Below, piece after piece: positions 1 to 64,000 of a DNA stretch of 64,000 bases. The position numbers and the translations under genes were made by a program. The stretch's first letter is position 1; every line of letters begins with the position of its first letter. The stretch is from [Mycobacterium] crassicus. GTDB lineage: Bacteria; Actinomycetota; Actinomycetes; Mycobacteriales; Mycobacteriaceae. Under the pieces are notes generated by a model. The model saw only the letters and a list, made by a program, of their open reading frames with translations, did no database searches and was not told the DNA's origin. The stretch is from the NCBI RefSeq assembly GCF_020181615.1, contig NZ_CP084029.1, positions 3,037,216 through 3,101,215 on the forward strand. Reading direction: 5' to 3'.

Positions 1-77
1 CGGAACAGCGCCGATTCCAAGGTGCGTAGCCCGGGTGAGCGGCGGATCACCGGGCGCGGCGGCCAGCCGGGGGCCAT
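1..77 (-). CDS. rnhB: Ribonuclease HII, N-terminal fragment (runs off the window)
   Basis: Only the first 25 codons are present. They read MAPGWPPRPVIRR and continue to LRTLESAL, which fits the N-terminus of mycobacterial RNase HII (removal of RNA from RNA/DNA hybrids and of misincorporated ribonucleotides). The ATG lies 2 nt after the lepB stop codon, so the two genes are probably co-transcribed. No catalytic residue is inside the window. The identification rests on the N-terminal resemblance and on the lepB-rnhB order known from M. tuberculosis (Rv2903c-Rv2902c). Confidence 0.75.
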   Translation of the reverse strand, partial: MAPGWPPRPVIRRSPGLRTLESALF

Positions 78-79
78 GG

Positions 80-916
80 CTACGGGCCCTGCTGCGGGTT
101 GATCGCTTTCACCGGCCCCCAGCGCGACGGCGGCCAGGCGATGAATCGGGTCTTGCCGATCACGTTGGCCACCGGCACGGTCCCCAGGTTCGGGTCGTCA
201 CCGGTGCACAGCAGTCGGTTCTGCACGTCGGCCGGGCTGTTGGCGCAGTGCGCGCGCGAGTCCGACGAGTGGGTGCGGTTGTCGCCCATCACCCAGAGCC
301 GGCCGTCGGGCACGGTCACCGGACCGAACTCGGGGCCAAGGCACGGGTAGACGATCGGGTCGACCATCAGGGTGGCCGGGTTCAGGTACGGCTCGTCGAG
401 GGTCTTGCCGTCGACGGTCAGGCCGGTGTCGTTGCGGCACTGCACCGTCTGGCCGCCGACCGCGATGACCCGCTTGACCAAGTCGTTCTCGTCGGGCGGT
501 ACGAACCCGATGAACGACAGGGTGTTCTGCACCCATCGGATCGCGGTGTTGTCCGAGCGGATCGACTTGTAGCCCACGTTCCATGACGGCGGGCCCTGGA
601 AGACGACGACATCGCCGGGTTCCGGTTTGCTGAACCGGTAAGTCACCTTGTCGACCATGATCCGGTCGCCGACGCACCCGTGGCAGCCGTGCAGTGTCGG
701 CTCCATCGACTCCGACGGAATCAGGTACGGACGCGCCACGAACGTCAGCATCAGGTAGTACAGCAGCAGCGCGGTCGCCACCAGGATGGTCGACTCGCGA
801 AGCGTGGTGCGCTTGCCGCCCTCAGGTTCCGGCGCGGCACCTACTGCCTCGGGTTTTTCCTCGGGCTGGTCGGCCTCGGGAGCGTGCTCGGGTGACGAGC
901 CCGTGGTGTCGGTCAC
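80..916 (-). CDS. lepB: Type I signal peptidase LepB
   Basis: Cleaves signal peptides of Sec and Tat exported proteins at the outer face of the cytoplasmic membrane. The 278-aa product has a charged cytoplasmic N-terminus (residues 1-45), one membrane segment around residues 42-62, and the S26 serine/lysine dyad: the serine in SESMEPTL just after the membrane segment and the lysine in DLVKRVIAVGG. The box MGDNRTHSSDSR is the conserved region E of the family. The length is near that of M. tuberculosis LepB. It lies between rplS and rnhB, the usual mycobacterial order. Confidence 0.97.
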   Translation of the reverse strand: MTDTTGSSPEHAPEADQPEEKPEAVGAAPEPEGGKRTTLRESTILVATALLLYYLMLTFVARPYLIPSESMEPTLHGCHGCVGDRIMVDKVTYRFSKPEPGDVVVFQGPPSWNVGYKSIRSDNTAIRWVQNTLSFIGFVPPDENDLVKRVIAVGGQTVQCRNDTGLTVDGKTLDEPYLNPATLMVDPIVYPCLGPEFGPVTVPDGRLWVMGDNRTHSSDSRAHCANSPADVQNRLLCTGDDPNLGTVPVANVIGKTRFIAWPPSRWGPVKAINPQQGP

Positions 917-987
917 GAGATCAGGGTAGTGACCGCGTCAGCGGAGCTGTAGACCGACCGGAGGAAGCCCGGCGCGGACTGCGCCAG

Positions 988-1329
<342 letters not shown>

Positions 1330-1712
1330 TGCGGAAACACTTCCTCGGGGTCGCGGCTGCCGACCGGCCTGCACGCGGGTTACGCGTTCAGACGCAGCCG
1401 AGCCGATGGGTTCGGGCCTGCTGTCGCACTGTGCGGTGACCGGGACGCCAGGTCCCCGCTGCAGACCAACTGTCGGGCGACAACTGCTCAATTGTGCCAG
1501 ACGCGGCGCAACCAGTGAAATCGCGCAAATCGCCGCTGGTTGTTACCGGGACAACCGCCGGGCACGTGATAAGTCTGAAGGTGACCGAACTGCACGATCC
1601 GAGTGTCCACGCGGTAATCTGTCCGCCGGGCCGATGGCATCAGTGTGGCAAAGCCCGTAACCCCATGTCGGTGTCCACATGCGACTCATACCTGCCGAGG
1701 AGGCCACCCGCC
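1330..1712. other. Intergenic region between rplS and lppW
   Basis: This is the 383-bp divergent spacer. It holds the rplS leader and promoter-like motif on the minus side and the lppW upstream region on the plus side. I see no further convincing coding frame, RNA gene or repeat. A GAGGAGG ribosome site at 1697-1703 belongs to lppW. Confidence 0.6.
1491..1524 (-). promoter_or_regulatory. Candidate rplS promoter
   Basis: Read on the minus strand, GCGATTTC is followed after 16 nt by CTGGCACAAT, which contains a plausible -10 (CACAAT). The same two blocks with a 17-nt gap stand before rpsP (4722-4756). The shared architecture upstream of two ribosomal protein genes supports a real promoter. The exact -35 and start site are not determined. 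Confidence 0.5.
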
Positions 1713-2618
1713 GTGCGGCCATCGATGCTCCTGTTGACCATCGTCATGGTGATTTCGACGGTGATCTTCGGCTGCGATGAGAAAGTCTACGGCGCCGCCG
1801 CCACGCGGCCCCAGTACCGGACACCCGAGGTGACCCCGGTGGCCACGGCGATCGAAGCGCCCCGCGCCCCAGCAATCCAACCGGCAGCGGTGGTCGACAG
1901 CTTGGCGACGCGTCTGCAGGAGGCCACCGAGGAAGCGGCCAAGGCCGGTGCCAACATCTCGGTGGCGGTGCTGGACCGGATCTCGCATCAATTGGTGACC
2001 AACGGCAACACCCGGCCGATCGCCACCGCGTCGGTGGTCAAGCTGTTCATCGCCGACGACCTGCTGATACATGCCCCGGAGACCCCGTTGTCCGCCGATG
2101 ACCGGGCCGCCTTGGATGTCATGCTGCAGTCGTCGGATGACGGAGCCGCCGAAACGTTCTGGAACTCGGGCGGTGGCAATGCGATCGTCACCCGGGTGGC
2201 GAGCCGGTACGGGCTGGCCGGCACCGCACCGCCGTCGAACGGGGCATGGTGGAACACCATCAGCACCGCACCGGACCTGGCACGGTATTACGACATGCTG
2301 CTCAACGGCTCCGGCGGTCTGCCGATGGATCGGGCCAATCTGATCATCAACGACCTCGCGCAGGCCACCCCGACCGGCATTGACGGTTACCCGCAGCGGT
2401 TCGGGATCCCGGAGGGCCTGTACAACGAGCCGACGGCGGTCAAGCAGGGCTGGATGTGCTGCATCGGCAACAACTGGATGCACCTGTCGACCGGCGTGGT
2501 CGGCGCGGATCGTCGCTATGTGGTGGTGATCGAGTCGCTGCAGCCCAGCGACGACACCACCGCGCGCGCCACGATCACCCAGGCCGTCAAAACCATCTTC
2601 CCCGGCGGCCGGATCTAG
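1713..2618 (+). CDS. lppW: Lipoprotein LppW, class A beta-lactamase-like fold
   Basis: A 301-aa exported lipoprotein of unknown substrate. I chose the GTG at 1713 because a strong GAGGAGG stands 9 nt before it and it begins a short signal peptide leading to a lipobox (VIFGC, Cys at about residue 19). The open frame itself starts further upstream. The body has ATASVVKLF (SxxK motif), [10 protein letters not shown] (SDN-like position) and KQGWMCC (where beta-lactamases have KTG), so it looks like a penicillin-recognising serine-hydrolase fold with altered motifs. It matches M. tuberculosis Rv2905 in position and in much of the sequence. It converges with trmD and overlaps it by 4 nt. Confidence 0.9.
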
Positions 2619-3316
2619 CCGGTTTCGTGGCCGCCCAGTAAATCCGGGCGGCGTTCCCTGGTGCGCTGCAGTGCCGCCTCGTGCCGCCAGGCATCGATGC
2701 GTGCGTGGTCTCCGGACAGCAGCACCTCGGGCACCGGTAGGTCACGCCAGAGGGGTGGGCGGGTGTAGCTCGGCCCCTCCAGCAGTCCGTCGCGGTCGGC
2801 CGAGTGCGAGTCATCCTGAGGTGACTGCGGATTGCCCAGGACCCCCGGCATCAGCCGCAGCGCCGCCTCGAGCATCACCAGCACCGCGACTTCGCCGCCC
2901 GCCAGCACGTAGTCGCCGATTGACACCTCTTCGACCCGCATCCGCCGTGCCGCGTCGTCGGCGACCCGCTGGTCGATGCCCTCGTAGCGTCCGCAGGCGA
3001 ACACCAGGTGCTCTTCGTGACTCCACCGCTGTGCGGTGGCCTGATCGAAGCGCACCCCGGCCGGTGTGGGTATGACGAGAAGGGTTTGTTCCGTGCAGAT
3101 CTCGTCGAGCGCTTCGCCCCACACCGGTGCCTTCATCACCATCCCGGGGCCGCCGCCGTAGGGCGAGTCATCCACCGAGCGGTGCACATCGCGGGTCCAG
3201 CGCCGCAGGTCGTGGACCGCCAGCTCGACCATCCCGGATTCGATCGCCTTGCCGGGCAGCGACTGACGGATCGGATCCAGGTAGTCGGGGAAGATCGTGA
3301 CGACATCAATCCTCAT
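2615..3316 (-). CDS. trmD: tRNA (guanine37-N1)-methyltransferase
   Basis: Methylates G37 next to the anticodon of tRNAs that read CNN codons, using S-adenosylmethionine, and so prevents frameshifting. The 233-aa product starts [13 protein letters not shown] and carries the SPOUT trefoil-knot signature in [10 protein letters not shown] and [11 protein letters not shown], plus [13 protein letters not shown]. It is the last gene of the rpsP-khpA-rimM-trmD operon, 7 nt after rimM. The order is typical of bacteria. Confidence 0.97.
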
Positions 3317-3323
3317 GCCGCGC

Positions 3324-3845
3324 TTACCCGTCCAGGTCCAGCAGCCCGTCGGGCGGGTCGATCACCAGGGTTCCGTCGGCCAGCGACACCGATGGCACGA
3401 ACGCGGCGACGAACGGCACCAGCAGCTCCCGGCCGTCGGTCCGCTTGATCGCCAACAGTTCGCCGGCAGCGGTGTGCAGCACCTCGGTGACGGTGCCGAT
3501 CTGCTCCCCCGCCCCGGTGCGCACCCGCAGACCCTCGAGTTGATGGTCGTAGTAGGTGTCCGGTTCGGTGATCGGCGGCAGGTCGGCGGAGTCGACGATG
3601 AAGACACTGCCCCGCAGCGCGTCGGCACCGTCGCGATCGACGATTCCGGCCAGCCGCACCAATAGTCGCGCGCCGTGCGGGCGCGATTTCTCGACAACGT
3701 AATCACGCTGCGGCGCACCGGTTTTCCGGGCGCGCAGGGTGACTCCCGGCGCGAACCGCAGTTCGGGGTCATCAGTGCGGACGTCGACCACCAACTCACC
3801 GGTGATGCCGTGGGCTTTGACCACCCGTCCGACCGTCAGCTCCAT
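3324..3845 (-). CDS. rimM: 16S rRNA processing protein RimM
   Basis: Assembly factor for the 30S head, binding S19 and maturing 16S rRNA. The 173-aa product has the N-terminal RimM domain ([20 protein letters not shown]) and a C-terminal PRC-barrel (about residues 95-170, ending [13 protein letters not shown]). It lies between khpA and trmD with gaps of 11 and 7 nt, so it is translated from one operon mRNA. Confidence 0.96.
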
Positions 3846-3856
3846 GAGCCGGCCTA

Positions 3857-4099
3857 TTACCGGTCGGTGTCCACCACGTCCACGCGGATGCCACGTCCGC
3901 CGATACCGGCGACGAGGGTGCGCAACGCGGTGGCCGTGCGACCGCCGCGACCGATCACCTTGCCCAGGTCATCGGGGTGGACGTGCACCTCGACGGTGCG
4001 TCCGCGCCGATTGGTCACCATGTCGACCTGGACGTCATCGGGATTGTCGACGATGCCGCGCACCAGGTGCTCGACAGCATCCGCCACCACTGCACTCAT
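3857..4099 (-). CDS. khpA: KH-domain RNA-binding protein KhpA
   Basis: An 80-aa single KH-domain protein. The [15 protein letters not shown] stretch holds the GxxG loop that contacts single-stranded RNA. Proteins of this family pair with KhpB/EloR in Gram-positive bacteria and affect cell elongation and small RNA function. In M. tuberculosis the equivalent is Rv2908c. It sits between rpsP (8 nt) and rimM (11 nt). Confidence 0.93.
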
Positions 4100-4107
4100 G
4101 GCCGCGG

Positions 4108-4590
4108 TCAGCTCTCGGTCGCCGGCTCGGCGGCCTCAGCAGCGGGCTCGGTCTCGGCAGCGGCGTCGTCCTTGGCCTCGTCCTTCTCCGCCTTCTTGGC
4201 CGGAGCCTTCTTCTTCTTGGCGGTGGTGGCCTCGGTGGTCGGGCCGCCCTCGGCCTCGGCCAGCGCGGCGTTGAACAGCTCGAGCTTGCTCGGCTTGGCA
4301 GCCTTGACCTTCAGGCGGCCCTCGGCGCCCGGCAGGCCCTTGAACTTCTGCCAGTCACCGGTGATCTTCAGCAGCTTGAGTACGGGCTCGGTGGGCTGAG
4401 CACCGACCGACAGCCAGTACTGGGCACGCTCCGAGTCGATCTCGATCAGGCTCGGCTCTTCCTTCGGGTGGTAGCGGCCGATCACCTCGATGGCGCGACC
4501 GTTCCGTCGGGTCCGCGCGTCGGCGATCGAGATGCGGTACTGCGGGTTGCGGATCTTGCCGAGGCGGGTGAGCTTGATCTTGACAGCCAT
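4108..4590 (-). CDS. rpsP: 30S ribosomal protein S16
   Basis: The S16 core ([20 protein letters not shown] through about residue 85) is followed by the long Ala/Lys/Glu-rich tail typical of actinobacterial S16, giving 160 aa. It is the first gene of the operon with khpA, rimM and trmD. A leader of about 130 nt lies between the gene and the promoter-like motif at 4722-4756. The start codon is the conserved MAVKIKLTR. Confidence 0.97.
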
Positions 4591-4721
4591 GAACTACTCC
4601 TGCGGTATCACGCTGCAATTCAGCAATGCGGGCGGGTTTGCCCACATCCGGTTTTGCCTCGCGTGTTCCGTCGGCCGCGGCGAACCCCGACAGGGCCACA
4701 TCTCACGGCGGACAGCCGCCT

Positions 4722-4756
4722 ATTGTGCCAGAACCCGCCCGCTCAGCAGAAATCGC
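4722..4756 (-). promoter_or_regulatory. Candidate rpsP operon promoter
   Basis: On the minus strand GCGATTTC, a 17-nt gap and CTGGCACAAT repeat the arrangement seen before rplS. The upstream block lies just past the stop codon of the NTF2-like gene. The motif would drive rpsP-khpA-rimM-trmD with a leader of about 125 nt. Confidence 0.5.
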
Positions 4757-4757
4757 C

Positions 4758-5186
4758 TCAGGGCAGCTTCTCGAAGCACTTGGTCTCGACCCGGCGGCTC
4801 ATCCGCCAGCCGTCGGCGGTGCGCACGAAGTCGTCGTCGTACCAGAGGCCCAGCAGCATGGTCGGCGGGGTCTCTGGGCTTTTTGAGGCGAACACCATCG
4901 GGTTGAAGCAGAAGGTGCGTGCGGTGGCCGTGTCGCCGTCGACGCGGATCGAGGGCAGGCCCAGCATGTGGGCGTAGCCGGCGAAATTCGGCAGCACCTC
5001 GGCCAACCAGGCCTTCACCTGCGGGTAATGCCCGTCGATGCCGCCCATGGCCCGGTAGTCGATATAGGCGTCGCCGGTGAACACCGCGTCGAGGTCGTCG
5101 AAGTTGCGGGTGTCGATGGCGGTGGAGTAGTCGACCAGCAGCTGCTGGATCTGCCACCGGTCCGACATTTCGGCCTGGCTCAACAT
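4758..5186 (-). CDS. NTF2/SnoaL-like protein (Rv2910c type)
   Basis: A 142-aa protein of the NTF2-like superfamily, an alpha+beta barrel with a hydrophobic pocket. The N-terminal helix (WQIQQLLVDYSTAIDTRNFDDLDAVF) and the later strands (WYDDDFVRTADGWRMSRR) are typical of SnoaL-type cyclase and dehydratase relatives. Its substrate is unknown. The ATG at 5186 was chosen because it begins just before the conserved helix. A GTG about 20 codons further up is possible but would nearly reach the divergent dacB2 start. It corresponds by position to M. tuberculosis Rv2910c. Confidence 0.8.
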   Translation of the reverse strand: MLSQAEMSDRWQIQQLLVDYSTAIDTRNFDDLDAVFTGDAYIDYRAMGGIDGHYPQVKAWLAEVLPNFAGYAHMLGLPSIRVDGDTATARTFCFNPMVFASKSPETPPTMLLGLWYDDDFVRTADGWRMSRRVETKCFEKLP

Positions 5187-5223
5187 TCCTCGATTCAACA
5201 CCACGCCGGTAAGGTAACCGGCC

Positions 5224-6093
5224 ATGCGGAAAACTCTGGCCGCAATCGCGGCAGTTCTGGCCGTGCTCGCCACTCCCGCGGTGACCGCCCCCGCCGACGT
5301 CGCACAACCGCTGGGGTCGGCACCTGTCCCGGCTGGCCCGGCCCCGAACTGGCTCGTCGCCGACCTGGACTCCGGCCAGGTGCTGGCCGAACAGAACGGG
5401 TATGCGGTCACCCCACCGGCCAGCACCATCAAGGTACTGCTCGCGCTGGTCGTGCTCGATGAGTTGAACCTCGACGACACGGTGGTCGCCAGCCCGGCCG
5501 AGACCCGGGTGGAATGCAACTGTGTCGGGATCAAACCCGGCCACAGCTACACCGCGCGCCAGCTTTTGGAGGGCCTGCTGCTGGTGTCGGGCAACGACGC
5601 CGCCAACGCCCTCGCGGACATGCTCGGCGGACCGGAGGCAACCGTGGCGAAGATGAACGCCAAGGCCGGAGCGGTCGGAGCGACCAACACCCACGCCTCC
5701 ACCCCGTCCGGGCTGGACGGTCCCGGCGGCCCCGGTGCCAGTACCCCGCACGACCTGGCCGTCATCTTCCGGGCGGCGATGGCCAACCCGGTGTTCGCGC
5801 AGATCACCGCGCAGCCTTCGACGATGTTCCCCACCGAGGCCGGCGAGCGGCCGATCGTGAACATGAACGAGCTGCTGCACCGCTACCCGGGCGCCTTCGG
5901 CGGCAAGACTGGCTTCACCGACGCCGCCCGCAAGACCTACGTCGGCGGGGCGGCACGCGACGGCCGCCGGCTGGTGGTCGCGATGATGTACGGGTTGATC
6001 CACGAGGGCGGTCCGACCTACTGGGATCAGGCCGGCGCCCTGCTGGATTGGGGCTTCGCGCAGGGTCCGATGTCGAGCGTCGGCAGCTTGTAA
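5224..6093 (+). CDS. dacB2: Exported D-alanyl-D-alanine carboxypeptidase (DacB2 type)
   Basis: Trims the terminal D-Ala of peptidoglycan stem peptides, which limits 4-3 cross-linking. The 289-aa product has a signal peptide (about residues 1-22) and all three penicillin-binding motifs of the S11 family: STIK at residues 67-70 with the nucleophilic serine, SGN at 122-124, and KTG at 228-230. No C-terminal membrane anchor is obvious. It matches Rv2911 by position and sequence type. It is divergent from the NTF2-like gene with about 37 nt between start codons. Confidence 0.95.
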   Translation: MRKTLAAIAAVLAVLATPAVTAPADVAQPLGSAPVPAGPAPNWLVADLDSGQVLAEQNGYAVTPPASTIKVLLALVVLDELNLDDTVVASPAETRVECNCVGIKPGHSYTARQLLEGLLLVSGNDAANALADMLGGPEATVAKMNAKAGAVGATNTHASTPSGLDGPGGPGASTPHDLAVIFRAAMANPVFAQITAQPSTMFPTEAGERPIVNMNELLHRYPGAFGGKTGFTDAARKTYVGGAARDGRRLVVAMMYGLIHEGGPTYWDQAGALLDWGFAQGPMSSVGSL

Positions 6094-6253
6094 TACACCA
6101 CCCGTCGACCCCACCTTCGCTGCCACCCAAGACCATGACTCGGCGGTGAACACGCCGGAACCCGGCGAATTGCAGTAGTGCGCTACTGCGCTCTTCGCAC
6201 CGCGGCCGAGCGACGATTCCTATCACGTGGCGCGACACCTGGGAGGGACGACG

Positions 6254-6760
6254 ATGAAGACACCACTATTGGCCGGGCTGTTGGTGTCGTCCGGGTTGCT
6301 CCTGGCGCCATCGGCGCAAGCCTGCAACGGCGTTACAGATTGCCCTGATCTACCAACGCAAATCGACTACGACCTCAACGCCATCGGCGTCTACGAACTC
6401 AACAACCCGTTGTTCATCCAGGAAAGCAAGGTGACCAACCTGGAGTTCAGCGTGCTCAACGCCCCGGACCAGACGTTCGTGGGCACGGAGATCTACAGAG
6501 TGGGCGAATACGGCGGCGACAACTACAACCTCACCGTCGAACAGGACCTCTCCGGCAACGTCCCCATCGGCGAGCAGTACAACGACTTCACTTTCATAAA
6601 CTTCCCCGTCTTGGGCGTCTGGGGCGAGGTCTACAACGACATCGGCGTTACGCCGGAGGCCTTCTTGACCACGCCGTTCGGCGAGATCGACTTTCCTACC
6701 GCGTTCGTTGAGGCGGTCGGCCCGACCTTTTTCGAACCGTGGGCCTCGGTGGGGCTTTGA
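6254..6760 (+). CDS. Small secreted protein of unknown function
   Basis: A 168-aa product. The ATG at 6254 is preceded by a GGGAGGG ribosome site. Residues 1-23 form a clear signal peptide (MKTPLLAGLLVSSGLLLAPSAQA) ending in AQA followed by a cysteine, and two cysteines (CNGVTDC) lie at the mature N-terminus. The mature part is acidic, rich in Asn, Phe, Tyr and Thr, with predicted beta character, and has no motif I recognise. It lies where M. tuberculosis has pknI, Rv2912c and Rv2913c, between dacB2 and the Rv2915c-type amidohydrolase, and those genes are missing here. Function unknown. Confidence 0.75.
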   Translation: MKTPLLAGLLVSSGLLLAPSAQACNGVTDCPDLPTQIDYDLNAIGVYELNNPLFIQESKVTNLEFSVLNAPDQTFVGTEIYRVGEYGGDNYNLTVEQDLSGNVPIGEQYNDFTFINFPVLGVWGEVYNDIGVTPEAFLTTPFGEIDFPTAFVEAVGPTFFEPWASVGL

Positions 6761-6785
6761 ACCCACGCCGATGGCGGATAGGGCC

Positions 6786-7853
6786 TCAGTGCACCCGGCC
6801 GCGCAGCATCACCAGATCGGGCTGGCGCAGCACCTGCGGGCCGGTGCGCGGATCCTCGGCGAAGCACAACAGGTCGGCTGACGCACCGTGCTCCAGCACC
6901 GGCGCGCCCAGCCAGCGCCGGGCATCCCAGCAGGCCGCGCCGAGGGCGTCGGCGGCGCTGAGTCCCACACCCGTCAGTGCGGCCACCTCGTCGGCGATCC
7001 GGCCGTGCGCGATCATGCCGCCGGCGTCGGTGCCCGCGTAGATCGGCACCCCGGCTTCGCGGGCGGCGCCGATCCGAGACCGGCAGGTGGCGTACAGCGC
7101 ACGCATGTGCGCGGCGTAGGTCGGGTACTTGGCCGCCGAATCGGCGATCCCGGGGAAGTTGTCGATGTTGATCAGCGTCGGCACCAACGCCGTGCCGTTG
7201 GCCAGCATCAGCTCGATGATGTCGTCGGTGATGCCGGTGCCGTGCTCGATGCAGTCGATGCCGGCATTGATCAGACCGGGCAGTGCGTCCTCGCCGAAGA
7301 CGTGCGCGGTGACCCGGGCGCCGTTGGCGTGGGCGGCGGCGATGGCCGACTTCAACACGTCGTCGGACCACAGCGGCGCCAGGTCGCCGACACTCCGGTC
7401 GATCCAGTCCCCCACCAGCTTCACCCAGCCGTCGCCCGCACGGGCTTGGGCCGCAACGGCTTCCGGCAACCGGCTCTCGTCGTCGACGTCGAGCCCCAGC
7501 CCGGGGATGTAGCGCTTGGCGCGAGCCAGATGCTGCCCTGCGCGAATGATGCGCGGCAGGTCGTCGCGGTCGTCGAAGCCGCGGGTGTCGATCGGCGCTC
7601 CGGCATCGCGGATCAGCAGCACCCCGGCGCGGCGCTCGATCTCGGCCTGGCGCAGCGCCTCCGCGGCGTCCACCCGACCGCCGGGTCCGATCCCGACGTG
7701 GCAGTGTGCGTCGACCAGGCCCGGGATGATCCAGCCGTCGGAGAAGACGGTCTCGGCGCCGTCGACCTGCTCGAGGCTGATCGCACCGTCGACGATCCAG
7801 TACTCGACGGGCTGTTCATCTGGCAGCCCGCGGCCGCGAACGTGGAGCGCCAA
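6786..7853 (-). CDS. Metal-dependent amidohydrolase (Rv2915c type)
   Basis: A 355-aa enzyme of the amidohydrolase superfamily, TIM barrel with metal ligands. Visible motifs in order: DAHCHVG (HxH metal site), GWVKLVGDW (Lys in the position of the bridging carbamylated lysine), TAHVFGED and IEHGTG (His ligands), and AGTDAGG (catalytic Asp). These resemble imidazolonepropionase and prolidase-type members, and the substrate is not known. It starts 1 nt after the ffh stop codon, so it is translationally linked to ffh. M. tuberculosis has the same neighbour. Confidence 0.9.
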   Translation of the reverse strand: MALHVRGRGLPDEQPVEYWIVDGAISLEQVDGAETVFSDGWIIPGLVDAHCHVGIGPGGRVDAAEALRQAEIERRAGVLLIRDAGAPIDTRGFDDRDDLPRIIRAGQHLARAKRYIPGLGLDVDDESRLPEAVAAQARAGDGWVKLVGDWIDRSVGDLAPLWSDDVLKSAIAAAHANGARVTAHVFGEDALPGLINAGIDCIEHGTGITDDIIELMLANGTALVPTLINIDNFPGIADSAAKYPTYAAHMRALYATCRSRIGAAREAGVPIYAGTDAGGMIAHGRIADEVAALTGVGLSAADALGAACWDARRWLGAPVLEHGASADLLCFAEDPRTGPQVLRQPDLVMLRGRVH

Positions 7854-7854
7854 G

Positions 7855-9435
7855 TTACTTCTGGCCCGGGAAGTTCAGCTTGGACAGATCGAAGTCGGCC
7901 AGCCCCGGGGGTAATTCGTTGAGGCCCTCGGGCATCTGGGACAGGTCGGGGAAACCGGCCGGCATGCCCGCGGGCCCGCCGGGCCCGAACAGGCCCTGCA
8001 TCTTCGGCGGGGTCGGGCCGCGCTTTTTGCCGCCCTTCTTGCCCTTCCCCTTCGCCGCCTTGCGCGTGGCGCTCTTGCGCCCCATGCCGGGCAGGCCCAG
8101 GCCGCCCATCATCGACGACATCATCTTGCGGGCCTCGAAGAACCGGTCGACCAGCTGGTTGACCTCCGACACGCTCACCCCGGAGCCGTTGGCGATGCGC
8201 AGCCGGCGGGAGGCGTTGATGATCTTCGGGTCGGCCCGCTCGGCGGGTGTCATGCCGCGAATGATGGCCTGCAGCCGGTCCAGGTGACTGTCGTCTACGG
8301 CGGCCAGCGCGTCCTTCATCTGTCCGGCACCGGGCAGCATGCCCAGCAGGTTGCCGATCGGACCCATCTTGCGGATCGCCAGCATCTGTTCGAGGAAATC
8401 CTCCAGCGTGAGCTCGCCGGTACCGATCTTGGCCGCTGCCTCTTCGGCTTTCTGGGCGTCAAAGACCTGCTCGGCCTGCTCGATCAGGCTCAGCACGTCG
8501 CCCATACCCAGGATGCGGCTGGCCATCCGGTCCGGGTGGAAGACGTCGAAGTCCTCCAGCTTCTCCCCGGTGGAGGCGAACAGGATCGGGGTGCCGGTGA
8601 CCTCGCGCACCGACAGCGCCGCACCACCGCGAGCGTCACCGTCGAGCTTGGTCAGCACCACGCCGGTGAAGCCGACGCCCTCGCGGAACGCGTCGGCGGT
8701 GGTCACCGCGTCCTGGCCGATCATCGCGTCCAGGACGAACAGCACCTCGTCGGGTTGCACGGCGTCGCGGATGGCGGCGGCTTGGGCCATCATCTCCTCG
8801 TCGATACCCAGGCGTCCGGCGGTGTCGACGATGACGACGTCGAAGTGCTTGGCATTGGCTTCGGCCAGGCCCGCTGCGGCGACGGAGACCGGATCACCGG
8901 GGGCGTCTCCCCCGGCGCCGAGTGCGTCTCCGGTCGGTGAGGTCCCAGGGTGCGGGGCGAATACCGTGACGCCGGCGCGTTCGCCGACGACCTGCAACTG
9001 GTTGACAGCACCCGGACGCTGTAGGTCACAGGCCACCAGCAGCGGTGTGTGGCCCTGACCGCGCAGCCAAACGGCGAGCTTGCCGGCCAGAGTGGTCTTA
9101 CCCGCGCCCTGCAGACCTGCCAGCATGATGACCGTCGGCGGGTTCTTGGCGAACGCGAGCGTGCGGGTCTGCCCGCCGAGGATGCCGATGAGCTCCTCGT
9201 TGACGATCTTGACGACCTGCTGGGCCGGGTTGAGCGCACCGGAGACCTCGGCGCCCTTGGCGCGGTCCTTGATCCGGCCGATGAATGCCCGTACCACCGG
9301 AAGCGACACGTCAGCTTCCAGCAGGGCCAGCCGGATCTCCCGGGCGGTGGCGTCGATGTCGGCGTCGGTGAGACGTCCCCTGCTGCGCAGCCCCTGAAGA
9401 GCACCGGTCAACCGGTCGGACAGTGATTCGAACAC
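7855..9435 (-). CDS. ffh: Signal recognition particle GTPase Ffh
   Basis: Targets nascent membrane and secreted proteins to FtsY and SecYEG together with 4.5S RNA. The 526-aa protein has the N domain (1-90), a G domain with GLQGAGKTTLAGKLA (P-loop), DTAGRLG and TKLDGDARGG, and a Met-rich M domain (about 325-440) followed by a Lys/Gly/Pro-rich tail. The G domain carries a Gly/Ala/Asp-rich segment (PTGDALGAGGDAPGDP) that appears longer than in the M. tuberculosis protein. Its partner ftsY is in the same window. Confidence 0.97.
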   Translation of the reverse strand: MFESLSDRLTGALQGLRSRGRLTDADIDATAREIRLALLEADVSLPVVRAFIGRIKDRAKGAEVSGALNPAQQVVKIVNEELIGILGGQTRTLAFAKNPPTVIMLAGLQGAGKTTLAGKLAVWLRGQGHTPLLVACDLQRPGAVNQLQVVGERAGVTVFAPHPGTSPTGDALGAGGDAPGDPVSVAAAGLAEANAKHFDVVIVDTAGRLGIDEEMMAQAAAIRDAVQPDEVLFVLDAMIGQDAVTTADAFREGVGFTGVVLTKLDGDARGGAALSVREVTGTPILFASTGEKLEDFDVFHPDRMASRILGMGDVLSLIEQAEQVFDAQKAEEAAAKIGTGELTLEDFLEQMLAIRKMGPIGNLLGMLPGAGQMKDALAAVDDSHLDRLQAIIRGMTPAERADPKIINASRRLRIANGSGVSVSEVNQLVDRFFEARKMMSSMMGGLGLPGMGRKSATRKAAKGKGKKGGKKRGPTPPKMQGLFGPGGPAGMPAGFPDLSQMPEGLNELPPGLADFDLSKLNFPGQK

Positions 9436-9738
9436 GCAGCCAGCCTAAAGGGTGTCGGACGGCTGGCTGCGGTCGAGGCGCTGGTGACAGTCAGACCTGG
9501 CAAGAATGTAACTCCGATGTTAGAAAAATCGCACAGTTAAAGCGACGAATCATAGTGATTAATGCAAAGTTTCATGACGCTCACCGACTATTAGTTGCGT
9601 TAATACTTCAGCATGCGGCCGCTAACAGAATGTTACGCACCTTCCGCTTACCCGAATTCGTGAAATCCTCAGCGTGTGAGTGACACCAATCATCGCGGAT
9701 CACTCAACTGTCGGGTCGGTAATTTGTGAGGAGAACGC
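9436..9738. other. AT-rich intergenic region upstream of the PE gene
   Basis: This 303-bp spacer, especially about 9505-9680, is visibly richer in A and T than its surroundings (runs such as TTAGAAAAATC and TTAATACTTCAG). It probably holds the promoter of the PE/PPE pair and may be a nucleoid-protein (Lsr2/EspR) site, which is an inference from base composition only. GAGGAG at 9729-9734 is the ribosome site of the PE gene. The open frame across it has no coding character. Confidence 0.6.
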
Positions 9739-10575
9739 ATGTCATTTGTGAAAGCGGCGCCTGAATCAATGACCTCGGCCGCCGGACAACTCCAGGGTAT
9801 CGGCGAAGTCCTCGCCACACAGAACGCCGCGATGCGAATCCCCACCACGGCCATCGCGCCGGCGGGCGCGGATCCGGTTTCCCAGCTACAGGCGACCGTG
9901 TTCGCGACCTACGCCAACCTGTACCAGTCGATCAGCGACCAGGCGGCGGCGGTTCACCAGCAGCTTGTGCAGGCCCTCGGGCAGAACGCCGTCTCGTACT
10001 CCACCGCCGAGGCGACCAACCAATCCACGACGTCGCTGGACGCCGCGATCCAAGGTTTCATGACCGACATCCTCGGTGTTCCGACCAGCGGCAGTTCTTC
10101 GATGCTGTCCGGCAACGCCGCCAACATCGGCAACATCGGGATGGGTAACTGGGCGTCAGCCGGCTCCGCCCTACTCGGCTTGGCCGGTGGCGGTCTCCTG
10201 GACTTTCCCGAAGAGGTCGCCGCCGAAACCGCCGGATTGGCCGGGTTCGACCAGGTCATGCTGGCCGGCATGGCGGGCCCGGCCGCGACGGCCGGCATCG
10301 GCGCGACACCGGTGACAGCCGGGGCGGCGCAGGCTACCGCGCTGGGAGCCTCGCCCGTGCCGCCGGGCTGGGCCGGTGAGGGTGTCGCAGCCACAGCCGC
10401 CGCACCGGCCCGTCTAGCGGTCGCGAGTGTGGCGTCCACACAGCCGGCGCCCACGGTGGCAGCCCTACCGGCCGTCCTGCCATCGGCCGCATCCGGCGAC
10501 CGTGGCATCGGACGATTCGGCACGCCGCGCTACGGCACCAAGCCCACCGTCATACCCAAGCAGCCCGCCGTCTAG
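9739..10575 (+). CDS. PE family protein with PPE-SVP-like C-terminal tail
   Basis: A 278-aa protein. Residues 1-100 are a PE domain (starts MSFVKAAPESMTSAAGQLQ) ending in the YxxxE type VII secretion motif (YSTAE, residues 87-91). The rest is Ala/Gly-rich, contains SPVPPGWAG, which resembles the SVPxxW motif of PPE-SVP proteins, and ends PRYGTKPTVIPKQPAV. The last part matches the end of the adjacent PPE (PRYGVKPTVMPKQVFV). PE proteins pair with PPE proteins and leave through ESX systems with EspG. GAGGAG precedes the ATG, and the PPE gene follows 29 nt later, so the two form an operon. Confidence 0.93.
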   Translation: MSFVKAAPESMTSAAGQLQGIGEVLATQNAAMRIPTTAIAPAGADPVSQLQATVFATYANLYQSISDQAAAVHQQLVQALGQNAVSYSTAEATNQSTTSLDAAIQGFMTDILGVPTSGSSSMLSGNAANIGNIGMGNWASAGSALLGLAGGGLLDFPEEVAAETAGLAGFDQVMLAGMAGPAATAGIGATPVTAGAAQATALGASPVPPGWAGEGVAATAAAPARLAVASVASTQPAPTVAALPAVLPSAASGDRGIGRFGTPRYGTKPTVIPKQPAV

Positions 10576-10604
10576 CCCCGCCGACGAGAAATTGGGATCC
10601 CAAC

Positions 10605-11786
10605 ATGTCATTCGATTTCGGAGCCTTGCCCCCGGAGATCGTCTCCGCCTGGATGTACAGCGGAGCCCGATCCGGACCGCTGATGACCGCCGCCTCGGCG
10701 TGGAGCAGCCTGGCCGCCGAGCTGGAGACCTCGGCAATGTCCGCTCAGGCGGTGATCTCGGAGCTGACCGGCGAACAGTGGACGGGGCCGGCGGCGGCGG
10801 CCATGACCGCCGCCGTAACGCCCTATCTGGCGTGGCTGCACACCACCTCCGCGGCCGCCCAACATGCCAGTTCGCAGGCGATGGCCTCGGCGGCCGCCTT
10901 CGAGACCGCCTTCGCGGCGACGGTGCCCCCGCCTGTGATCGTTGCCAATCGGTCCCAACTGGCAGCACTCGTCGCGTCAAACCTCCTCGGGCAGAACACC
11001 CCGGCGATCCTGGCCACCGAAGCTCACTACATGGAGATGTGGGCGCAGGACACCCTGGCCATGTTCGGGTACAGCACCTCTTCGGCCACCGCCGCCGAGC
11101 TGTCGCCGATTTCCCCGGCGCCGCAACCCACCAACCCGGCCGGGTCCGCGGTCGCCGCTGCCGGCGCGACCAGCGGACTCCAGCAGGAGCTGGCCCAAGC
11201 CCTCACGACCCTGCAGGGGGCACTGCAGACGGTCACCTCACCGCTGGCATCGTCATCGACGGCGACCGTGCCCCTCGGGAACACAATCGATCTCCTTCTC
11301 GGCACCCCACTGTTCTCGAATGCCATCAACGGAGGCGTCAACACCGCAGCTTGGTTCGTATGTACCGCGATTCCGTCGGCGATGTCGCTGGGCCACACCC
11401 TGGCCTTGGCGGGCCCGGCCAGCCTGGCATCCGATGTCGTCGGCGCCGAAGGCCTCGCGGCCGGTTTAGGCCCGGCGGTCCTGGCCGGCATGACGCAACA
11501 CGCGGGCGTGATGGCTTCCGGGGCTGCACCGGTGTTGGCGGGACTGGGCCAGGCGTCCACGATCGGCGAGATGTCGGTGCCGGCCGCCTGGTCGGCGGCA
11601 GCGGGCACCGAAGTCGCGGCATCGACCGGCTCGGGCTGGACCGCTGCCGCCGAGGAGGCCGCGCCGATGCACGCTGTACCGGCCGGGATGGGGTCGGCGG
11701 CCTCAGCCGGACGCTCCGGCGTCGGTTCAGGCGTACCCCGTTACGGCGTCAAACCGACGGTGATGCCCAAACAGGTATTCGTGTAG
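10605..11786 (+). CDS. PPE family protein, PPE-SVP subgroup
   Basis: A 393-aa protein with PPE at residues 9-11, the WxG motif at W59 (EQWTGPAA), and an EspG-binding helical region around 120-150. The PPE-SVP signature SVPAAW is at 324-329 and the C-terminus reads PRYGVKPTVMPKQVFV. It is probably exported by an ESX system, most likely ESX-5 given the SVP class, as a heterodimer with the preceding PE protein. The pair sits between ffh and glnD, where M. tuberculosis has only Rv2917, so it is an accessory insertion. Confidence 0.94.
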   Translation: MSFDFGALPPEIVSAWMYSGARSGPLMTAASAWSSLAAELETSAMSAQAVISELTGEQWTGPAAAAMTAAVTPYLAWLHTTSAAAQHASSQAMASAAAFETAFAATVPPPVIVANRSQLAALVASNLLGQNTPAILATEAHYMEMWAQDTLAMFGYSTSSATAAELSPISPAPQPTNPAGSAVAAAGATSGLQQELAQALTTLQGALQTVTSPLASSSTATVPLGNTIDLLLGTPLFSNAINGGVNTAAWFVCTAIPSAMSLGHTLALAGPASLASDVVGAEGLAAGLGPAVLAGMTQHAGVMASGAAPVLAGLGQASTIGEMSVPAAWSAAAGTEVAASTGSGWTAAAEEAAPMHAVPAGMGSAASAGRSGVGSGVPRYGVKPTVMPKQVFV

Positions 11787-12090
11787 CGGCCGCCGGGGCA
11801 ACCCCATGATCTCTGGTCACGGCGGGCTCGCCGTCCATCTGGGGCTCGGGTACGCGTGCCGGCGGACGCCGATGCCCCGGGCACGTCCGGTAGCGAATGC
11901 AGCCACAGTTGAGGCCGATGATGCAGGCCTCGGGACCGACAGGACCTGCACTCGGCGCTGACGCCACGCGGCTCGGCGGCGACGTCACCTCGACGCCGGT
12001 CAGGAATATTCCGGCACCACCGAGCCCGGCCGCCAAAACCACTCCGACAGCGCCCAACCGCGCGCGTGCCCTCCTACTGCAATGCCTCAT
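11749..12090 (-). CDS. Candidate small Cys-rich exported protein
   Basis: A 113-aa frame starting MRHCSRRARARLGAVGV, with a possible GTG one codon upstream. It shows a basic N-terminus, a hydrophobic stretch (about residues 13-32) consistent with a signal peptide, then a Pro-rich part with clustered cysteines (CIIGLNCGCIRYRTCPG). AGGAAA lies shortly before the start. Its end overlaps the last 38 nt of the PPE gene on the other strand. The Cys-rich block with a signal peptide argues for a real gene, while the overlap and the Arg/Pro-rich tail argue for caution. Function unknown. Confidence 0.45.
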   Translation of the reverse strand: MRHCSRRARARLGAVGVVLAAGLGGAGIFLTGVEVTSPPSRVASAPSAGPVGPEACIIGLNCGCIRYRTCPGHRRPPARVPEPQMDGEPAVTRDHGVAPAAATRIPVWASPSV

Positions 12091-12093
12091 CAC

Positions 12094-12497
12094 AATTTCC
12101 TGATATTTCGTCCGTGTTTCGCCCTGCTCACAGGCTACCGGTCATTCCTGGCAGGTCCCTGACTCCCAGCGGCCCTCTGAGGCGGTGACGACAGCGTGCC
12201 CGCGCCCGACTCACGGAGCGGCCGACGGTCGCATGGCCGGCGACCCGCGCGATGGCCATTGCAGGAATCGACTCCCGCCTACCGCGGTCACCGGCAGTCC
12301 ATTTCGGAGAATGCAACTATCCAATCATCAATTGGATTAATTCGCCGGAGTTCATACCCGTGAGGCCGAAAGTCCCGAAATCAGCGTCGCCCCGCTGGCG
12401 GAATTCGATCGGCACACGTGAGGAACCGATGAGAACCACACCCACTCGACGGCAGGAAGAATGGCGATCCGCCATCGAGACAATGACCGAAACCGAC
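12094..12497. other. Intergenic region downstream of glnD
   Basis: This stretch holds no convincing gene. It contains a perfect inverted repeat at 12319-12337 in a locally AT-rich patch. A short frame from 12429 has a GAGGAA before its ATG but only 42 codons of unconvincing sequence and runs into the 3' end of glnD. Confidence 0.5.
12319..12337. repeat. Perfect inverted repeat (7-bp arms, 5-bp loop)
   Basis: ATCCAAT, CATCA, ATTGGAT. The arms are AT-rich with no following T-run, so an operator or protein-binding site is more likely than an intrinsic terminator. It lies about 160 nt past the glnD stop codon and is not near an obvious promoter. Confidence 0.4.
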
Positions 12498-14900
12498 TCA
12501 GCCGAGAGCGCCGAACAGGTGGTTCTCGACCATCATTCGATCCGCCGACGCAGGTAAGACAACACAAAATACGTCGTCCGCTGTCGACCCTCTGGTGGTG
12601 ACCTTTGCCCACACGATGTCGGCACCGGCCCGTTCCAGGGCCGCGGCCAGCCGTGCCAGCAGGCCCGGGCGATCGGCAGCACGGACTTCGATGAGCAGCC
12701 GGCCTGGTGTGCTGTCAAACCACAAGATGCGCGGCGGGGCCGTCGGACCGCTCACCGGCACGCCGGCGGGAACATCACCGTGGGAGATCCGGTGCCGCTC
12801 GTCCTGGCGCCGCTGCCAGCCGTCGTGGACGTCGATGCCGTCGGCGAGCGCCAGACTGAACTGCTCACCAAGGAGTTGGGCAGCCGGCGGTGAGCCGAAG
12901 TGCGGAGACACCACGAACTCTGTGATCGCTGCCCCGTGGCAAATATTGACCGTCGCTGCGTGCACCCGTAGCGAATTCATCGCCAACACACCCGCAGCCT
13001 TCGACAGCACAGCACGCTGTTCGGGGGCGATCATGACCGCGCGGTAGCTGCGTCCGCCCACGTCGCGACGCAACTCCACGTGTACTTTCCCCGCTTTGGC
13101 CAGCGAGACGTACTCGGCGTCGATCGGGTCGGCCTGCGGTAGCGGCTCACCGGCCATGACGAGTCGGCAGCGTCCAACCAGGTCGGCGACCAACGTCGCC
13201 TTCCAGGCCGTCCATGTCTGCGGGCCGGTGGCCAGCGCGTCGATCTCGGTCAACACATGCAGTACCTCGAGCAGCACCACGTCGCCGCCCAGCGCCGCCA
13301 CCACCCCGGCGATGATGTCCGGGTCATTCAGGTCATGGCGGGTGACGACCTTCGACAACAGCAGGTGATGAGTCACCAAGGTGGAGAGCATCGCGACATC
13401 GGAGGGCCACAGACCCAACCGGGTACCGATCCGGCCCACCAACTCAGCACCGATCAGGCTGTGATCACCGTTGTTGCCTTTGCCGATGTCGTGCAGCAGT
13501 GCGGCAAGGACCAGCAGGTCAGGGCGGGCCACCAGGGTGGTGAACTCCTCGGCACGAGCCGCGGTCTCGATGAGATGCCGGTCAACGGTCCAGATGTGCA
13601 CAGGGTCGCGGGGCGGCAGATCGCGGACCATCGCCCATTCCGGGAACAGCCGACCCCACAGCCCACTGCGATCCAGCGCTTCGATGGTTGCCACCATCGC
13701 CGGGCCGGCGGCCAGTAGCACCAAAAGATCGTCGAGGGCCTCCCGAGGCCATGGCACCGGCAGCGGGGGCAGGTCGTGGGCGAGGCGGCTCAGTGTGGCC
13801 GACGCGATGGGCAATCCGGTGCGGGCAGACGCGGCCGCCACCCGCAACACCAGACCGGGATCGTGCTCGGGCCGGACGTCACGGGCCAGTACCACCTCTC
13901 CGGCGAACGCGACCACGCCGTCATCCAGCGGGCGCCGTAGGCGCTGCCGCACCGCTGAGATTCCGCGTCTCGGTAGTGCATTGGCAGCGATTCGCAGGCC
14001 CACGTCAACGCGGTAACTGATGGTGCGAGCCGCGTCGGACAGGCATCGCGCCAGATCGTACCGGTCACCGATGCCCAGCGCGACGCCGATCTCGTCGGCG
14101 TACTGGGCCATCAGCAGGTCGTGCCCGCGCCCGGAGACGCGATGCAATTCGGTGCGGACGTCAAGCAGCCGGCGGTAGGCCGCATCGACCGAATCTCCCC
14201 GGTTCTCCGAGCGGCCGACCGTCGCACGATCGGCGAGCTGAGCGATCGCCAGCGCGTCGAGCAACTGCACATCACGCAATCCTCCGCGTCCGCCCTTCAG
14301 ATCGGGCTCCACGCAATGCGAAACTTCGCCGCTACGCCGCCACCGCGCGTGCGTCATTTCGAGGAGTTCACCGTAACGGCGCCGGATTCCGTACCGCCAC
14401 CGGTCGCGCACCTCGCGAACCAGTTGCGTCGAGAGCCGCTCATCTCCGGCGATATGGCGCGCGTCCAGCATGCCCAGGTCCGCGAGCAGATCAGCACCGG
14501 CGACCTCAATGGCCTCTGCCACGGTACGCACGCTGTGGTCGAGGCGAACTCCTGCATCCCACAGCGGATACCACAACAGCGCGGCAACCTCCTCGACTAC
14601 GTCGGCGGGTTTGCCGTCGTGCAGCAGCAGCAGGTCCAAGTCTGAGTGGGGAAGCAATTCGCACCGGCCCAGCGAGCCGGTCGCGACGATCGCAAACCCA
14701 CTGTCCGCCACGATGCCGATCTCCGTCGCCTTCGCGGTCAACCAGCACTCGTGCAGCCGCCGCCACTCATCACGCAGCGCGGCGGAATCCATCCGGTCTA
14801 CGGTCTCCGAGCGAAGCGCTGCCCGTTCCCGGGCCAAATCCTCTGTAGCGCACGATGATCGCGCAGGCCACGGGGCGGGGTCCCCTTCGCGTTGCGTCAT
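12498..14900 (-). CDS. glnD: PII uridylyltransferase / uridylyl-removing enzyme
   Basis: Senses glutamine and adds or removes UMP (AMP in actinobacteria) on PII. The 800-aa product has a nucleotidyltransferase site ([19 protein letters not shown], the GS...DxD signature), an HD hydrolase domain ([15 protein letters not shown]) and two ACT domains at the C-terminus (about 640-800). It lies just downstream of glnB, whose Tyr51 is the target. The glnB stop is at 14933, about 32 nt upstream. The order amt-glnB-glnD is standard in actinobacteria. Confidence 0.96.
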
Positions 14901-14932
14901 CGCGGCCCACCGAAGTCAATTCGGGTCAGATC

Positions 14933-16649
<1,717 letters not shown>

Positions 16650-16809
16650 GACTCCAGACCTCCTTGCCGACCCGGCTACGCGATATGTAGATCAAGTTGG
16701 TCAAACAATGCGTAGTGGTTGTTTCGGTTGCAGCGCCGCGTTGTTGCGGGCATGTGACAACCTGCTCACGCCGCCGCGCCGCAATTCACGTCGCGACAGC
16801 CGGATCCGG

Positions 16810-18219
16810 CTACAGGTGACGCAGGGCGAGGTGTGCGGCGTTGGCGCCGCACATGCCGTGGGCGCCCGGCCCGGGTGGGGTCGCGGCCGAGCAGATGTAG
16901 GTGCCGGGAATTCCTGTGCTGTACGGCGAGAGCGTGGCACGCGGCCCAAAAGTCAACTGGCGGAGATCTTTTGCTCCGGTCATGATGTCCCCGCCGGTGA
17001 AGTTGGGGTTGTAGGCGGCCATGTCGGTGGTGCTGCGCACAGCCTGGCCGACGACGCGGTCACGGAATCCGGGTGCGAATCGCTCGATTTGGGCGATAAT
17101 CGCCGCGGTGGCATCCCCGGTGTAGCCGTTGGGGACGTGGGCGTAGGTCCACACCGGATGGATATCGCCGACGGATCGTTGCGGGTCGGCCAGATACTGC
17201 TGGCCTACCAGAACGAAGGGCCGCTCGGGCATCCGTCCGGCGTGAACGTCACGTTCGGTGGCGGCCAACTCGGCGTGGGTCCCGGCCAGGTGCACCGTGC
17301 CGGCCAGCCGGGCATCCGGGTTGGTCCACGGCACACCGCCCTCGACGGCGAAGTCGACTTTGAACGCACCCGGCCCCCGCCGAAACCTTCGATAGGCCAG
17401 GGCCACCCGCGACGGCAACCGGTCACCGAGAATGCCTGCCACGGACTCGGGAGCCAGGTCGAACAGCGTCAGGTCGGCCGGCGGCAGTTGCGCCGCCGAC
17501 GTCACCGCCACCCCGGTCTCGATGGTGCCGCCCAGTTCGGTCAGTGCGGCGACCATGGCGCCGGTGATCGCCTGTGATCCACCGGCGGCCACCGCCCAGC
17601 CGTGTCGGTGCCCGGCGGTCAGGATACCCAGCCCGATCGCCGAGGTCATCGGGTAATGCAGCGGCCGAAACGCGTGCGCGGCAACACCGATGAACAAGGC
17701 ACGGGCTTGCGGGGTGGCAAACCAGCGGGCCAGCGCCGAGGCGGGCAGCACCGTGGGAGCACCGAACCGGGCCAGGGTCAGCGGATGGTGCGGCAGCCGC
17801 AGCAACGGCCCCATGATGTCCTCGTTGAGCGCATCGAACCGGGCAACCGGGCGCTCGAACAGCCGACGCCAACGCCGCCCGTCGCGACCCAGCCCCGCCG
17901 CGGTCTGGGCGACCGACCGGTACAGCACCCCGGCGCTGCCGTCATCGAGCGGATGCGCACAATCGACCTCCGGCCAGCGCCACTGCAGGCCATAGCGCTG
18001 CAGGTCCAGACCGGACAGGAACGGGGATCCGACCGCCATCGGATGAATCGCCGAGCAATGGTCGTGCAACAGGCCCGGCACGATCGCCTCACCACTGCGC
18101 GCACCACCGCCCACCTCGTCGGCAGCCTCGAGCACGGTGACCCGCACGCCATGCTGCGCCAGCGTGACCGCAGCGGCCAACCCATTGGGCCCGCCGCCCA
18201 CCACCACCGCCGTAGTCAC
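16810..18219 (-). CDS. FAD-dependent oxidoreductase, phytoene dehydrogenase (CrtI) type
   Basis: A 469-aa flavoprotein. The N-terminal dinucleotide-binding motif is VVVGGGPNGLAAAVTLA with the acidic end of the second strand in VTVLEAADEVGGGARS, as in CrtI-like desaturases and isomerases and GMC-unrelated amine-oxidase-fold enzymes. The C-terminus has YICSAATPPGPGAHGMCGANAA, the family's FAD-contacting end. The GTG at 18219 is chosen because the FAD motif begins right after it. Substrate unknown; a carotenoid, polyprenyl or lipid substrate is possible. It is divergent from a TetR gene with an operator-like palindrome between them. Confidence 0.85.
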   Translation of the reverse strand: MTTAVVVGGGPNGLAAAVTLAQHGVRVTVLEAADEVGGGARSGEAIVPGLLHDHCSAIHPMAVGSPFLSGLDLQRYGLQWRWPEVDCAHPLDDGSAGVLYRSVAQTAAGLGRDGRRWRRLFERPVARFDALNEDIMGPLLRLPHHPLTLARFGAPTVLPASALARWFATPQARALFIGVAAHAFRPLHYPMTSAIGLGILTAGHRHGWAVAAGGSQAITGAMVAALTELGGTIETGVAVTSAAQLPPADLTLFDLAPESVAGILGDRLPSRVALAYRRFRRGPGAFKVDFAVEGGVPWTNPDARLAGTVHLAGTHAELAATERDVHAGRMPERPFVLVGQQYLADPQRSVGDIHPVWTYAHVPNGYTGDATAAIIAQIERFAPGFRDRVVGQAVRSTTDMAAYNPNFTGGDIMTGAKDLRQLTFGPRATLSPYSTGIPGTYICSAATPPGPGAHGMCGANAAHLALRHL

Positions 18220-18304
18220 GCCGACACCACCATCCTCGGAGCGTACCCATCGGGGTACGCCGAATCCCGGCAATAGCAGCCGCACCCTCACGCGCGACGA
18301 CCAG

Positions 18305-18321
18305 ACCGAGATTTTCTCGGT
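18305..18321. promoter_or_regulatory. Perfect TetR-type operator palindrome
   Basis: ACCGAGA, TTT, TCTCGGT: a perfect inverted repeat with 7-bp arms, located between the divergent oxidoreductase (start 18219) and TetR (start 18340) genes. A related sequence, GAGTATTTCTCG at 18329-18340, matches the core GAGATTTTCTCG at 18308-18319 in 10 of 12 positions, exactly 21 bp (two helical turns) away, and overlaps the regulator's start codon. This suggests two dimers bound on one DNA face and autorepression. Confidence 0.65.
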
Positions 18322-18339
18322 TTATGTAGAGTATTTCTC

Positions 18340-18903
18340 GTGTCGGCATCGGACGCACGGAGCAGGTTGTTGGAGGCGGCGCGGCTGCGGTTCGCCGCAA
18401 ACGGGGCCCTGACCGCGACCCTGGAGGAGATCCGGCGGGCAGCCGGTATCAGCGTGGGTGCGCTCTATCACCACTTCCCGGACAAGGCCGCTCTGGTGGC
18501 GGCGGTGTATGCCCAGGTGATGGCCGAGTATCAGGCCGGGTTCATCGCCATGCTGCGCGGGCACGCGACGGCTGAGGGCGGGATTCGCGGCGGGGTCGAC
18601 CACCATCTGCGCTGGGTGGCCGCGCACCGCGGCGAAGCGCAACTGCTGCTGGGCGACCGGCACGACAGCCCGGCACTGCGGCAGGCCAACGGGGAGTTCG
18701 TCGACGCTGTCCGGGACTGGTGGCGCCCGCATCAGGCCTACGGCGCACTGCAGCCGATTCAGACCCCGATCACGGCGGCGTTGTGGTTCGGGCCGGCACA
18801 GGAGTTCAGCCGCTACTGGCTCGCCGGCGGGGCCGCGAAACTTCCACGCGGTGCGATCAGGACCTTCGCCGACGCGGCCTGGGCGGCGTTGCGCGCCAAG
18901 TGA
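18340..18903 (+). CDS. TetR/AcrR family transcriptional regulator
   Basis: A 187-aa repressor-type protein. Residues 5-52 form the TetR helix-turn-helix (ARSRLLEAARLRFAANGALTATLEEIRRAAGISVGALYHHFPDKAALV). The C-terminal ligand domain is not diagnostic. The start is a GTG at 18340 with no clear ribosome site, so a leaderless mRNA is possible. An enoyl-CoA hydratase gene follows 16 nt later. The perfect palindrome upstream is the probable operator for both this gene and the divergent oxidoreductase. Confidence 0.92.
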   Translation: MSASDARSRLLEAARLRFAANGALTATLEEIRRAAGISVGALYHHFPDKAALVAAVYAQVMAEYQAGFIAMLRGHATAEGGIRGGVDHHLRWVAAHRGEAQLLLGDRHDSPALRQANGEFVDAVRDWWRPHQAYGALQPIQTPITAALWFGPAQEFSRYWLAGGAAKLPRGAIRTFADAAWAALRAK

Positions 18904-18919
18904 AACAGGAGGAGCAATG

Positions 18920-19780
18920 ATGACCGAGTCCCTGTACAACCGGTTGGTATCCGAGGGCGACGACCCGGATGCGCCCGAGCGGGTCCGCGTCGAGCATCGC
19001 GGTGACCGGGCCGTGGTGACGCTGCACGAACCGGACCGGCTCAACGTGCTGTCCGCGCCGCTGGTGCGACAGTTGCGGCGCGCGCTGACCGCACTCGATG
19101 ACGACCCGGACGTGCGCGCCGTCGTGTTGACCGGCGCCGGGTCAGGATTCAGCGCCGGCGGCGACCTGAAGATGATGTCCGCTGTCACCGAACGGCGAAA
19201 CGATCCGGCCCCGGAGGGGGTGGCCGACGTCTGGCGGTGGATTCGCCGCGAGTTCGGCGGCGTCGCCCGGCTTATCGCCGCATCGGACACGATCTTCATC
19301 GCCGCGCTCAACGGTGCCGCCGCGGGTGTGGGCCTGGCGTGGGCCCTGACCTGCGATCTGACCATCGCCGGCGATCGGGCGGTGATCGTGCCCGCGTTCG
19401 GCCGGCTGGGACTGCTTCCGGAGGTGGGCACCAGCTGGGCGTTGACGCGGCGGCTCGGCTACCAGGGGGCGTTGGCCTACTACCTGCGCGGCGAACCCAT
19501 CAACGCCCACGCCGCGCAACAGTTGGGCTTGGTGCACGAGGTCGTCGCGCACGATCAGCTGCTGGCCGCGGCCGACGAGTGGTGCTCGCGGGTCGCGGCG
19601 ATGCCGGCCCACGCCACCGCGATGGCCAAACCGCTGTTGCGTGCGGCAGCCGATGCCAGCTGGAACGAGGCGCTGGCGCTGGAGGAATTCGCCGAGCCGG
19701 TCTGCTTCACCACCGCCGCGTTCGCCGGCAACGTGCATGCCATGCTGGCCGGGCAGCGCGGCCCGGCCGGCGGCTCCTAG
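18920..19780 (+). CDS. Enoyl-CoA hydratase/isomerase family protein
   Basis: A 286-aa crotonase-fold protein. [11 protein letters not shown] supplies the first oxyanion-hole strand and [23 protein letters not shown] the second. The Glu of [11 protein letters not shown] is near the catalytic position, so hydratase or isomerase activity on acyl-CoA is likely, though the exact substrate is unknown. AGGAGG lies before a double ATG (18917 and 18920), and the second has the better spacing. It follows the TetR gene closely and ends tail to tail with the PGRS gene, sharing the four bases CTAG. Confidence 0.9.
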
Positions 19781-21288
19781 GGAGCGATCCCGGGGGCGCC
19801 GCCGGTCCCACCGGCGCCGCCGGTTCCGGCTTCGTTGGGGGTGCCGGGCTGACCCGAACCTCCGGTCACGCCGCCGGTGGATCCACCGCGCCCACCGTTG
19901 CCGCCATCGCCGCCGCTGCCGAGACTGCCGTTGCCGCCGTGGCCCCCGGCGCCGCCACGCCCACCGGAACTGCCCACCTGGTCGGCAGCTGCTCCGCCGT
20001 TGCCGCCATTGCCGCCGTCAGCGCCGGTCCGGCCACTGCCACCGGCACCGCCGATTCCTCCGACCCCGCCGTTGCCACCGGTCGCACCGGTGCCCCCGGC
20101 CCCGCCGGAGCCGCCGTTGCCGCCGTGGCCTCCGGTGCCGAACGGGTTGTTCAGGCCAGCACCGCCCGCGCCACCGGCGCCGCCGTTACCGTCGAGGCCG
20201 GTCTGCCCGGCGACGCCGATCATCCCGGCATGGGCACCGGCCGCTCCGGCGCTGCCGCCGTCGCCGCCGTCGCCGCCCCTGCCGCCCATGGGCTGGGAAG
20301 CCGTTCCGGCCACGCCGGCCGCCCCGGCCCCGCCGATACCGCCCGCGCCGCCGTTACCGCTGTTGCCCAGGAGCCACCCGGCGTTGCCACCGACACCGCC
20401 GTTGCCGGCGTCGCCGCCGTTCAATGCGGTGATGTCGGTGCCGTTGATGCCGGCCCAGCCCGATCCGCCCTGACCGCCGGTGCCGCCGAAACCCCAGCCG
20501 GCCAGCGCGTTACCACCCGCACCGCCGCTGCCGCCATCGTGTGACACCAGCGTGGTGCCGTTGAAGGTGTCATGGAAACCGGTGCCGCCCTGGCCGCCGG
20601 CGCCGCCGTCGCCGAACCACATGCCGCCGACACCGCCCTGGCCACCGTCACCGGCCTCGATCACCGTGCCGTTGGCGCCGAGGTAGGCGGCGGCACCCTG
20701 ACCGCCCGCGCCACCGTTGCCGAACAGTCCGGCGTCCCCGCCGGCGCCGCCCATGCCGCCGTTGATTCCGGCCACGCCGGCCGCGCCGGTGCCGCCGTCG
20801 CCGAACAGGAAGCCGCCGTCACCGAGGTTTCCCAGGCCCAGCCAGCCGAACAGCGAGTTGTTGGGACCGTTGAAGCCGTTGATACCGTCGCCGATCAGGT
20901 CCCGGCCGAGCATCAGCACCCACGGGGTGTTGATCAGGTCGATCGTGAGCTGGTTGCTCGTGTCGTGCATCCAGTCCTGGATGGCGCTGTGGATCGGCAG
21001 GTAGAAGCTGTCCTGGTAGAGCTGAGCCCAGTCCGCCGGGTCGAAGATGTTGAAGTCGGCCGGGCCGATGTCGATCGGATCGGCAGCGGCCATGCCGACG
21101 TCGGCACCGTCGAAAGCGGACGGGTCGATCCAACTGGTGGGATCGAAGAAATCGAAGTCCGCGTGGGCTGACGGCGCGGCCGCCAGCGGTGTCAGCGCAA
21201 GGGCCAATGCGGCTGCGGCACCGCCGATGGCACGACCCAAACGTCCGGCGCTACCCCGCTGCCCATTTTTACGACGACGACGAGTCAT
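19777..21288 (-). CDS. Exported PGRS-repeat protein without a PE domain
   Basis: A 503-aa protein. It has an Arg/Lys-rich N-terminus and a hydrophobic segment ending in an AHA cleavage site (about residue 43), so a signal peptide replaces the PE domain. Residues 44-120 are non-repetitive and acidic. Then comes [17 protein letters not shown], which resembles the linker that joins PE to PGRS in PE_PGRS proteins. Residues about 157-503 are Gly-Gly-X repeats (GGAGG, GNGG, GDGG). It is probably a surface or cell-wall protein. The ATG at 21288 precedes MTRRRRKNG. It follows the PE-PPE hydrolase gene by about 50 nt in the same direction. Confidence 0.88.
19780..20820 (-). repeat. PGRS repeat-encoding DNA
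   Basis: About 1 kb of GC-rich imperfect repeats, seen on the plus strand as GCCGCCGTTGCCGCC-like units, encodes the Gly-Gly-X part of the protein. Such tracts change length easily and confuse assembly. Confidence 0.85.
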
Positions 21289-21338
21289 TTTTCGAAGACC
21301 TTTCTGGGACAAATCCGTGTCGGCTGGCCGAAGCGGCG

Positions 21339-22682
21339 CTACGCCGGGTTCAAGAAGTCGAGGCCGAGGGCGTCAGCGAACGAGGACAGGTCGAGGTGGG
21401 AGTCCACCGGCGCCGGGGAGTCCAGGGGATCGGTGGCCATCGCCGATCCGCCCCACCACGAACTGGGGTCCTGGATGTCGAGGAAGACCCGTTGCGCCGC
21501 GGTCCACAGCGTCGAGAACGGTTCCTCCCCCATGAATCCCCCGGGGACGTAGGTCTTCGGGTCCTGCAGTTCCTTGAACACGTCCTGGACTCCTTGTGTC
21601 CAAGCGTTGGACAGGGCGGCGTTGATCTCCGCCGTACTGATGTTGCTCGGCAACAGGTTCCAGCTGATGGTGGTCGGCACGTTGGCCGGACCCTGGTTCC
21701 AGCCTTCGGTCAGGCTGCCGTAGCCCAGGTTCACCAGGACGCGCATGCTCGGTTCCAGGAGAGCGGCCAAGGGGCTCCCCCAGACCGGGTTGAGCCGCAA
21801 CAGATCCAGCAGTGGCAGCGTCTCGCTGGGGATCATGTAGTAGTTGGTCAGGCTGCTGGGGTCGGTGGTGTCCAACTCGATCGCGTTCGCGATGTCACTG
21901 TGGCTCAGACCCAGATATCCGTCGTGCAGCAAGAACATGCCGGCGACGGCGTTGAGCGTCGACAGCAGGTTCAGCGGATACCGCGGAAAGTCGGCGTACC
22001 CGTCGTATTCCATCGTGTAGACGTCGGTGGTGTAGTAGTCCGGAGTCGGGTGGCCCAGGGTCAGCCCGTTCCAGAAACTGAGGTCGCCGCCCCAGAAGTT
22101 GAGCATCTCGACCAGGCCGCCGTTGGGGTTGGCGGCGTTGCCCACCAGCACGAAGTGGACGTCCTCGGTCGGCACACCCTGGTGGTTGAGCTGCTCCATG
22201 GTCATCGACGACATCGCCGCACTCTGCGAGTAGCCGAACACGTACACCGGGTTATCGGCATTCACTTGACCGGTGGCGATCTCCTTGTTGATCGCCTCGG
22301 CCAGGATCTGGGCGCCTTGGACCTCCGAGACGTTGCCCGGGAAGTACAGCTGAGGAGTGAACAGCGACTGCGCGGTGCCGGTGAAGCCGTGCGGCTGCAG
22401 GTAGAACAGGTTGGCGGCGTTGACATAACCGTCCGACGGCAACGGAATACCGCTACCGCCCATCACGAAGGCGGTACCTCCCCCGGTCAGCTCCACCGCT
22501 GGCGTCGACGCAGCAGCCGACGGCGAAGTCAGCGGCGATGCCCCGATGACACCGGCCAGACCGGCGAAGACGGCGAAGACGGCGAAAGCGCTTACGACAG
22601 CAAGCACTACGCGACCCCGACGCGACCCACCCGCGCTCCCCCTACCGGACATCGCGACCAGACCACCCATTCCAACTCCCAA
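21339..22682 (-). CDS. Exported PE-PPE-domain (alpha/beta hydrolase) protein without PE
   Basis: A 447-aa protein. Residues 23-48 form a hydrophobic signal or anchor segment after a basic stretch. The rest matches the PE-PPE domain usually fused to PE or PPE proteins: [16 protein letters not shown] at the start, [13 protein letters not shown] at 148-160 with the nucleophile elbow (GYSQS, Ser152), and GNAANPNGG later. Members are serine esterases/lipases of the alpha/beta-hydrolase fold. A GGGAG site precedes the ATG at 22682. It lies immediately upstream of the exported PGRS gene. Confidence 0.87.
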
Positions 22683-22891
22683 ACCTGGATCACTACAACC
22701 GGATCGTTATGCAATCGAAATTAGATCACCCGCAACAGTTTTAGTCAGTAGTTCCGTCGAAAGCCAGCCAGACTGACATAACCGACCCTCGTCGGACATA
22801 CTGATAATCCGGATGAATCCGGTACCGAGGTTCCGCTGGCCTCCCGCTCCCGAATCCCGGCGCCGCCCCGTGCCCGCGTAAGGTGCTCGGC
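22683..22891. other. Divergent intergenic region
   Basis: This 209-bp spacer between the PE-PPE hydrolase and the SDR gene is AT-rich for this genome at 22700-22800 and should hold both promoters. No operator-like palindrome or RNA gene was recognised. Confidence 0.5.
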
Positions 22892-23668
22892 GTGGATATC
22901 AACGGAGCGAGCGCGATCGTCACCGGTGGCGCGTCAGGAATCGGTGCGGCAACTGCCCGTCAGTTGGCCGCCAAGGGTGCCCGGGTCGTCGTCGCCGACC
23001 TGCAGGCCGATAAGGGCGAGGCACTGGCCCACGAGATCGGCGGCGTATTCGTCCCGGTCGACGTGACCAGCACCGAGCAGATCATCGACGCCGTCAACAC
23101 GGCAGCGGACCTCGGCCCGCTGCGGGCACTGGTGAACTCGGCCGGTGTCGGTTGGGCCCAGCGCACCATCGGCAAGGACGGCGAGTTCGAGTCGGCGCAC
23201 AAACTGGACCTCTATAAGAAGGTCATCGACATCAACCTGGTCGGCACCTTCGACTGCATCCGGATCGCGGCGACCGCGATGAGCCGCAACGAGCTCACCG
23301 ACACCGGCGAGCGGGGCGCGATCGTCAACATGACCAGCGTCGCGGCGTTCGACGGCCAGATCGGCCAGGCGGCCTACTCGTCCTCCAAGGGCGGCGTGGT
23401 GGGTCTGACCCTGCCGGTGGCGCGCGACCTATCGGCGGTCGGCATCCGCGTCAACACCGTCGCGCCCGGCCTGATCGACACCCCGATCTACGGCGAGGGC
23501 GAGGCGTCCGAGGCGTTCAAGGCCAAGCTCGGTCAGTCCGTGCTGTTCCCGCACCGGCTCGGCAAGCCCGAAGAGCTCGCGTCCATGGTGATCGAGCTGC
23601 TCACCAACTCCTACATGAATGCCGAAGTCGTGCGCGTCGACGGTGGCATCCGGATGCCACCGAAGTAG
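22892..23668 (+). CDS. Short-chain dehydrogenase/reductase (3-hydroxyacyl-CoA dehydrogenase type II-like)
   Basis: A 258-aa classical SDR. It has [16 protein letters not shown] (TGxxxGxG cofactor motif), NSAGVG (NAG-like), the catalytic Ser in [11 protein letters not shown] and YSSSK with catalytic Tyr and Lys. [12 protein letters not shown] follows, and the end DGGIRMPP is shared with HSD17B10/type II 3-hydroxyacyl-CoA dehydrogenases such as Rv1144. It probably oxidises 3-hydroxyacyl-CoA or a steroid-like alcohol with NAD. The GTG at 22892 is chosen over the GTG 9 nt upstream because it starts at the conserved strand. Confidence 0.9.
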
Positions 23669-23685
23669 ATTTCGGCGTTGGCCGA

Positions 23686-25140
23686 CTAGCTCGAGCTGTA
23701 TCGAACCGGCGGGTGCACCGACACCCACGGGTGGGCGGTTTCCAGTTGAGCGGCCACCTGGATCAGGACGTCCTCCCGGCCATAGTCGGCGACGAGCTGG
23801 ACGCCGATCGGCAGGCCCTCGGCATTGCGGTGCAGCGGAAGACTGATCGCGGGCTGTCCGCTCATGTTGAACGGCGGCGTGAACACGGCGAACCTCCCGG
23901 CCCGGCGCATCGGCGCCATCGGATCCGCCGGATTGCTCACGAACTCACCGCGGACAAGCGGCGGCTCGGCCAACGTGGGCGTCAGCAACAGATCCCAACC
24001 GTCGGCCCACCATTGCTGCAATGCGCGCCGGAAGGCCCAGCCCGCCGCCTGGGCTGCGGCGTAGTCGACGGCGGTCAGCCGCCGCGCCTGCTCAACCAGC
24101 GCCCAGTTCACCGGCTCCATGTCGTCCGCCGTCACCTGGCGGCGCAGTGCCACGCTGATCTGGCGGGCGGCCATCGCCATCTGCGTCGCCCACAGCGCCA
24201 TGAACTTCTCGGTCAACGTGGTGTCGGCCAGGCAAGCCGGCCAGGCCTGTTCGACGGTATGGCCGAGCCCTTCCAGCAGCGATGCCGTCGCGCGCACCCC
24301 CGTTCGGCAGTCTTCGTGCAGAAACTCACCGCGCGGGTGCACGTCGAGCAGCCCGATCCGCAACCGACCCGGGTCGGCACCGACCTCCTGGACGTACGGG
24401 CGCGTCGGAGCCGGCGCGATCACGGTGTCGCCGATCCCGGGGCCGCGCACCGCGTCGAGTAGCCCCGCGGTGTCGCGCACCGTCCGGCTGACACCCAGTT
24501 CGACACCCAACCCCACCTCGGCGCGGTCCGGTCCGACGGTGATCCGGCCCTGACTGGGCTTGAGTCCCACCAGCCCGCAGCACGACGCCGGGATACGGAT
24601 GCTGCCCCCACCGTCGGAGGCGTTGGCGAACGGCACCATCCCGGCGGCCACCGCGGCACCCGCACCGCCACTGGACCCGCCCGGCGTCCGCTCCAGCGCC
24701 CACGGATTGCGGGTCGCCCCCCAGGCCAGCGGTTGCGTGGTCGGCAGACTGCCGAACTCCGGACTGTTGGTGCGCCCCGCGACGACCAACCCGGCAGCCT
24801 TGAATCGGGCGACCAGCGTCGAGTCCGAGACATCCCGCAGGCCTGCGTTCTTCAGCGCCACGTTGCCGTTGGACAGGGTTTGGCCGGCGAAACTGGTGTA
24901 GAGATCCTTGAGCAGGAACGGGACGCCACGAAACGGGCCGGCGGGCAGGCCCGGACCGGCGGCCACCGATCGAGCGTGGTCGAACCACTCGATGACCACC
25001 GCGTTCAGGGCCGGATTCGACTGTTCGATCCGCTCGATCGCCGCTTCCAGCAGCTCGCTCGGGCTGACCTCACCCTTGGCGACCAGCTCCGCCTGCGCAG
25101 TGGCATCCATCCACCTGGTCTGGTCGGCGAGGTCACCCAT
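23686..25140 (-). CDS. Amidase (amidase signature family)
   Basis: A 484-aa hydrolase of amides. The Ser-cisSer-Lys triad is visible: Lys in [11 protein letters not shown], the Gly/Ser-rich signature with [35 protein letters not shown], and [16 protein letters not shown]. The substrate is unknown; mycobacterial members act on varied aliphatic, aromatic or nicotinamide-type amides. The ATG at 25140 (MGDLADQ) has GGAAG before it, and a GTG six codons earlier is an alternative. It converges with the SDR gene, 17 nt apart. Confidence 0.92.
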
Positions 25141-25195
25141 GGCTTCCGGTTCTACCACGACCGGAGCTCAACCGCGTCGGTTGTCGACCACCGGT

Positions 25196-25663
25196 CTACG
25201 TCGCCGCGTAGCGGTCACGCAACGCGGCCAGTGACGCCTCGATGCCCTTCTTGTTGCCCTTGATCGATCCGGTCAGCTCGTAGAACTTCCGCCTGAGCAC
25301 ACCAGCGTCGTGATAGTCGAACGTCTCGGTCACCCGCGTCTGTGTCGGTGCGAGCGCCTCGAATTCCCAACGCCAGCGGTGCCCCTCGGGATGACGCCAC
25401 TCAACCAATGCGTTCGGCTCGAGCGCGGTCACCCGGCTGGTGATCCGGTACGGGACGCCGTACATCTTCATGTTTGTCGAAAACTTCGATCCGACAGTGA
25501 TTTCCGCCGGCGCTCGGACATTGTGGCGAACCGTCCCCGACCCGTCCAGCTCATGGTGACGGCGCGGATCGGCGGCGATCGCGAAGAGTTCGGCCGCCGG
25601 CGCGGCCACAACGACCGACCGGCTGATCCGCCCGGGGCCCGCATCGACAACGACAACGGTCAT
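25196..25663 (-). CDS. SRPBCC family protein (polyketide cyclase/START-like)
   Basis: A 155-aa protein with the START/Bet v1-like pattern: an N-terminal strand and Pro-containing helix ([29 protein letters not shown]), a curved sheet, and a long C-terminal helix. Such proteins bind hydrophobic ligands and some cyclise polyketides. No catalytic residue can be assigned. It is transcribed toward the amidase gene, 55 nt upstream of it, and divergently from the helicase. Confidence 0.82.
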
Positions 25664-25743
25664 GTTCTCTCCATCCGGTGCCTGCAGCTAGGGCGATGTC
25701 GAGGCTACCCACCCGACAGCGATCAGGCACCCTGGTCCCTACG

Positions 25744-28350
25744 ATGTCCATTCCCCCACCCCGCCCGGCGCCTCTCCCCCCACCCCGCCCGGTGACCACA
25801 GTTGCGCCCGCCCTGCTCGATGATCCGAATGACCTGTCGGCCCTGCACGCCAAGGGCGCCGACTCCGACGAACTGTTCGCCTCCTTCGCCGCCTGGGCAC
25901 AGCAAGGCGGCACAGTGCTGTACCCGGCGCAGGAGGAGGCGCTGATCGAACTGATCAGTGGCGCCAACGTGGTCTTGGCGACGCCGACCGGTTCAGGCAA
26001 GTCGCTGGTGGCCACCGGTGCGCTGTACGCGGCCCTGGCAACGGGGCGGCGCGGTTACTACACCGCGCCGATCAAGGCGCTGGTCAGCGAGAAATTCTTC
26101 GCCCTGTGCCACGTGTTCGGCGCGGCCAACGTCGGGATGCTCACCGGCGACGCCGCGGTCAACGCGGCGGCGCCGATCATCATCTGTACCGCCGAGGTAC
26201 TGGCCAACATCGCACTGCGCGAGGGCGATCAAGCAGACATCGGCCTGGTGGTGATGGACGAGTTCCACTTCTACGGCGACCCCGACCGCGGCTGGGCCTG
26301 GCAGGTGCCGCTGTTGGAGCTGCCGAAAGCTCAGTTTCTACTGATGTCGGCCACCCTCGGTGACGTCACATTCCTGCGCGAGGACCTCACCCGGCGCACC
26401 GGACGGCCGACGGCGCTGGTCGCAGACGCCGAGCGCCCGGTACCGCTGTACCACTACTACGCGACCACGCCGATGCACGAAACGATCGGCGACCTGCTCG
26501 ACACCAAACAGGCGCCGATCTACGTCGTCCACTTCACCCAGGCCGCAGCACTGGAGCGGGCGCAAGCGCTGATGAGCGTCAACGTGAGCAGCAAAGCCGA
26601 GAAGGCCGCGATCGCCGAGAACATCGGCCGCTTCCGCTTTTCGACAGCCTTCGGCTCCACGCTCTCGCGGCTGGTCCGGCACGGTATCGGCGTACACCAC
26701 GCCGGAATGTTGCCCAAATACCGGCGACTGGTGGAACAACTGGCCCAGGCCGGCCTGCTCAAGGTCATCTGCGGCACCGACACCCTCGGCGTCGGCATCA
26801 ACGTGCCGATCCGCACTGTGGTCTTCTCGGCGCTGTCGAAGTACGACGGAACCCGCACCCGGCTGCTCAACGCCCGGGAGTTCCACCAGATCGCCGGACG
26901 CGCCGGACGGGCCGGCTACGACACCGCGGGCACGGTCGTCGTGCAGGCACCCGACCACGAGGTGGCGAATCTCAAACAGTTCGCCAAGGTTGCCGATGAC
27001 CCGAAGAAGCGCCGAAAGCTGGTGCGGCGCAAAATCCCCGAAGGCATGGTGCCGTGGAGTGAGTCGACCATGACCCGACTGATCGAGGCAGTCCCGGAAC
27101 GGCTGGCCAGCAACTTTCGGGTGTCGACGGCAATGGTCCTCGACGTCGTCGACCGGCCCGGCGACCCCTTCGCCGGAATGCGTCGACTGCTCACCGACAA
27201 CCACGAGCCGCGCAAGCGGCAACTGCAGCACGTCCGCGACGCGATCGGCATCGCCCGCTCGCTGTTGCAGGCCGGTGTGGTGGAGCGTCTCTCGGAATCG
27301 GATATCGCAGCGCAGGCCGACGGACGGCGATACCGACTGACGGTCGACCTGCCGCCGGACTTCGCCCTCAACCAGCCGCTGTCGACGTTCGCACTCACCG
27401 CGGTCGAATTGCTCGACCCGACGGCCGAAACCTTTGCGCGCGAAGTTGTCTCGGTCATCGAAGCGACCCTCGAGGACCCTCGCCAGATCCTGGCGGCGCA
27501 GTTGGACAAGGCCCGCGGCGAGGCCGTGGCCCAGATGAAGGCCGAGGGTGTCGAGTACGACGAGCGCATCGAGCTGCTCGATGAGGTCAGCTATCCCCGC
27601 CCGCTCGCGGACCTCCTCGGACACGCGTTCGCCGTGTATCTGCACGCCAATCCGTGGGCCGCCGACGCGCAACTGTCACCGAAGTCCGTGGTGCGCGAGA
27701 TGTGGGAGCGCGCCTTGACGTTTCGCGAGTTCGTCAGCGAGTACGGCCTGACCCGCTCCGAGGGTGCCGTGCTGCGCTATCTGTCCGATGCCTTCAAGGC
27801 GCTGCGCTCCGGGGTGCCCATCGCCGCGCGGACCGAGGAACTCACCGACATCGTCGAGTGGCTCGGTGAGCTGGTGCGCCAGGTCGACTCCAGTCTGCTC
27901 GATGAGTGGGAGCAACTCACCAGCGGCGACCAGGACGCCGCCGTCGCCCCAGAAATCCGGGCGGCACCGACTCGCCCGCTGACCGGAAACGAGCGGGCCT
28001 TCACCGCGATGGTTCGCAACGCACTGTTTCGGCGGGTGGAGCTGTTCGCCCGGCAGCGCTGGGATGACCTGGGCCTGCTCGACGCGGAGGCGGGGTGGAC
28101 GTCGCAACGCTGGGAGGAGGTCGGGCGTGGGTACTTCGCCGAGCACGACCAGGTGGGTACCGGCGCCGACGCCCGCGGCCCGGCGCTGCTGATCTTCGAC
28201 CGGCGGCCCGACGTGTGGCGGGTGCGGCAGATCCTGGACGACCCGGCCGGCGACCGCGATTGGGGTTTCGAGGTCGAGGTGGATCTGGGCGCCTCCGACG
28301 AGGAGGGTGCGGCGGTATTGCGCCTGGTCAGCGCCGGCCGGAAGGACTAG
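25744..28350 (+). CDS. Ski2-like DEAD/DEAH-box helicase with DUF3516
   Basis: An 868-aa helicase. Residues 80-87 (TPTGSGKS) form the Walker A, VVMDEFHFYGD is motif II (DExH), LMSATLGD is motif III, GTDTLGVGIN is motif V and HQIAGRAGRAGYD is motif VI. The C-terminal half, with MVPWSESTMTRLIEAVPERL and the later helical region, is the DUF3516 extension found in actinobacterial relatives of the RNA-exosome helicases Ski2/Mtr4. An RNA unwinding role is likely. The ATG at 25744 has no clear ribosome site, and a longer frame starts at 25678. It converges with the next gene, sharing CTAG. Confidence 0.92.
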   Translation: MSIPPPRPAPLPPPRPVTTVAPALLDDPNDLSALHAKGADSDELFASFAAWAQQGGTVLYPAQEEALIELISGANVVLATPTGSGKSLVATGALYAALATGRRGYYTAPIKALVSEKFFALCHVFGAANVGMLTGDAAVNAAAPIIICTAEVLANIALREGDQADIGLVVMDEFHFYGDPDRGWAWQVPLLELPKAQFLLMSATLGDVTFLREDLTRRTGRPTALVADAERPVPLYHYYATTPMHETIGDLLDTKQAPIYVVHFTQAAALERAQALMSVNVSSKAEKAAIAENIGRFRFSTAFGSTLSRLVRHGIGVHHAGMLPKYRRLVEQLAQAGLLKVICGTDTLGVGINVPIRTVVFSALSKYDGTRTRLLNAREFHQIAGRAGRAGYDTAGTVVVQAPDHEVANLKQFAKVADDPKKRRKLVRRKIPEGMVPWSESTMTRLIEAVPERLASNFRVSTAMVLDVVDRPGDPFAGMRRLLTDNHEPRKRQLQHVRDAIGIARSLLQAGVVERLSESDIAAQADGRRYRLTVDLPPDFALNQPLSTFALTAVELLDPTAETFAREVVSVIEATLEDPRQILAAQLDKARGEAVAQMKAEGVEYDERIELLDEVSYPRPLADLLGHAFAVYLHANPWAADAQLSPKSVVREMWERALTFREFVSEYGLTRSEGAVLRYLSDAFKALRSGVPIAARTEELTDIVEWLGELVRQVDSSLLDEWEQLTSGDQDAAVAPEIRAAPTRPLTGNERAFTAMVRNALFRRVELFARQRWDDLGLLDAEAGWTSQRWEEVGRGYFAEHDQVGTGADARGPALLIFDRRPDVWRVRQILDDPAGDRDWGFEVEVDLGASDEEGAAVLRLVSAGRKD

Positions 28351-28730
28351 CGCCGATCCGTAGCGCGGCTACGTGTGGCACCCCAGAGCCCGACGCCGAT
28401 GCCGACCACCGCTCCGCCGAGACCGACGATCTGCTGTCCGCGCTTGAGCTCGGCATGCACGCTCATCCCGCCCAACAGGTCGGCCGCGTCGGCACCACCG
28501 GATGCCAGGAACCAGCCGCGGGTGTCGCGACCGCGCAGCGCCGCGTTCAGCAGTAGCCCTCCGATCAGAGCGTCGCGGTAACCCATCGAACGGAGCAGCA
28601 GGCGCGCCGACGGCCCGGGGTCGTCCGGCTCTCCCCACAACCGGTTCGCCCGAAGCGGATCGACAAGAAACGAGATCCCCGACGCCAGCCGGATACTGCC
28701 CGCGACCAGTGCGGCCCGGTCTTTGATCAT
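28347..28730 (-). CDS. Small membrane protein (DUF4267-like)
   Basis: A 127-aa product with two or three hydrophobic segments (around residues 8-22, 50-62 and 98-116). The middle stretch MGYRDALIGGLLL and ASGGADAADLLGG resembles DUF4267-type membrane proteins, but this assignment is from memory and weak. Function unknown. I start it at the ATG 28730 (MIKDRAAL); ten more codons upstream are open. Its end overlaps the helicase stop by 4 nt. Confidence 0.7.
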   Translation of the reverse strand: MIKDRAALVAGSIRLASGISFLVDPLRANRLWGEPDDPGPSARLLLRSMGYRDALIGGLLLNAALRGRDTRGWFLASGGADAADLLGGMSVHAELKRGQQIVGLGGAVVGIGVGLWGATRSRATDRR

Positions 28731-28766
28731 GGACCGCAGCTTAGGGCCCCACGCCTGCACCCGAAC

Positions 28767-29486
28767 CTACTTCCAGGCGAATACCGGTTGCTCCAACTCG
28801 TCGACCCGGTCCCCTCGACCCTCCAGGCACAGCCACCGCACTTGCAACAGCACCGCCCCCGTCGGCGCGTGGATGAGGTCGTTGCCCAACGGGATCTGCA
28901 CCACCGGACGTGGGCTCTGGGGAATGCTGACGAAGCGCGGCGAATCGTCGCGTTGCAGTTGGTGTAGCCCCACGCGGTAGACCGCCACCACCTCAGCCGG
29001 CGCGGGACGCAGATCGAGCCGCCCGCCACCCCAGACCACCACCGGCGTGATGACATACCCCGACCGCGTCGGATAGTCGTCGAGTACCCCCAGCACGGCT
29101 GATTCGGACAATCTGATGCCGACCTCCTCGTCCAACTCGCGCAGGGCCGCGTCGACCGCGGTTTCGCCGGGATCCAGGCGACCTCCGGGCAGTGCCCATT
29201 GGGCGGCATGCGAGGTGAGACGAGAGGCTCTGCGGCACAAGAGGAAAGCCGCACCTCCGGATACATCGACCATGCGGCCGTCGAGACCGGCCTCCGGCAT
29301 GGGCCGCCCGGCGATCCAGTCGTCGACGGGTGCGGGGTCGACCCGGTCTTCGGCGACCTCGGAGTCCACGAGCACCACCGCGACGGCCGCGTGCCGCTTC
29401 GACGGGTCGGTCACAACGCGGCGGTGGTGCCCGTCCAGATGTGTCCGGATCCGTTCCCGCAGCGATTCGTCATAGCTGATCGTCAC
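28767..29486 (-). CDS. Nudix hydrolase (CoA pyrophosphatase-like)
   Basis: A 239-aa protein with a complete Nudix box: GRLDPGETAVDAALRELDEE followed by VGI (Gx5Ex7REUxEExGU). The stretches before it (FLLCRRASRLTSHAAQWALPGG) and after it fit the CoA/NADH diphosphatase subgroup, which cleaves the pyrophosphate of CoA or acyl-CoA. It lies about 36 nt upstream of the small membrane protein and about 110 nt after the GH6 gene. Confidence 0.9.
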   Translation of the reverse strand: MTISYDESLRERIRTHLDGHHRRVVTDPSKRHAAVAVVLVDSEVAEDRVDPAPVDDWIAGRPMPEAGLDGRMVDVSGGAAFLLCRRASRLTSHAAQWALPGGRLDPGETAVDAALRELDEEVGIRLSESAVLGVLDDYPTRSGYVITPVVVWGGGRLDLRPAPAEVVAVYRVGLHQLQRDDSPRFVSIPQSPRPVVQIPLGNDLIHAPTGAVLLQVRWLCLEGRGDRVDELEQPVFAWK

Positions 29487-29581
29487 CGCTTGACCATAGG
29501 CGGCGTCGCGGGAACGATCTCACGCCTGCGCCGCGTCCCGGTTCCCCGCGACGGCGAGGAGCCGCGGGCCGTCCAGCGCCT

Positions 29582-29610
29582 GCCGGCGGTCAGCCGGCGG
29601 TCAGCCGGCG
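29582..29610. repeat. Tandem 11-bp repeat at the 3' end of the GH6 gene
   Basis: GCCGGCGGTCA occurs twice in tandem (29582-29592 and 29593-29603), followed by a partial copy. The stop codon of the GH6 gene falls within the second unit. It looks like a slippage duplication. Confidence 0.7.
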
Positions 29611-30572
29611 TTACGCGCCAGGTTGATCGCGTACTCGCTGACGAAGTGACCCGCGGCGGGTTCACCGGCGCCGCAACTGCCGTCGGACTCCCCCACTCGC
29701 TTGACCCACAGGTAGGCATCGGCGTGCCCGCCCGCGGTGTTGGCCGTCGGCGCCGCACCCAACGCCCGGCCGCTGGGGTTGCACCAGCCGAACGGGTCGC
29801 CCTCGGCCGGACCGACACCGTTGCGCGACGTGTCGATCACGTAGTGCTTGCCGCCGGTCATCCCGGAGATCTCTTCGCCGTAACCGATCTGCTCTTCGGT
29901 GGTGAAGTAGTTCGTGGTGTTGAGGGAGAAGCCCCGGGCACGGGCCACCCCGGCCTGGTTGAGCCGGTTGGCCATTTCGCCGGCGTTGACCCAGCGGGAG
30001 TGGCCGGCGTCGACGTAGACCGCGGTCGCCGGGTTGCGACCCAGCGTGTCCACGGCGTAGCTGATCAGATCGAAGCGCTCCTGCCGCGCATCACCGGAGA
30101 GGCAGTCGGCCATCGCGAGTGCGTCGGGTTCGAGGATGATCGCGGCCGGGTTGCCGCCGATCCCGTCGGCGACGCTGTCGACCCAGGCCCGGTAGGACGC
30201 GCCGGAGGAGAATCCGCCCGCGGCGTAGCTGCCGCAGTCACGGTGCGGGATGGCGTAGAGCACCAGCACCGGCATGGCGCCGGCCGCAGCCGCCGCCCCG
30301 GTGTGCCGGGCCACCGTCGAGCCGACCGCACCGGGCGAAAACGCCTGGTCCAGCCAGTATGCCTGCGGTGTGTTGGCTACCCGAGCCAGCTCGGCGCTGT
30401 CCGGCTGTGCGTTGGAGGCATGCATCGCCTTCGAGATGGGGTCGACATAGAACGGCATGCCGCCCAGCGGGTTGTCCCCGTCGGCCTGGGCAGTGCCCGC
30501 GCCGACCAGGGCCGCAACGGCAAGGAGGGGGGTAACGCAGCGTGCGACTGCGCCAAACAGTGAGGGGGTCAC
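29601..30572 (-). CDS. Secreted glycoside hydrolase family 6 (cellulase/cellobiohydrolase)
   Basis: Hydrolyses beta-1,4-glucan by inversion. The 323-aa product has a signal peptide (about residues 1-30, ending AQA) and the GH6 catalytic domain. The family's acid residue lies in IPHRDCGSYAAGG and the second Asp in IILEPDALAMADCL. VYVDAGHSRWVNAGEMA, FSLNTTNYFTTEEQIGYG and DTSRNGVGP are conserved blocks. No carbohydrate-binding module is present. It resembles mycobacterial CelA1 (Rv0062) catalytic domains. It lies directly beside ftsY, which is not its usual place in M. tuberculosis. Confidence 0.93.
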   Translation of the reverse strand: MTPSLFGAVARCVTPLLAVAALVGAGTAQADGDNPLGGMPFYVDPISKAMHASNAQPDSAELARVANTPQAYWLDQAFSPGAVGSTVARHTGAAAAAGAMPVLVLYAIPHRDCGSYAAGGFSSGASYRAWVDSVADGIGGNPAAIILEPDALAMADCLSGDARQERFDLISYAVDTLGRNPATAVYVDAGHSRWVNAGEMANRLNQAGVARARGFSLNTTNYFTTEEQIGYGEEISGMTGGKHYVIDTSRNGVGPAEGDPFGWCNPSGRALGAAPTANTAGGHADAYLWVKRVGESDGSCGAGEPAAGHFVSEYAINLARNAG

Positions 30573-30635
30573 AGGAAAAAATTACCTTATCGCCGACCCA
30601 AGGTCACAAGACGGTCACGATCGAAGCCGGGCCGC

Positions 30636-31901
30636 TCAGCCCAGCAGTGCGTCGACGAAGGCCGCCGGCTCGAAGGGGGCCAGGTCGTCGGGCCCCTCAC
30701 CGAGACCCACCAGCTTGACCGGAACCCCCAGCTCCTGCTGCACCCGGAAGACGATCCCGCCCTTGGCGGTGCCGTCGAGTTTGGTCAGCACCACCCCGGT
30801 GATGTCGACGACGTCGGCGAACACCCGGGCCTGCGCCAATCCGTTCTGCCCGATGGTGGCGTCGAGCACCAGCAGCACCTCGTCGACCGCGGCACGCTTG
30901 GTCACCACCCGCTTGACCTTGCCGAGCTCGTCCATCAGTCCGGTCTTGGTGTGCAGCCGGCCGGCGGTGTCGATGACCACGACGTCGGCACCGCCCGCAA
31001 CACCCTTGTCGACCGCGTCGAACGCGACCGAGGCCGGATCCGCCCCTTCGGGGCCGCGCACCACCTCCGCGCCCACCCGGGCCGCCCAGGTCTGCAGCTG
31101 GTCAGCGGCGGCGGCACGGAACGTGTCGGCCGCACCCAGCACCACCCGCCGGCCGTCGGCCACCAGCACCCGGGCCAGTTTGCCGACGGTGGTGGTCTTT
31201 CCGGTGCCGTTGACCCCCACCACCAGCAGCACCGAGGGGTGCTCGTCGTGCGGCAGCGCCCGAATGGAGCGGTCCAGACCGGGCTGCAGCTCACCGATCA
31301 GCACGTCGTGCAGCACCGCACGGGCGTCGGCTTCGGTGCGCACCTGCCCGCCGGCCAGCCGCGCGCGCAGCTGGGTGACCACGGACTCGGTGACCACCGG
31401 GCCCAGGTCGGCGACCAGCAGGGTGTCTTCGATGTCCTGCCAGGAGTCCTCGTCGAGGTCGCCGCCGCCGAGCAGTCCCAGCACGCTGCGCCCGAGCGCG
31501 TTCTGCGACTTGGCCAACCGGCCGCGCAGACGCTCCATCCGGCCCTCAACCGGTTCGATGTCCGGCGCGACGGTTTGAGCGGCCGCTGGAGCTGCCTGCG
31601 GTTCGGGAAGGGCTTCGGGGGCCGCTTCGGGCAGTTCGACTTCGGTGATGGTGCGCCGCGGCGCGTCACGGGGAACGGTCGCGTCGTCGCCGATGACGGG
31701 GGCCGGCGGCTCCGACGTCTCGGTTCGGCTGAACGTGATCCCCTCCGAGGCGGTGTAGCCGCCGGACCGGTCCAGGCTCTCGCGCTGCGGCGCGGACAGG
31801 GTGATGCGCCGCCGGCGGCTGCGCACCAGACCGAAGATCAGCGCGGCGATGACGACGAGTGCGGCAGCGACCGCTAGGGCAATCCAGAGACCTTCAGACA
31901 C
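30636..31901 (-). CDS. ftsY: Signal recognition particle receptor FtsY
   Basis: Membrane receptor for the Ffh-ribosome complex. The 421-aa product has an N-terminal membrane segment (about residues 4-26), an acidic and Pro/Ala-rich linker (about 40-110) and the NG domain with GVNGTGKTTTVGKLA, DTAGRLHTK and TKLDGTAKGG. It follows smc by 42 nt and is probably in the same transcript. M. tuberculosis has the same smc-ftsY order. Confidence 0.97.
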   Translation of the reverse strand: MSEGLWIALAVAAALVVIAALIFGLVRSRRRRITLSAPQRESLDRSGGYTASEGITFSRTETSEPPAPVIGDDATVPRDAPRRTITEVELPEAAPEALPEPQAAPAAAQTVAPDIEPVEGRMERLRGRLAKSQNALGRSVLGLLGGGDLDEDSWQDIEDTLLVADLGPVVTESVVTQLRARLAGGQVRTEADARAVLHDVLIGELQPGLDRSIRALPHDEHPSVLLVVGVNGTGKTTTVGKLARVLVADGRRVVLGAADTFRAAAADQLQTWAARVGAEVVRGPEGADPASVAFDAVDKGVAGGADVVVIDTAGRLHTKTGLMDELGKVKRVVTKRAAVDEVLLVLDATIGQNGLAQARVFADVVDITGVVLTKLDGTAKGGIVFRVQQELGVPVKLVGLGEGPDDLAPFEPAAFVDALLG

Positions 31902-31943
31902 CGCGCCATTGTTTCAGGGCCGTGGCGGGCCGAGGTGGACAGG

Positions 31944-34900
31944 CTAGCTCGGGCTGCTGACCAGCTCTTCACCACGGATGCGCTGCGAGATCACCGCGGT
32001 GATCCCGTCGCCCTGCATGGTCACCCCGTACAGCGCGTCGGCGACCTCCATCGTCGGCTTCTGGTGGGTGATGACGATCAGCTGCGAACGGGCCCGCAGC
32101 ATCTCGAACAACGCCAGCAGCCGGCGCAGGTTGGTGTCGTCAAGCGCGGCCTCGACCTCATCCATGATGTAGAACGGCGACGGACGGGCCCGGAAGATCG
32201 CGACCAGCATGGCGATCGCGGTCAACGACTTCTCGCCGCCGGACAGCAGTGACAGCCGCTTGACCTTCTTACCCGGCGGTCGGGCTTCGACGTCGACGCC
32301 GGTGGTGAGCATGTCACCGGGGTCGGTCAGCAGCAGCCTGCCCTCCCCGCCGGGGAACAGCGTCGCGAACACCTCGGTGAATTCGCGTTCCACATCGGCG
32401 TAGGCGTCGGTAAATACCTGCAGGATGCGCGCGTCGACCTCGGACACCACGTCGAGCAGGTCTTTGCGGGCCGCCTTGACGTCCTCGAGCTGGGTGGAAA
32501 GGAAGTTGTACCGCTCCTCGAGTGCGGCGAACTCCTCCAACGCCAGCGGGTTGACCCGGCCCAGTTCGGTCAGGTCGCGTTCGGCGCGTTTGGCCCGCCG
32601 CTCCTGGGTGGCCCGGTCGAACGGCAGGGGGGCGGGCGCGGTGACCAGCTCGCCGCGTTCGCGGGCCTGCTCGAATTCGGCGATCTCCAGCTCGGTCGGC
32701 GGCAGTGCGACGTCGGGACCGTATTCGGCGATCAGGTCCGCCGAGCTCATGCCGAACTGTTCGAGCACCGTCTGCTCGAGCTGCTCGATGCGCATGGCGG
32801 CCTGGGCCTTGGCGACCTCGTCGCGGTGCAGCGACTCGGTGAGCGCGGTGATGCGGGTGCTCAGGGAGTTCACCTCGTCGCGCACGGCGGTCATCGCGGC
32901 GGCCCGGTGCTGACGTTCACCGGCCAGCGCGTCGCGGATCCGGGATGCCGCGGACACCACCAACTGCAGCCGCCGGGCCAGATCGCCCCCGGCCTCAGCC
33001 ACTGCGGCCGCCGTGGTCGCGGCACGGGCACGCGCGGCCCGGGCCTGCTCGGCACGCACCCGCGCCTCCCGTTCGGTCGAAGCCGCTCGGCGCAGCGAAT
33101 CCGCTTTACCCCGAACGGCATTGGCGCGTTCCTCGGCGGTACGCACCGCGAGCCGGGCCTCCACCTCGACACTGCGGGCCGCCTCTGCGGCGGCGGCGAT
33201 CTGTTGCCGGTCCACCGGCTGCACCGCCTCGGAGGGCTGGTCCTCCTCGGCGTTGCGCAGCCGGGCCTCGATCTCGCCGAGCTCGGTGACGGTCTGGGCC
33301 CGGCCGGCCTCCAGCTCTTCACGCTCGCGCAACCGGCGGTGCCACTCGGTCTCGGCGGCCCGGGCCTCCTGCCCGAGCCGGCCCAACTGCTCGTGGGTGG
33401 CGGCGATGGCGGCATCGGACTCGTTGAGCGCGGCCAGCGCCTGCTCGGTGGCGTCCTGGCGGGCGGTCTGCTCGGTCAGTGCGCCCGAGAGGGCCGCGCC
33501 GAGTTCCCCGGCCTGTGTTTCGGCACCGGCCAGTTCGGTGCGGGCCTTGTCGATCTCGCTGTTGATCTCCAGGGTGGACGGCTTGCGGTCCGAGCCGCCG
33601 CTGACCCATCCGGCGCCGACCAGGTCGCCGTCGACGGTCACCGCGCGCACACCCGGGCGGGCGGCCACCAGGTGCAGTGCGGCGGACAGGTCGGCGACCA
33701 CCACCACCGCCGACAGCATCGCCGTCATCGCGCCGCGCAACCGATCCGGCGCCTCGATCAGCTCCAGCGCCCACCGTGCCCCGTCGGGCAGTGCTTTGGC
33801 CTGCTCGGAGGCGTGTTCGGCGGTCGGCTGCACCGGCCAGTCCCCCAGCACGATCGCGGCCCGGCCCCCATCGGCACTCTTGAGCGCGTTCAGCGCCGAG
33901 TGGGCCTCACCGGCGTTCTCCGCGGCCAGCGCGTCGGCGGCTGACCCGAGCACCGCGGCCAGCGCTGCCTCGTAGCCCGACCGCACTTTGACCAGCTTGG
34001 CGACCGATCCGAACAGCCCCGAACCGCTGTGGTTCTGGGTCAGCCAGGCCGCGCCGTCGCGTCGTTCCAGTCCCATCGACAGCGCATCGATACGGGCGCG
34101 CAGTGAGGCCACCTGACGTTCGGCGCCGCGTTCGCCGGCCTGCAGTTCGGCGACCCGCTGATCGGCCAGCCGCAGTGCCGCCACCGTCCGCTCGTGGTGC
34201 TCGTCCAGGCCGAGCTCACCCTGATCGAGCTCCCCGACCCGGCCCTGCACCGTTTCGAACTCCGCCCGGGCGGCCTGGGCACGCGCGGCGGCCTCCTCGA
34301 TGCGCGCCGAGAGCTGCCCCACGTGGCCGTCGATCGACTCGACCCGCGCCCGAATCGTCTCCACCTGACCGGTAAGCCGGGCCAGCCCCTCGCGGCGGTC
34401 GGCCTCGGCGCGCACCGCCGCCAGGTGCGCCTTCTCGGCGTCCGTGCTGCGGCGTTCCCGTTCGGCCAGCTCGGCGCGGGCGGCCTCCAGCCGGGTGCCT
34501 GCCTCGGTCAGTTCCGCCAGCAACTGCTGCTCGGCAGCGGCCACCTGCTCGGCCTCGGCCTCCAACGCGTCCGGGTCGACGCTGCCGGTGGTGATCGGCT
34601 CCTCGTCGAGGTGCTGGGCGCGTTCACTGGCGATACGCACGGTGGCACTGACCCGCTCGGCCAGCGCAGACAGCGAGAACCAGGTCTGTTGGGCGGCTTC
34701 GGCGCGCTGCGTCAACGTGGCGACCGCGGCCTCGTGGGCGGTCAGTTCGTCGGCGGCCACCGTCAGCCGCTCGGTGATCTGGTCGTGTTCGCGGCGCAGC
34801 GTGGCCTCGGCGTCGGTGGTTCCGGCGAACTCAGCCTGCCGGGTGACCAGGTCGTCGGCGGTCAGCCGCAGCCGGGCATCGCGCAGGTCGGCCTGGATGG

Positions 34901-35549
34901 TGGCGGCGCGGCGCGCGACCTCGGCCTGCCGGCCCAGCGGTTTGAGCTGGCGGCGCAGCTCGGTGGTCAGATCCGTCAGGCGGGCCAGGTTGGCCGACAT
35001 CCCGTCGAGCTTGCGGACCGCCTTTTCCTTGCGCTTGCGGTGCTTGAGCACACCGGCAGCCTCTTCGATGAACGCCCGCCGGTCTTCGGGCCGCGACTCC
35101 AAAATCTGCGCCAGCCGGCCCTGGCCGACGATGACGTGCATCTCGCGGCCGATACCGGAGTCGCTGAGGAGCTCCTGGACGTCCATCAGCCGGCAGCTGG
35201 CGCCGTTGATCTCGTATTCGCTGGCCCCGTCGCGGAACATCCGCCGGGTGATCGACACCTCGGCGTACTCGATGGGCAGGGCGTTGTCGGAGTTGTCGAT
35301 CGTGACGGTGACCTCGGCGCGGCCCAGCGGGGCCCGCGAGGAGGTGCCGGCGAAGATGACGTCTTCCATCTTGCCGCCGCGCAGGGTCTTGGCGCTGTGC
35401 TCCCCCATCACCCAGGCCAGCGCGTCGACCACGTTGGACTTACCGGAGCCGTTGGGCCCGACCACCGCGGTGATGCCCGGTTCGAAGCGCAGAGTCGTGG
35501 GCGCGGCGAAGGACTTGAAGCCCTTCAACGTCAGACTCTTGAGGTGCAC
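31944..35549 (-). CDS. smc: Chromosome partition protein SMC
   Basis: Condensin ATPase that loads near parS and aligns chromosome arms. The 1201-aa product starts with a GTG at 35549 ([14 protein letters not shown]), which fits the family start, although the frame is open for 56 more codons. It has Walker [10 protein letters not shown] (31-39), long coiled coils, a hinge (around 510-670, with [15 protein letters not shown]), the C-motif [14 protein letters not shown] and Walker [15 protein letters not shown]. It lies 19 nt after acyP. Confidence 0.97.
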
Positions 35550-35568
35550 GGGGTGTGAGACTACCGGT

Positions 35569-35844
35569 CTAGCGTTCGGCGAATCCGTCGATCGGGTCCC
35601 CGGCGGCCGAGTAATCGGCGACGACGGTGTCCACCCGGCCCGGCGTGCTGCCGCCTTGCAGCAGGTCCAGCAGGCGCCGGCAGTCCTCGCGGGGTCCCTG
35701 CGCGACGACCTGGACACGGCCGTCCGGGCGGTTCGCGGCGTATCCGGTCAGTCCCAACTCCAGAGCGCGCGAGCGGGTCCACCAGCGAAAGCCGACCCCT
35801 TGGACGTGGCCGTGCACCCAGGCGGTCAGCCGAACGTCAGTCAC
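35569..35844 (-). CDS. acyP: Acylphosphatase
   Basis: Hydrolyses carboxyl-phosphate bonds such as acetyl or carbamoyl phosphate. The 91-aa product has the signature [17 protein letters not shown] with the catalytic Arg, and [17 protein letters not shown] with the catalytic Asn. It overlaps osmC by 8 nt and precedes smc, as in other mycobacteria. Confidence 0.95.
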
Positions 35845-36247
35845 GTTGGGCGATCTCGAACCGCACCTGGGTGCCGGACTTGAGCGTGCGACCCACCGTG
35901 CAGACCTGGTCGATGGCGCGGTTGACCACGGTCAGCAGACGTTCCCGATCCGCGTCGTCGAGATCCGACAGGTCCAGCCTCAGGACCTCTTCGAGCAGCG
36001 GGTAACGCTCCTGCTCCCGGTCGGCGGGGCCGGTGACATCGATGGTGGCCTGGTAGTCGTCGCCGAGCCGGCGAGCCAGCGGGGCGTCACTGGACAAGCC
36101 ACTGCAGGCGGCCAGAGCTATCTTCAGCAGCTCTCCGGGGGTGAAAACGCCGTCGACGTCTTCGCTGCCGATCAGCACTTCGGCTCCCCGAGAACTGCGC
36201 CCCGTGTAGCGGCGGGTTCCGGTGCGTTCCACCCACAACTTCGTCAT
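35837..36247 (-). CDS. OsmC family protein
   Basis: A 136-aa OsmC/Ohr-fold protein, the Rv2923c type. [17 protein letters not shown] carries the first redox cysteine, but I do not see a clear partner cysteine in the usual second position, so peroxidase activity is uncertain. It is the first gene of the osmC-acyP-smc-ftsY cluster. Upstream the M. tuberculosis order is broken by the accessory block 36300-39513. Confidence 0.88.
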
Positions 36248-36299
36248 GGGGACATTTCTACCGCGAGTCCGCCGCCGCCGTTCGACGACGGGCTCGGGC

Positions 36300-36686
36300 T
36301 CAGACCGCGGCGGCGCTCTTCTTCCCGTACTTGCGTTCCATCATCGCGGTGTCGCCGTACACCTGTACCCGGATGGTCTTGCCGTTGCGGACCGTGTACA
36401 CCTCGGCGCTCTGGGCGCTTTCACCGCCGACGGATGCCTCACTGAGCACGACGACTCTGTCACCGTCGGACAGGAAGGTGTGTGGAGTGATGGTCGGCGA
36501 CTTCTCACCCAACCGCATCAGGAACATGCCGAGTTCGGCTTTGCCGCGGTAGGTTCCGCTGACCTCGCTGTTACCCGGTTGAACCCACTCGATGTCCTCG
36601 TCGAAGAGCGCCATCAGGGTCGCGGTGTCGCCGGAGGCGAAGGCCTGATAGCCCTTACGGACCAGATCGATGTTCTGCTGAGACAT
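36300..36686 (-). CDS. SnoaL-like/NTF2-like protein
   Basis: A 128-aa NTF2-fold protein (MSQQNIDLVRKGYQAFASGDTATLMALFDEDIEW, then a GTYRGKAELGMFL loop and VYTVRNGKTIRVQVYGDTAMM). It is of the ketosteroid isomerase-like class with an unknown substrate. The start at 36686 has GGGAACC upstream and matches the usual first helix. It is divergent from a LuxR-type regulator, with about 260 bp between them, suggesting control by it. Confidence 0.87.
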   Translation of the reverse strand: MSQQNIDLVRKGYQAFASGDTATLMALFDEDIEWVQPGNSEVSGTYRGKAELGMFLMRLGEKSPTITPHTFLSDGDRVVVLSEASVGGESAQSAEVYTVRNGKTIRVQVYGDTAMMERKYGKKSAAAV

Positions 36687-36946
36687 TTTTCGGTTCCCTT
36701 CATGGCTGTTTGGTTGTTCCCGACCGGCTTTCGACTGCCACAACCGGTACATCTGCGGGCGGCGGTTTCCGATCGCGACCAGCCGCACGCGCATCTCCAA
36801 GGCAAGCACCGTGACCGCAGAATTGCCTCATCCCAATGGATGAGATCCGAGTACACTAATCCGGCAAGAAGACAGCGGTCTTCCCAGCGCATCGCAGTCG
36901 GGAGCATGTCAGATGTGCAGGCCTATCAGCGAATTCAGGGCCGGCG
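36687..36946. other. Divergent promoter region, SnoaL-like and LuxR genes
   Basis: A 260-bp spacer. It presumably holds both promoters and LuxR-type binding sites. No symmetric site or RNA gene was clear to me. Confidence 0.45.
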
Positions 36947-38047
36947 ATGACTGCGGTCGATGAATTCTCACAACTGATGGCCCGTATTTATTCGGCCGTT
37001 TTGGCTCCGGAGCAATGGGATTCCTGCATGACCGCGATCGGCCATGCATTCGACTCGGGCGCAGCACTGGTGGTCACCGATGGCGCCGCCCGCGTCCTCA
37101 ATCCCGCAGCCATTCCCGCCGACGCTGCCGCGACCTACGCGGCCCACTACTCCCATCTAGACCATGTGCTCGCGACGGTCGAAGCCGGGCCGGTGGGCGC
37201 GGTGCGGTGCGGAGCCGAGTTGATGTGGCCCTTCCCGAAGTCCGAGTTCATCGCGGACTGGGCTCGCCCCAACGGTTTCGACGACGGAATGTTCATCCGT
37301 CTCACCGCCTCGCCGGTGGTCACGAGCCTGGCCTTGGCCTCGCCGAAGCAGTGCGACCGGTTCGACACTGCTGAACATGTCACCTTGGCGGTGCGTCTCC
37401 GCCCCCACCTGCAACTGGCACTGCGTATGCAAGAACGCCTTGCGGACCTCGCTCATCGCGTCGCTGAACTCGAGGAGGCCAGTGAGGCGGCCAGCCACGG
37501 AATCGTCATCGCCGAACGACGCCGGCCGGTGTACACCAACGGTGCCGCCGACCGAATTCTCGGCGCAAGTGACGGGTTACGGATCTGCAACGGCAACATC
37601 GAGGCTGAGGCCCCTCACGCGGATGTGCAGTTGGGGTGCAGCATGGCTCGAGCGTCCAGTCTGGACAGTTGCGACATCTGGGGCGGGTCGTTCCTGTGTG
37701 CGAGGCCGTCGGGTCGGCGTCCCTACATCATTCATGTGTTGCCGATCGAACCGAATCCCGTTGCGGCGCAGCAGCCCAGGCGAGTGCTCGTCGTCATCGT
37801 CGACCCCGATCAGCAGCCAGAACCTCCCGCCACGCTCTTGCGGCGCCTGTACGGTCTGACGAAGAGCGAGGCGCAGGTCGCCCTTTTGGTGATGCGCGGC
37901 GAGGGCCTGCGGCCGATCGCCGAGGAGTTGTCGGTGTCTCTGACCACCGTGAGGACCCACCTCCGGCATGTGTTCGACAAAACCGGCGTTCATCGTCAAG
38001 CCGAACTCGTTCGTCTTCTGGCCATGCTCGACCCCATACACCGCTGA
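36947..38047 (+). CDS. LuxR-family transcriptional regulator with sensor-like N-terminus
   Basis: A 366-aa regulator. The C-terminal 60 residues are a LuxR/GerE helix-turn-helix (YGLTKSEAQVALLVMRGEG, then RPIAEELSVSLTTVRTHLRHVFDKTGVHRQAELVRLL). The N-terminal 200 residues look like a GAF/PAS-type sensory part with no phosphoacceptor receiver domain, followed by a region with VYTNGAADRILG, a PAS-like segment. The signal is unknown. A DJ-1/PfpI-type gene follows 31 nt later, and a SnoaL-like gene is divergent. Confidence 0.88.
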   Translation: MTAVDEFSQLMARIYSAVLAPEQWDSCMTAIGHAFDSGAALVVTDGAARVLNPAAIPADAAATYAAHYSHLDHVLATVEAGPVGAVRCGAELMWPFPKSEFIADWARPNGFDDGMFIRLTASPVVTSLALASPKQCDRFDTAEHVTLAVRLRPHLQLALRMQERLADLAHRVAELEEASEAASHGIVIAERRRPVYTNGAADRILGASDGLRICNGNIEAEAPHADVQLGCSMARASSLDSCDIWGGSFLCARPSGRRPYIIHVLPIEPNPVAAQQPRRVLVVIVDPDQQPEPPATLLRRLYGLTKSEAQVALLVMRGEGLRPIAEELSVSLTTVRTHLRHVFDKTGVHRQAELVRLLAMLDPIHR

Positions 38048-38078
38048 GGTGGAACGCCATTCGAGGTCCGCTGAAAGG

Positions 38079-38714
38079 ATGCCCGTGCAGGTCGCCATTC
38101 CGTTGTTTCCCCGATTCACCGCGCTCGATGCGATCGGCCCCTACGAGGTCTTGCAACGAGTCCCGGATATCGACGTGATTTTCATCGGCGACCGATGCGG
38201 TGAAGTGCGCACCGACAGCGGGATGCTCGGGATGACCTGCGACGCACCGTTCGACGAGGTCGCGCACCCGGATGTGATCGTGGTCCCCGGCGGTATCGGG
38301 ACCCGGGTGCTGCTCGATGACGACCGAATTCTGGATTGGCTGCGGAACTCCCACAGGCACAGCAGGTTCACCACCTCGGTGTGCACCGGGTCGCTACTGC
38401 TCGCCGCGGCCGGTTTGCTGGACGGGCTGACCGCGACCACCCACTGGGGGGCCGTCGAACTACTCGAGCATCTGGGTGCCCACTACGTGGAGCAACGTGT
38501 GGTCGAGCACCCGCCGCAACGGATTATCACCTCAGCGGGGGTGTCCAGTGGCATCGACATGGCACTCCGGTTGGTCGAGCTGCTCACGGACACCGAGACG
38601 GCCCAGGCTGTGCAGTTGATGATCGAGTACGACCCGCACCCGCCGTTCGACAGCGGGTCGCTCGCCAAGGCCGACGAGGGCGTCCGGGAGCGTGCCGGGC
38701 AGCTACGGCGCTGA
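38079..38714 (+). CDS. DJ-1/PfpI family protein (isonitrile hydratase-like)
   Basis: A 211-aa type 1 glutamine amidotransferase-like protein. The nucleophile elbow is SVCTGSLLLAAAGLL with Cys at about residue 99, and an N-terminal acidic residue in ALDAIGPYEVL lies near the active site, as in isonitrile hydratases and the ligand domain of AraC-type FtrA proteins. There is no DNA-binding domain. The ATG at 38079 is preceded by GAAAGG. It follows the LuxR gene closely, so the two are probably co-transcribed. Confidence 0.88.
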   Translation: MPVQVAIPLFPRFTALDAIGPYEVLQRVPDIDVIFIGDRCGEVRTDSGMLGMTCDAPFDEVAHPDVIVVPGGIGTRVLLDDDRILDWLRNSHRHSRFTTSVCTGSLLLAAAGLLDGLTATTHWGAVELLEHLGAHYVEQRVVEHPPQRIITSAGVSSGIDMALRLVELLTDTETAQAVQLMIEYDPHPPFDSGSLAKADEGVRERAGQLRR

Positions 38715-38736
38715 CTCGCGGGCATACTTGCCTTCC

Positions 38737-39513
38737 ATGGCCACCGTCGTCGCATTCCACGCCCATCCGGACGACGAGGCGGTTCTGACCGGGGGAACCC
38801 TGGCGCGCGCGGCCGCCGACGGGCACCGGGTGGTAGTGGTGGTGGCGACCGACGGGCGTGTCAGCAACGAGGACGCCGACGTCAGGATCGACGAATTACG
38901 GTCCAGTGCGCGAATTCTCGGCGTGCATCGAGTCGAGTGCCTGGGCTATGCCGACAGCGGTTTCGGGACGGAGTTCTACCCCGACCCGCCCGGCCGGGTC
39001 CGATTCGCGCGCGCCGACGCCGAGGAGGCGGCGCAGCGGCTGGCCGCCATCCTGCGTGATGAGGACGCCGACCTGCTGTTGAGCTACCAGGCCAACGGCG
39101 GCTACGGCCATCGGGACCACCGACAGGTCCATCACGTCGGCAAGCGGGCAGCCGAACTCGCGGCGACTCCGCGCGTGCTGGAGGCGACGATGCCCCGGGA
39201 GTTGCTCACCCGGATCGGAAACGTGGCTCGGCTGCTGCGGCTGCCGGCGCCCTACGACCGCGATGTGGTGCGCACCGCGTACGCTCCGGCGTCGGAGATC
39301 ACGCACCGGATCAACGTCTTCCGGTTCGCCCGGCAGAAGCGCGACGCGTTCGCCGCGCATCGTTCGCAGATCGGCGACAACCGGGCGGCGGCCGTCCTGT
39401 TCTGCGCGCTGCTGCGGCTACCGCCGCAGGTGGCGGGTCTGGCGTTCGGCCGGGAATGGTTCGTCGATCCGACGCTGCCGGCGGGGCGGGTGTACCGCGA
39501 CATCTTCGAGTGA
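38737..39513 (+). CDS. PIG-L/LmbE family deacetylase
   Basis: A zinc-dependent N-acetylglucosaminyl-type deacetylase of 258 aa. The metal site begins AFHAHPDDEAVLTGG (HPDD), and the later GYGHRDHRQVHH supplies the third ligand. MshB and Mca (mycothiol pathway) are distant relatives with the same fold, but the small size and sequence do not let me assign a substrate. The ATG at 38737 is 22 nt after the DJ-1 gene. It converges with fpg. Confidence 0.9.
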   Translation: MATVVAFHAHPDDEAVLTGGTLARAAADGHRVVVVVATDGRVSNEDADVRIDELRSSARILGVHRVECLGYADSGFGTEFYPDPPGRVRFARADAEEAAQRLAAILRDEDADLLLSYQANGGYGHRDHRQVHHVGKRAAELAATPRVLEATMPRELLTRIGNVARLLRLPAPYDRDVVRTAYAPASEITHRINVFRFARQKRDAFAAHRSQIGDNRAAAVLFCALLRLPPQVAGLAFGREWFVDPTLPAGRVYRDIFE

Positions 39514-39527
39514 CCGGTGAGCACCGG

Positions 39528-40364
39528 TCAGCGCTGACATTTCGGGCAGTAGTACGACGAGCGGTTCATGAACTTCGCCCGTCGTATCGTGGTGCCGCAG
39601 CGCCGGCACGGTTCGTCTTCGCGGCCGTAGGCGTCCAGCGACCGGCTGAAGTAGCCGGACTCGCCGTTGACGTTGACATACAGCGAGTCGAACGAGGTGC
39701 CACCGGCCGCCAGCGCGTCGGCCATCACCGCCGCGGCGGCCTCCAACAGCGCGCGCAGACGCGGCCGGGACAACGTGTCGGCCATCCGAGTGCCCCGGAT
39801 CCCGGCTCGCCACAACGCCTCGTCGGCGTAGATGTTGCCGATCCCGGACACCACAGTCTGATCCAGTAATTGCCGTTTGATCTCGGAGTGCTTGCGCCGC
39901 AACACGTTCACCACCGACTCGGAGTCGAAGCGCGGGTCCAACGGGTCGCGGGCCAGGTGCGCAACAGGGACCGGCACCACACTGCCGTCCACGGTGGCCA
40001 GCTCGGTGAGCTGCCAGCCGCCGAACGTCCGCTGGTCGACGAAGCTGACCTTCGTACCGTCGTCGAGCACCGCGGCGATCCGCAGGTGCCTGCTGTCCGG
40101 CAGCTCCCCCAGCAGCATCTGCCCGCTCATGCCCAGGTGCACCACCAGGGCCTCGTCGGTACCCAGCAGCAGCCAGAGGTACTTCCCGCGCCGGTCGGTG
40201 CCGGTGATCTCCGCACCCAACAGCCGGCTGGTCAGGTCGGCGGGGCCGGCCTCGTGCCGGCGCACCGCGCGCGGGTGGTGAACCCGCACGGCCGTGATGG
40301 TGTGCCCCACCAGGTGAGTGTCCAGGCCGCGGCGCACCACCTCGACCTCGGGAAGTTCGGGCAT
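39528..40364 (-). CDS. fpg: Formamidopyrimidine-DNA glycosylase
   Basis: Removes 8-oxoguanine and formamidopyrimidines from DNA. The 278-aa product starts [14 protein letters not shown] (catalytic Pro1 and Glu), has the H2TH region ([19 protein letters not shown]), and ends with the zinc finger [20 protein letters not shown] followed by CPKC. It is downstream of rnc, 5 nt away, in the yceD-rnc-fpg operon. Confidence 0.97.
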
Positions 40365-40369
40365 CCGCG

Positions 40370-41080
40370 CTACCCGGGTGAGCCGGGGTCCAGCGCGTCC
40401 AGCGCCTTCCAGGCCGCCGCCGCCGCCTTCTGCTCGGCCTCTTTCTTGGACCGTCCGACCCCCGAACCGTAGTCGGTGTCCGACACCACGACGATCGCGG
40501 TGAATTCCCGGTCATGGTCGGGTCCGGTGGAGCTGACCTGGTAGGACGGCACACCGATGCCCCGGGCGGCGGTCAACTCCTGCAGGCTGGTCTTCCAGTC
40601 CAGGCCGGCGCCCAACGTGGCGGCGGTGTCGAGCAGCGGACCGAACAGCCTCAGGATCACCGCCCGCGCGGTGTCGATGCCGTGCTGCAGGTACACCGCG
40701 CCCAGCAGCGACTCCATACTGTCGGCCAGAATGCTGGATTTGTCGCCACCCCCGGTGTTGATCTCGCCGCGGCCGAGCAGCAGGTGGGCGCCCAGGCCGT
40801 CTTCGGTCAGCCCACGGGCCACATCGGCCAGAGCGGAGGTGTTGACCACGCTGGAACGCAGTTTGGCCAGGTCACCCTCGGGCCGATCCGGGTGGCGGTG
40901 AAACAGTTCATCGGTGATCGTCAGTCCGAGTACGGCGTCGCCGAGAAACTCCAGTCGTTCATTGGTGGGCAGGCCGCCGTTCTCGTAGGCGTAGCTGCGG
41001 TGGGTGACCGCCAGCGTGAGCAGGTCGTCGGTCAGATCCACGCCCAGTGCCTCGAGCACGGCGTGCCGGGGACGGATCAT
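40370..41080 (-). CDS. rnc: Ribonuclease III
   Basis: Cleaves double-stranded RNA in rRNA and mRNA processing. The 236-aa product starts [13 protein letters not shown], carries the signature [20 protein letters not shown] with the catalytic acidic residues, and has a C-terminal dsRNA-binding domain ([20 protein letters not shown] to [16 protein letters not shown]). The start at 41080 overlaps the DUF177 gene stop by 4 nt (ATGA). Confidence 0.96.
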
Positions 41081-41670
41081 CCGCTGCCGTCGTCGCTCGG
41101 CTCGGAGCTCTGCGGCCCGACCATCCCGGCGAGCTTGGCCCAGCGCGGGTCGATCTTGTCGTGCTGGTGCCCCGGCTCGGCGCCGGCCAGCGGCACCCCG
41201 CAGTCCGGGCACAGTCCCGGGCAGTCGGGTTCGCACAGCGGGGACAGCGGCAGGGCCAGGCCGACCGCGTCCACGATCGCCTGCTCCAAGTCCACGGCAT
41301 CATCGGTGACACGACCGATTTCGTCGTCATCGGTAGTGGCGTCGGTGGTGCTGTCCGGGTAGGCGAACAGCTCGGTCAGCTCGATCTCGATGTCGCCGGT
41401 GAGCGGCTGCAGGCATCGCACGCATTCGCCCGCGGTGGGCGCCGACACCACACCGCTGACCAACACACCCTCGGAGACCGACTCCACCCGCAGATCCAGA
41501 TCCACCGCGGCATGCGGGGGAATCGCCACCAGGTCCAGGCCGATCGGGGCCGGGCTGGATCGTTGCTCCCGCAGCGAGATCATCGATCCGGGGCGCCTGC
41601 CCAGTCGGGCAACGTTGACCACGAACGGCGAAGACCGCTGCCGCCTTCCTGCATCCGGGTGTTTCGCCAT
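41077..41670 (-). CDS. DUF177/YceD family protein
   Basis: A 197-aa protein of the YceD family (Rv2926c type), linked in other bacteria to 23S rRNA or large-subunit synthesis. The conserved core includes [26 protein letters not shown], and a C-terminal cysteine cluster [13 protein letters not shown] suggests metal binding. The stop codon overlaps the rnc start in ATGA, indicating translational coupling. Confidence 0.92.
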
Positions 41671-41709
41671 GCCGCGATTCTACGCAGCAGCCGATATTGC
41701 GTTCGCCGG

Positions 41710-42447
41710 TCAGCGAGTTGCGTAGTCGTGCATCCCAGCGGCGGTTCGCAGTTGGTGACGCCCGCGGTTGATCGAACGCAGCGTTCCGTTGAGGAAGTCC
41801 TCGAACTCGGCCAGCTTGGCGTCGACGTAGATGTCGCATTCGCCGCGCATCCGGTCGGACTCGGCGTGTGCCGAGTCGATGAGCCGAGTGGCTTCGGCGC
41901 GCGCCGAGACCACCACCTCGTTCTGCGAAACCAGCCGCTGCTGCTCCTTGATGCCCTCTTGCACGGCCTTCTCGTAGGCGGCGTTGCCGTTCTCGACCAA
42001 CCGGTCGCATTCGGCCTGGGCGCGGGTGGTGGCGGTCTCGAACTCGCGCTTTGCGGCCGAGGTCAACCGGGCGGCCTCCTCGCGGGCTTCGGTGAGCATC
42101 CGCTCGCTGTGCCCACGCGCCTCGGCCACCATCCGGTCGGCCTGGCCCTTGGCGTCGGCCAGCAGCCGGTCCGCCTCGGCCCGGGCGTGGCTGACCATCG
42201 AGCCGGATTCGGCTGTGGCGGAACTGACCATCGAGTCCGCGTGTTCCTTGGCCTCGTTCAGCACCGAGTCGCGGGCGTCGAGCACATCCTGGGCGTCGTC
42301 CAGCTCGCCGGGAATGGCGTCTCGGATGTCGTCGATCAGTTCGAGAACGTCGCCGCGGGGCACCACGCAGCCGGCCGTCATCGGCACACCACGCGCTTCT
42401 TCGACAATGGAGCCCAGTTCGTCAAGGGCTTCGAACACTCGGTACAC
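41710..42447 (-). CDS. sepIVA: Septation protein SepIVA (DivIVA-like coiled coil)
   Basis: A 245-aa coiled-coil protein of the DivIVA class, equivalent to Rv2927c, needed for septation and polar growth in mycobacteria. The N-terminus (MYRVFEALDELGSIVEEARGVPM) is followed by about 150 residues of heptad-like sequence rich in Glu, Ala and Arg. The GTG at 42447 has GGAGGG before it. 18-bp imperfect tandem repeats lie just upstream (42471-42506). Confidence 0.92.
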   Translation of the reverse strand: MYRVFEALDELGSIVEEARGVPMTAGCVVPRGDVLELIDDIRDAIPGELDDAQDVLDARDSVLNEAKEHADSMVSSATAESGSMVSHARAEADRLLADAKGQADRMVAEARGHSERMLTEAREEAARLTSAAKREFETATTRAQAECDRLVENGNAAYEKAVQEGIKEQQRLVSQNEVVVSARAEATRLIDSAHAESDRMRGECDIYVDAKLAEFEDFLNGTLRSINRGRHQLRTAAGMHDYATR

Positions 42448-42470
42448 GGCAGCACCCTCCAGGCATAGTT

Positions 42471-42527
42471 GGTGTTACTAGTGTGCCCGGTGTTACGCGT
42501 GTGACTGTGTTAGTCGCCCGGTGTGTC
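42471..42527. repeat. Imperfect tandem repeats between sepIVA and purU
   Basis: Two 18-bp units, 42471-42488 and 42489-42506, both start GGTGTTAC and agree at 14 of 18 positions. A third, weaker copy (GTGTTAG, then GGTGTG) follows to 42527. They lie between the divergent start codons of sepIVA and purU and may be a regulator site or a remnant of rearrangement. Confidence 0.55.
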
Positions 42528-42589
42528 GGATTTTGTTCCACTACACCGGTACCCTGAGCCGTTGACATCGGGATCGGCGAAGGACGGCC

Positions 42590-43537
42590 ATGACTATTGG
42601 TTCCGGGAGTTCCGGAAGGCCAGCGGGCACTGCGACACCGGGACCGGCCCAGCCGGGTTACCCGCAGCAGCCCGACGGCCAGACGACCGACATCGGGCGG
42701 CTGCTTCTGCGCTGCCCGGACAGTCACGGGATCATCGCCGCGGTCAGCGCCTTCTTGGCCGACGCCGGCGGCAACATCATCTCGCTGGACCAGCACTCGA
42801 CCGCCCCGGAGGACGGCACGTTCGTGCAGCGGGCCATCTTTCACCTTCCCGGGCTGCCCGCCGCCATCGACGGCCTGCAGCAGCGGTTCGGCGCCACGGT
42901 GGCCGAGCGATTCTCCATGGACTACCGCTTCGCCGAGGCCGCCAAGCCCAAGCGGGTGGCGATCATGGCTTCCAAGACCGACCACTGCCTGCTGGATCTG
43001 CTGTGGCGCAACCGCCGCGGCGAACTCGAGATGAACGTGGCGATGGTGATCTCCAACCATCCGGAGCTCGCCGAGCAGGTCCGCCCGTTCGGGGTGCCGT
43101 TCTTTCACATCCCCGCCACCCGCGACACGCGTGCCGAGGCCGAACAGCGACAGCTGCAACTGCTTTGCGGCAATGTCGATCTGGTGGTCCTGGCGCGCTA
43201 CATGCAGATCATCACCAGCGAGTTCATCGAGGCGGTGGGCTGTCCGCTGATCAATATCCACCACTCCTTCCTGCCGGCATTCATCGGCGCGGCGCCCTAC
43301 CAGCGGGCTCGGGAACGGGGCGTGAAGCTGATCGGCGCCACCGCGCACTACGTCACCGAGGTTCTCGACGAGGGCCCGATCATCGAGCAGGACGTAGTGC
43401 GCGTCGACCACACCCACAGCGTGACCGACCTGGTCCGGTTGGGCGCCGACGTGGAACGGGCGGTGCTTTCGCGGGCGGTGCAGTGGCACTGCCAGGACCG
43501 GGTGATCCGGGTGGACAACGAAACCGTGGTGTTCTAA
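42590..43537 (+). CDS. purU: Formyltetrahydrofolate deformylase
   Basis: Hydrolyses 10-formyl-THF to formate and THF. The 315-aa product has an N-terminal ACT domain (DIGRLLLRCPDSHGIIAAVS, about 33-115) and a formyltransferase domain with PLINIHHSFLPAFIGA (catalytic Asn-His) and TAHYVTEVLDEGPIIEQD (Asp). About 30 Gly/Pro/Ser-rich residues precede the ACT domain. It matches Rv2964. In M. tuberculosis the PDIM cluster lies upstream; here sepIVA lies upstream. Confidence 0.95.
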   Translation: MTIGSGSSGRPAGTATPGPAQPGYPQQPDGQTTDIGRLLLRCPDSHGIIAAVSAFLADAGGNIISLDQHSTAPEDGTFVQRAIFHLPGLPAAIDGLQQRFGATVAERFSMDYRFAEAAKPKRVAIMASKTDHCLLDLLWRNRRGELEMNVAMVISNHPELAEQVRPFGVPFFHIPATRDTRAEAEQRQLQLLCGNVDLVVLARYMQIITSEFIEAVGCPLINIHHSFLPAFIGAAPYQRARERGVKLIGATAHYVTEVLDEGPIIEQDVVRVDHTHSVTDLVRLGADVERAVLSRAVQWHCQDRVIRVDNETVVF

Positions 43538-43550
43538 GGCGGTTCGTTTC

Positions 43551-43564
43551 TTGACAGCTGTCAA
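43551..43564. promoter_or_regulatory. Perfect palindrome TTGACAGCTGTCAA
   Basis: TTGACAGCTGTCAA is a perfect 14-bp inverted repeat without a spacer, starting 13 bp after the purU stop codon and ending 13 bp before the GXWXG-protein ATG. Its position upstream of a start codon makes it a good candidate repressor operator. It contains a -35-like TTGACA. Confidence 0.55.
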
Positions 43565-43577
43565 GTACGGTGAACGC

Positions 43578-44132
43578 ATGCTCCTCCCGGACTTGTTCTC
43601 GACCGTCCCGACGACCGCCGCCGAGGCCACTGACGTCTTCGACGCCGCGGAGGCCGTCGACCCCGACTTCATGCTCGGCACCTGGCACGGGGCCGAGCTG
43701 CCGACCGACCACCCCCTGGACGGGCTGTTGGCCGCCACCGGCTGGTGGGGCAAGCAGTTCATCGACGCCGAGACGGTCCACCCGCTGCTGTTCCCCACCC
43801 GCGACGGATCCGCGCTGTGGGCATTCAACCCGGCGCTGGCGTTCAGCGTCCTCGGGCTAGCGACGAAACTGCCGGCGCTGAAGAACCGCTCGTTCCTCGG
43901 GCCGATCAACACGCTGCAGCCGCTGCTTCGCACCCGTTCGGCCAGGGCTCGGCTGCGGACTACCCGGTACCGCGGTACCGACACCGCGACCATGGTCTAT
44001 GACCAGGCCCCGATCAACGACGTCTTCCGCCGGCTCTCCGACGACGCGGTGATCGGCGCGATGGACCTGCGGGGCTCGCCCCGGCCGTATTTCTTCGTGC
44101 TGTGCCGCGACGACTCGCTGAAATTGGCCTAG
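43578..44132 (+). CDS. GXWXG/DUF4334 domain protein
   Basis: A 184-aa protein. The N-terminal part holds the GXWXG box (FMLGTWHGAELPTDHPLDG, then TGWWGKQF), and the C-terminal part resembles the DUF4334 domain (APINDVFRRLSDDAVIGAMDL). Function unknown. The ATG at 43578 follows GGTGA, and a GTG/ACG-rich frame upstream is open but improbable. A perfect palindrome stands just before it. It converges with the CT-domain gene with a 4-nt overlap. Confidence 0.83.
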   Translation: MLLPDLFSTVPTTAAEATDVFDAAEAVDPDFMLGTWHGAELPTDHPLDGLLAATGWWGKQFIDAETVHPLLFPTRDGSALWAFNPALAFSVLGLATKLPALKNRSFLGPINTLQPLLRTRSARARLRTTRYRGTDTATMVYDQAPINDVFRRLSDDAVIGAMDLRGSPRPYFFVLCRDDSLKLA

Positions 44133-46111
44133 CAGCGGGCGATTTCGCCGGCCTCATGCCACGCAGTGCGCTCCGCGGTGAACGCGGCGACCTGTTGGTC
44201 ACGGAAGCCGGCGATGCTCTCGGTGTTCCCGGCCAGGAATCGGCGGTAGTCCGCCAGTGAGAACTCGCCGTCGGTGATATCGACCCGCCCGCACCCGGCC
44301 GCCATGTCGGCACGCAACTCCAACAGTTCGTCGGCGCCTACCGGATAGAAGCTGATGCGGTCGAAGTAGCGCAGCAGCCAAGGTGTTTCGGGATCGAACA
44401 GCCCGGCGATGGCATGCCGGTGGTTCCACACCTGGGTGGTGCGTCCGACGAACTGGTAGCCGCCCGGCCCCTCGATGCCGTAGATGCACAGGTAGGCGCC
44501 GCCGATCCCGACGGCGTTCTCCGGGGTCCAGGTGCGGGCCGGGTTGTATTTGGTGGTCACCAGCCGGTGCCGCGGATCCAGCGGGGTGGCCACCGGTGCG
44601 CCGAGATAGATGTCGCCCAGGCCCAGCACCAGGTACCGCGCGTCGAACACGATGTCGTAGACCTGGGAGATGTCGTCAAGCCCGTTGATGCGCCTGATGA
44701 ATTCGATGTTCGACGGGCACCACGGCGCGTCGGGCCGCACACCGTACATGTACCGGCGGATGGCCTCGTGGGTTCCGGGGTCGTCCCAACTCAGCGGCAG
44801 ACGCACCGACCGGCTCGGCACGACGAGCTCATCGCACGGTGGCAGCGCATCGTCGATGGCCGCGAGCTCCCCCACCACCTCGTCGCACGTCACCTGCTCG
44901 GTGTCGAACTGGATCTGCAGCGAGCGCACGCCGGGTGTCAGCTCCCGCAGGCCCGGCAGTCCGCGCTCCCGCACCTGTCCGTAGAGCACCTGCACCCGCG
45001 CCCGCAGTGCCAGATCCAGTGTCATCGGGCCGTATTCGAGCAGCACCCCGCCATCGCCGCAGCGTCGCACGGTGACGGTCGTGCCGTCGCGGCCGGTGTG
45101 GCGCTGCAGTACCCCGTCGTCGCCGTCGCCGGATCGGGAGACCACCGGCACCGCCGCCCTCCGCCGCACGCCCAGCGACGCCACCGGTGGGGCGCATTCG
45201 GCGCGGATCGGCACCAGACGTACGGTGTCGCCCGGGCAGAGTTGCCCGAGTTTCCAGCGGTCGCCGCGCACCACCGTCACCGGACAGACGAAGCCGCCCA
45301 GGCTGGGCCCGTCGGGGCCGAGCAGGATCGGGGTGTCCCCGGTGAAGTCCAGCGCCCCGACGCTGTACGCGGTGTCGTGGATGTTCGACGGGTGCAGCCC
45401 GGCCTCGCCGCCGTCGGGCCGCGCCCACCGCGGTTTCGGCCCCACCAGTCGCACGCCGGTGCGGTCGGAGTTGAAGTGCACCGTGTAGTCGGTGGTGGTC
45501 AGGGTTGTCATGTCGGCGCGGGTCAGAAACTCCGGCGCGGCGTGCGGGCCTTCGGTCACCGCCAACTCCCAATGCCGGCCGATGCTGGGCTGACTCTGGC
45601 TGGGCGCACGGGACAGCATCGGTGCCGCACCGTCGCGGCCGACAGCGCTCAGCCGATCCGACTCCCGCAGCGCCCGGCCGTGGTGGCCGCCGAACACACC
45701 CTGGGTGAACGTGGCTGCGCTGCCGAGGAAGTCCGGTTCGGCGATACCTCCCTCGACGAGCACGTAGCAGCGCATCCCGGGCCCGGGGATGGCGCCGATC
45801 TCGAGCAGGCCGCCGGCGGGTATCCGCACCGACTGCCACTGCGGAACCGGAGCTCCGTCCAGGCTGACCGGCACCGCGGCGCCGGTGACACACACCCATG
45901 CGGAACTCGAAAAACGCAGGGCCGGGCCCGCTTTCGTGCATTCGAGACCGGCTGCCCCTTGGGGATTGCCCAATACCTGGTTGCCGACCCGGAACGACAG
46001 GTCATCCATCGGCCCCGACGGCGGCACCCCGACATGCCAGTACCCGACCCGACCGGGCCAGTCCTGCACCGTGGTGAACAGCCCCGGGGAGACCACCTCG
46101 ATGCCGATCAT
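44129..46111 (-). CDS. Carboxyltransferase part of a urea/guanidine carboxylase (KipA-KipI fusion)
   Basis: A 660-aa protein with two domains. Residues about 1-310 are the AHS2/KipA domain (MIGIEVVSPGLFTTVQDWPG, then PPSGPMDDLSFRVGNQVLGN). Residues about 365-600 are AHS1/KipI (TVTVRRCGDGGVLLEYG, then GIEGPGGYQFVGRTTQVWN). In urea/guanidine carboxylase the same order forms the carboxyltransferase core, preceded by a biotin carboxylase domain and followed by a biotin carrier. Both are missing here, and the end FTAERTAWHEAGEIARC stops where the carrier would begin. The start overlaps the upstream DUF1989 gene in ATGA. A biotin carboxylase encoded elsewhere or a non-carboxylating role (5-oxoprolinase-like) are the alternatives. 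Confidence 0.88.
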   Translation of the reverse strand: MIGIEVVSPGLFTTVQDWPGRVGYWHVGVPPSGPMDDLSFRVGNQVLGNPQGAAGLECTKAGPALRFSSSAWVCVTGAAVPVSLDGAPVPQWQSVRIPAGGLLEIGAIPGPGMRCYVLVEGGIAEPDFLGSAATFTQGVFGGHHGRALRESDRLSAVGRDGAAPMLSRAPSQSQPSIGRHWELAVTEGPHAAPEFLTRADMTTLTTTDYTVHFNSDRTGVRLVGPKPRWARPDGGEAGLHPSNIHDTAYSVGALDFTGDTPILLGPDGPSLGGFVCPVTVVRGDRWKLGQLCPGDTVRLVPIRAECAPPVASLGVRRRAAVPVVSRSGDGDDGVLQRHTGRDGTTVTVRRCGDGGVLLEYGPMTLDLALRARVQVLYGQVRERGLPGLRELTPGVRSLQIQFDTEQVTCDEVVGELAAIDDALPPCDELVVPSRSVRLPLSWDDPGTHEAIRRYMYGVRPDAPWCPSNIEFIRRINGLDDISQVYDIVFDARYLVLGLGDIYLGAPVATPLDPRHRLVTTKYNPARTWTPENAVGIGGAYLCIYGIEGPGGYQFVGRTTQVWNHRHAIAGLFDPETPWLLRYFDRISFYPVGADELLELRADMAAGCGRVDITDGEFSLADYRRFLAGNTESIAGFRDQQVAAFTAERTAWHEAGEIARC

Positions 46112-46713
46112 CGTCGGGTGATCACCATCCGGACCGGGGTCGGGTCGAAGCCGTTGCACGGGTTGTTGATCTGCGGGCAGTTCGACACCAGGACCAGCGT
46201 GTCGGTCTCGGCCCGCAGGGTCAGGCTCTTGCCCGGCGCCGAGATGCCGTCGACGATGCCCAATGTGCCGTCGGCTTCGACCGGGACGTTCATGAACCAG
46301 TTGATGTTCGACACGATGTCCCGCTTGCCCAGGCCCCACTTGGCGCCTTCGGCGAGGAAGTTCTCCACGCAGGCGTGCTGGTGGACGGTGTGGTGCCCGT
46401 AGCGAAGTGTGTTGGATTCCTGCGAACAGGCGCCGGCGATGGTGTCGTGATTACCCACGTCGTCGGCGACGACGGTCATCAGTGCGGCGCCGTCAGCGGC
46501 GCGCAGCACCGAGCCGGTGCTCACGAAGATATTGCGCTGGGCGGCGACGGTGGCCTGGGCGCTGTATCGACGGGTGTGGTCGACGGCGTCATAGAGCAGG
46601 CAGTCCACCGCCTGGTTGCCGTGCAGGTCGATGATCTGGAGTCGATCGCCGGCGCGCACCACTGCCGACCAGGGCGCGCGGGCCGGGACCACGTCGTCGG
46701 AGACGGTCACCAT
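46108..46713 (-). CDS. DUF1989 protein, urea-carboxylase-associated (CgdB-like)
   Basis: A 201-aa member of the family once called urea carboxylase-associated protein 2 and now recognised in several bacteria as a subunit of carboxyguanidine deiminase. Typical blocks are LHGNQAVDCLLYDAVDHTRRYS, VADDVGNHDTIAGACSQESN, and ENFLAEGAKWGLGKRDIVSNINWFMNVP. It overlaps the next DUF1989 gene by 7 nt and the CT gene by 4 nt, so the three are translationally coupled. Which subunit it is, CgdA or CgdB, is inferred from size only. Confidence 0.88.
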   Translation of the reverse strand: MVTVSDDVVPARAPWSAVVRAGDRLQIIDLHGNQAVDCLLYDAVDHTRRYSAQATVAAQRNIFVSTGSVLRAADGAALMTVVADDVGNHDTIAGACSQESNTLRYGHHTVHQHACVENFLAEGAKWGLGKRDIVSNINWFMNVPVEADGTLGIVDGISAPGKSLTLRAETDTLVLVSNCPQINNPCNGFDPTPVRMVITRR

Positions 46714-47441
46714 GCCCGCACCACCGCTTCGGTGTTCTGCACGGCGCGCAGGTATTCCGGGTCCCGGTTGATCAGGTCGGCCAACTGCTCACCGGCGCGC
46801 CAGCCGAGCACGTCCAGCCCGGTCGCCGGCGGGTCGGGATCCAGCGGATGCGCGGCATTGGCGACCACCAGCACCACCGGAAGGTGGATCAGCAGGTCCA
46901 GCGCCGCGCCGGGTCCCGCCGACCCGGTGAATTCCAGTGCCCCGGTGACCGGATCGACGCGCACACCGCGGAACAGCGACACCGACGGTGCCACGTCCCG
47001 AATGTCCATGCCGTGCTTGATCGCCCCGAGCAACAGCAGTTGCCGGCCGGTGGCGTCCGGGCCGCAGAGCATGTCGTGGTGGCCGGAGGAGTCGGCGACA
47101 ACGGTGGCCAGCACGCGTCCCTGATCGGACAACAGCGGATGTCCCGTGCCCAGGTAGGCCTGCCAGGGCACCTTCATGGTGTCGGCGACGTTCAGCCGCT
47201 CCCACGGCGCCTCCGCGCGGTACAGCAGCAGATTCGCGCACGCGCCGCCCTCGATGTCGATCAGCCGGATCCGGCTGCCGCGAGGCAGCACCTTGGTGGC
47301 GTAGCCGTTCCCCGGGATCGATTCGGCCCAGATCACCGTCGTCGGGTCGACGCCGTCGGGTGTCGCCGGTATCCGCAGGTCGGCCTGCCGCGCCTGGGCA
47401 CGGGCGTGTGACCGGGCCCCGCTGGTCGAATCGGTGTTCAC
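46707..47441 (-). CDS. DUF1989 protein, urea-carboxylase-associated (CgdA-like)
   Basis: A 244-aa DUF1989 protein, the larger partner (urea carboxylase-associated protein 1 type). Recognisable blocks are LPRGSRIRLIDIEGGACANL, VLATVVADSSGHHDMLCGPD and VAPSVSLFRGVRVDPVTG. The GTG at 47441 has GAGGAG 7 nt before it. The first gene of the operon faces a TetR gene with a palindrome between the two start codons. In complete guanidine pathways this protein, its partner and a carboxylase act with allophanate hydrolase, which is not seen here. Confidence 0.87.
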   Translation of the reverse strand: MNTDSTSGARSHARAQARQADLRIPATPDGVDPTTVIWAESIPGNGYATKVLPRGSRIRLIDIEGGACANLLLYRAEAPWERLNVADTMKVPWQAYLGTGHPLLSDQGRVLATVVADSSGHHDMLCGPDATGRQLLLLGAIKHGMDIRDVAPSVSLFRGVRVDPVTGALEFTGSAGPGAALDLLIHLPVVLVVANAAHPLDPDPPATGLDVLGWRAGEQLADLINRDPEYLRAVQNTEAVVRAW

Positions 47442-47481
47442 CGCAGATCTCCTCTCGACACCCGGCACCCTAACATGGTTA

Positions 47482-47497
47482 TCTATCATTCGATAGA
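47482..47497. promoter_or_regulatory. Operator-like palindrome between the DUF1989 operon and TetR
   Basis: TCTATC, ATTC, GATAGA: a perfect inverted repeat with 6-bp arms. It lies in the 72-bp gap between the divergent starts at 47441 and 47514 and is probably the site where the TetR protein represses both genes. Confidence 0.6.
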
Positions 47498-47513
47498 AAT
47501 AGCGAGGTGCGCC

Positions 47514-48173
47514 GTGGAGACCGACCGACGAGGCAGACCCAGGCTGGTGGCCTCCCGCCGGCCCGGGCGCAGCGCGCGTGACGAAATCCTTGATGCGGCA
47601 GCGGAGTTGTTCACCACCGTCGGATACTCCGCTACCTCCACGCGGCGGATCGCCGACAGTGTCGGCATCCGGCAGGCCTCGCTGTATCACCACTTCGCCG
47701 CCAAGGACGACATCCTCGACGCGCTGCTGGCCGGCACCGTGGACGCCTCGGTGGAACTGGCCGCCGAGTTGCTCGCCGAGGACGGGCCGATGGCACCCCG
47801 GCTGCATACGCTCGTGGTCGCCGACACCGCCCAACTGTGCAGCGGCACCTGGAATCTGGGCACCCTGTATCTGCTGCCGGATCTTCGCGTCGAGCGCTTC
47901 GCGGCATTCCACCGGCGGCGGGATTCGTTGCGAAGCCATTACGGCGAGCTCTCCCGGGCGGTGATCGCCGAGCACGACGGGCCCGCAGACGCCGACGATC
48001 TGCCGTTCCGGTTGGTGGAGGCCGTGATCAACCGTCGCTCCGACGACGGCACCTGCCCACCCGACCATCCGTGGACCACCGCTGAGGCCGCACTGCGGGT
48101 GTTGGGCTGCGCACGCGGCTTATCCCGGATGCGCGCGCAGACCGCGCGGCGGTTGGGGCTGTCGCCCGAATAG
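47514..48173 (+). CDS. TetR/AcrR family transcriptional regulator
   Basis: A 219-aa regulator. The helix-turn-helix spans about residues 20-65 (ARDEILDAAAELFTTVGYSATS, then RIADSVGIRQASLYHHFAAKDDIL). The GTG at 47514 with GCGAGG before it gives a better start than an ATG 39 nt earlier, which would lie inside the operator. It is divergent from the DUF1989-carboxyltransferase operon and probably controls it. The inducer is unknown; guanidine or a related nitrogen compound is a hypothesis. Confidence 0.9.
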   Translation: METDRRGRPRLVASRRPGRSARDEILDAAAELFTTVGYSATSTRRIADSVGIRQASLYHHFAAKDDILDALLAGTVDASVELAAELLAEDGPMAPRLHTLVVADTAQLCSGTWNLGTLYLLPDLRVERFAAFHRRRDSLRSHYGELSRAVIAEHDGPADADDLPFRLVEAVINRRSDDGTCPPDHPWTTAEAALRVLGCARGLSRMRAQTARRLGLSPE

Positions 48174-48227
48174 TCACACGCGCTTGGGCAGCCCGGACTT
48201 GTCGTACCCCGCTGCTTTGATGGTGTT

Positions 48228-49481
48228 ATGTCCTCGACCACGACTTCAGCCGGTGCAGATGCGGGTCCTGCCCGGCGTCTGGAGGTGCTTTTCGAGGAGC
48301 TGTCGGAGTTGACCGGTCAGCGCAATGCGATCGATGGTCGCATCGTGGAGATCGTCGCCGAGGTCGAACGCGACGACTTGTGGGGTTCCACCGGAGCACG
48401 GTCGATCCCGGCGTTGGTGGCCTGGAAGACCGGGGTGTCACCGGCCAACGCGGAAACGATCGCCGCGGTGGCGCACCGGATCGAGGAGTTTCCCCACTGC
48501 ACCCAGGGGCTACGCGAAGGCCGCGTCTCATTGGATCAGGTCGGGGTGATCGCCCAGCGCGCCGCCGACGGCTCCGACGAGCACTACGCGCAGCTAGTCG
48601 AGGTGGCCACCGTCAGCCAACTGCGCACCGCGATCAAACTCGAACCCCGCCCCGATCCCGATCGGCGCGGACCGCAACCGTCGATCACCAAAACCGGCGA
48701 CGCCGAGTTCGACTTCTGGCGCATCACTTTGCCGCATGCCGAATCGGCGGTGTTCGCGGCCGCACTGCAGTCACATCGGGATGCGCTGATCGCCGAGTGG
48801 ACCCACGACCGCGACAACAGTGACGGCACAGCCGATCAGCATCCCCCGATGCCCACCCAGGTCGATGCGTTCCTGCGGCTGGTGCAGGCCGGCTGGGACG
48901 GCGAGGTGCAACGGCGCCCGCACGGACAGCACACCACCGTGGTGGTGCACCTCGACATCAACCAGCAGATCGGCGCCCTGCACCTGGGCCCGCTACTGGC
49001 TGATGCCGAGCGGCAGTACCTGACCTGTGATGCCACCTGTGAGGTGTGGTTCGAACGCGACGGCCAGGTGATCGGTGCTGGCCGCTCGACCCGCACCATC
49101 AACCGCCGACTGCGCCGCGCCCTCGAGCACCGCGACCGCACCTGCACGGTTCCCGGCTGCGGCGCCACCCGCGGCCTGCACGCCCATCACATCCAGCACT
49201 GGGAAGACGGCGGCCCCACCGAGCTCGCCAATCTCGTGCTGGTCTGCCCCTACCACCACCGCCTACACCATCGCGGCATCATCACCATCACCGGTAACGC
49301 AGCCAACCTCACCATCACCGACCGCGCCGGCCGACCCTTGAGCGCAGCATCGCTCGCCCGGCTACCGAAGAAACCCCCACCCGCAGTCAAACCCTGCCCC
49401 GGGCCCACCGGCGAACGCGCTCAATGGTGGTGGTACCAACCATTCCAACCACAACCACCACCGACCACCAACCAGAACTGA
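48228..49481 (+). CDS. DUF222/HNH endonuclease-like protein (13E12 repeat family)
   Basis: A 417-aa protein. The DUF222 region (about residues 20-290) is followed by an HNH motif, RTCTVPGCGATRGLHAHHIQ with the downstream LVCPYHHRLHHRG. Many mycobacterial copies, including the REP13E12 elements of M. tuberculosis, are repetitive and mobile-associated, and some serve as phage insertion sites. The C-terminus is Pro-rich and ends PPPTTNQN. No inverted repeats were seen at its borders. It lies at the end of the accessory block before coaD. Confidence 0.9.
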   Translation: MSSTTTSAGADAGPARRLEVLFEELSELTGQRNAIDGRIVEIVAEVERDDLWGSTGARSIPALVAWKTGVSPANAETIAAVAHRIEEFPHCTQGLREGRVSLDQVGVIAQRAADGSDEHYAQLVEVATVSQLRTAIKLEPRPDPDRRGPQPSITKTGDAEFDFWRITLPHAESAVFAAALQSHRDALIAEWTHDRDNSDGTADQHPPMPTQVDAFLRLVQAGWDGEVQRRPHGQHTTVVVHLDINQQIGALHLGPLLADAERQYLTCDATCEVWFERDGQVIGAGRSTRTINRRLRRALEHRDRTCTVPGCGATRGLHAHHIQHWEDGGPTELANLVLVCPYHHRLHHRGIITITGNAANLTITDRAGRPLSAASLARLPKKPPPAVKPCPGPTGERAQWWWYQPFQPQPPPTTNQN

Positions 49482-49557
49482 TCGCAGCGGCATATCAAAC
49501 CAGTTGGGGCATCAAACAATCCGCTCGCAGCACCGACAATGCGCGGTCCTGACGTCG

Positions 49558-50034
49558 CTACCCGCGCAGCTTCGCGGCCAGCCGCCGGTTCACCGGGTCG
49601 GGCAACAGGTCGGAGACGTCTCCGCCCATCGATGCCACCTCCTTGGCCAGCGACGACGACACGAACGAATACCGCGGCGTGGTCGCCACGAAGAAGGTGT
49701 CCACCCCGGCGATGTGCTTGTTCATCTGCGCCATCTGCAGCTCGTACTCGAAATCGGTGCCGGTGCGCAGGCCTTTGACGATCGCGGTCAGTCCCCGCTC
49801 CCGGACGAAGTCGACCACCAGGCCGCGGCCGGACTCCGCGCGCACATTGGGCAGATGCGCGGTGGCCTCACCGATCATCTCCAAGCGCTCCTCCAGGCTG
49901 AACATGCCCTTCTTGGCCGGATTGATCAGCACGGCGGCCACCACCTCATCGAACTGCGCGGCCGCGCGCTCCAGGATGTCGACATGCCCCAGGGTCACCG
50001 GGTCGAACGAACCCGGACATACCGCGCCACTCAT
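49558..50034 (-). CDS. coaD: Phosphopantetheine adenylyltransferase
   Basis: Penultimate step of CoA synthesis, adding AMP to 4'-phosphopantetheine. The 158-aa product has the nucleotidyltransferase motif [16 protein letters not shown] (TxGH) and the [20 protein letters not shown] stretch, equivalent to ISSTxxR. Length and start are typical. It follows rsmD by 11 nt; the pca-rsmD-coaD order is as in M. tuberculosis. Confidence 0.97.
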
Positions 50035-50045
50035 GTGGGCTGACG

Positions 50046-50612
50046 CTACACGCCCGGTGCGGACAGCTCGGCCAGCTCCAGTCGGGTGTCGCCATAGCGG
50101 CGATCAGGCCAGGGCTCCCACCCGTCCGGCCAACGCACCGCAGGACTGGACGCCGCCCGCTCGATCACCACGACGGTGCCCGGCGCCGCCCAGCCACCGT
50201 CGGCCAGCAGCACCGGAAGCGCGTCGACGTCGGCGGCGGCCACCTCGTAGGGCGGATCCGCCAGCACCAGGTCGACCGGTGTCTCTGCTCCTCCGGCCAG
50301 CACCGCGGCAACCGCGCCCCGGCGCAGGGTCGCACCGGGCAGTCCCAGCGCGGAGATGTTGCCGGCCAGCACATCGGCTGCCCGGCGGTCGGATTCGACG
50401 AACAACGCCCTGGCTGCGCCCCGCGACAACGCCTCCAAACCCAGCGCTCCGGACCCCGCATACAGGTCCAACACCGTCATCCCGGTCAAGTCCAACCGGG
50501 CCGCCAGCACGTTGAACAACGCCTCACGCACCCGGTCGGTGGTCGGCCGGGTACCACGCGGCGGAACGGCGATGCGCCGCCCACCGGCCGCGCCACCGAC
50601 GATGCGTGTCAG
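50046..50612 (-). CDS. rsmD: 16S rRNA (guanine966-N2)-methyltransferase RsmD, likely CTG start
   Basis: Methylates G966 of 16S rRNA. The protein has the SAM site ([19 protein letters not shown]) and the DPPY catalytic motif (VLADPPYE). The first ATG/GTG in frame is GTG at 50531, inside VREALFNVL, which would remove the conserved N-terminus. In-frame translation upstream gives [20 protein letters not shown] and then RPTTDR, matching the family. The codon just before it is CTG (50612-50610), overlapping the pca stop codon. I therefore annotate the CTG as the start, giving 188 aa. A sequencing error turning GTG or ATG into CTG would be the alternative. Confidence 0.85.
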
Positions 50613-53600
50613 CTCAGCACCACCAGCAGGTCGCCGCCTTCGACCTGCGCGGTCTCCGCGACCGCCACGCGTTCCACGGTGCCGTCGGACGGTGCGGTGA
50701 TGGCGGCTTCCATCTTCATCGCCTCGATGGTGGCCACGGTCTGCCCGGCGCTGACCTGCTCACCTTCGGCCACCCCGATGGTGACGACCCCGGCGAACGG
50801 CGCGGCGATGTGGCCCGCCTTGGTGCGATCGGCCTTCTCGGCCACCGGCACCTCGCTGGCGATGCCGCGATCACGCACCTCCAACGGCCGCAGCTGGCCG
50901 TTGATGATGCACATGACCGTGCGTATGCCGCGTTCGTCGGGTTCGGAGATGGCCTGCAGCCCGATCAGCAGCTCCACCCCGCGCTCCAGCCGGACCCGGT
51001 GCTCCTCCCCCTGCCGCAGCCCGTAGAAGAACTGGTTCGCCGACAGCTGCGAGGTGTCGCCGTAGAGTTCGCGATGCGCCTCGAATTCCTTGGTGGGGCC
51101 GGGGAACAGCAGCCGGTTCAACGTCGCCTGGCGCTTGGGACCGGCCAGCGCCAGCATGGCCTCGTCGTCGACGGACAGCTGCTGCACCTCCCGCGCCGGG
51201 CCCCGTCCGACCAAAGCCTTGGTGCGCAACGGTTCCGGCCAGCCGCCGGCCGGCTCGCCCAATTCGCCGCGCAGGAAGCCGATCACCGAATCGGGGATGT
51301 CCACCCGCGCGGGGTCGGCGGCGAACTCCTCGGCGGTGACGCCGGCGCCGACCAGGGCCAGCGCCAGGTCACCGACCACCTTGGAGCTCGGGGTGACTTT
51401 GATCAACCGCCCCAGCACCGTATCGGCGCCGGCGTAGTTGGCCTCGATCTCCTCGAACCGGTCCGCCAGGCCCAGTGCCTTGGCCTGCTGGTGCAGGTTG
51501 GACAGCTGGCCACCCGGGATCTCGTGGCGGTACACCCGGCCGGTTGGCCCGGCCAGACCGGATTCGAACGGCGCGTAAACCTTTCGCACGCCTTCCCAGT
51601 ACGGTTCCAGATCGCACACCGCCGACAGTGACAGGCCGGTGTCGAACTCGGTGTTCGCCGCGGCGGCCACAATCGAGCTGAGCGCAGGTTGGCTGGTGGT
51701 CCCGGCCAGCGGCCCAGATGCCCCGTCGACGGCGTCGGCGCCGGCGTGCCAGGCCGCTTCGTAGGTCGCCAGCTGGCCGCCCGGCGTGTCGTGGGTGTGG
51801 ACGTGGATCGGCAGGTCGAAGCGACTGCGCAGCGCACTCACCAATGTGGTCGCCGCCGCGGGCCGCAGCAGCCCGGCCATGTCCTTGATGGCCAGCACGT
51901 GCGCGCCTGCCTCGACGATCTGCTCGGCCAGCCTCAGGTAGTAGTCCAAGGTGTAGAGCGTCTCGGCCGGGCTGGTCAGGTTCCCGGTGTAGCACATGGC
52001 GACTTCGGCTATCGCGCTGCCGGTTTCGCGCACCGCGTCAATCGCCGGACGCATCGAGTCGACGTTGTTGAGCGCATCGAAGATCCGGAAGATATCTATT
52101 CCGGTTGCCGTGGCCTCTTGGACGAACGCCGAGCAGACCAACTCCGGATAGGGCGTGTAGCCGACAGTATTGCGGCCGCGAAGGAGCATCTGCAGGCAGA
52201 TGTTGGGCAGCGCTTCCCGCAGCACGGCCAGCCGTTCCCACGGGTCTTCTTTCAAGAACCGCAGTGCCACATCGTAAGTCGCTCCACCCCAGCATTCCAT
52301 CGACAGCAGCTGGGGGGTGGTCCGGGCGATGTGGGGCGCCACGTTGAGCAGGCCCTTGGTGCGCAGCCGAGTGGCCAGCAGCGACTGGTGCGCATCCCGG
52401 AACGTCGTGTCGGTGACCGCGACCGCCGGCGACTCCCGCAGCCAGCGGGCGAACCCCTCCGGCCCGAGCTCGGCCAGGCGCTGCTTGGAACCCGGTGGCG
52501 GTGCACTGGACAGGTCTACCTGGGGCAGCTTGTCGCGCGGGTATGCCGCCGAGGGCCGCGCACCGTGCGGCTGGTTGACGGTGACGTCCGCCAGGTAGGT
52601 CAGGATCTTCGTGCCGCGGTCCGCAGACGAGCGCGCCGTCAGCAGCTGCGGACGTTCATCGATGAACGACGTGGTGACGTGCCCGTCCCGGAAGTCGGGA
52701 TCGTCGAGCACCGCCTGCAGGAAAGGAATGTTCGTCGACACCCCGCGGATACGGAACTCGGCGATCGCCCGGCGCGCCCGCTTCACGGCAGTGGGGAAAT
52801 CCCGGCCACGGCAGGTCAGTTTGACCAGCATCGAGTCGAAGTGCGGGCTGATCTCGGCGCCCAGATTGGTACCGCCGTCGAGCCGGATGCCGGCCCCGCC
52901 CGGGCTGCGGTAGGCGGTGATACGGCCGGTGTCGGGCCGGAAACCGTTCGCCGGGTCCTCGGTGGTGATCCGGCATTGCAGTGCCGCGCCGTGGACGACG
53001 ATGTCGTCCTGCCGCAGGCCAAGACCCTCGAGGGTCTCTCCGGCGGCGACCCGCAGCTGCGACGAGACCAGATCGACGTCGGTGATCTCCTCGGTGACGG
53101 TGTGCTCCACCTGGATTCGCGGATTCATCTCGATGAACACATAATGACCGCGCTCGTCGAGCAGGAATTCCACCGTACCGGCGCAGCTGTAGCCGATGTG
53201 CCGGGCGAACCTGACGGCGTCCGAACAGATCCGTTCCCGCAGCGCCGGATCCAGGTTCGGCGCCGGCGCCAACTCAACGACCTTCTGATGCCGGCGTTGC
53301 ACGCTGCAGTCGCGTTCGTAGAGGTGGACCACATTGCCGTGGGTGTCGGCCAGGATCTGCACCTCGATGTGGCGCGGATTGATCACCGCCTGTTCGAGGT
53401 AGACCGTGGCATCGCCGAACGCCGACTCGGCCTCCCGGCTTGCGGCCTCCACAGCCTCGGCCAACCCGTCGAGGTCGGCAACCCGGCGCATCCCGCGCCC
53501 GCCCCCGCCGGCAACCGCCTTGACGAACAGCGGGAAGTCCATATCGGCTGCGGCCGAAACCAATTCATCGACCGAGCGGGACGGCTCCGATGACACCAGC

Positions 53601-53992
53601 ACCGGCAGACCAGCCTCGCGCGCGGCGGCCACCGCATGAGATTTGTTGCCGGCCAATGCCAGTACGGACGCGCTCGGGCCGACGAACGTGATGCCCGCGT
53701 CGGCACAGGCCTGCGCCAGCCGCGGGTTCTCCGAGAGGAAGCCGTATCCGGGATAGACCGCGTCGGCGCCGCAGCGCTTGGCGGTGGCGACGATCGCCTC
53801 CACCGACAGGTAGCCGCGGACCGGGTGGCCCGGTTCGCCGATCTGGTAGGACTCGTCGGCCTTGAGCCGGTGCACCGAATTGCGGTCCTCGTAGGCGTAG
53901 ACCGCGACCGTCTCAATGCCGAGTTCATAGGCGGCGCGGAACGCGCGGATGGCGATCTCTCCGCGGTTGGCAACCAGCACCTTGGAGATCAA
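50609..53992 (-). CDS. pca: Pyruvate carboxylase
   Basis: Biotin-dependent carboxylation of pyruvate to oxaloacetate. The 1127-aa single chain has a biotin carboxylase domain (1-450, with [16 protein letters not shown] and [15 protein letters not shown]), a carboxyltransferase TIM barrel (about 520-800, [17 protein letters not shown]), the PYC allosteric/oxaloacetate part (about 850-1030) and a biotin carrier at the end with [11 protein letters not shown] (biotinylated Lys). It precedes rsmD with a 4-nt overlap. Confidence 0.97.
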
Positions 53993-54002
53993 TCGGCACC
54001 CC

Positions 54003-54623
54003 CTAGAACAATGTCAGCCAGTAGTCCTGAAATCTGATGAATATCAACAGGAATAACGCGATAAACCATAGCGCAGCAAGCGTCCAACGCCACCAATGCA
54101 AATGCTGCAAAATATTGCGTTCACGATCAGCCCCGAATGCGAAGCTTGCGAATATTGCGAGCAGCGTCACTGTGACCGCCCAGACCACCATGCAATACGG
54201 GCACAGTGCGCCGATCCGGTACAGACTTTGGAAGATCAGCCAGTGCACAAAACCGGCTCCGACCAGCGTGCCGAGCGTCAGGCCGATCCAATACCACCGC
54301 GGCAGAAGAGTTTTCGTGACGGCCAACACACCTGTGACCGCCACCACAGTGAACGCCACGATCCCCATCAGCGGGTTGGGGAAACCGAATACCGAGGCCT
54401 GCGGAGTGGCCATCACGGGCCCGCAGGACAGCACCGGGTTGAGGTTGCACGACGGTACGTACGCCGAATCGGTCAGTAGCCGGATCTTCTCCACGGTCAG
54501 CGTGACCGAGGCCGCCAGACCGATGAGCCCGGCGATCAGCACCGCCCAGGCCGTCGGCGCCGATACCGCCACCCCCGGCGCCGGCGGGGGTGACGTCTCG
54601 GCCGCCGACGCCGTGATGGTCAC
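54003..54623 (-). CDS. Vitamin K epoxide reductase (VKOR) family protein
   Basis: A 206-aa membrane protein with about five hydrophobic segments that re-oxidises DsbA-like proteins using quinone. The loop cysteines SCNLNPVLSC and the active-site CPYCM motif are present. It is coupled to the DsbA-like gene by a 4-nt overlap. It corresponds to Rv2968c and belongs to the disulfide-forming pathway of the mycobacterial envelope. Confidence 0.93.
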   Translation of the reverse strand: MTITASAAETSPPPAPGVAVSAPTAWAVLIAGLIGLAASVTLTVEKIRLLTDSAYVPSCNLNPVLSCGPVMATPQASVFGFPNPLMGIVAFTVVAVTGVLAVTKTLLPRWYWIGLTLGTLVGAGFVHWLIFQSLYRIGALCPYCMVVWAVTVTLLAIFASFAFGADRERNILQHLHWWRWTLAALWFIALFLLIFIRFQDYWLTLF

Positions 54624-55375
54624 GAGTCCTTGGCCGGTACGTCCATACCGGGCACGTCACCGACGATCTCCCGGATCTTGGAGACCAGCGCCTCCGGGGT
54701 GGACGGGCGGTAGTCCTCGCCGTTGATGCGCAGCGTGGGGGTGGCGTGGATGCCGGCGGCCTGGGCCATGCCGCCCACCATCTTGAGGTACTTGCCGCTG
54801 TTGATGCACGCCGGAACGGTGCCGGCGGCGCCTGCCTGGCGAGCCAATTCGATCAGGCGCTTGTTGTCCGGGAAGTCCGTCCCGATCTCGGACGGCTGCA
54901 GTTCCTGGGTGTAGAGCGCGGTGTGGAACCGGCGGAATGCGTCGTTGCTCTCGTCGGCGACGCAATAGGCCGCGGCACCGGCGCGCGAGGAGTAGTCGTC
55001 GTTCTGCGACCGGTCCAGGATCGCGACCATGTGGTAGTCCGCCGCGATCGCCCCGCTGTCGATCAGGCGCGACACCGCCGGGCCGAGCACCCGCTCGAGG
55101 TTGCCGCATGCCGGGCAGAGGAAGTCCTCGTAGAACGACACCACGGCCTTCGGCTCGTCGGAGCCGTCCTTGGTGACCAGCTTGCTGGAGGTCACCCGTA
55201 TCGCCTCACCGGCTCCAGCCCCCTTCTTGTGGCTGTTGGAGACCACGATGTAGCCGATCAGGCCCACCGCGAAGATCACCACGACGGCGACGAGGCCGAT
55301 CTGCATTGCGAGGTTGCGCTTGTTGTCGGCGGCCCTCAAGCCGGAGGCGCCGGGGCGTTTGGGTTTGCTGGCCAC
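54620..55375 (-). CDS. Exported DsbA-like thiol-disulfide oxidoreductase
   Basis: A 251-aa protein with a membrane anchor (about residues 23-48) and a thioredoxin-fold domain. DFLCPACGNLERVLG contains the CxxC redox site (CPAC), typical of DsbA and DsbG. The cis-Pro loop is in IHATPTLRINGEDY. It is the M. tuberculosis Rv2969c type. It works with the VKOR gene that follows and overlaps it. Confidence 0.93.
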   Translation of the reverse strand: MASKPKRPGASGLRAADNKRNLAMQIGLVAVVVIFAVGLIGYIVVSNSHKKGAGAGEAIRVTSSKLVTKDGSDEPKAVVSFYEDFLCPACGNLERVLGPAVSRLIDSGAIAADYHMVAILDRSQNDDYSSRAGAAAYCVADESNDAFRRFHTALYTQELQPSEIGTDFPDNKRLIELARQAGAAGTVPACINSGKYLKMVGGMAQAAGIHATPTLRINGEDYRPSTPEALVSKIREIVGDVPGMDVPAKDS

Positions 55376-55441
55376 TGTCCGTTGGTCCTCGTGTTCGGTG
55401 GTCGGTTTTGCGGTTCAGCGTACCGGCGCGTGCCGGAGGTC

Positions 55442-56557
55442 TCAGCCGCGGCTGAGATGGGCACGCAGCGCCGAGATCAACTCACTGGTCGCGGTAGCGC
55501 TGCCGCCGCCCAGCGGGAACAGGTTGATGAAGGCATGCGTCAACGACGGCATCTGCCGTAGGTCGACCGCGACCCCGGAATCGCGCAGTGCCGCCGCGAA
55601 CAGTTCTCCTTCGTCGTGCAGCGGGTCGAAGCCGGCGACGGCGACCAGTGCTGGCGGCAGTCCCGACAGATCACCGGCCAGCAGCGGGGACACCCGCGGA
55701 TCGGTCGGGTCCAGTTGCGAGCGGCCCACGTACTGGGCGGTGAACCAGTCGATGTCGTGCTTGGTCAGCAGGAAACCGTCCCCGTAAAGGGTGCGCGAGC
55801 GGGTCTGGGCGGTGCAGTCGGTGACCGGGTAGATCAGCCACTGCAGGACCGGTGCCGGTCCCCCGCTGTCGCGCGCCAACAGCGCCACCGCGGCGGCCAG
55901 GTTGCCGCCGGCGCTGTCCCCGCCCACCGCAACCCGTCCGGGAATCCCGCCCAGCTCCGCGGCGTGCTCGTAGGCCCAGCGGAACGCCGCGTAGGCGTCG
56001 TCGAGCGCAGCCGGTGCGGGGTGCTCAGGGGCCAGCCGGTAGTCCACCGAGAGCACCGCCATGTCACCGTCGCGGCAGGTCAGCCGGCAGATCGCGTCAT
56101 GGCTGTCCAGATCGCCGATCACGAATCCGCCACCGTGGTAGAAGACCAGCAGCGGCTTGGCTTCAAGATCGGGGCCACCGGCCGGCCGGTAGTGCCGGGC
56201 GGCGATCTCACCGTCCGGACCGGGCAACACGATGTCGCGGACATCGCACCCGTGGATATCCCCGCCGCCGAGGCCGGCGGTCGTCTGACGCAGCTGGGCG
56301 CGGGAGGCCGTCGCGTCGTCGCCGACGACAAAGCCGTTGATCCCCATCGCGTGCTGCGCGGCCAGCGTCAACCGCAGCGTGGGGTCCAGGGTGTTGCCGT
56401 CGATGGTCACCGACCGCCCACCGGTCATGAGCCGCTGGACCCCGATCGGCAGCCGGGGCATCGCCTTCATTCCGACGGTCATGACGGTGCCCTGCAGCCG
56501 ATCTGCCCATCGCGCCGGAGATCCGGAGTCGGATCCGCCTGGCAGACTGCGTGGCAT
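55442..56557 (-). CDS. lipN: Lipase/esterase LipN (hormone-sensitive lipase family)
   Basis: A 371-aa alpha/beta hydrolase. It has the HGGG oxyanion motif (LVFYHGGGFVIGDLDSHD), the nucleophile elbow VAVGGDSAGGNLAAA, and Asp/His in the GFDPLHDEG and SLTHAFINLF segments. The start at 56557 fits the M. tuberculosis protein's SLPG start, and a further frame upstream would run into the divergent aldo-keto reductase gene. Its ATG shares a CATG tetranucleotide with the ATG of that gene on the other strand. Confidence 0.93.
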   Translation of the reverse strand: MPRSLPGGSDSGSPARWADRLQGTVMTVGMKAMPRLPIGVQRLMTGGRSVTIDGNTLDPTLRLTLAAQHAMGINGFVVGDDATASRAQLRQTTAGLGGGDIHGCDVRDIVLPGPDGEIAARHYRPAGGPDLEAKPLLVFYHGGGFVIGDLDSHDAICRLTCRDGDMAVLSVDYRLAPEHPAPAALDDAYAAFRWAYEHAAELGGIPGRVAVGGDSAGGNLAAAVALLARDSGGPAPVLQWLIYPVTDCTAQTRSRTLYGDGFLLTKHDIDWFTAQYVGRSQLDPTDPRVSPLLAGDLSGLPPALVAVAGFDPLHDEGELFAAALRDSGVAVDLRQMPSLTHAFINLFPLGGGSATATSELISALRAHLSRG

Positions 56558-57401
56558 GACTGCTGGAAGTGATTTGCGCTCGGTCACGCTGAATGACGGT
56601 AACTCGATACCCCGCGTTGGTTTCGGGGTTTACAAGATTTCGGCCGCCGACGCCGAGCAGGCGGTGGCCACCGCGCTCGCGGCCGGGTATCGCCACGTCG
56701 ACACCGCAGCGATGTACGGCAACGAACGCGAAGTCGGTCGCGCAGTGCTGGCGTCCGGGGTGCCACGCGACGAGATCTCTGTGGTGACCAAGCTGTGGAA
56801 CGCCGACCAGGGCTACGACTCGACGCTGACGGCGTTCGACGCGAGCATGGCGCGCCTGGGCCTCGACATTCTGGACCTCTACCTGATCCACTGGCCGCTG
56901 CCGGCGCGCGGCAAATTCGTCGACACCTTCCGGGCGCTGGCCCATCTGCGCGATCAGGGCCGGATCCGCTCGATCGGGGTGAGCAATTTCGAGCCCGAAC
57001 ACCTCAAGATGCTGATCGACGGAACCGGCATCGTGCCGGTCGTCAACCAGATCGAATTGCACCCGCGATTCAGCCAGGCCGAATTGCGGGAAGTGCACGC
57101 GCATTTGGGTATTGCCACCGAGGCGTGGGCGCCGCTGGGACACGGTTCGCTGCTGGAACACCCGACGCTCACCGGGGTCGCGCAGCGTTGCGGCAGGACA
57201 TCGGCGCAGGTGCTGATCCGATGGCACATCCAGCTGGGTAATATTGTGATTCCGAAATCGGTCAGCCCTGAGCGCATCGTGAGCAACTTCGAAGTCTTCG
57301 ACTTCGAACTCGGCACCGCCGAGATGGCCGCGATATCCTCGCTCGACGACGGCACCCGATTGGGACCCGATCCACGCACATTCGATTACACAGGTAGGTG
57401 A
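56556..57401 (+). CDS. Aldo-keto reductase
   Basis: A 281-aa (alpha/beta)8 NADPH-dependent reductase. The catalytic tetrad is visible: Asp and Tyr in [15 protein letters not shown], Lys in [11 protein letters not shown], His in [10 protein letters not shown]. The cofactor site includes [23 protein letters not shown]. It is a paralogue of the next gene, 1 nt downstream. The ATG shares CATG with the divergent lipN start codon. A GTG or TTG slightly further in is possible. Its substrate is unknown; related mycobacterial enzymes reduce methylglyoxal and quinone-like carbonyls. Confidence 0.92.
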
Positions 57402-57402
57402 G

Positions 57403-58242
57403 ATGACGCCGGGAACTGCGATCCCCTCCGTCGCCCTCAACGACGACCACACGATGCCGACTCTGGGTATCGGGGTGGCTGAGCTCTCGGAGGCCGAGAC
57501 CGAGCGGGCCGTATCGGCCGCACTGGAGCTGGGATGCCGGTTGATCGACACCGCCAAGGTGTACGACAACGAGGCCGCGGTGGGCAGGGCGATCGCCGCG
57601 TCGGGCATCCCGCGCGACGAGCTGTTCATCACCACCAAGCTGGCCAACGCCGACCAGGGGGTGAACGCCGCCATCGCGGCCTGCCAGGCCAGCGTGGAGC
57701 GGTTGGGCCTGGACTACGTGGACCTGTACCTGATCCACTGGCCGGCGCCGGCGCTGGGTCTCTACGTCGACAGCTTCGGCGGGCTGATCCAGACCAGGGA
57801 ACTGGGGCTGGCCCGCTCGATCGGGGTGTGCAACTTCACCGAGGAACACCTCAGCGACGTGACCGACCTGGCGTTCGAGACCCCGGCGGTCAACCAGATC
57901 GAGTTGCACCCGCTGCTCAACCAGGCCGAGCTGCGTGCCGTCCACGCCGACCGGGGCATCGTCACGCAGGCCTACAGCCCGCTGGCGGTGGGCCGGCTGA
58001 CCGACCACCCGGCGGTCACCGCGATCGCCGGCGAGTACGGCAAGACCCCGGCGCAGGTGCTGATCCGGTGGAGCCTGCAGCTGGGCAACTCGGTCATCCC
58101 GCGCTCAGCCCAGCCCGAGCGCATCGCGAGCAATCTCGACGTGTTCGGCTTCGAGCTGGCCGACGAGCACATGGACACCCTCAACGGGCTCAACGACGGC
58201 ACCCGGGTGCGCCAGGACCCGCTGACCTACACCGGCCTCTGA
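57403..58242 (+). CDS. Aldo-keto reductase (Rv2971 type)
   Basis: A 279-aa aldo-keto reductase with the tetrad in [27 protein letters not shown] and YLIHWPAPA, and a cofactor segment [23 protein letters not shown]. It matches M. tuberculosis Rv2971 more closely than the preceding copy does. The two genes are a tandem duplication separated by one base, which also occurs in M. smegmatis. Confidence 0.94.
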
Positions 58243-58249
58243 TCGCCGT

Positions 58250-58843
58250 TCACCCGCTTCGCTCGGCGATCCGCTCCACCAGCCGGGTCCGTACCTGCGG
58301 CCACTCCCGGTCGATCACCGAGTAGACCATCGTGGTGCGCCACGACCCGTCGCGCCGGCGGGCGTGCCGGCGCAACTCGCCCTCCTTGGTCGCCCCGATG
58401 CCCAGCACTGCGCGCTGGGACCGCTCGTTGAGGTCGTCGACGTTGAACTGCACCCGGGCCGCGCCCAGCGCGCCGAAACAGTGGTCCAGCAGCAGCAGTT
58501 TGGCTTCGGAGTTGATCGCCGACCCGCGGGCCCGCTGCGACAGCCAGGTGTAGCCGACCGTCACCCGGCGGTGCACGTCGCTCATGTCGTACAGCGAGGT
58601 CGTCCCGACGATCTCACCGCTGTCGACCTCGACCTGGGTGAGCACCTGCCGACCCGAGGCCAGCGCGTCGGCCACGGATTCCTCCGTGGGCGGGCCGGAA
58701 TTACTGTCGCCATACAGGAAATAGCGGGTGACCTCCACGTCATAGGCGCGGCGAAGGCCGTCCACGTCAGCGAGCACCATCGGCCGCAGCACTACCCGTT
58801 CGCCGTGCAGCGTGGGCGCGGTGGCCCAGTGGTCGATCGCCAT
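58250..58843 (-). CDS. GNAT family acetyltransferase (RimJ/RimL-like)
   Basis: A 197-aa protein of the RimJ/RimL/SpeG subgroup. The start region LHGERVVLRPMVLADVDGLRRAY is typical, and VTVGYTWLSQRARGSAINSEAKLLLLDHCFG holds the acetyl-CoA-binding loop. Its substrate is unknown; protein N-termini or small amines are usual. GGGGGAAGT precedes the ATG at 58843. It follows the HNH gene by 23 nt and ends 8 nt before the AKR stop. Confidence 0.88.
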   Translation of the reverse strand: MAIDHWATAPTLHGERVVLRPMVLADVDGLRRAYDVEVTRYFLYGDSNSGPPTEESVADALASGRQVLTQVEVDSGEIVGTTSLYDMSDVHRRVTVGYTWLSQRARGSAINSEAKLLLLDHCFGALGAARVQFNVDDLNERSQRAVLGIGATKEGELRRHARRRDGSWRTTMVYSVIDREWPQVRTRLVERIAERSG

Positions 58844-58866
58844 ACTTCCCCCGTTTGGTCGGGCAC

Positions 58867-59580
58867 CTATCCGGTCGGACACGTCGCGGCGGCCCGCCGC
58901 AGCACCTCCGCCGACGGCTGATCGAGACGCAGCGCGTAGCCCCGCAGTACCGCAATGTAGGCGACGGCGTACTGGCAGGCGAATGATTTGTTCGGCGGCA
59001 TCCACTGTCCCGGCCCGGCATCGCCCTTGTCCTGGTTGCCCTGCCCGGCGACCGCCAGCAGGTTGGCGGGGTCGTTGGCGAAGCGCAGCCGCTGCCGGAA
59101 CGGCCAGGCCGAGGCGCCCATGTCCCAGGCGTAGGACAGCGGAACGATGTGGTCGATCTGGACGGCCTCGCCGATCTTGGCGCCCCGGGTGAATGCGACG
59201 GTGGCGTTCGTATACGGATCGTGCAGGGTTCCGGTGGCCACCGCGTCGGCACAGCGTTTGGTCGACACGTGGGTGATGTCCACGAGGTCGCGGTTGAGGA
59301 TGTCATTGCGGGTGTCGCAGCCGTTGTGGCCGCCGGGCGCGTCGTTGTCGTCGTCCCATGCGTCGCCGAACACCGAGCGACGGTAGTCATGGCGGTGGGT
59401 GCGCGCCGGAACCACCGTGATCCCGGCCAGCACGTCGGTGCCGGCCGCCACCGTGGGCATACCGGATTGGGCGACCAGGGCTCGACTGCTCCTGCTCACC
59501 GCGGACACGGTCTGATAGGCGACGACGACGGCCAGCACCGCCACCACGGCCAGCCACAGCAGGGTTCTACGGCCGGTCAT
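58867..59580 (-). CDS. Exported HNH endonuclease (DUF1524-like)
   Basis: A 237-aa protein of the Rv2972c type. An N-terminal hydrophobic segment (about residues 6-26) anchors or exports it. The nuclease motif is AVQIDHIVPLSYAWDMGASAW, with the later NDPANLLAV and GDAGPGQWMPPNKSF giving the Asn and His of the DUF1524/HNH pattern. It probably degrades extracellular DNA. It is translationally coupled to recG by a 4-nt overlap. Confidence 0.9.
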   Translation of the reverse strand: MTGRRTLLWLAVVAVLAVVVAYQTVSAVSRSSRALVAQSGMPTVAAGTDVLAGITVVPARTHRHDYRRSVFGDAWDDDNDAPGGHNGCDTRNDILNRDLVDITHVSTKRCADAVATGTLHDPYTNATVAFTRGAKIGEAVQIDHIVPLSYAWDMGASAWPFRQRLRFANDPANLLAVAGQGNQDKGDAGPGQWMPPNKSFACQYAVAYIAVLRGYALRLDQPSAEVLRRAAATCPTG

Positions 59581-61808
59581 GATTTGTCCAGGTAGTCGAT
59601 GTCGGTGAAAGGCTCTGCCAGCAGGGCTAATCCGGCGTCGGCGCGATCGCCGTCCCAGGTCTTCACGCAGAACGCGCGGGCCGCCTCGATCACCTCGCCG
59701 TGGTCGGCCAGCGACAGCAGTTTCAAGCCGCCGCGCCAGCCGGACTGGTTGCGGCCCAATACATCTCCCTCGCCGCGCTCTCTCAGGTCCAGATCGGCGA
59801 GCGCGAATCCGTCCAAGGTACCGGCGACGGCCTTCAGTCGCTGACCCGCTTTGGAGCCAGGACCGCTGGAGGTCACCAGCAGGCAGAGGCTGGCATGCTC
59901 GCCGCGGCCGATCCGGCCGCGAAGCTGGTGCAACTGGCTGATACCGAACCAGTCGGCGTCGGCGATCAGCATGACGGTGGCATTGGGTACGTCGACGCCG
60001 ACCTCGATGACCGTGGTACAGACCAGCACGTCAACCCCACCGCTGCGGAACGCCGCCATCACCGCGTCCTTCTCGTCCCCGGCTAGCCGCCCGTGCATCA
60101 AGCCCAGCCGCAACCCCGACAGCGGCCCGGCCCGCAGCTGATCGAACAACCCCACCGCAGTGGCTGAGGTTCGGCCGCCCTCATCGGCCGCACCGGGTTT
60201 GCTCGGCTCGTCGGTCTCGTCGATGCGGGGCGCCACCACGTAGGCCTGCCGTCCGGCCGTCACCTCCTCGCGGATCCGCACCCAAGCCCGATCCAGCCAG
60301 GTCGGCTTCTCCTTGGCGAAGATCACTGAGCTCGCGATCGGCTGGCGGCCGCGGGGCAGCTCGCGCAATGTGGAGGTCTCCAGATCGCCGTAGACGGTGA
60401 GCGCCACCGTACGCGGAATCGGGGTGGCGGTCATCACCAGCAGGTGCGGAGTGATGCCGTCGGGGGCTTTGGCGCGCAACCGATCTCGCTGATCGACGCC
60501 GAATCGGTGCTGTTCGTCGACGACCACCATGCCCAGGTTGTCGAATTCGACCGCGTCGACCAGCAGGGCGTGAGTGCCCACGACGATGCCGGCCCGGCCG
60601 CCGGCGATCTCGGTGCGAGCCTGCTTCTTGGCGGCCGCGGACATCGAGCCGGTAAGCAGCGCCACCGCGGTGGCGTTGTCGGCCCCGCCCAGCTGACCGC
60701 CGAGCGCCAGCGGCCCGAGCATGTCGCGTATCGATCGGGCATGTTGGGCGGCAAGGACTTCGGTGGGCGCCAGCAGTGCGCACTGATAGCCGGCGTCGAC
60801 CAACTGCAGCATGGCCAGCAGCGCGACGATCGTCTTGCCCGAGCCGACCTCACCCTGCAGCAGCCGATTCATCGGACGGCTGGCGGCCAGCTCGGACTCC
60901 AGCACGCCGAGCACCTCGTGCTGCCCGGCCGTCAGTTCGAAGGGCAACTGCCCCAGCATTTCCGCCGCCAAGCCGTCGGTGCGCGCCGGAGCCGGGGGGC
61001 CGGATTCGGACAGTTCGCCGTTGCGGCGCACCGCCAGCGCCCACTGCAGTCCGGCTGCCTCGTCGAAGGTCAGTCGTTCGCGGGCCTGCTCCCGCTGCGC
61101 CGCGCTCTCAGCCAGGTGGATGGCACGCAGCGCCTCATCCTCGCCGATGAGGCCACGCTCGGCGAGCAGCCCGGCGGGCAACGGCTCGGGTACCGGGTCG
61201 AGCACTTCGAGAACCTGTCGTACACAGTTGAAGATGTCCCAGCTCTGCACCTTGGTGCTCGCCGGATAGATCGGGTAGCAGGCTCGCTCGAACTCCGACT
61301 GCAGTACTTCGCCGCTGATCCGCTGGGACGCGTCGGCGATGTTGCGCAGCGAGTCACTGCCGAAGTTGTCCGTGCCCGGCGCGTCCAGGATGAGGAAGTC
61401 GGGGTGGGTCAGCTGCAGTTTCTGCTTGAAGTAGCCGACCTCGCCGGACAACATCACCCTGGTGCCCGGGGTGAGTTTGTATTTCAGGCCGCGCGCATTG
61501 AAGAACGTGGCACTGACCTTCTTCGCGCCGCTGCCGAGGGTGATCACCAGGTATTCGTTGGGACGCCGGCCCGGCTGTCGCCTCATCGGCCGGGCCACGG
61601 CGGTGCCGATGGTGTCGACCAGGGTGATGTGTTCGCCCTCGATCGCCTGGGCGTCGTCGACACCGCGTTTCGTCGCCCCTTCGACATAGCTGCGCGGGTA
61701 GTGCCGCAGCAGGTCGTCGACGGTACGGATGCCGAAGTACTCGGCGAGTTTGCCGGCGGCATCGGAGCCCACCACGTAGTCCAGCCGGTCGCGCAGGGTT
61801 ACACCCAT
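59577..61808 (-). CDS. recG: ATP-dependent DNA helicase RecG
   Basis: Branch-migration helicase for replication fork reversal. The 743-aa product has the N-terminal wedge/OB part (about 1-170), Walker A in LLQGEVGSGKTIVALLAM, motif II VVVDEQHRFGVDQRDRL, motif III MTATPIPRTVAL, and motif VI QLRGRIGRGEHASLCLL. The end has the TRG-type segment (AEPFTDIDYLDKS). It lies 2 nt after the DAK gene and overlaps the HNH gene. Confidence 0.97.
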   Translation of the reverse strand: MGVTLRDRLDYVVGSDAAGKLAEYFGIRTVDDLLRHYPRSYVEGATKRGVDDAQAIEGEHITLVDTIGTAVARPMRRQPGRRPNEYLVITLGSGAKKVSATFFNARGLKYKLTPGTRVMLSGEVGYFKQKLQLTHPDFLILDAPGTDNFGSDSLRNIADASQRISGEVLQSEFERACYPIYPASTKVQSWDIFNCVRQVLEVLDPVPEPLPAGLLAERGLIGEDEALRAIHLAESAAQREQARERLTFDEAAGLQWALAVRRNGELSESGPPAPARTDGLAAEMLGQLPFELTAGQHEVLGVLESELAASRPMNRLLQGEVGSGKTIVALLAMLQLVDAGYQCALLAPTEVLAAQHARSIRDMLGPLALGGQLGGADNATAVALLTGSMSAAAKKQARTEIAGGRAGIVVGTHALLVDAVEFDNLGMVVVDEQHRFGVDQRDRLRAKAPDGITPHLLVMTATPIPRTVALTVYGDLETSTLRELPRGRQPIASSVIFAKEKPTWLDRAWVRIREEVTAGRQAYVVAPRIDETDEPSKPGAADEGGRTSATAVGLFDQLRAGPLSGLRLGLMHGRLAGDEKDAVMAAFRSGGVDVLVCTTVIEVGVDVPNATVMLIADADWFGISQLHQLRGRIGRGEHASLCLLVTSSGPGSKAGQRLKAVAGTLDGFALADLDLRERGEGDVLGRNQSGWRGGLKLLSLADHGEVIEAARAFCVKTWDGDRADAGLALLAEPFTDIDYLDKS

Positions 61809-61810
61809 CG

Positions 61811-63466
61811 CTATTCGACCCCGATCAGCAGCGCGTCCCCCCGATGCCCGGTGAAGTAGATCGCCAGTTCGATACCGGGGTGCGCGTCGTGCACATGCCT
61901 GGCCAGCACATCGACCACATTGCCTTCCAAGCCGTCGGGACCGGCTCCGAACAGCACCGTCACCAGCTCACCGCCGGCCGCCAGCAGCAGGTCGATCAGG
62001 CCGATGGCGGCCGCAGCGACGTCACGGGCCACGATCAGCACCTCGTCACCGGCGATGCCCAGCCCGTCACCTGGCCGGCAGGTGCCGGCCCAGGTCAGTG
62101 CCTGCTCGGTGGCGACCCGCACTGAACCGTGCCGGGTGGTGCCCGCCGCGCGGGCCATCGTGTAACCGTCGTCGACCACCGGCCGGCCCGGATCGTGCAC
62201 CGCCAGCGCGGACAGTCCCTGCACCATCGACCCGGTCGGGACGGGCACCACGTCGATGCCCCAGCCGATGGCGGCGGTGCAGCCGGCCACCAGTTCCTCG
62301 GCGGCGACATAGCCGTTGGGCAGCAGCATCACCTGCGCCGCGCCGGTGTCCACCACGGCCCGCAGCAGTTGCTGGGCGGTGATCATCATGGCCGGATCTG
62401 CGCTGTGCGGTTCGGGCCGCAGCACACAGGCGCCCTCGGACTCGAACAGCCCCTCGGCCCCGTCGCCGTCGACGACGGCCAGCACCGCACGTTCGCGGGC
62501 CCAACTGCCGAGCGACGGTCCGGCCGCCCCGGCCAGCACCGAGACCTGGATACGCCGCGGCCGGCCGAACTCCAGGCCGGCTTCGACGGCGGCTCCGGCA
62601 TCGTCGGTGTGCACGTGCACCGAATAGCCGCCGACCACCCCCGACGTCGCGATCGCCACCGATTCGCCGAGCTGGGTCAGCCGCTCGCGTAACGCGGCGA
62701 TGTCTCCGGGAGCGCATTCGCCCAGCAGGTACATCACCTCGAACTGCGGCGCGGGTTGCTCCGTACCGGCCGCCGGCATCCGGGGGCGCGGGGACGGCTG
62801 GTACACCGTCCGGACCGGTGCCTGGCCGGTGATCGTCGAGCGCAGCGCGTCGAGCAGCACCAACAGGCCGCGGCCGCCGGCATCGACCACCCCGGCGTCG
62901 GCGAGCACGTCGAGTTGTTCGGTGGTCTTGTCCAGGGCGTCGGCGGCGGCGTCGGTGGCGGCCGTGAGCGCCGCGCCCAGCTCTGCCCCATCGGTCGTGC
63001 ACCGGTCGACGGCTGTCGCGGCGGCCTGCAACACCGACACGATGGTGCCCGGAATCTCCCGGCCGCCCATCGAAGTGACCACCAGCTCTACCCCGTGCCG
63101 CAGACCGGCACCGAGCAGGGCGGCATCGATGGTCGTGACTGCGGTGTCGGCCGCGGTCACATCGGCCAGGCCGCGCAGAATCTGCGACAGGATCACCCCG
63201 GAGTTGCCACGCGCCCCGTGCAGCGCGCCCGACGACAACGCGGCCGCCACCCGGGCCACCTCCCCCGAGGCGGCCACGGTGTTGGCCTCGGCCAGGGCCG
63301 AACGCATGGTGAACAGCATGTTGGTGCCGGTGTCGGAATCGGCGACCGGGAAGACGTTGAGCTGGTTGATCTCATCGGTGTGGGTGATCAGGTCACCGAC
63401 CGCGGTGTGCGCCCAATCCCGCAGGGTGGCCGCGTCCAGCCGACGATCCAGGTTGCCCACCGCCAC
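61811..63466 (-). CDS. DAK-fold/DegV-type protein (FakA-like), uninterrupted
   Basis: A 551-aa protein. The N-terminal DhaL/DAK2 part (1-210) has the metal-binding stretch NVFPVADSDTGTNM and the HGARGNSGVILSQI loop; the middle and C-terminal parts (about 240-551) are the DUF1949-like/FakA region. FakA phosphorylates fatty acids held by FakB/DegV in Firmicutes; the role in mycobacteria is not settled. In M. tuberculosis the locus is annotated as two ORFs (Rv2974c and Rv2975c). Here one frame runs through. Confidence 0.93.
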   Translation of the reverse strand: MAVGNLDRRLDAATLRDWAHTAVGDLITHTDEINQLNVFPVADSDTGTNMLFTMRSALAEANTVAASGEVARVAAALSSGALHGARGNSGVILSQILRGLADVTAADTAVTTIDAALLGAGLRHGVELVVTSMGGREIPGTIVSVLQAAATAVDRCTTDGAELGAALTAATDAAADALDKTTEQLDVLADAGVVDAGGRGLLVLLDALRSTITGQAPVRTVYQPSPRPRMPAAGTEQPAPQFEVMYLLGECAPGDIAALRERLTQLGESVAIATSGVVGGYSVHVHTDDAGAAVEAGLEFGRPRRIQVSVLAGAAGPSLGSWARERAVLAVVDGDGAEGLFESEGACVLRPEPHSADPAMMITAQQLLRAVVDTGAAQVMLLPNGYVAAEELVAGCTAAIGWGIDVVPVPTGSMVQGLSALAVHDPGRPVVDDGYTMARAAGTTRHGSVRVATEQALTWAGTCRPGDGLGIAGDEVLIVARDVAAAAIGLIDLLLAAGGELVTVLFGAGPDGLEGNVVDVLARHVHDAHPGIELAIYFTGHRGDALLIGVE

Positions 63467-63657
63467 CCAACCTTCCTGCCGGCACCTCCGGTGGCCGCAA
63501 GCCTAATCACTCCGTCCGACGCCACAGGTCACACACACCGCCGGGCTTGCACGGGCCGTTTTTGTGGTTGCCCGGCCCGACGGGTATCCTGATCAGGTTG
63601 TCGGGCCACCCGCTCAGGTTGTTGGCCCTCAAGCAGACGTTTTGAGGAGTGTCACAT
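63467..63657. other. Divergent upstream region of rpmB and the DAK gene
   Basis: A 191-bp spacer. TATCCT at about 63584-63589 could be the -10 of the rpmB promoter. GAGGAG at 63641-63646 is its ribosome site. No other feature was recognised. Confidence 0.4.
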
Positions 63658-63849
63658 ATGGCTGCCGTGTGCGATATCTGCGGAAAGGGCCCCGGCTTCG
63701 GCAAATCGGTGTCCCACTCGCACCGGCGGACCAACCGTCGGTGGGACCCGAACATCCAGACCGTGCACGCCGCCCGTCCCGGCGGCAACAAGCAGCGCCT
63801 CAACGCCTGCACCTCGTGCATCAAGGCCGGCAAGGTCTCCCGCGGCTGA
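63658..63849 (+). CDS. rpmB: 50S ribosomal protein L28, Cys-containing type
   Basis: A 63-aa L28 protein. It starts [20 protein letters not shown] and has CTSC near the end, giving a CxxC...CxxC set that probably binds zinc (the C+ form, as opposed to the zinc-independent paralogue). The ATG at 63658 is chosen; a GTG three codons earlier is possible but too near the GAGGAG site. In M. tuberculosis the equivalent is next to the Rv2974c-Rv2975c locus. Confidence 0.95.
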
Positions 63850-64000
63850 GTCCGTTTCCTCTGCGTGCCGCCGATCGCTGACAGCCGCTGAGTCGGCCCC
63901 CTACCGGGCTAGTTGTACTGACCACGGACGTTAGAGACGGCGTGGCGTGGTGACATGACGAAGACCTCCGAGTGAAGTGCGAGCTGTCTAGGAAACGCAC
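63850..64000. other. Sequence after rpmB to the window end
   Basis: About 150 bp without a recognisable gene. Frames on both strands are short or unconvincing, and no tRNA or terminator hairpin was evident. Confidence 0.4.

Follow-up and report, generated by a model that had tools for sequence, protein, structure and literature searches.

Closest Described Systems and Organization of the Locus

In the parts of the literature covered here, guanidine and urea carboxylases are described as single chains in which biotin carboxylase (BC), carboxyltransferase (CT), and biotinyl (BCCP) domains follow one another; in the guanidine carboxylase pathway, the enzyme is accompanied by CgdA/CgdB (UAAP1/UAAP2) and an allophanate hydrolase. 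According to the part of PMC11410670 covered, Asp at position 1330 of the K. lactis enzyme denotes the guanidine type and not the urea type, and Lys1605 of the K. lactis urea carboxylase is the proposed general base (PMC5770610, in part). An actinobacterial operon controlled by AmtR comprises AmtR, two unknown reading frames, a "urea carboxylase", a permease, and an amidase; the passages of PMC4222082 covered call the gene urea carboxylase, with no mention of missing BC or BCCP domains. In the acyl-CoA carboxylases that use AccA3, the CT gene lies apart from the BC-BCCP one and a single alpha subunit serves several CTs, the M. tuberculosis AccA3 being common to three such enzymes (PMC11001197, in the part covered). 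CT_C_D and CT_A_B domains, likewise without BC or BCCP, also constitute the 5-oxoprolinase subunits PxpB and PxpC (KipI/KipA), which are encoded by separate genes; the window genome has such a pair elsewhere (L059).

In the window, i.e., the whole stretch of 64,000 nucleotides that was analysed, the following features were recognized:

47514..48173, plus strand: divergently transcribed TetR regulator of the AmtR type; the start may be 47475, 47514, or 47547
47483-47496, strand-neutral: predicted AmtR box CTATCATTCGATAG (CTATN6ATAG; consensus from the part of PMC2723105 covered)
46707..47441, minus strand: UAAP1 (DUF1989), presumed carboxyguanidine deiminase subunit; GTG start; TIGR03425, PF09347
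46108..46713, minus strand: UAAP2 (DUF1989), presumed carboxyguanidine deiminase subunit; TIGR03424
44129..46111, minus strand: orphan CT of 660 amino acids, CT_A_B plus CT_C_D, without BC or BCCP (domain and model searches)
45347..45349, minus strand: codon of Asp255, equivalent to K. lactis position 1330, guanidine-type Asp (3va7/5i8i alignment; rule from PMC11410670, in part)
44612..44614, minus strand: codon of Asp500, equivalent to K. lactis position 1584 (3va7/5i8i alignment; PMC11410670, in part)
44549..44551, minus strand: codon of Lys521, equivalent to K. lactis Lys1605, the proposed general base (3va7/5i8i alignment; PMC5770610, in part)

Two DUF1989 genes and a CT fusion gene are arranged in one operon with overlaps of 7 and 4 nucleotides, as an earlier note on this DNA had claimed and as the rechecked coordinates and the family models confirm. 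The two UAAP genes are adjacent and each product exceeds the cut-off of its own family (UAAP1, 219.3 bits against 205.95 for TIGR03425; UAAP2, 331.7 bits against 284.7 for TIGR03424); they are presumed to encode the subunits of a carboxyguanidine deiminase. PF09347 matched UAAP1 in two stretches, and the alignment revealed that a loop of about 20-25 residues, present in full-length systems, is absent from it; the window copy of UAAP2 keeps all the Cys and His residues that are invariant across 23 aligned UAAP2 sequences. The locus therefore shares with the guanidine carboxylase pathway UAAP1/UAAP2 and a CT with catalytic and guanidine-type residues, but it differs in that neither the protein nor the operon contains BC or BCCP.

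Domains and Key Residues of the Orphan Carboxyltransferase

The CT protein is composed of a CT_A_B domain (residues 27-300) followed by a CT_C_D domain (residues 347-565), and the domain search disclosed no BC or BCCP domain in it. It aligns only to positions 449-1111 of the 1201 of the urea carboxylase model TIGR02712, with a score of 935.7 bits, under the cut-off of 1303.85; among the attributes of that single-chain enzyme, BC, BCCP, and the curated score are lacking, and the CT domain with the equivalents of Asp1584 and Lys1605 (Asp500 and Lys521) is present. The earlier proposal that the fusion is a true orphan, devoid of BC and BCCP in both protein and operon, is thus confirmed by the domains and by the extent of the TIGR02712 match. 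Residues 4-640 align to the K. lactis urea carboxylase (3va7/5i8i), which places Asp255 at the position of the guanidine-type Asp. The predicted CT structure (mean pLDDT 54.6, from 20 sequences) was left out of all arguments.

Recurrence and Phylogeny of the CT-Only Form

The same architecture was found in more than 100 further loci; of 144 distinct CTs sampled by similarity, 111 have no BC. Among the 80 named loci retained in the genome scan, 79 harbor a CT without BC, the only exception being Arthrobacter L156. The earlier note had conceded that a frameshift or assembly error might hide BC and BCCP; since the architecture recurs in other loci, such an error, or a truncation, can be excluded. 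No earlier description of the CT-only form was found in the literature searched.

The phylogenetic tree, for which near-identical sequences were thinned (65 of 144 rows kept), revealed that the clade of the window, referred to as O1 and comprising 96 CTs, forms one group nested among the full-length guanidine carboxylases. A single clade of all orphans was rejected (p-AU 0.0008) in a test from which L198, taken as degenerate (Ala, Glu, and Arg at the three key positions; no UAAP), was excluded. The comparison of related genomes that the earlier note had called for hence reveals what that note had missed, i.e., that orphan CTs occur widely and have more than one origin.

In the residue comparison of the 144 CTs, before which two CT cores shorter than 600 residues were removed, Asp, Asp, and Lys occupy positions 1330, 1584, and 1605 in all 96 O1 orphans and in 25/25 full-length guanidine-type enzymes (24 of them adjoin UAAP genes according to our gene calls and the remaining one according to its record). 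Eight full-length enzymes without UAAP neighbours have Asn at 1330. The dN/dS ratio is 0.07-0.20 in 11/11 pairs, and the O1 clade is under purifying selection. Nine O1 loci (called CT lengths 620-802) show gaps of 230-497 bp ahead of the CT core.

The neighbourhood of the O1 CTs is less constant, with an allophanate hydrolase gene (AtzF) near only 30/96 and a permease near 48/96; in the Mycolicibacter loci, both are gone. In many Mycolicibacterium loci, the CT is followed by a gene ("g504") that encodes a CYTH/CHAD protein; in Nocardia, one neighbour resembles an epoxide hydrolase and another a WYL regulator. None of the three resembles a pathway component, and they were rejected as such.

A Riboswitch-Linked Second Group

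A second orphan group (O2), which had escaped the earlier note, likewise lacks BC and BCCP and shows the order permease-UAAP1-UAAP2-CT-AtzF, sharing a riboswitch, permease, and AtzF with the guanidine carboxylase pathway. A guanidine-I riboswitch lies on the same strand, 41-207 bp ahead of the first gene, in 10/13 O2 loci; none was seen in the O2 genome G084, nor at the window operon and six other O1 loci. Residue 1330 is Met in O2 and Ile in the O3 group, outside the published guanidine rule; since O2 has Met there, the riboswitch evidence concerns CTs that are unlike that of the window at this position.

In the window, the Rfam scan of the 36-56 kb region (E up to 1) detected no guanidine riboswitch, in agreement with the earlier view that the operon leader has none; the only two matches are both under the gathering score, lie more than 6 kb from the operon, and are not guanidine riboswitches.

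The AmtR Regulator and Its Box

Among solved structures, the divergent regulator is matched best by 5e57, named "Transcription regulator AmtR" (E 1e-86, 293 bits), and past the first six matches, all AmtR-type, the best one reaches 52 bits. The palindrome already noticed beside this gene corresponds to a predicted AmtR box, the consensus being tttCTATN6AtAGat/aA (PMC2723105, in the part covered). Within the 64 kb, CTATN6ATAG occurs only once, as CTATCATTCGATAG, whereas 0.03 occurrences are expected and 3 of 100 shuffled versions contained it; the box recurs in related loci. The distance of 72 bp between the two divergent starts, reported earlier, holds with the GTG at 47514, a start read from the sequence. 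The TetR protein, whose nearest matches are AmtR proteins and whose target carries an AmtR box, is AmtR, and it is the likely regulator of the operon, as had been supposed. Neither urea nor amino acids affected the AmtR of M. smegmatis (PMC4222082). The regulator and the box are the same as in the "urea carboxylase" operon of PMC4222082 (in the passages covered), whose permease and amidase are absent from the window.

Possible Sources of the Biotin Half

In 113 orphan loci, no BC gene was found beside the CT except for pyruvate carboxylase (PYC) genes in eight of them, 88-100% identical to the pyruvate carboxylase of the window, so that a BC hidden beside the CT was rejected. A dedicated extra BC is also unsupported, since the PF02785 counts of genomes of the same genus overlap: 4-7 where an orphan is present, 5-6 where the full enzyme is (its own match included), and 3-6 where both are missing. 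These counts cover genomes with a completeness of 93% or more, the less complete G003, G005, G008, and G025 being excluded. The O2 genomes G064 and G272 contain only two PF02785 genes each, coding for an AccA3-like BC-BCCP protein and for the alpha subunit of methylcrotonyl-CoA carboxylase (MCC). Because no extra BC accompanies the orphan CT in the genus, AccA3 as donor is argued by elimination only, in G064 and G272. The earlier note had advanced two ideas, a BC borrowed from elsewhere in the genome and a new reaction without carboxylation; the former is the better one.

The genome search for a stand-alone BC or carrier that had been recommended was successful for the carrier, which exceeds the NF004547 cut-off in the window genome and in G064, but not for a dedicated BC. 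In further genomes covered by the search, Biotin_lipoyl also matched small open frames.

Proposed Pathway and Alternative Explanations

Many actinobacteria, this mycobacterium among them, retain only the carboxyl-transfer part, whose active site is intact, and therefore probably rely on a different cellular enzyme for the biotin part. On the whole, we favour the reading that the operon is a split guanidine module whose CT receives carboxybiotin in trans, AccA3 being the most likely donor. The orphan CT would be the carboxyltransferase subunit of a guanidine carboxylase that has lost its BC and BCCP domains. It would accept the carboxyl group from the carboxybiotin of a different enzyme, most likely an AccA3-like BC-BCCP alpha subunit already serving several acyl-CoA carboxylases, and put it on guanidine. 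UAAP1/UAAP2 might then convert carboxyguanidine into allophanate and ammonia, with AmtR repressing the operon. In the search for AtzF that had been recommended, nothing in the window genome matched TIGR02713 at 1e-100 or better, and the six amidases of this genome all score under the cut-off of that model; without AtzF, the allophanate might be lost or return to urea for the urease that this genome encodes. Neither AtzF nor urease was found in the orphan-bearing genomes G016 and G022. In comparison with the AccA3 acyl-CoA carboxylases, the CT domain of the window is of the urea carboxylase type, and the use of AccA3 is an inference.

The orphan CT might instead work without biotin, in the manner of PxpB/PxpC, and use ATP or a different donor to activate a substrate that resembles guanidine or a lactam, with UAAP1/2 completing the reaction. 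PxpB and PxpC, its homologues, act without biotin; the absence of BC and BCCP from all 113 orphan loci (PYC genes apart) and the deviations of O2 and O3 at position 1330 are consistent with this possibility. However, almost all the positions invariant in 33 full-length CTs are kept by the orphans (184/199 in O1 and 171/198 in O2), unlike PxpC (40/82) and PxpB (13/91), and several O1 exceptions, falling at positions 10-33, are probably due to starts clipped in some O1 sequences by the simple gene caller. The window CT also scores far beneath the PxpB and PxpC cut-offs (108.5 against 500 for NF045499; 29.5 against 145.55 for TIGR00370), and UAAP1/2 are retained as in carboxylase operons. Since the orphans keep the carboxylase-invariant positions and PxpB/PxpC do not, a reaction without carboxylation is less supported, and we regard it as unlikely. 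It is distinctly unlikely that the carboxylase is split but its partner is a small stand-alone carrier charged by some BC, or a lineage-specific BC-BCCP protein, in place of AccA3: the carriers and small frames described above would fit, as would G084, which has no AccA3-like BC, the only BCs there being one within an open frame of 1858 residues and one of 456 residues that stands alone, but in the window genome the carrier adjoins sigma-factor-like genes and not the CT, and the BC-like protein encoded next to it in G064 and G272 lacks an ATP-grasp domain and was rejected as a BC.

As to the substrate in the window organism, published annotations name urea, AtzF and the riboswitch are both missing, and O2 and O3 show that position 1330 can vary, all of which might point to urea or another amidine; the Asp present there in every O1 CT, the UAAP genes, absent beside the eight Asn-type enzymes, and the urease already encoded by the genome argue for guanidine, as does the finding that M. 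smegmatis, whose CT may be of the orphan or the full form, did not grow on urea (PMC4222082, in the passages covered), and a substrate other than guanidine appears improbable. Lastly, a pathway that has lost BC, BCCP, and AtzF, and in Mycolicibacter the permease too, could be a decaying remnant on its way out; the low dN/dS ratios, the intact catalytic residues of all O1 CTs, and the kept regulator box make this very hard to believe.

Significance of the Proposed Split Module

Returning to the proposed split module, the CT-only form is old, occurs in several genera, is under selection, and in O2 is riboswitch-controlled; therefore, it would seem that a separate enzyme can provide the biotin half. 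A more tentative proposal is that, on more than one occasion, actinobacteria have come to run a CT-only guanidine carboxylase on a shared AccA3, with Met also serving as specificity residue in O2 in place of Asp or Asn. If the reading is true, nitrogen scavenging would be tied to the lipid-making carboxylases, one biotin protein serving both, and the proteins annotated as "5-oxoprolinase/urea amidolyase family protein" in mycobacteria, Gordonia, Rhodococcus, and Amycolatopsis would acquire a meaning; the Asp/Asn rule separating guanidine from urea enzymes would, moreover, omit a Met-type group.

Operon Organization and Domain Content

The operon consists of three minus-strand genes, which overlap by 7 and 4 nt as reported in the earlier note:

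46707-47441, minus strand: UAAP1 (DUF1989 protein, presumed carboxyguanidine deiminase subunit), passing the curated cut-off of the UAAP1 family
46108-46713, minus strand: UAAP2 (likewise a DUF1989 protein), passing the curated cut-off of the UAAP2 family
44129-46111, minus strand: orphan carboxyltransferase (CT), 660 residues, with CT_A_B and CT_C_D domains only

Single-chain guanidine/urea carboxylases carry both biotin carboxylase (BC) and biotin carrier (BCCP), whereas the window CT has neither; tested for BC and BCCP features, it falls outside the single-chain family. Of the urea carboxylase model (1201 positions), its aligned part spans 449-1111, in agreement with the previous proposal that the fusion starts past BC and ends ahead of BCCP. 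The invariant Cys and His residues of UAAP2 are kept in 23 aligned systems. A UAAP1 loop (~20-25 residues) is absent in the window, in several other mycobacteria, and in one Nocardia, and present in the other UAAP1 proteins. Adjoining the operon, a 417-aa ORF (48228-49481), presumably an HNH gene, has a copy in the same genome (L057:3-884), 96% identical over 294 residues.

Recurrence and Origin of Orphan CTs

A genome scan for CT disclosed at least 593 loci in public genomes, from which 80 named loci were kept; BC is missing in 79 of them and the full enzyme is present in one (Arthrobacter). Among the matches listed, the nearest named loci belong to Mycolicibacter. All the fetched loci contain 146 distinct CTs, 144 with cores of at least 600 residues (111 without BC and 33 with BC), counts that represent no census, since the sample was chosen by similarity to the window CT. 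Of 298 sampled genomes of the order, 63 contain a match reaching 1e-70. In group O1, to which the window CT belongs, UAAP2 is located directly upstream of 95 of the 96 orphans (median gap 19 bp, maximum 497); in 24 full-length Asp-type enzymes the same gap spans 1331-1526 bp and is occupied by BC. The cut-down operon described in the earlier note was correctly observed, and its comparison across related genomes reveals an architecture that recurs more extensively than supposed. In each of three genomes (G061, G246, and G265; L173, L175, and L177 plus orphan loci), a full-length enzyme of the Asn (urea) type occurs together with an orphan CT near 68-69% identical to the window CT.

O1 forms a single group (SH-aLRT 99) in a 65-representative tree, adjoining full-length mycobacterial and Arthrobacter enzymes, while groups O2 and O3 are placed elsewhere; a topology that unites the three is worse by 52 log units (p-AU 0.0008). 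As the tree is unrooted, in O2 and O3 a loss is indistinguishable from an originally separate CT.

Active Site and Selection

When the window CT is aligned with the K. lactis enzyme, its Asp255, Asp500, and Lys521 fall at positions 1330, 1584, and 1605. PMC11410670 describes Asp1584 as required and Asp1330 as separating guanidine from urea carboxylases, and Lys1605 is the general base proposed in PMC5770610.

Residues at positions 1330/1584/1605
Full-length with UAAP: D-D-K, 24/24
Full-length without UAAP: N-D-K, 8/8
O1 orphans: D-D-K, 96/96 (95 with UAAP, 1 at a contig edge)
O2 orphans: M-D-K, 12/12
O3 orphans: I-D-K, 2/2
One degenerate CT: A-E-R

One further full-length D-D-K enzyme has no UAAP among the gene calls, and UAAP1 and UAAP2 are annotated in its record. 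The CTs located beside UAAP with Met (O2: L075, L076, L178-L187) or Ile (O3: L199, L200) at position 1330 are outside both literature classes, i.e., Asp for guanidine and Asn for urea.

Considering as invariant the columns shared by all, or all but one, of the full-length enzymes (199 columns), O1 keeps 184/199, O2 171/198, and O3 183/198; the 5-oxoprolinase subunits PxpC and PxpB keep 40/82 and, in an alignment at low identity, 13/91, respectively. The dN/dS values range from 0.07 to 0.20 in the 11 CT pairs tried. The orphan CT probably functions as a guanidine carboxylase subunit does.

Riboswitches and Regulation

The O2 operons have the order [permease]-UAAP1-UAAP2-CT-AtzF, AtzF being allophanate hydrolase. 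Rfam placed a guanidine-I riboswitch in 10/13 O2 loci (L075, L076, L178, L179, L180, L182, L183, L184, L187, L188), on the same strand and 41-207 bp upstream of the first gene called, that of L075 scoring 63.9 bits vs a cut-off of 63. The CT of L188 is cut and was left out of the residue-1330 classes; the other twelve loci make up the Met-type set, with 9/12 operons behind the riboswitch. None was found by Rfam in L186, nor in L181 and L185, whose contigs are short (7.6 and 4.6 kb). A CT that lacks BC and BCCP thus belongs, in O2, to complete operons under guanidine-sensing RNA. A protein assigned to Amycolatopsis thermoflava is identical to L183. At gathering score, no riboswitch was found in six O1 loci (L067, L107, L113, L136, L138, L194), in four full-length loci (L069, L070, L158, L159), in both O3 loci, or at the window operon, where none had been expected.

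In Rhodococcus sp. SMB37 (L136:12151-15237), UAAP1-UAAP2-orphan CT is followed by genes for a 187-aa protein that matches no Pfam family, for a 2OG-Fe(II) oxygenase, and for a sodium:solute symporter, and L147 has a similar gene order; the L136 genes are reminiscent of the methylguanidine genes mgdH/mgdL of PMC12508155.

The divergent TetR-family gene noticed previously is AmtR-like, matching 'Transcription regulator AmtR' 5e57 (a structure presumably from M. smegmatis) at 1e-86. Its palindrome, CTATCATTCGATAG at 47483-47496, is unique in the window and fits the AmtR box, whose consensus is given as tttCTATN6AtAGat/aA in PMC2723105. Of 83 loci carrying a divergent AmtR-like gene, 19, 48, 14, 1, and 1 have a best arm match with 0, 1, 2, 3, and 4 mismatches, respectively; shuffled sequences mostly give 3 or 4. 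GlnR binding upstream of MSMEG2184 is reported in PMC3662644. In the published regulation work, the carboxylase gene goes by the name of urea amidolyase or urea carboxylase.

Fate of Allophanate

The search for an AtzF-type allophanate hydrolase, suggested in the earlier note, gave no match at 1e-100 or better in the window genome (a single contig of 4.87 Mb), nor in six orphan-bearing genomes of the same genus (G004, G009, G016, G018, G022, G024); G007, G020, and G021 contain one each, over the cut-off. Allophanate decays to urea. A urease alpha gene is present in 5/7 genomes without a hydrolase match, with only weak partial matches in G016 and G022. In Mycobacterium asiaticum 1081914.2 (G007; L062 / L086), a relative of the window CT has allophanate hydrolase directly downstream; no urease match was found in this genome.

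Possible Source of Carboxybiotin

The window genome contains five BC genes (pyruvate carboxylase, AccA3-like, two further AccA-type, and one in a long frame), the names AccA1-3 being assigned here after the mycobacterial genes. Only four are present in each of the O1 genomes G004 and G016, and only two in each of the O2 genomes G064 and G272. In the latter two, one gene encodes an AccA3-like BC-BCCP (74 and 76% identical to that of the window genome) and the second an alpha subunit with a BT_MCC_alpha domain; elimination leaves the AccA3-like protein as the best candidate for carboxybiotin donor there. Within PMC11001197, M. tuberculosis AccA3 is described as common to three acyl-CoA carboxylases. 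No AccA3-like gene was found among the BC genes of G084, and therefore the donor may differ.

A rival carrier for the orphan CT might be a stand-alone one: the search previously proposed disclosed one over the NF004547 cut-off in the window genome, and G064 encodes one as well. In G064 (L241:1658-3041) and G272 (L242:694-2041), the stand-alone carrier gene adjoins a gene for a 350-aa protein with the N-terminal biotin carboxylase domain only, without the ATP-grasp domain.

The best-supported reading is that of a split guanidine carboxylase taking carboxybiotin in trans. The borrowed BC of the earlier note survives in this form, with the trans step itself inferred: the orphan CT would accept carboxybiotin from a separate BC-BCCP of the cell, acting as a guanidine carboxylase subunit.
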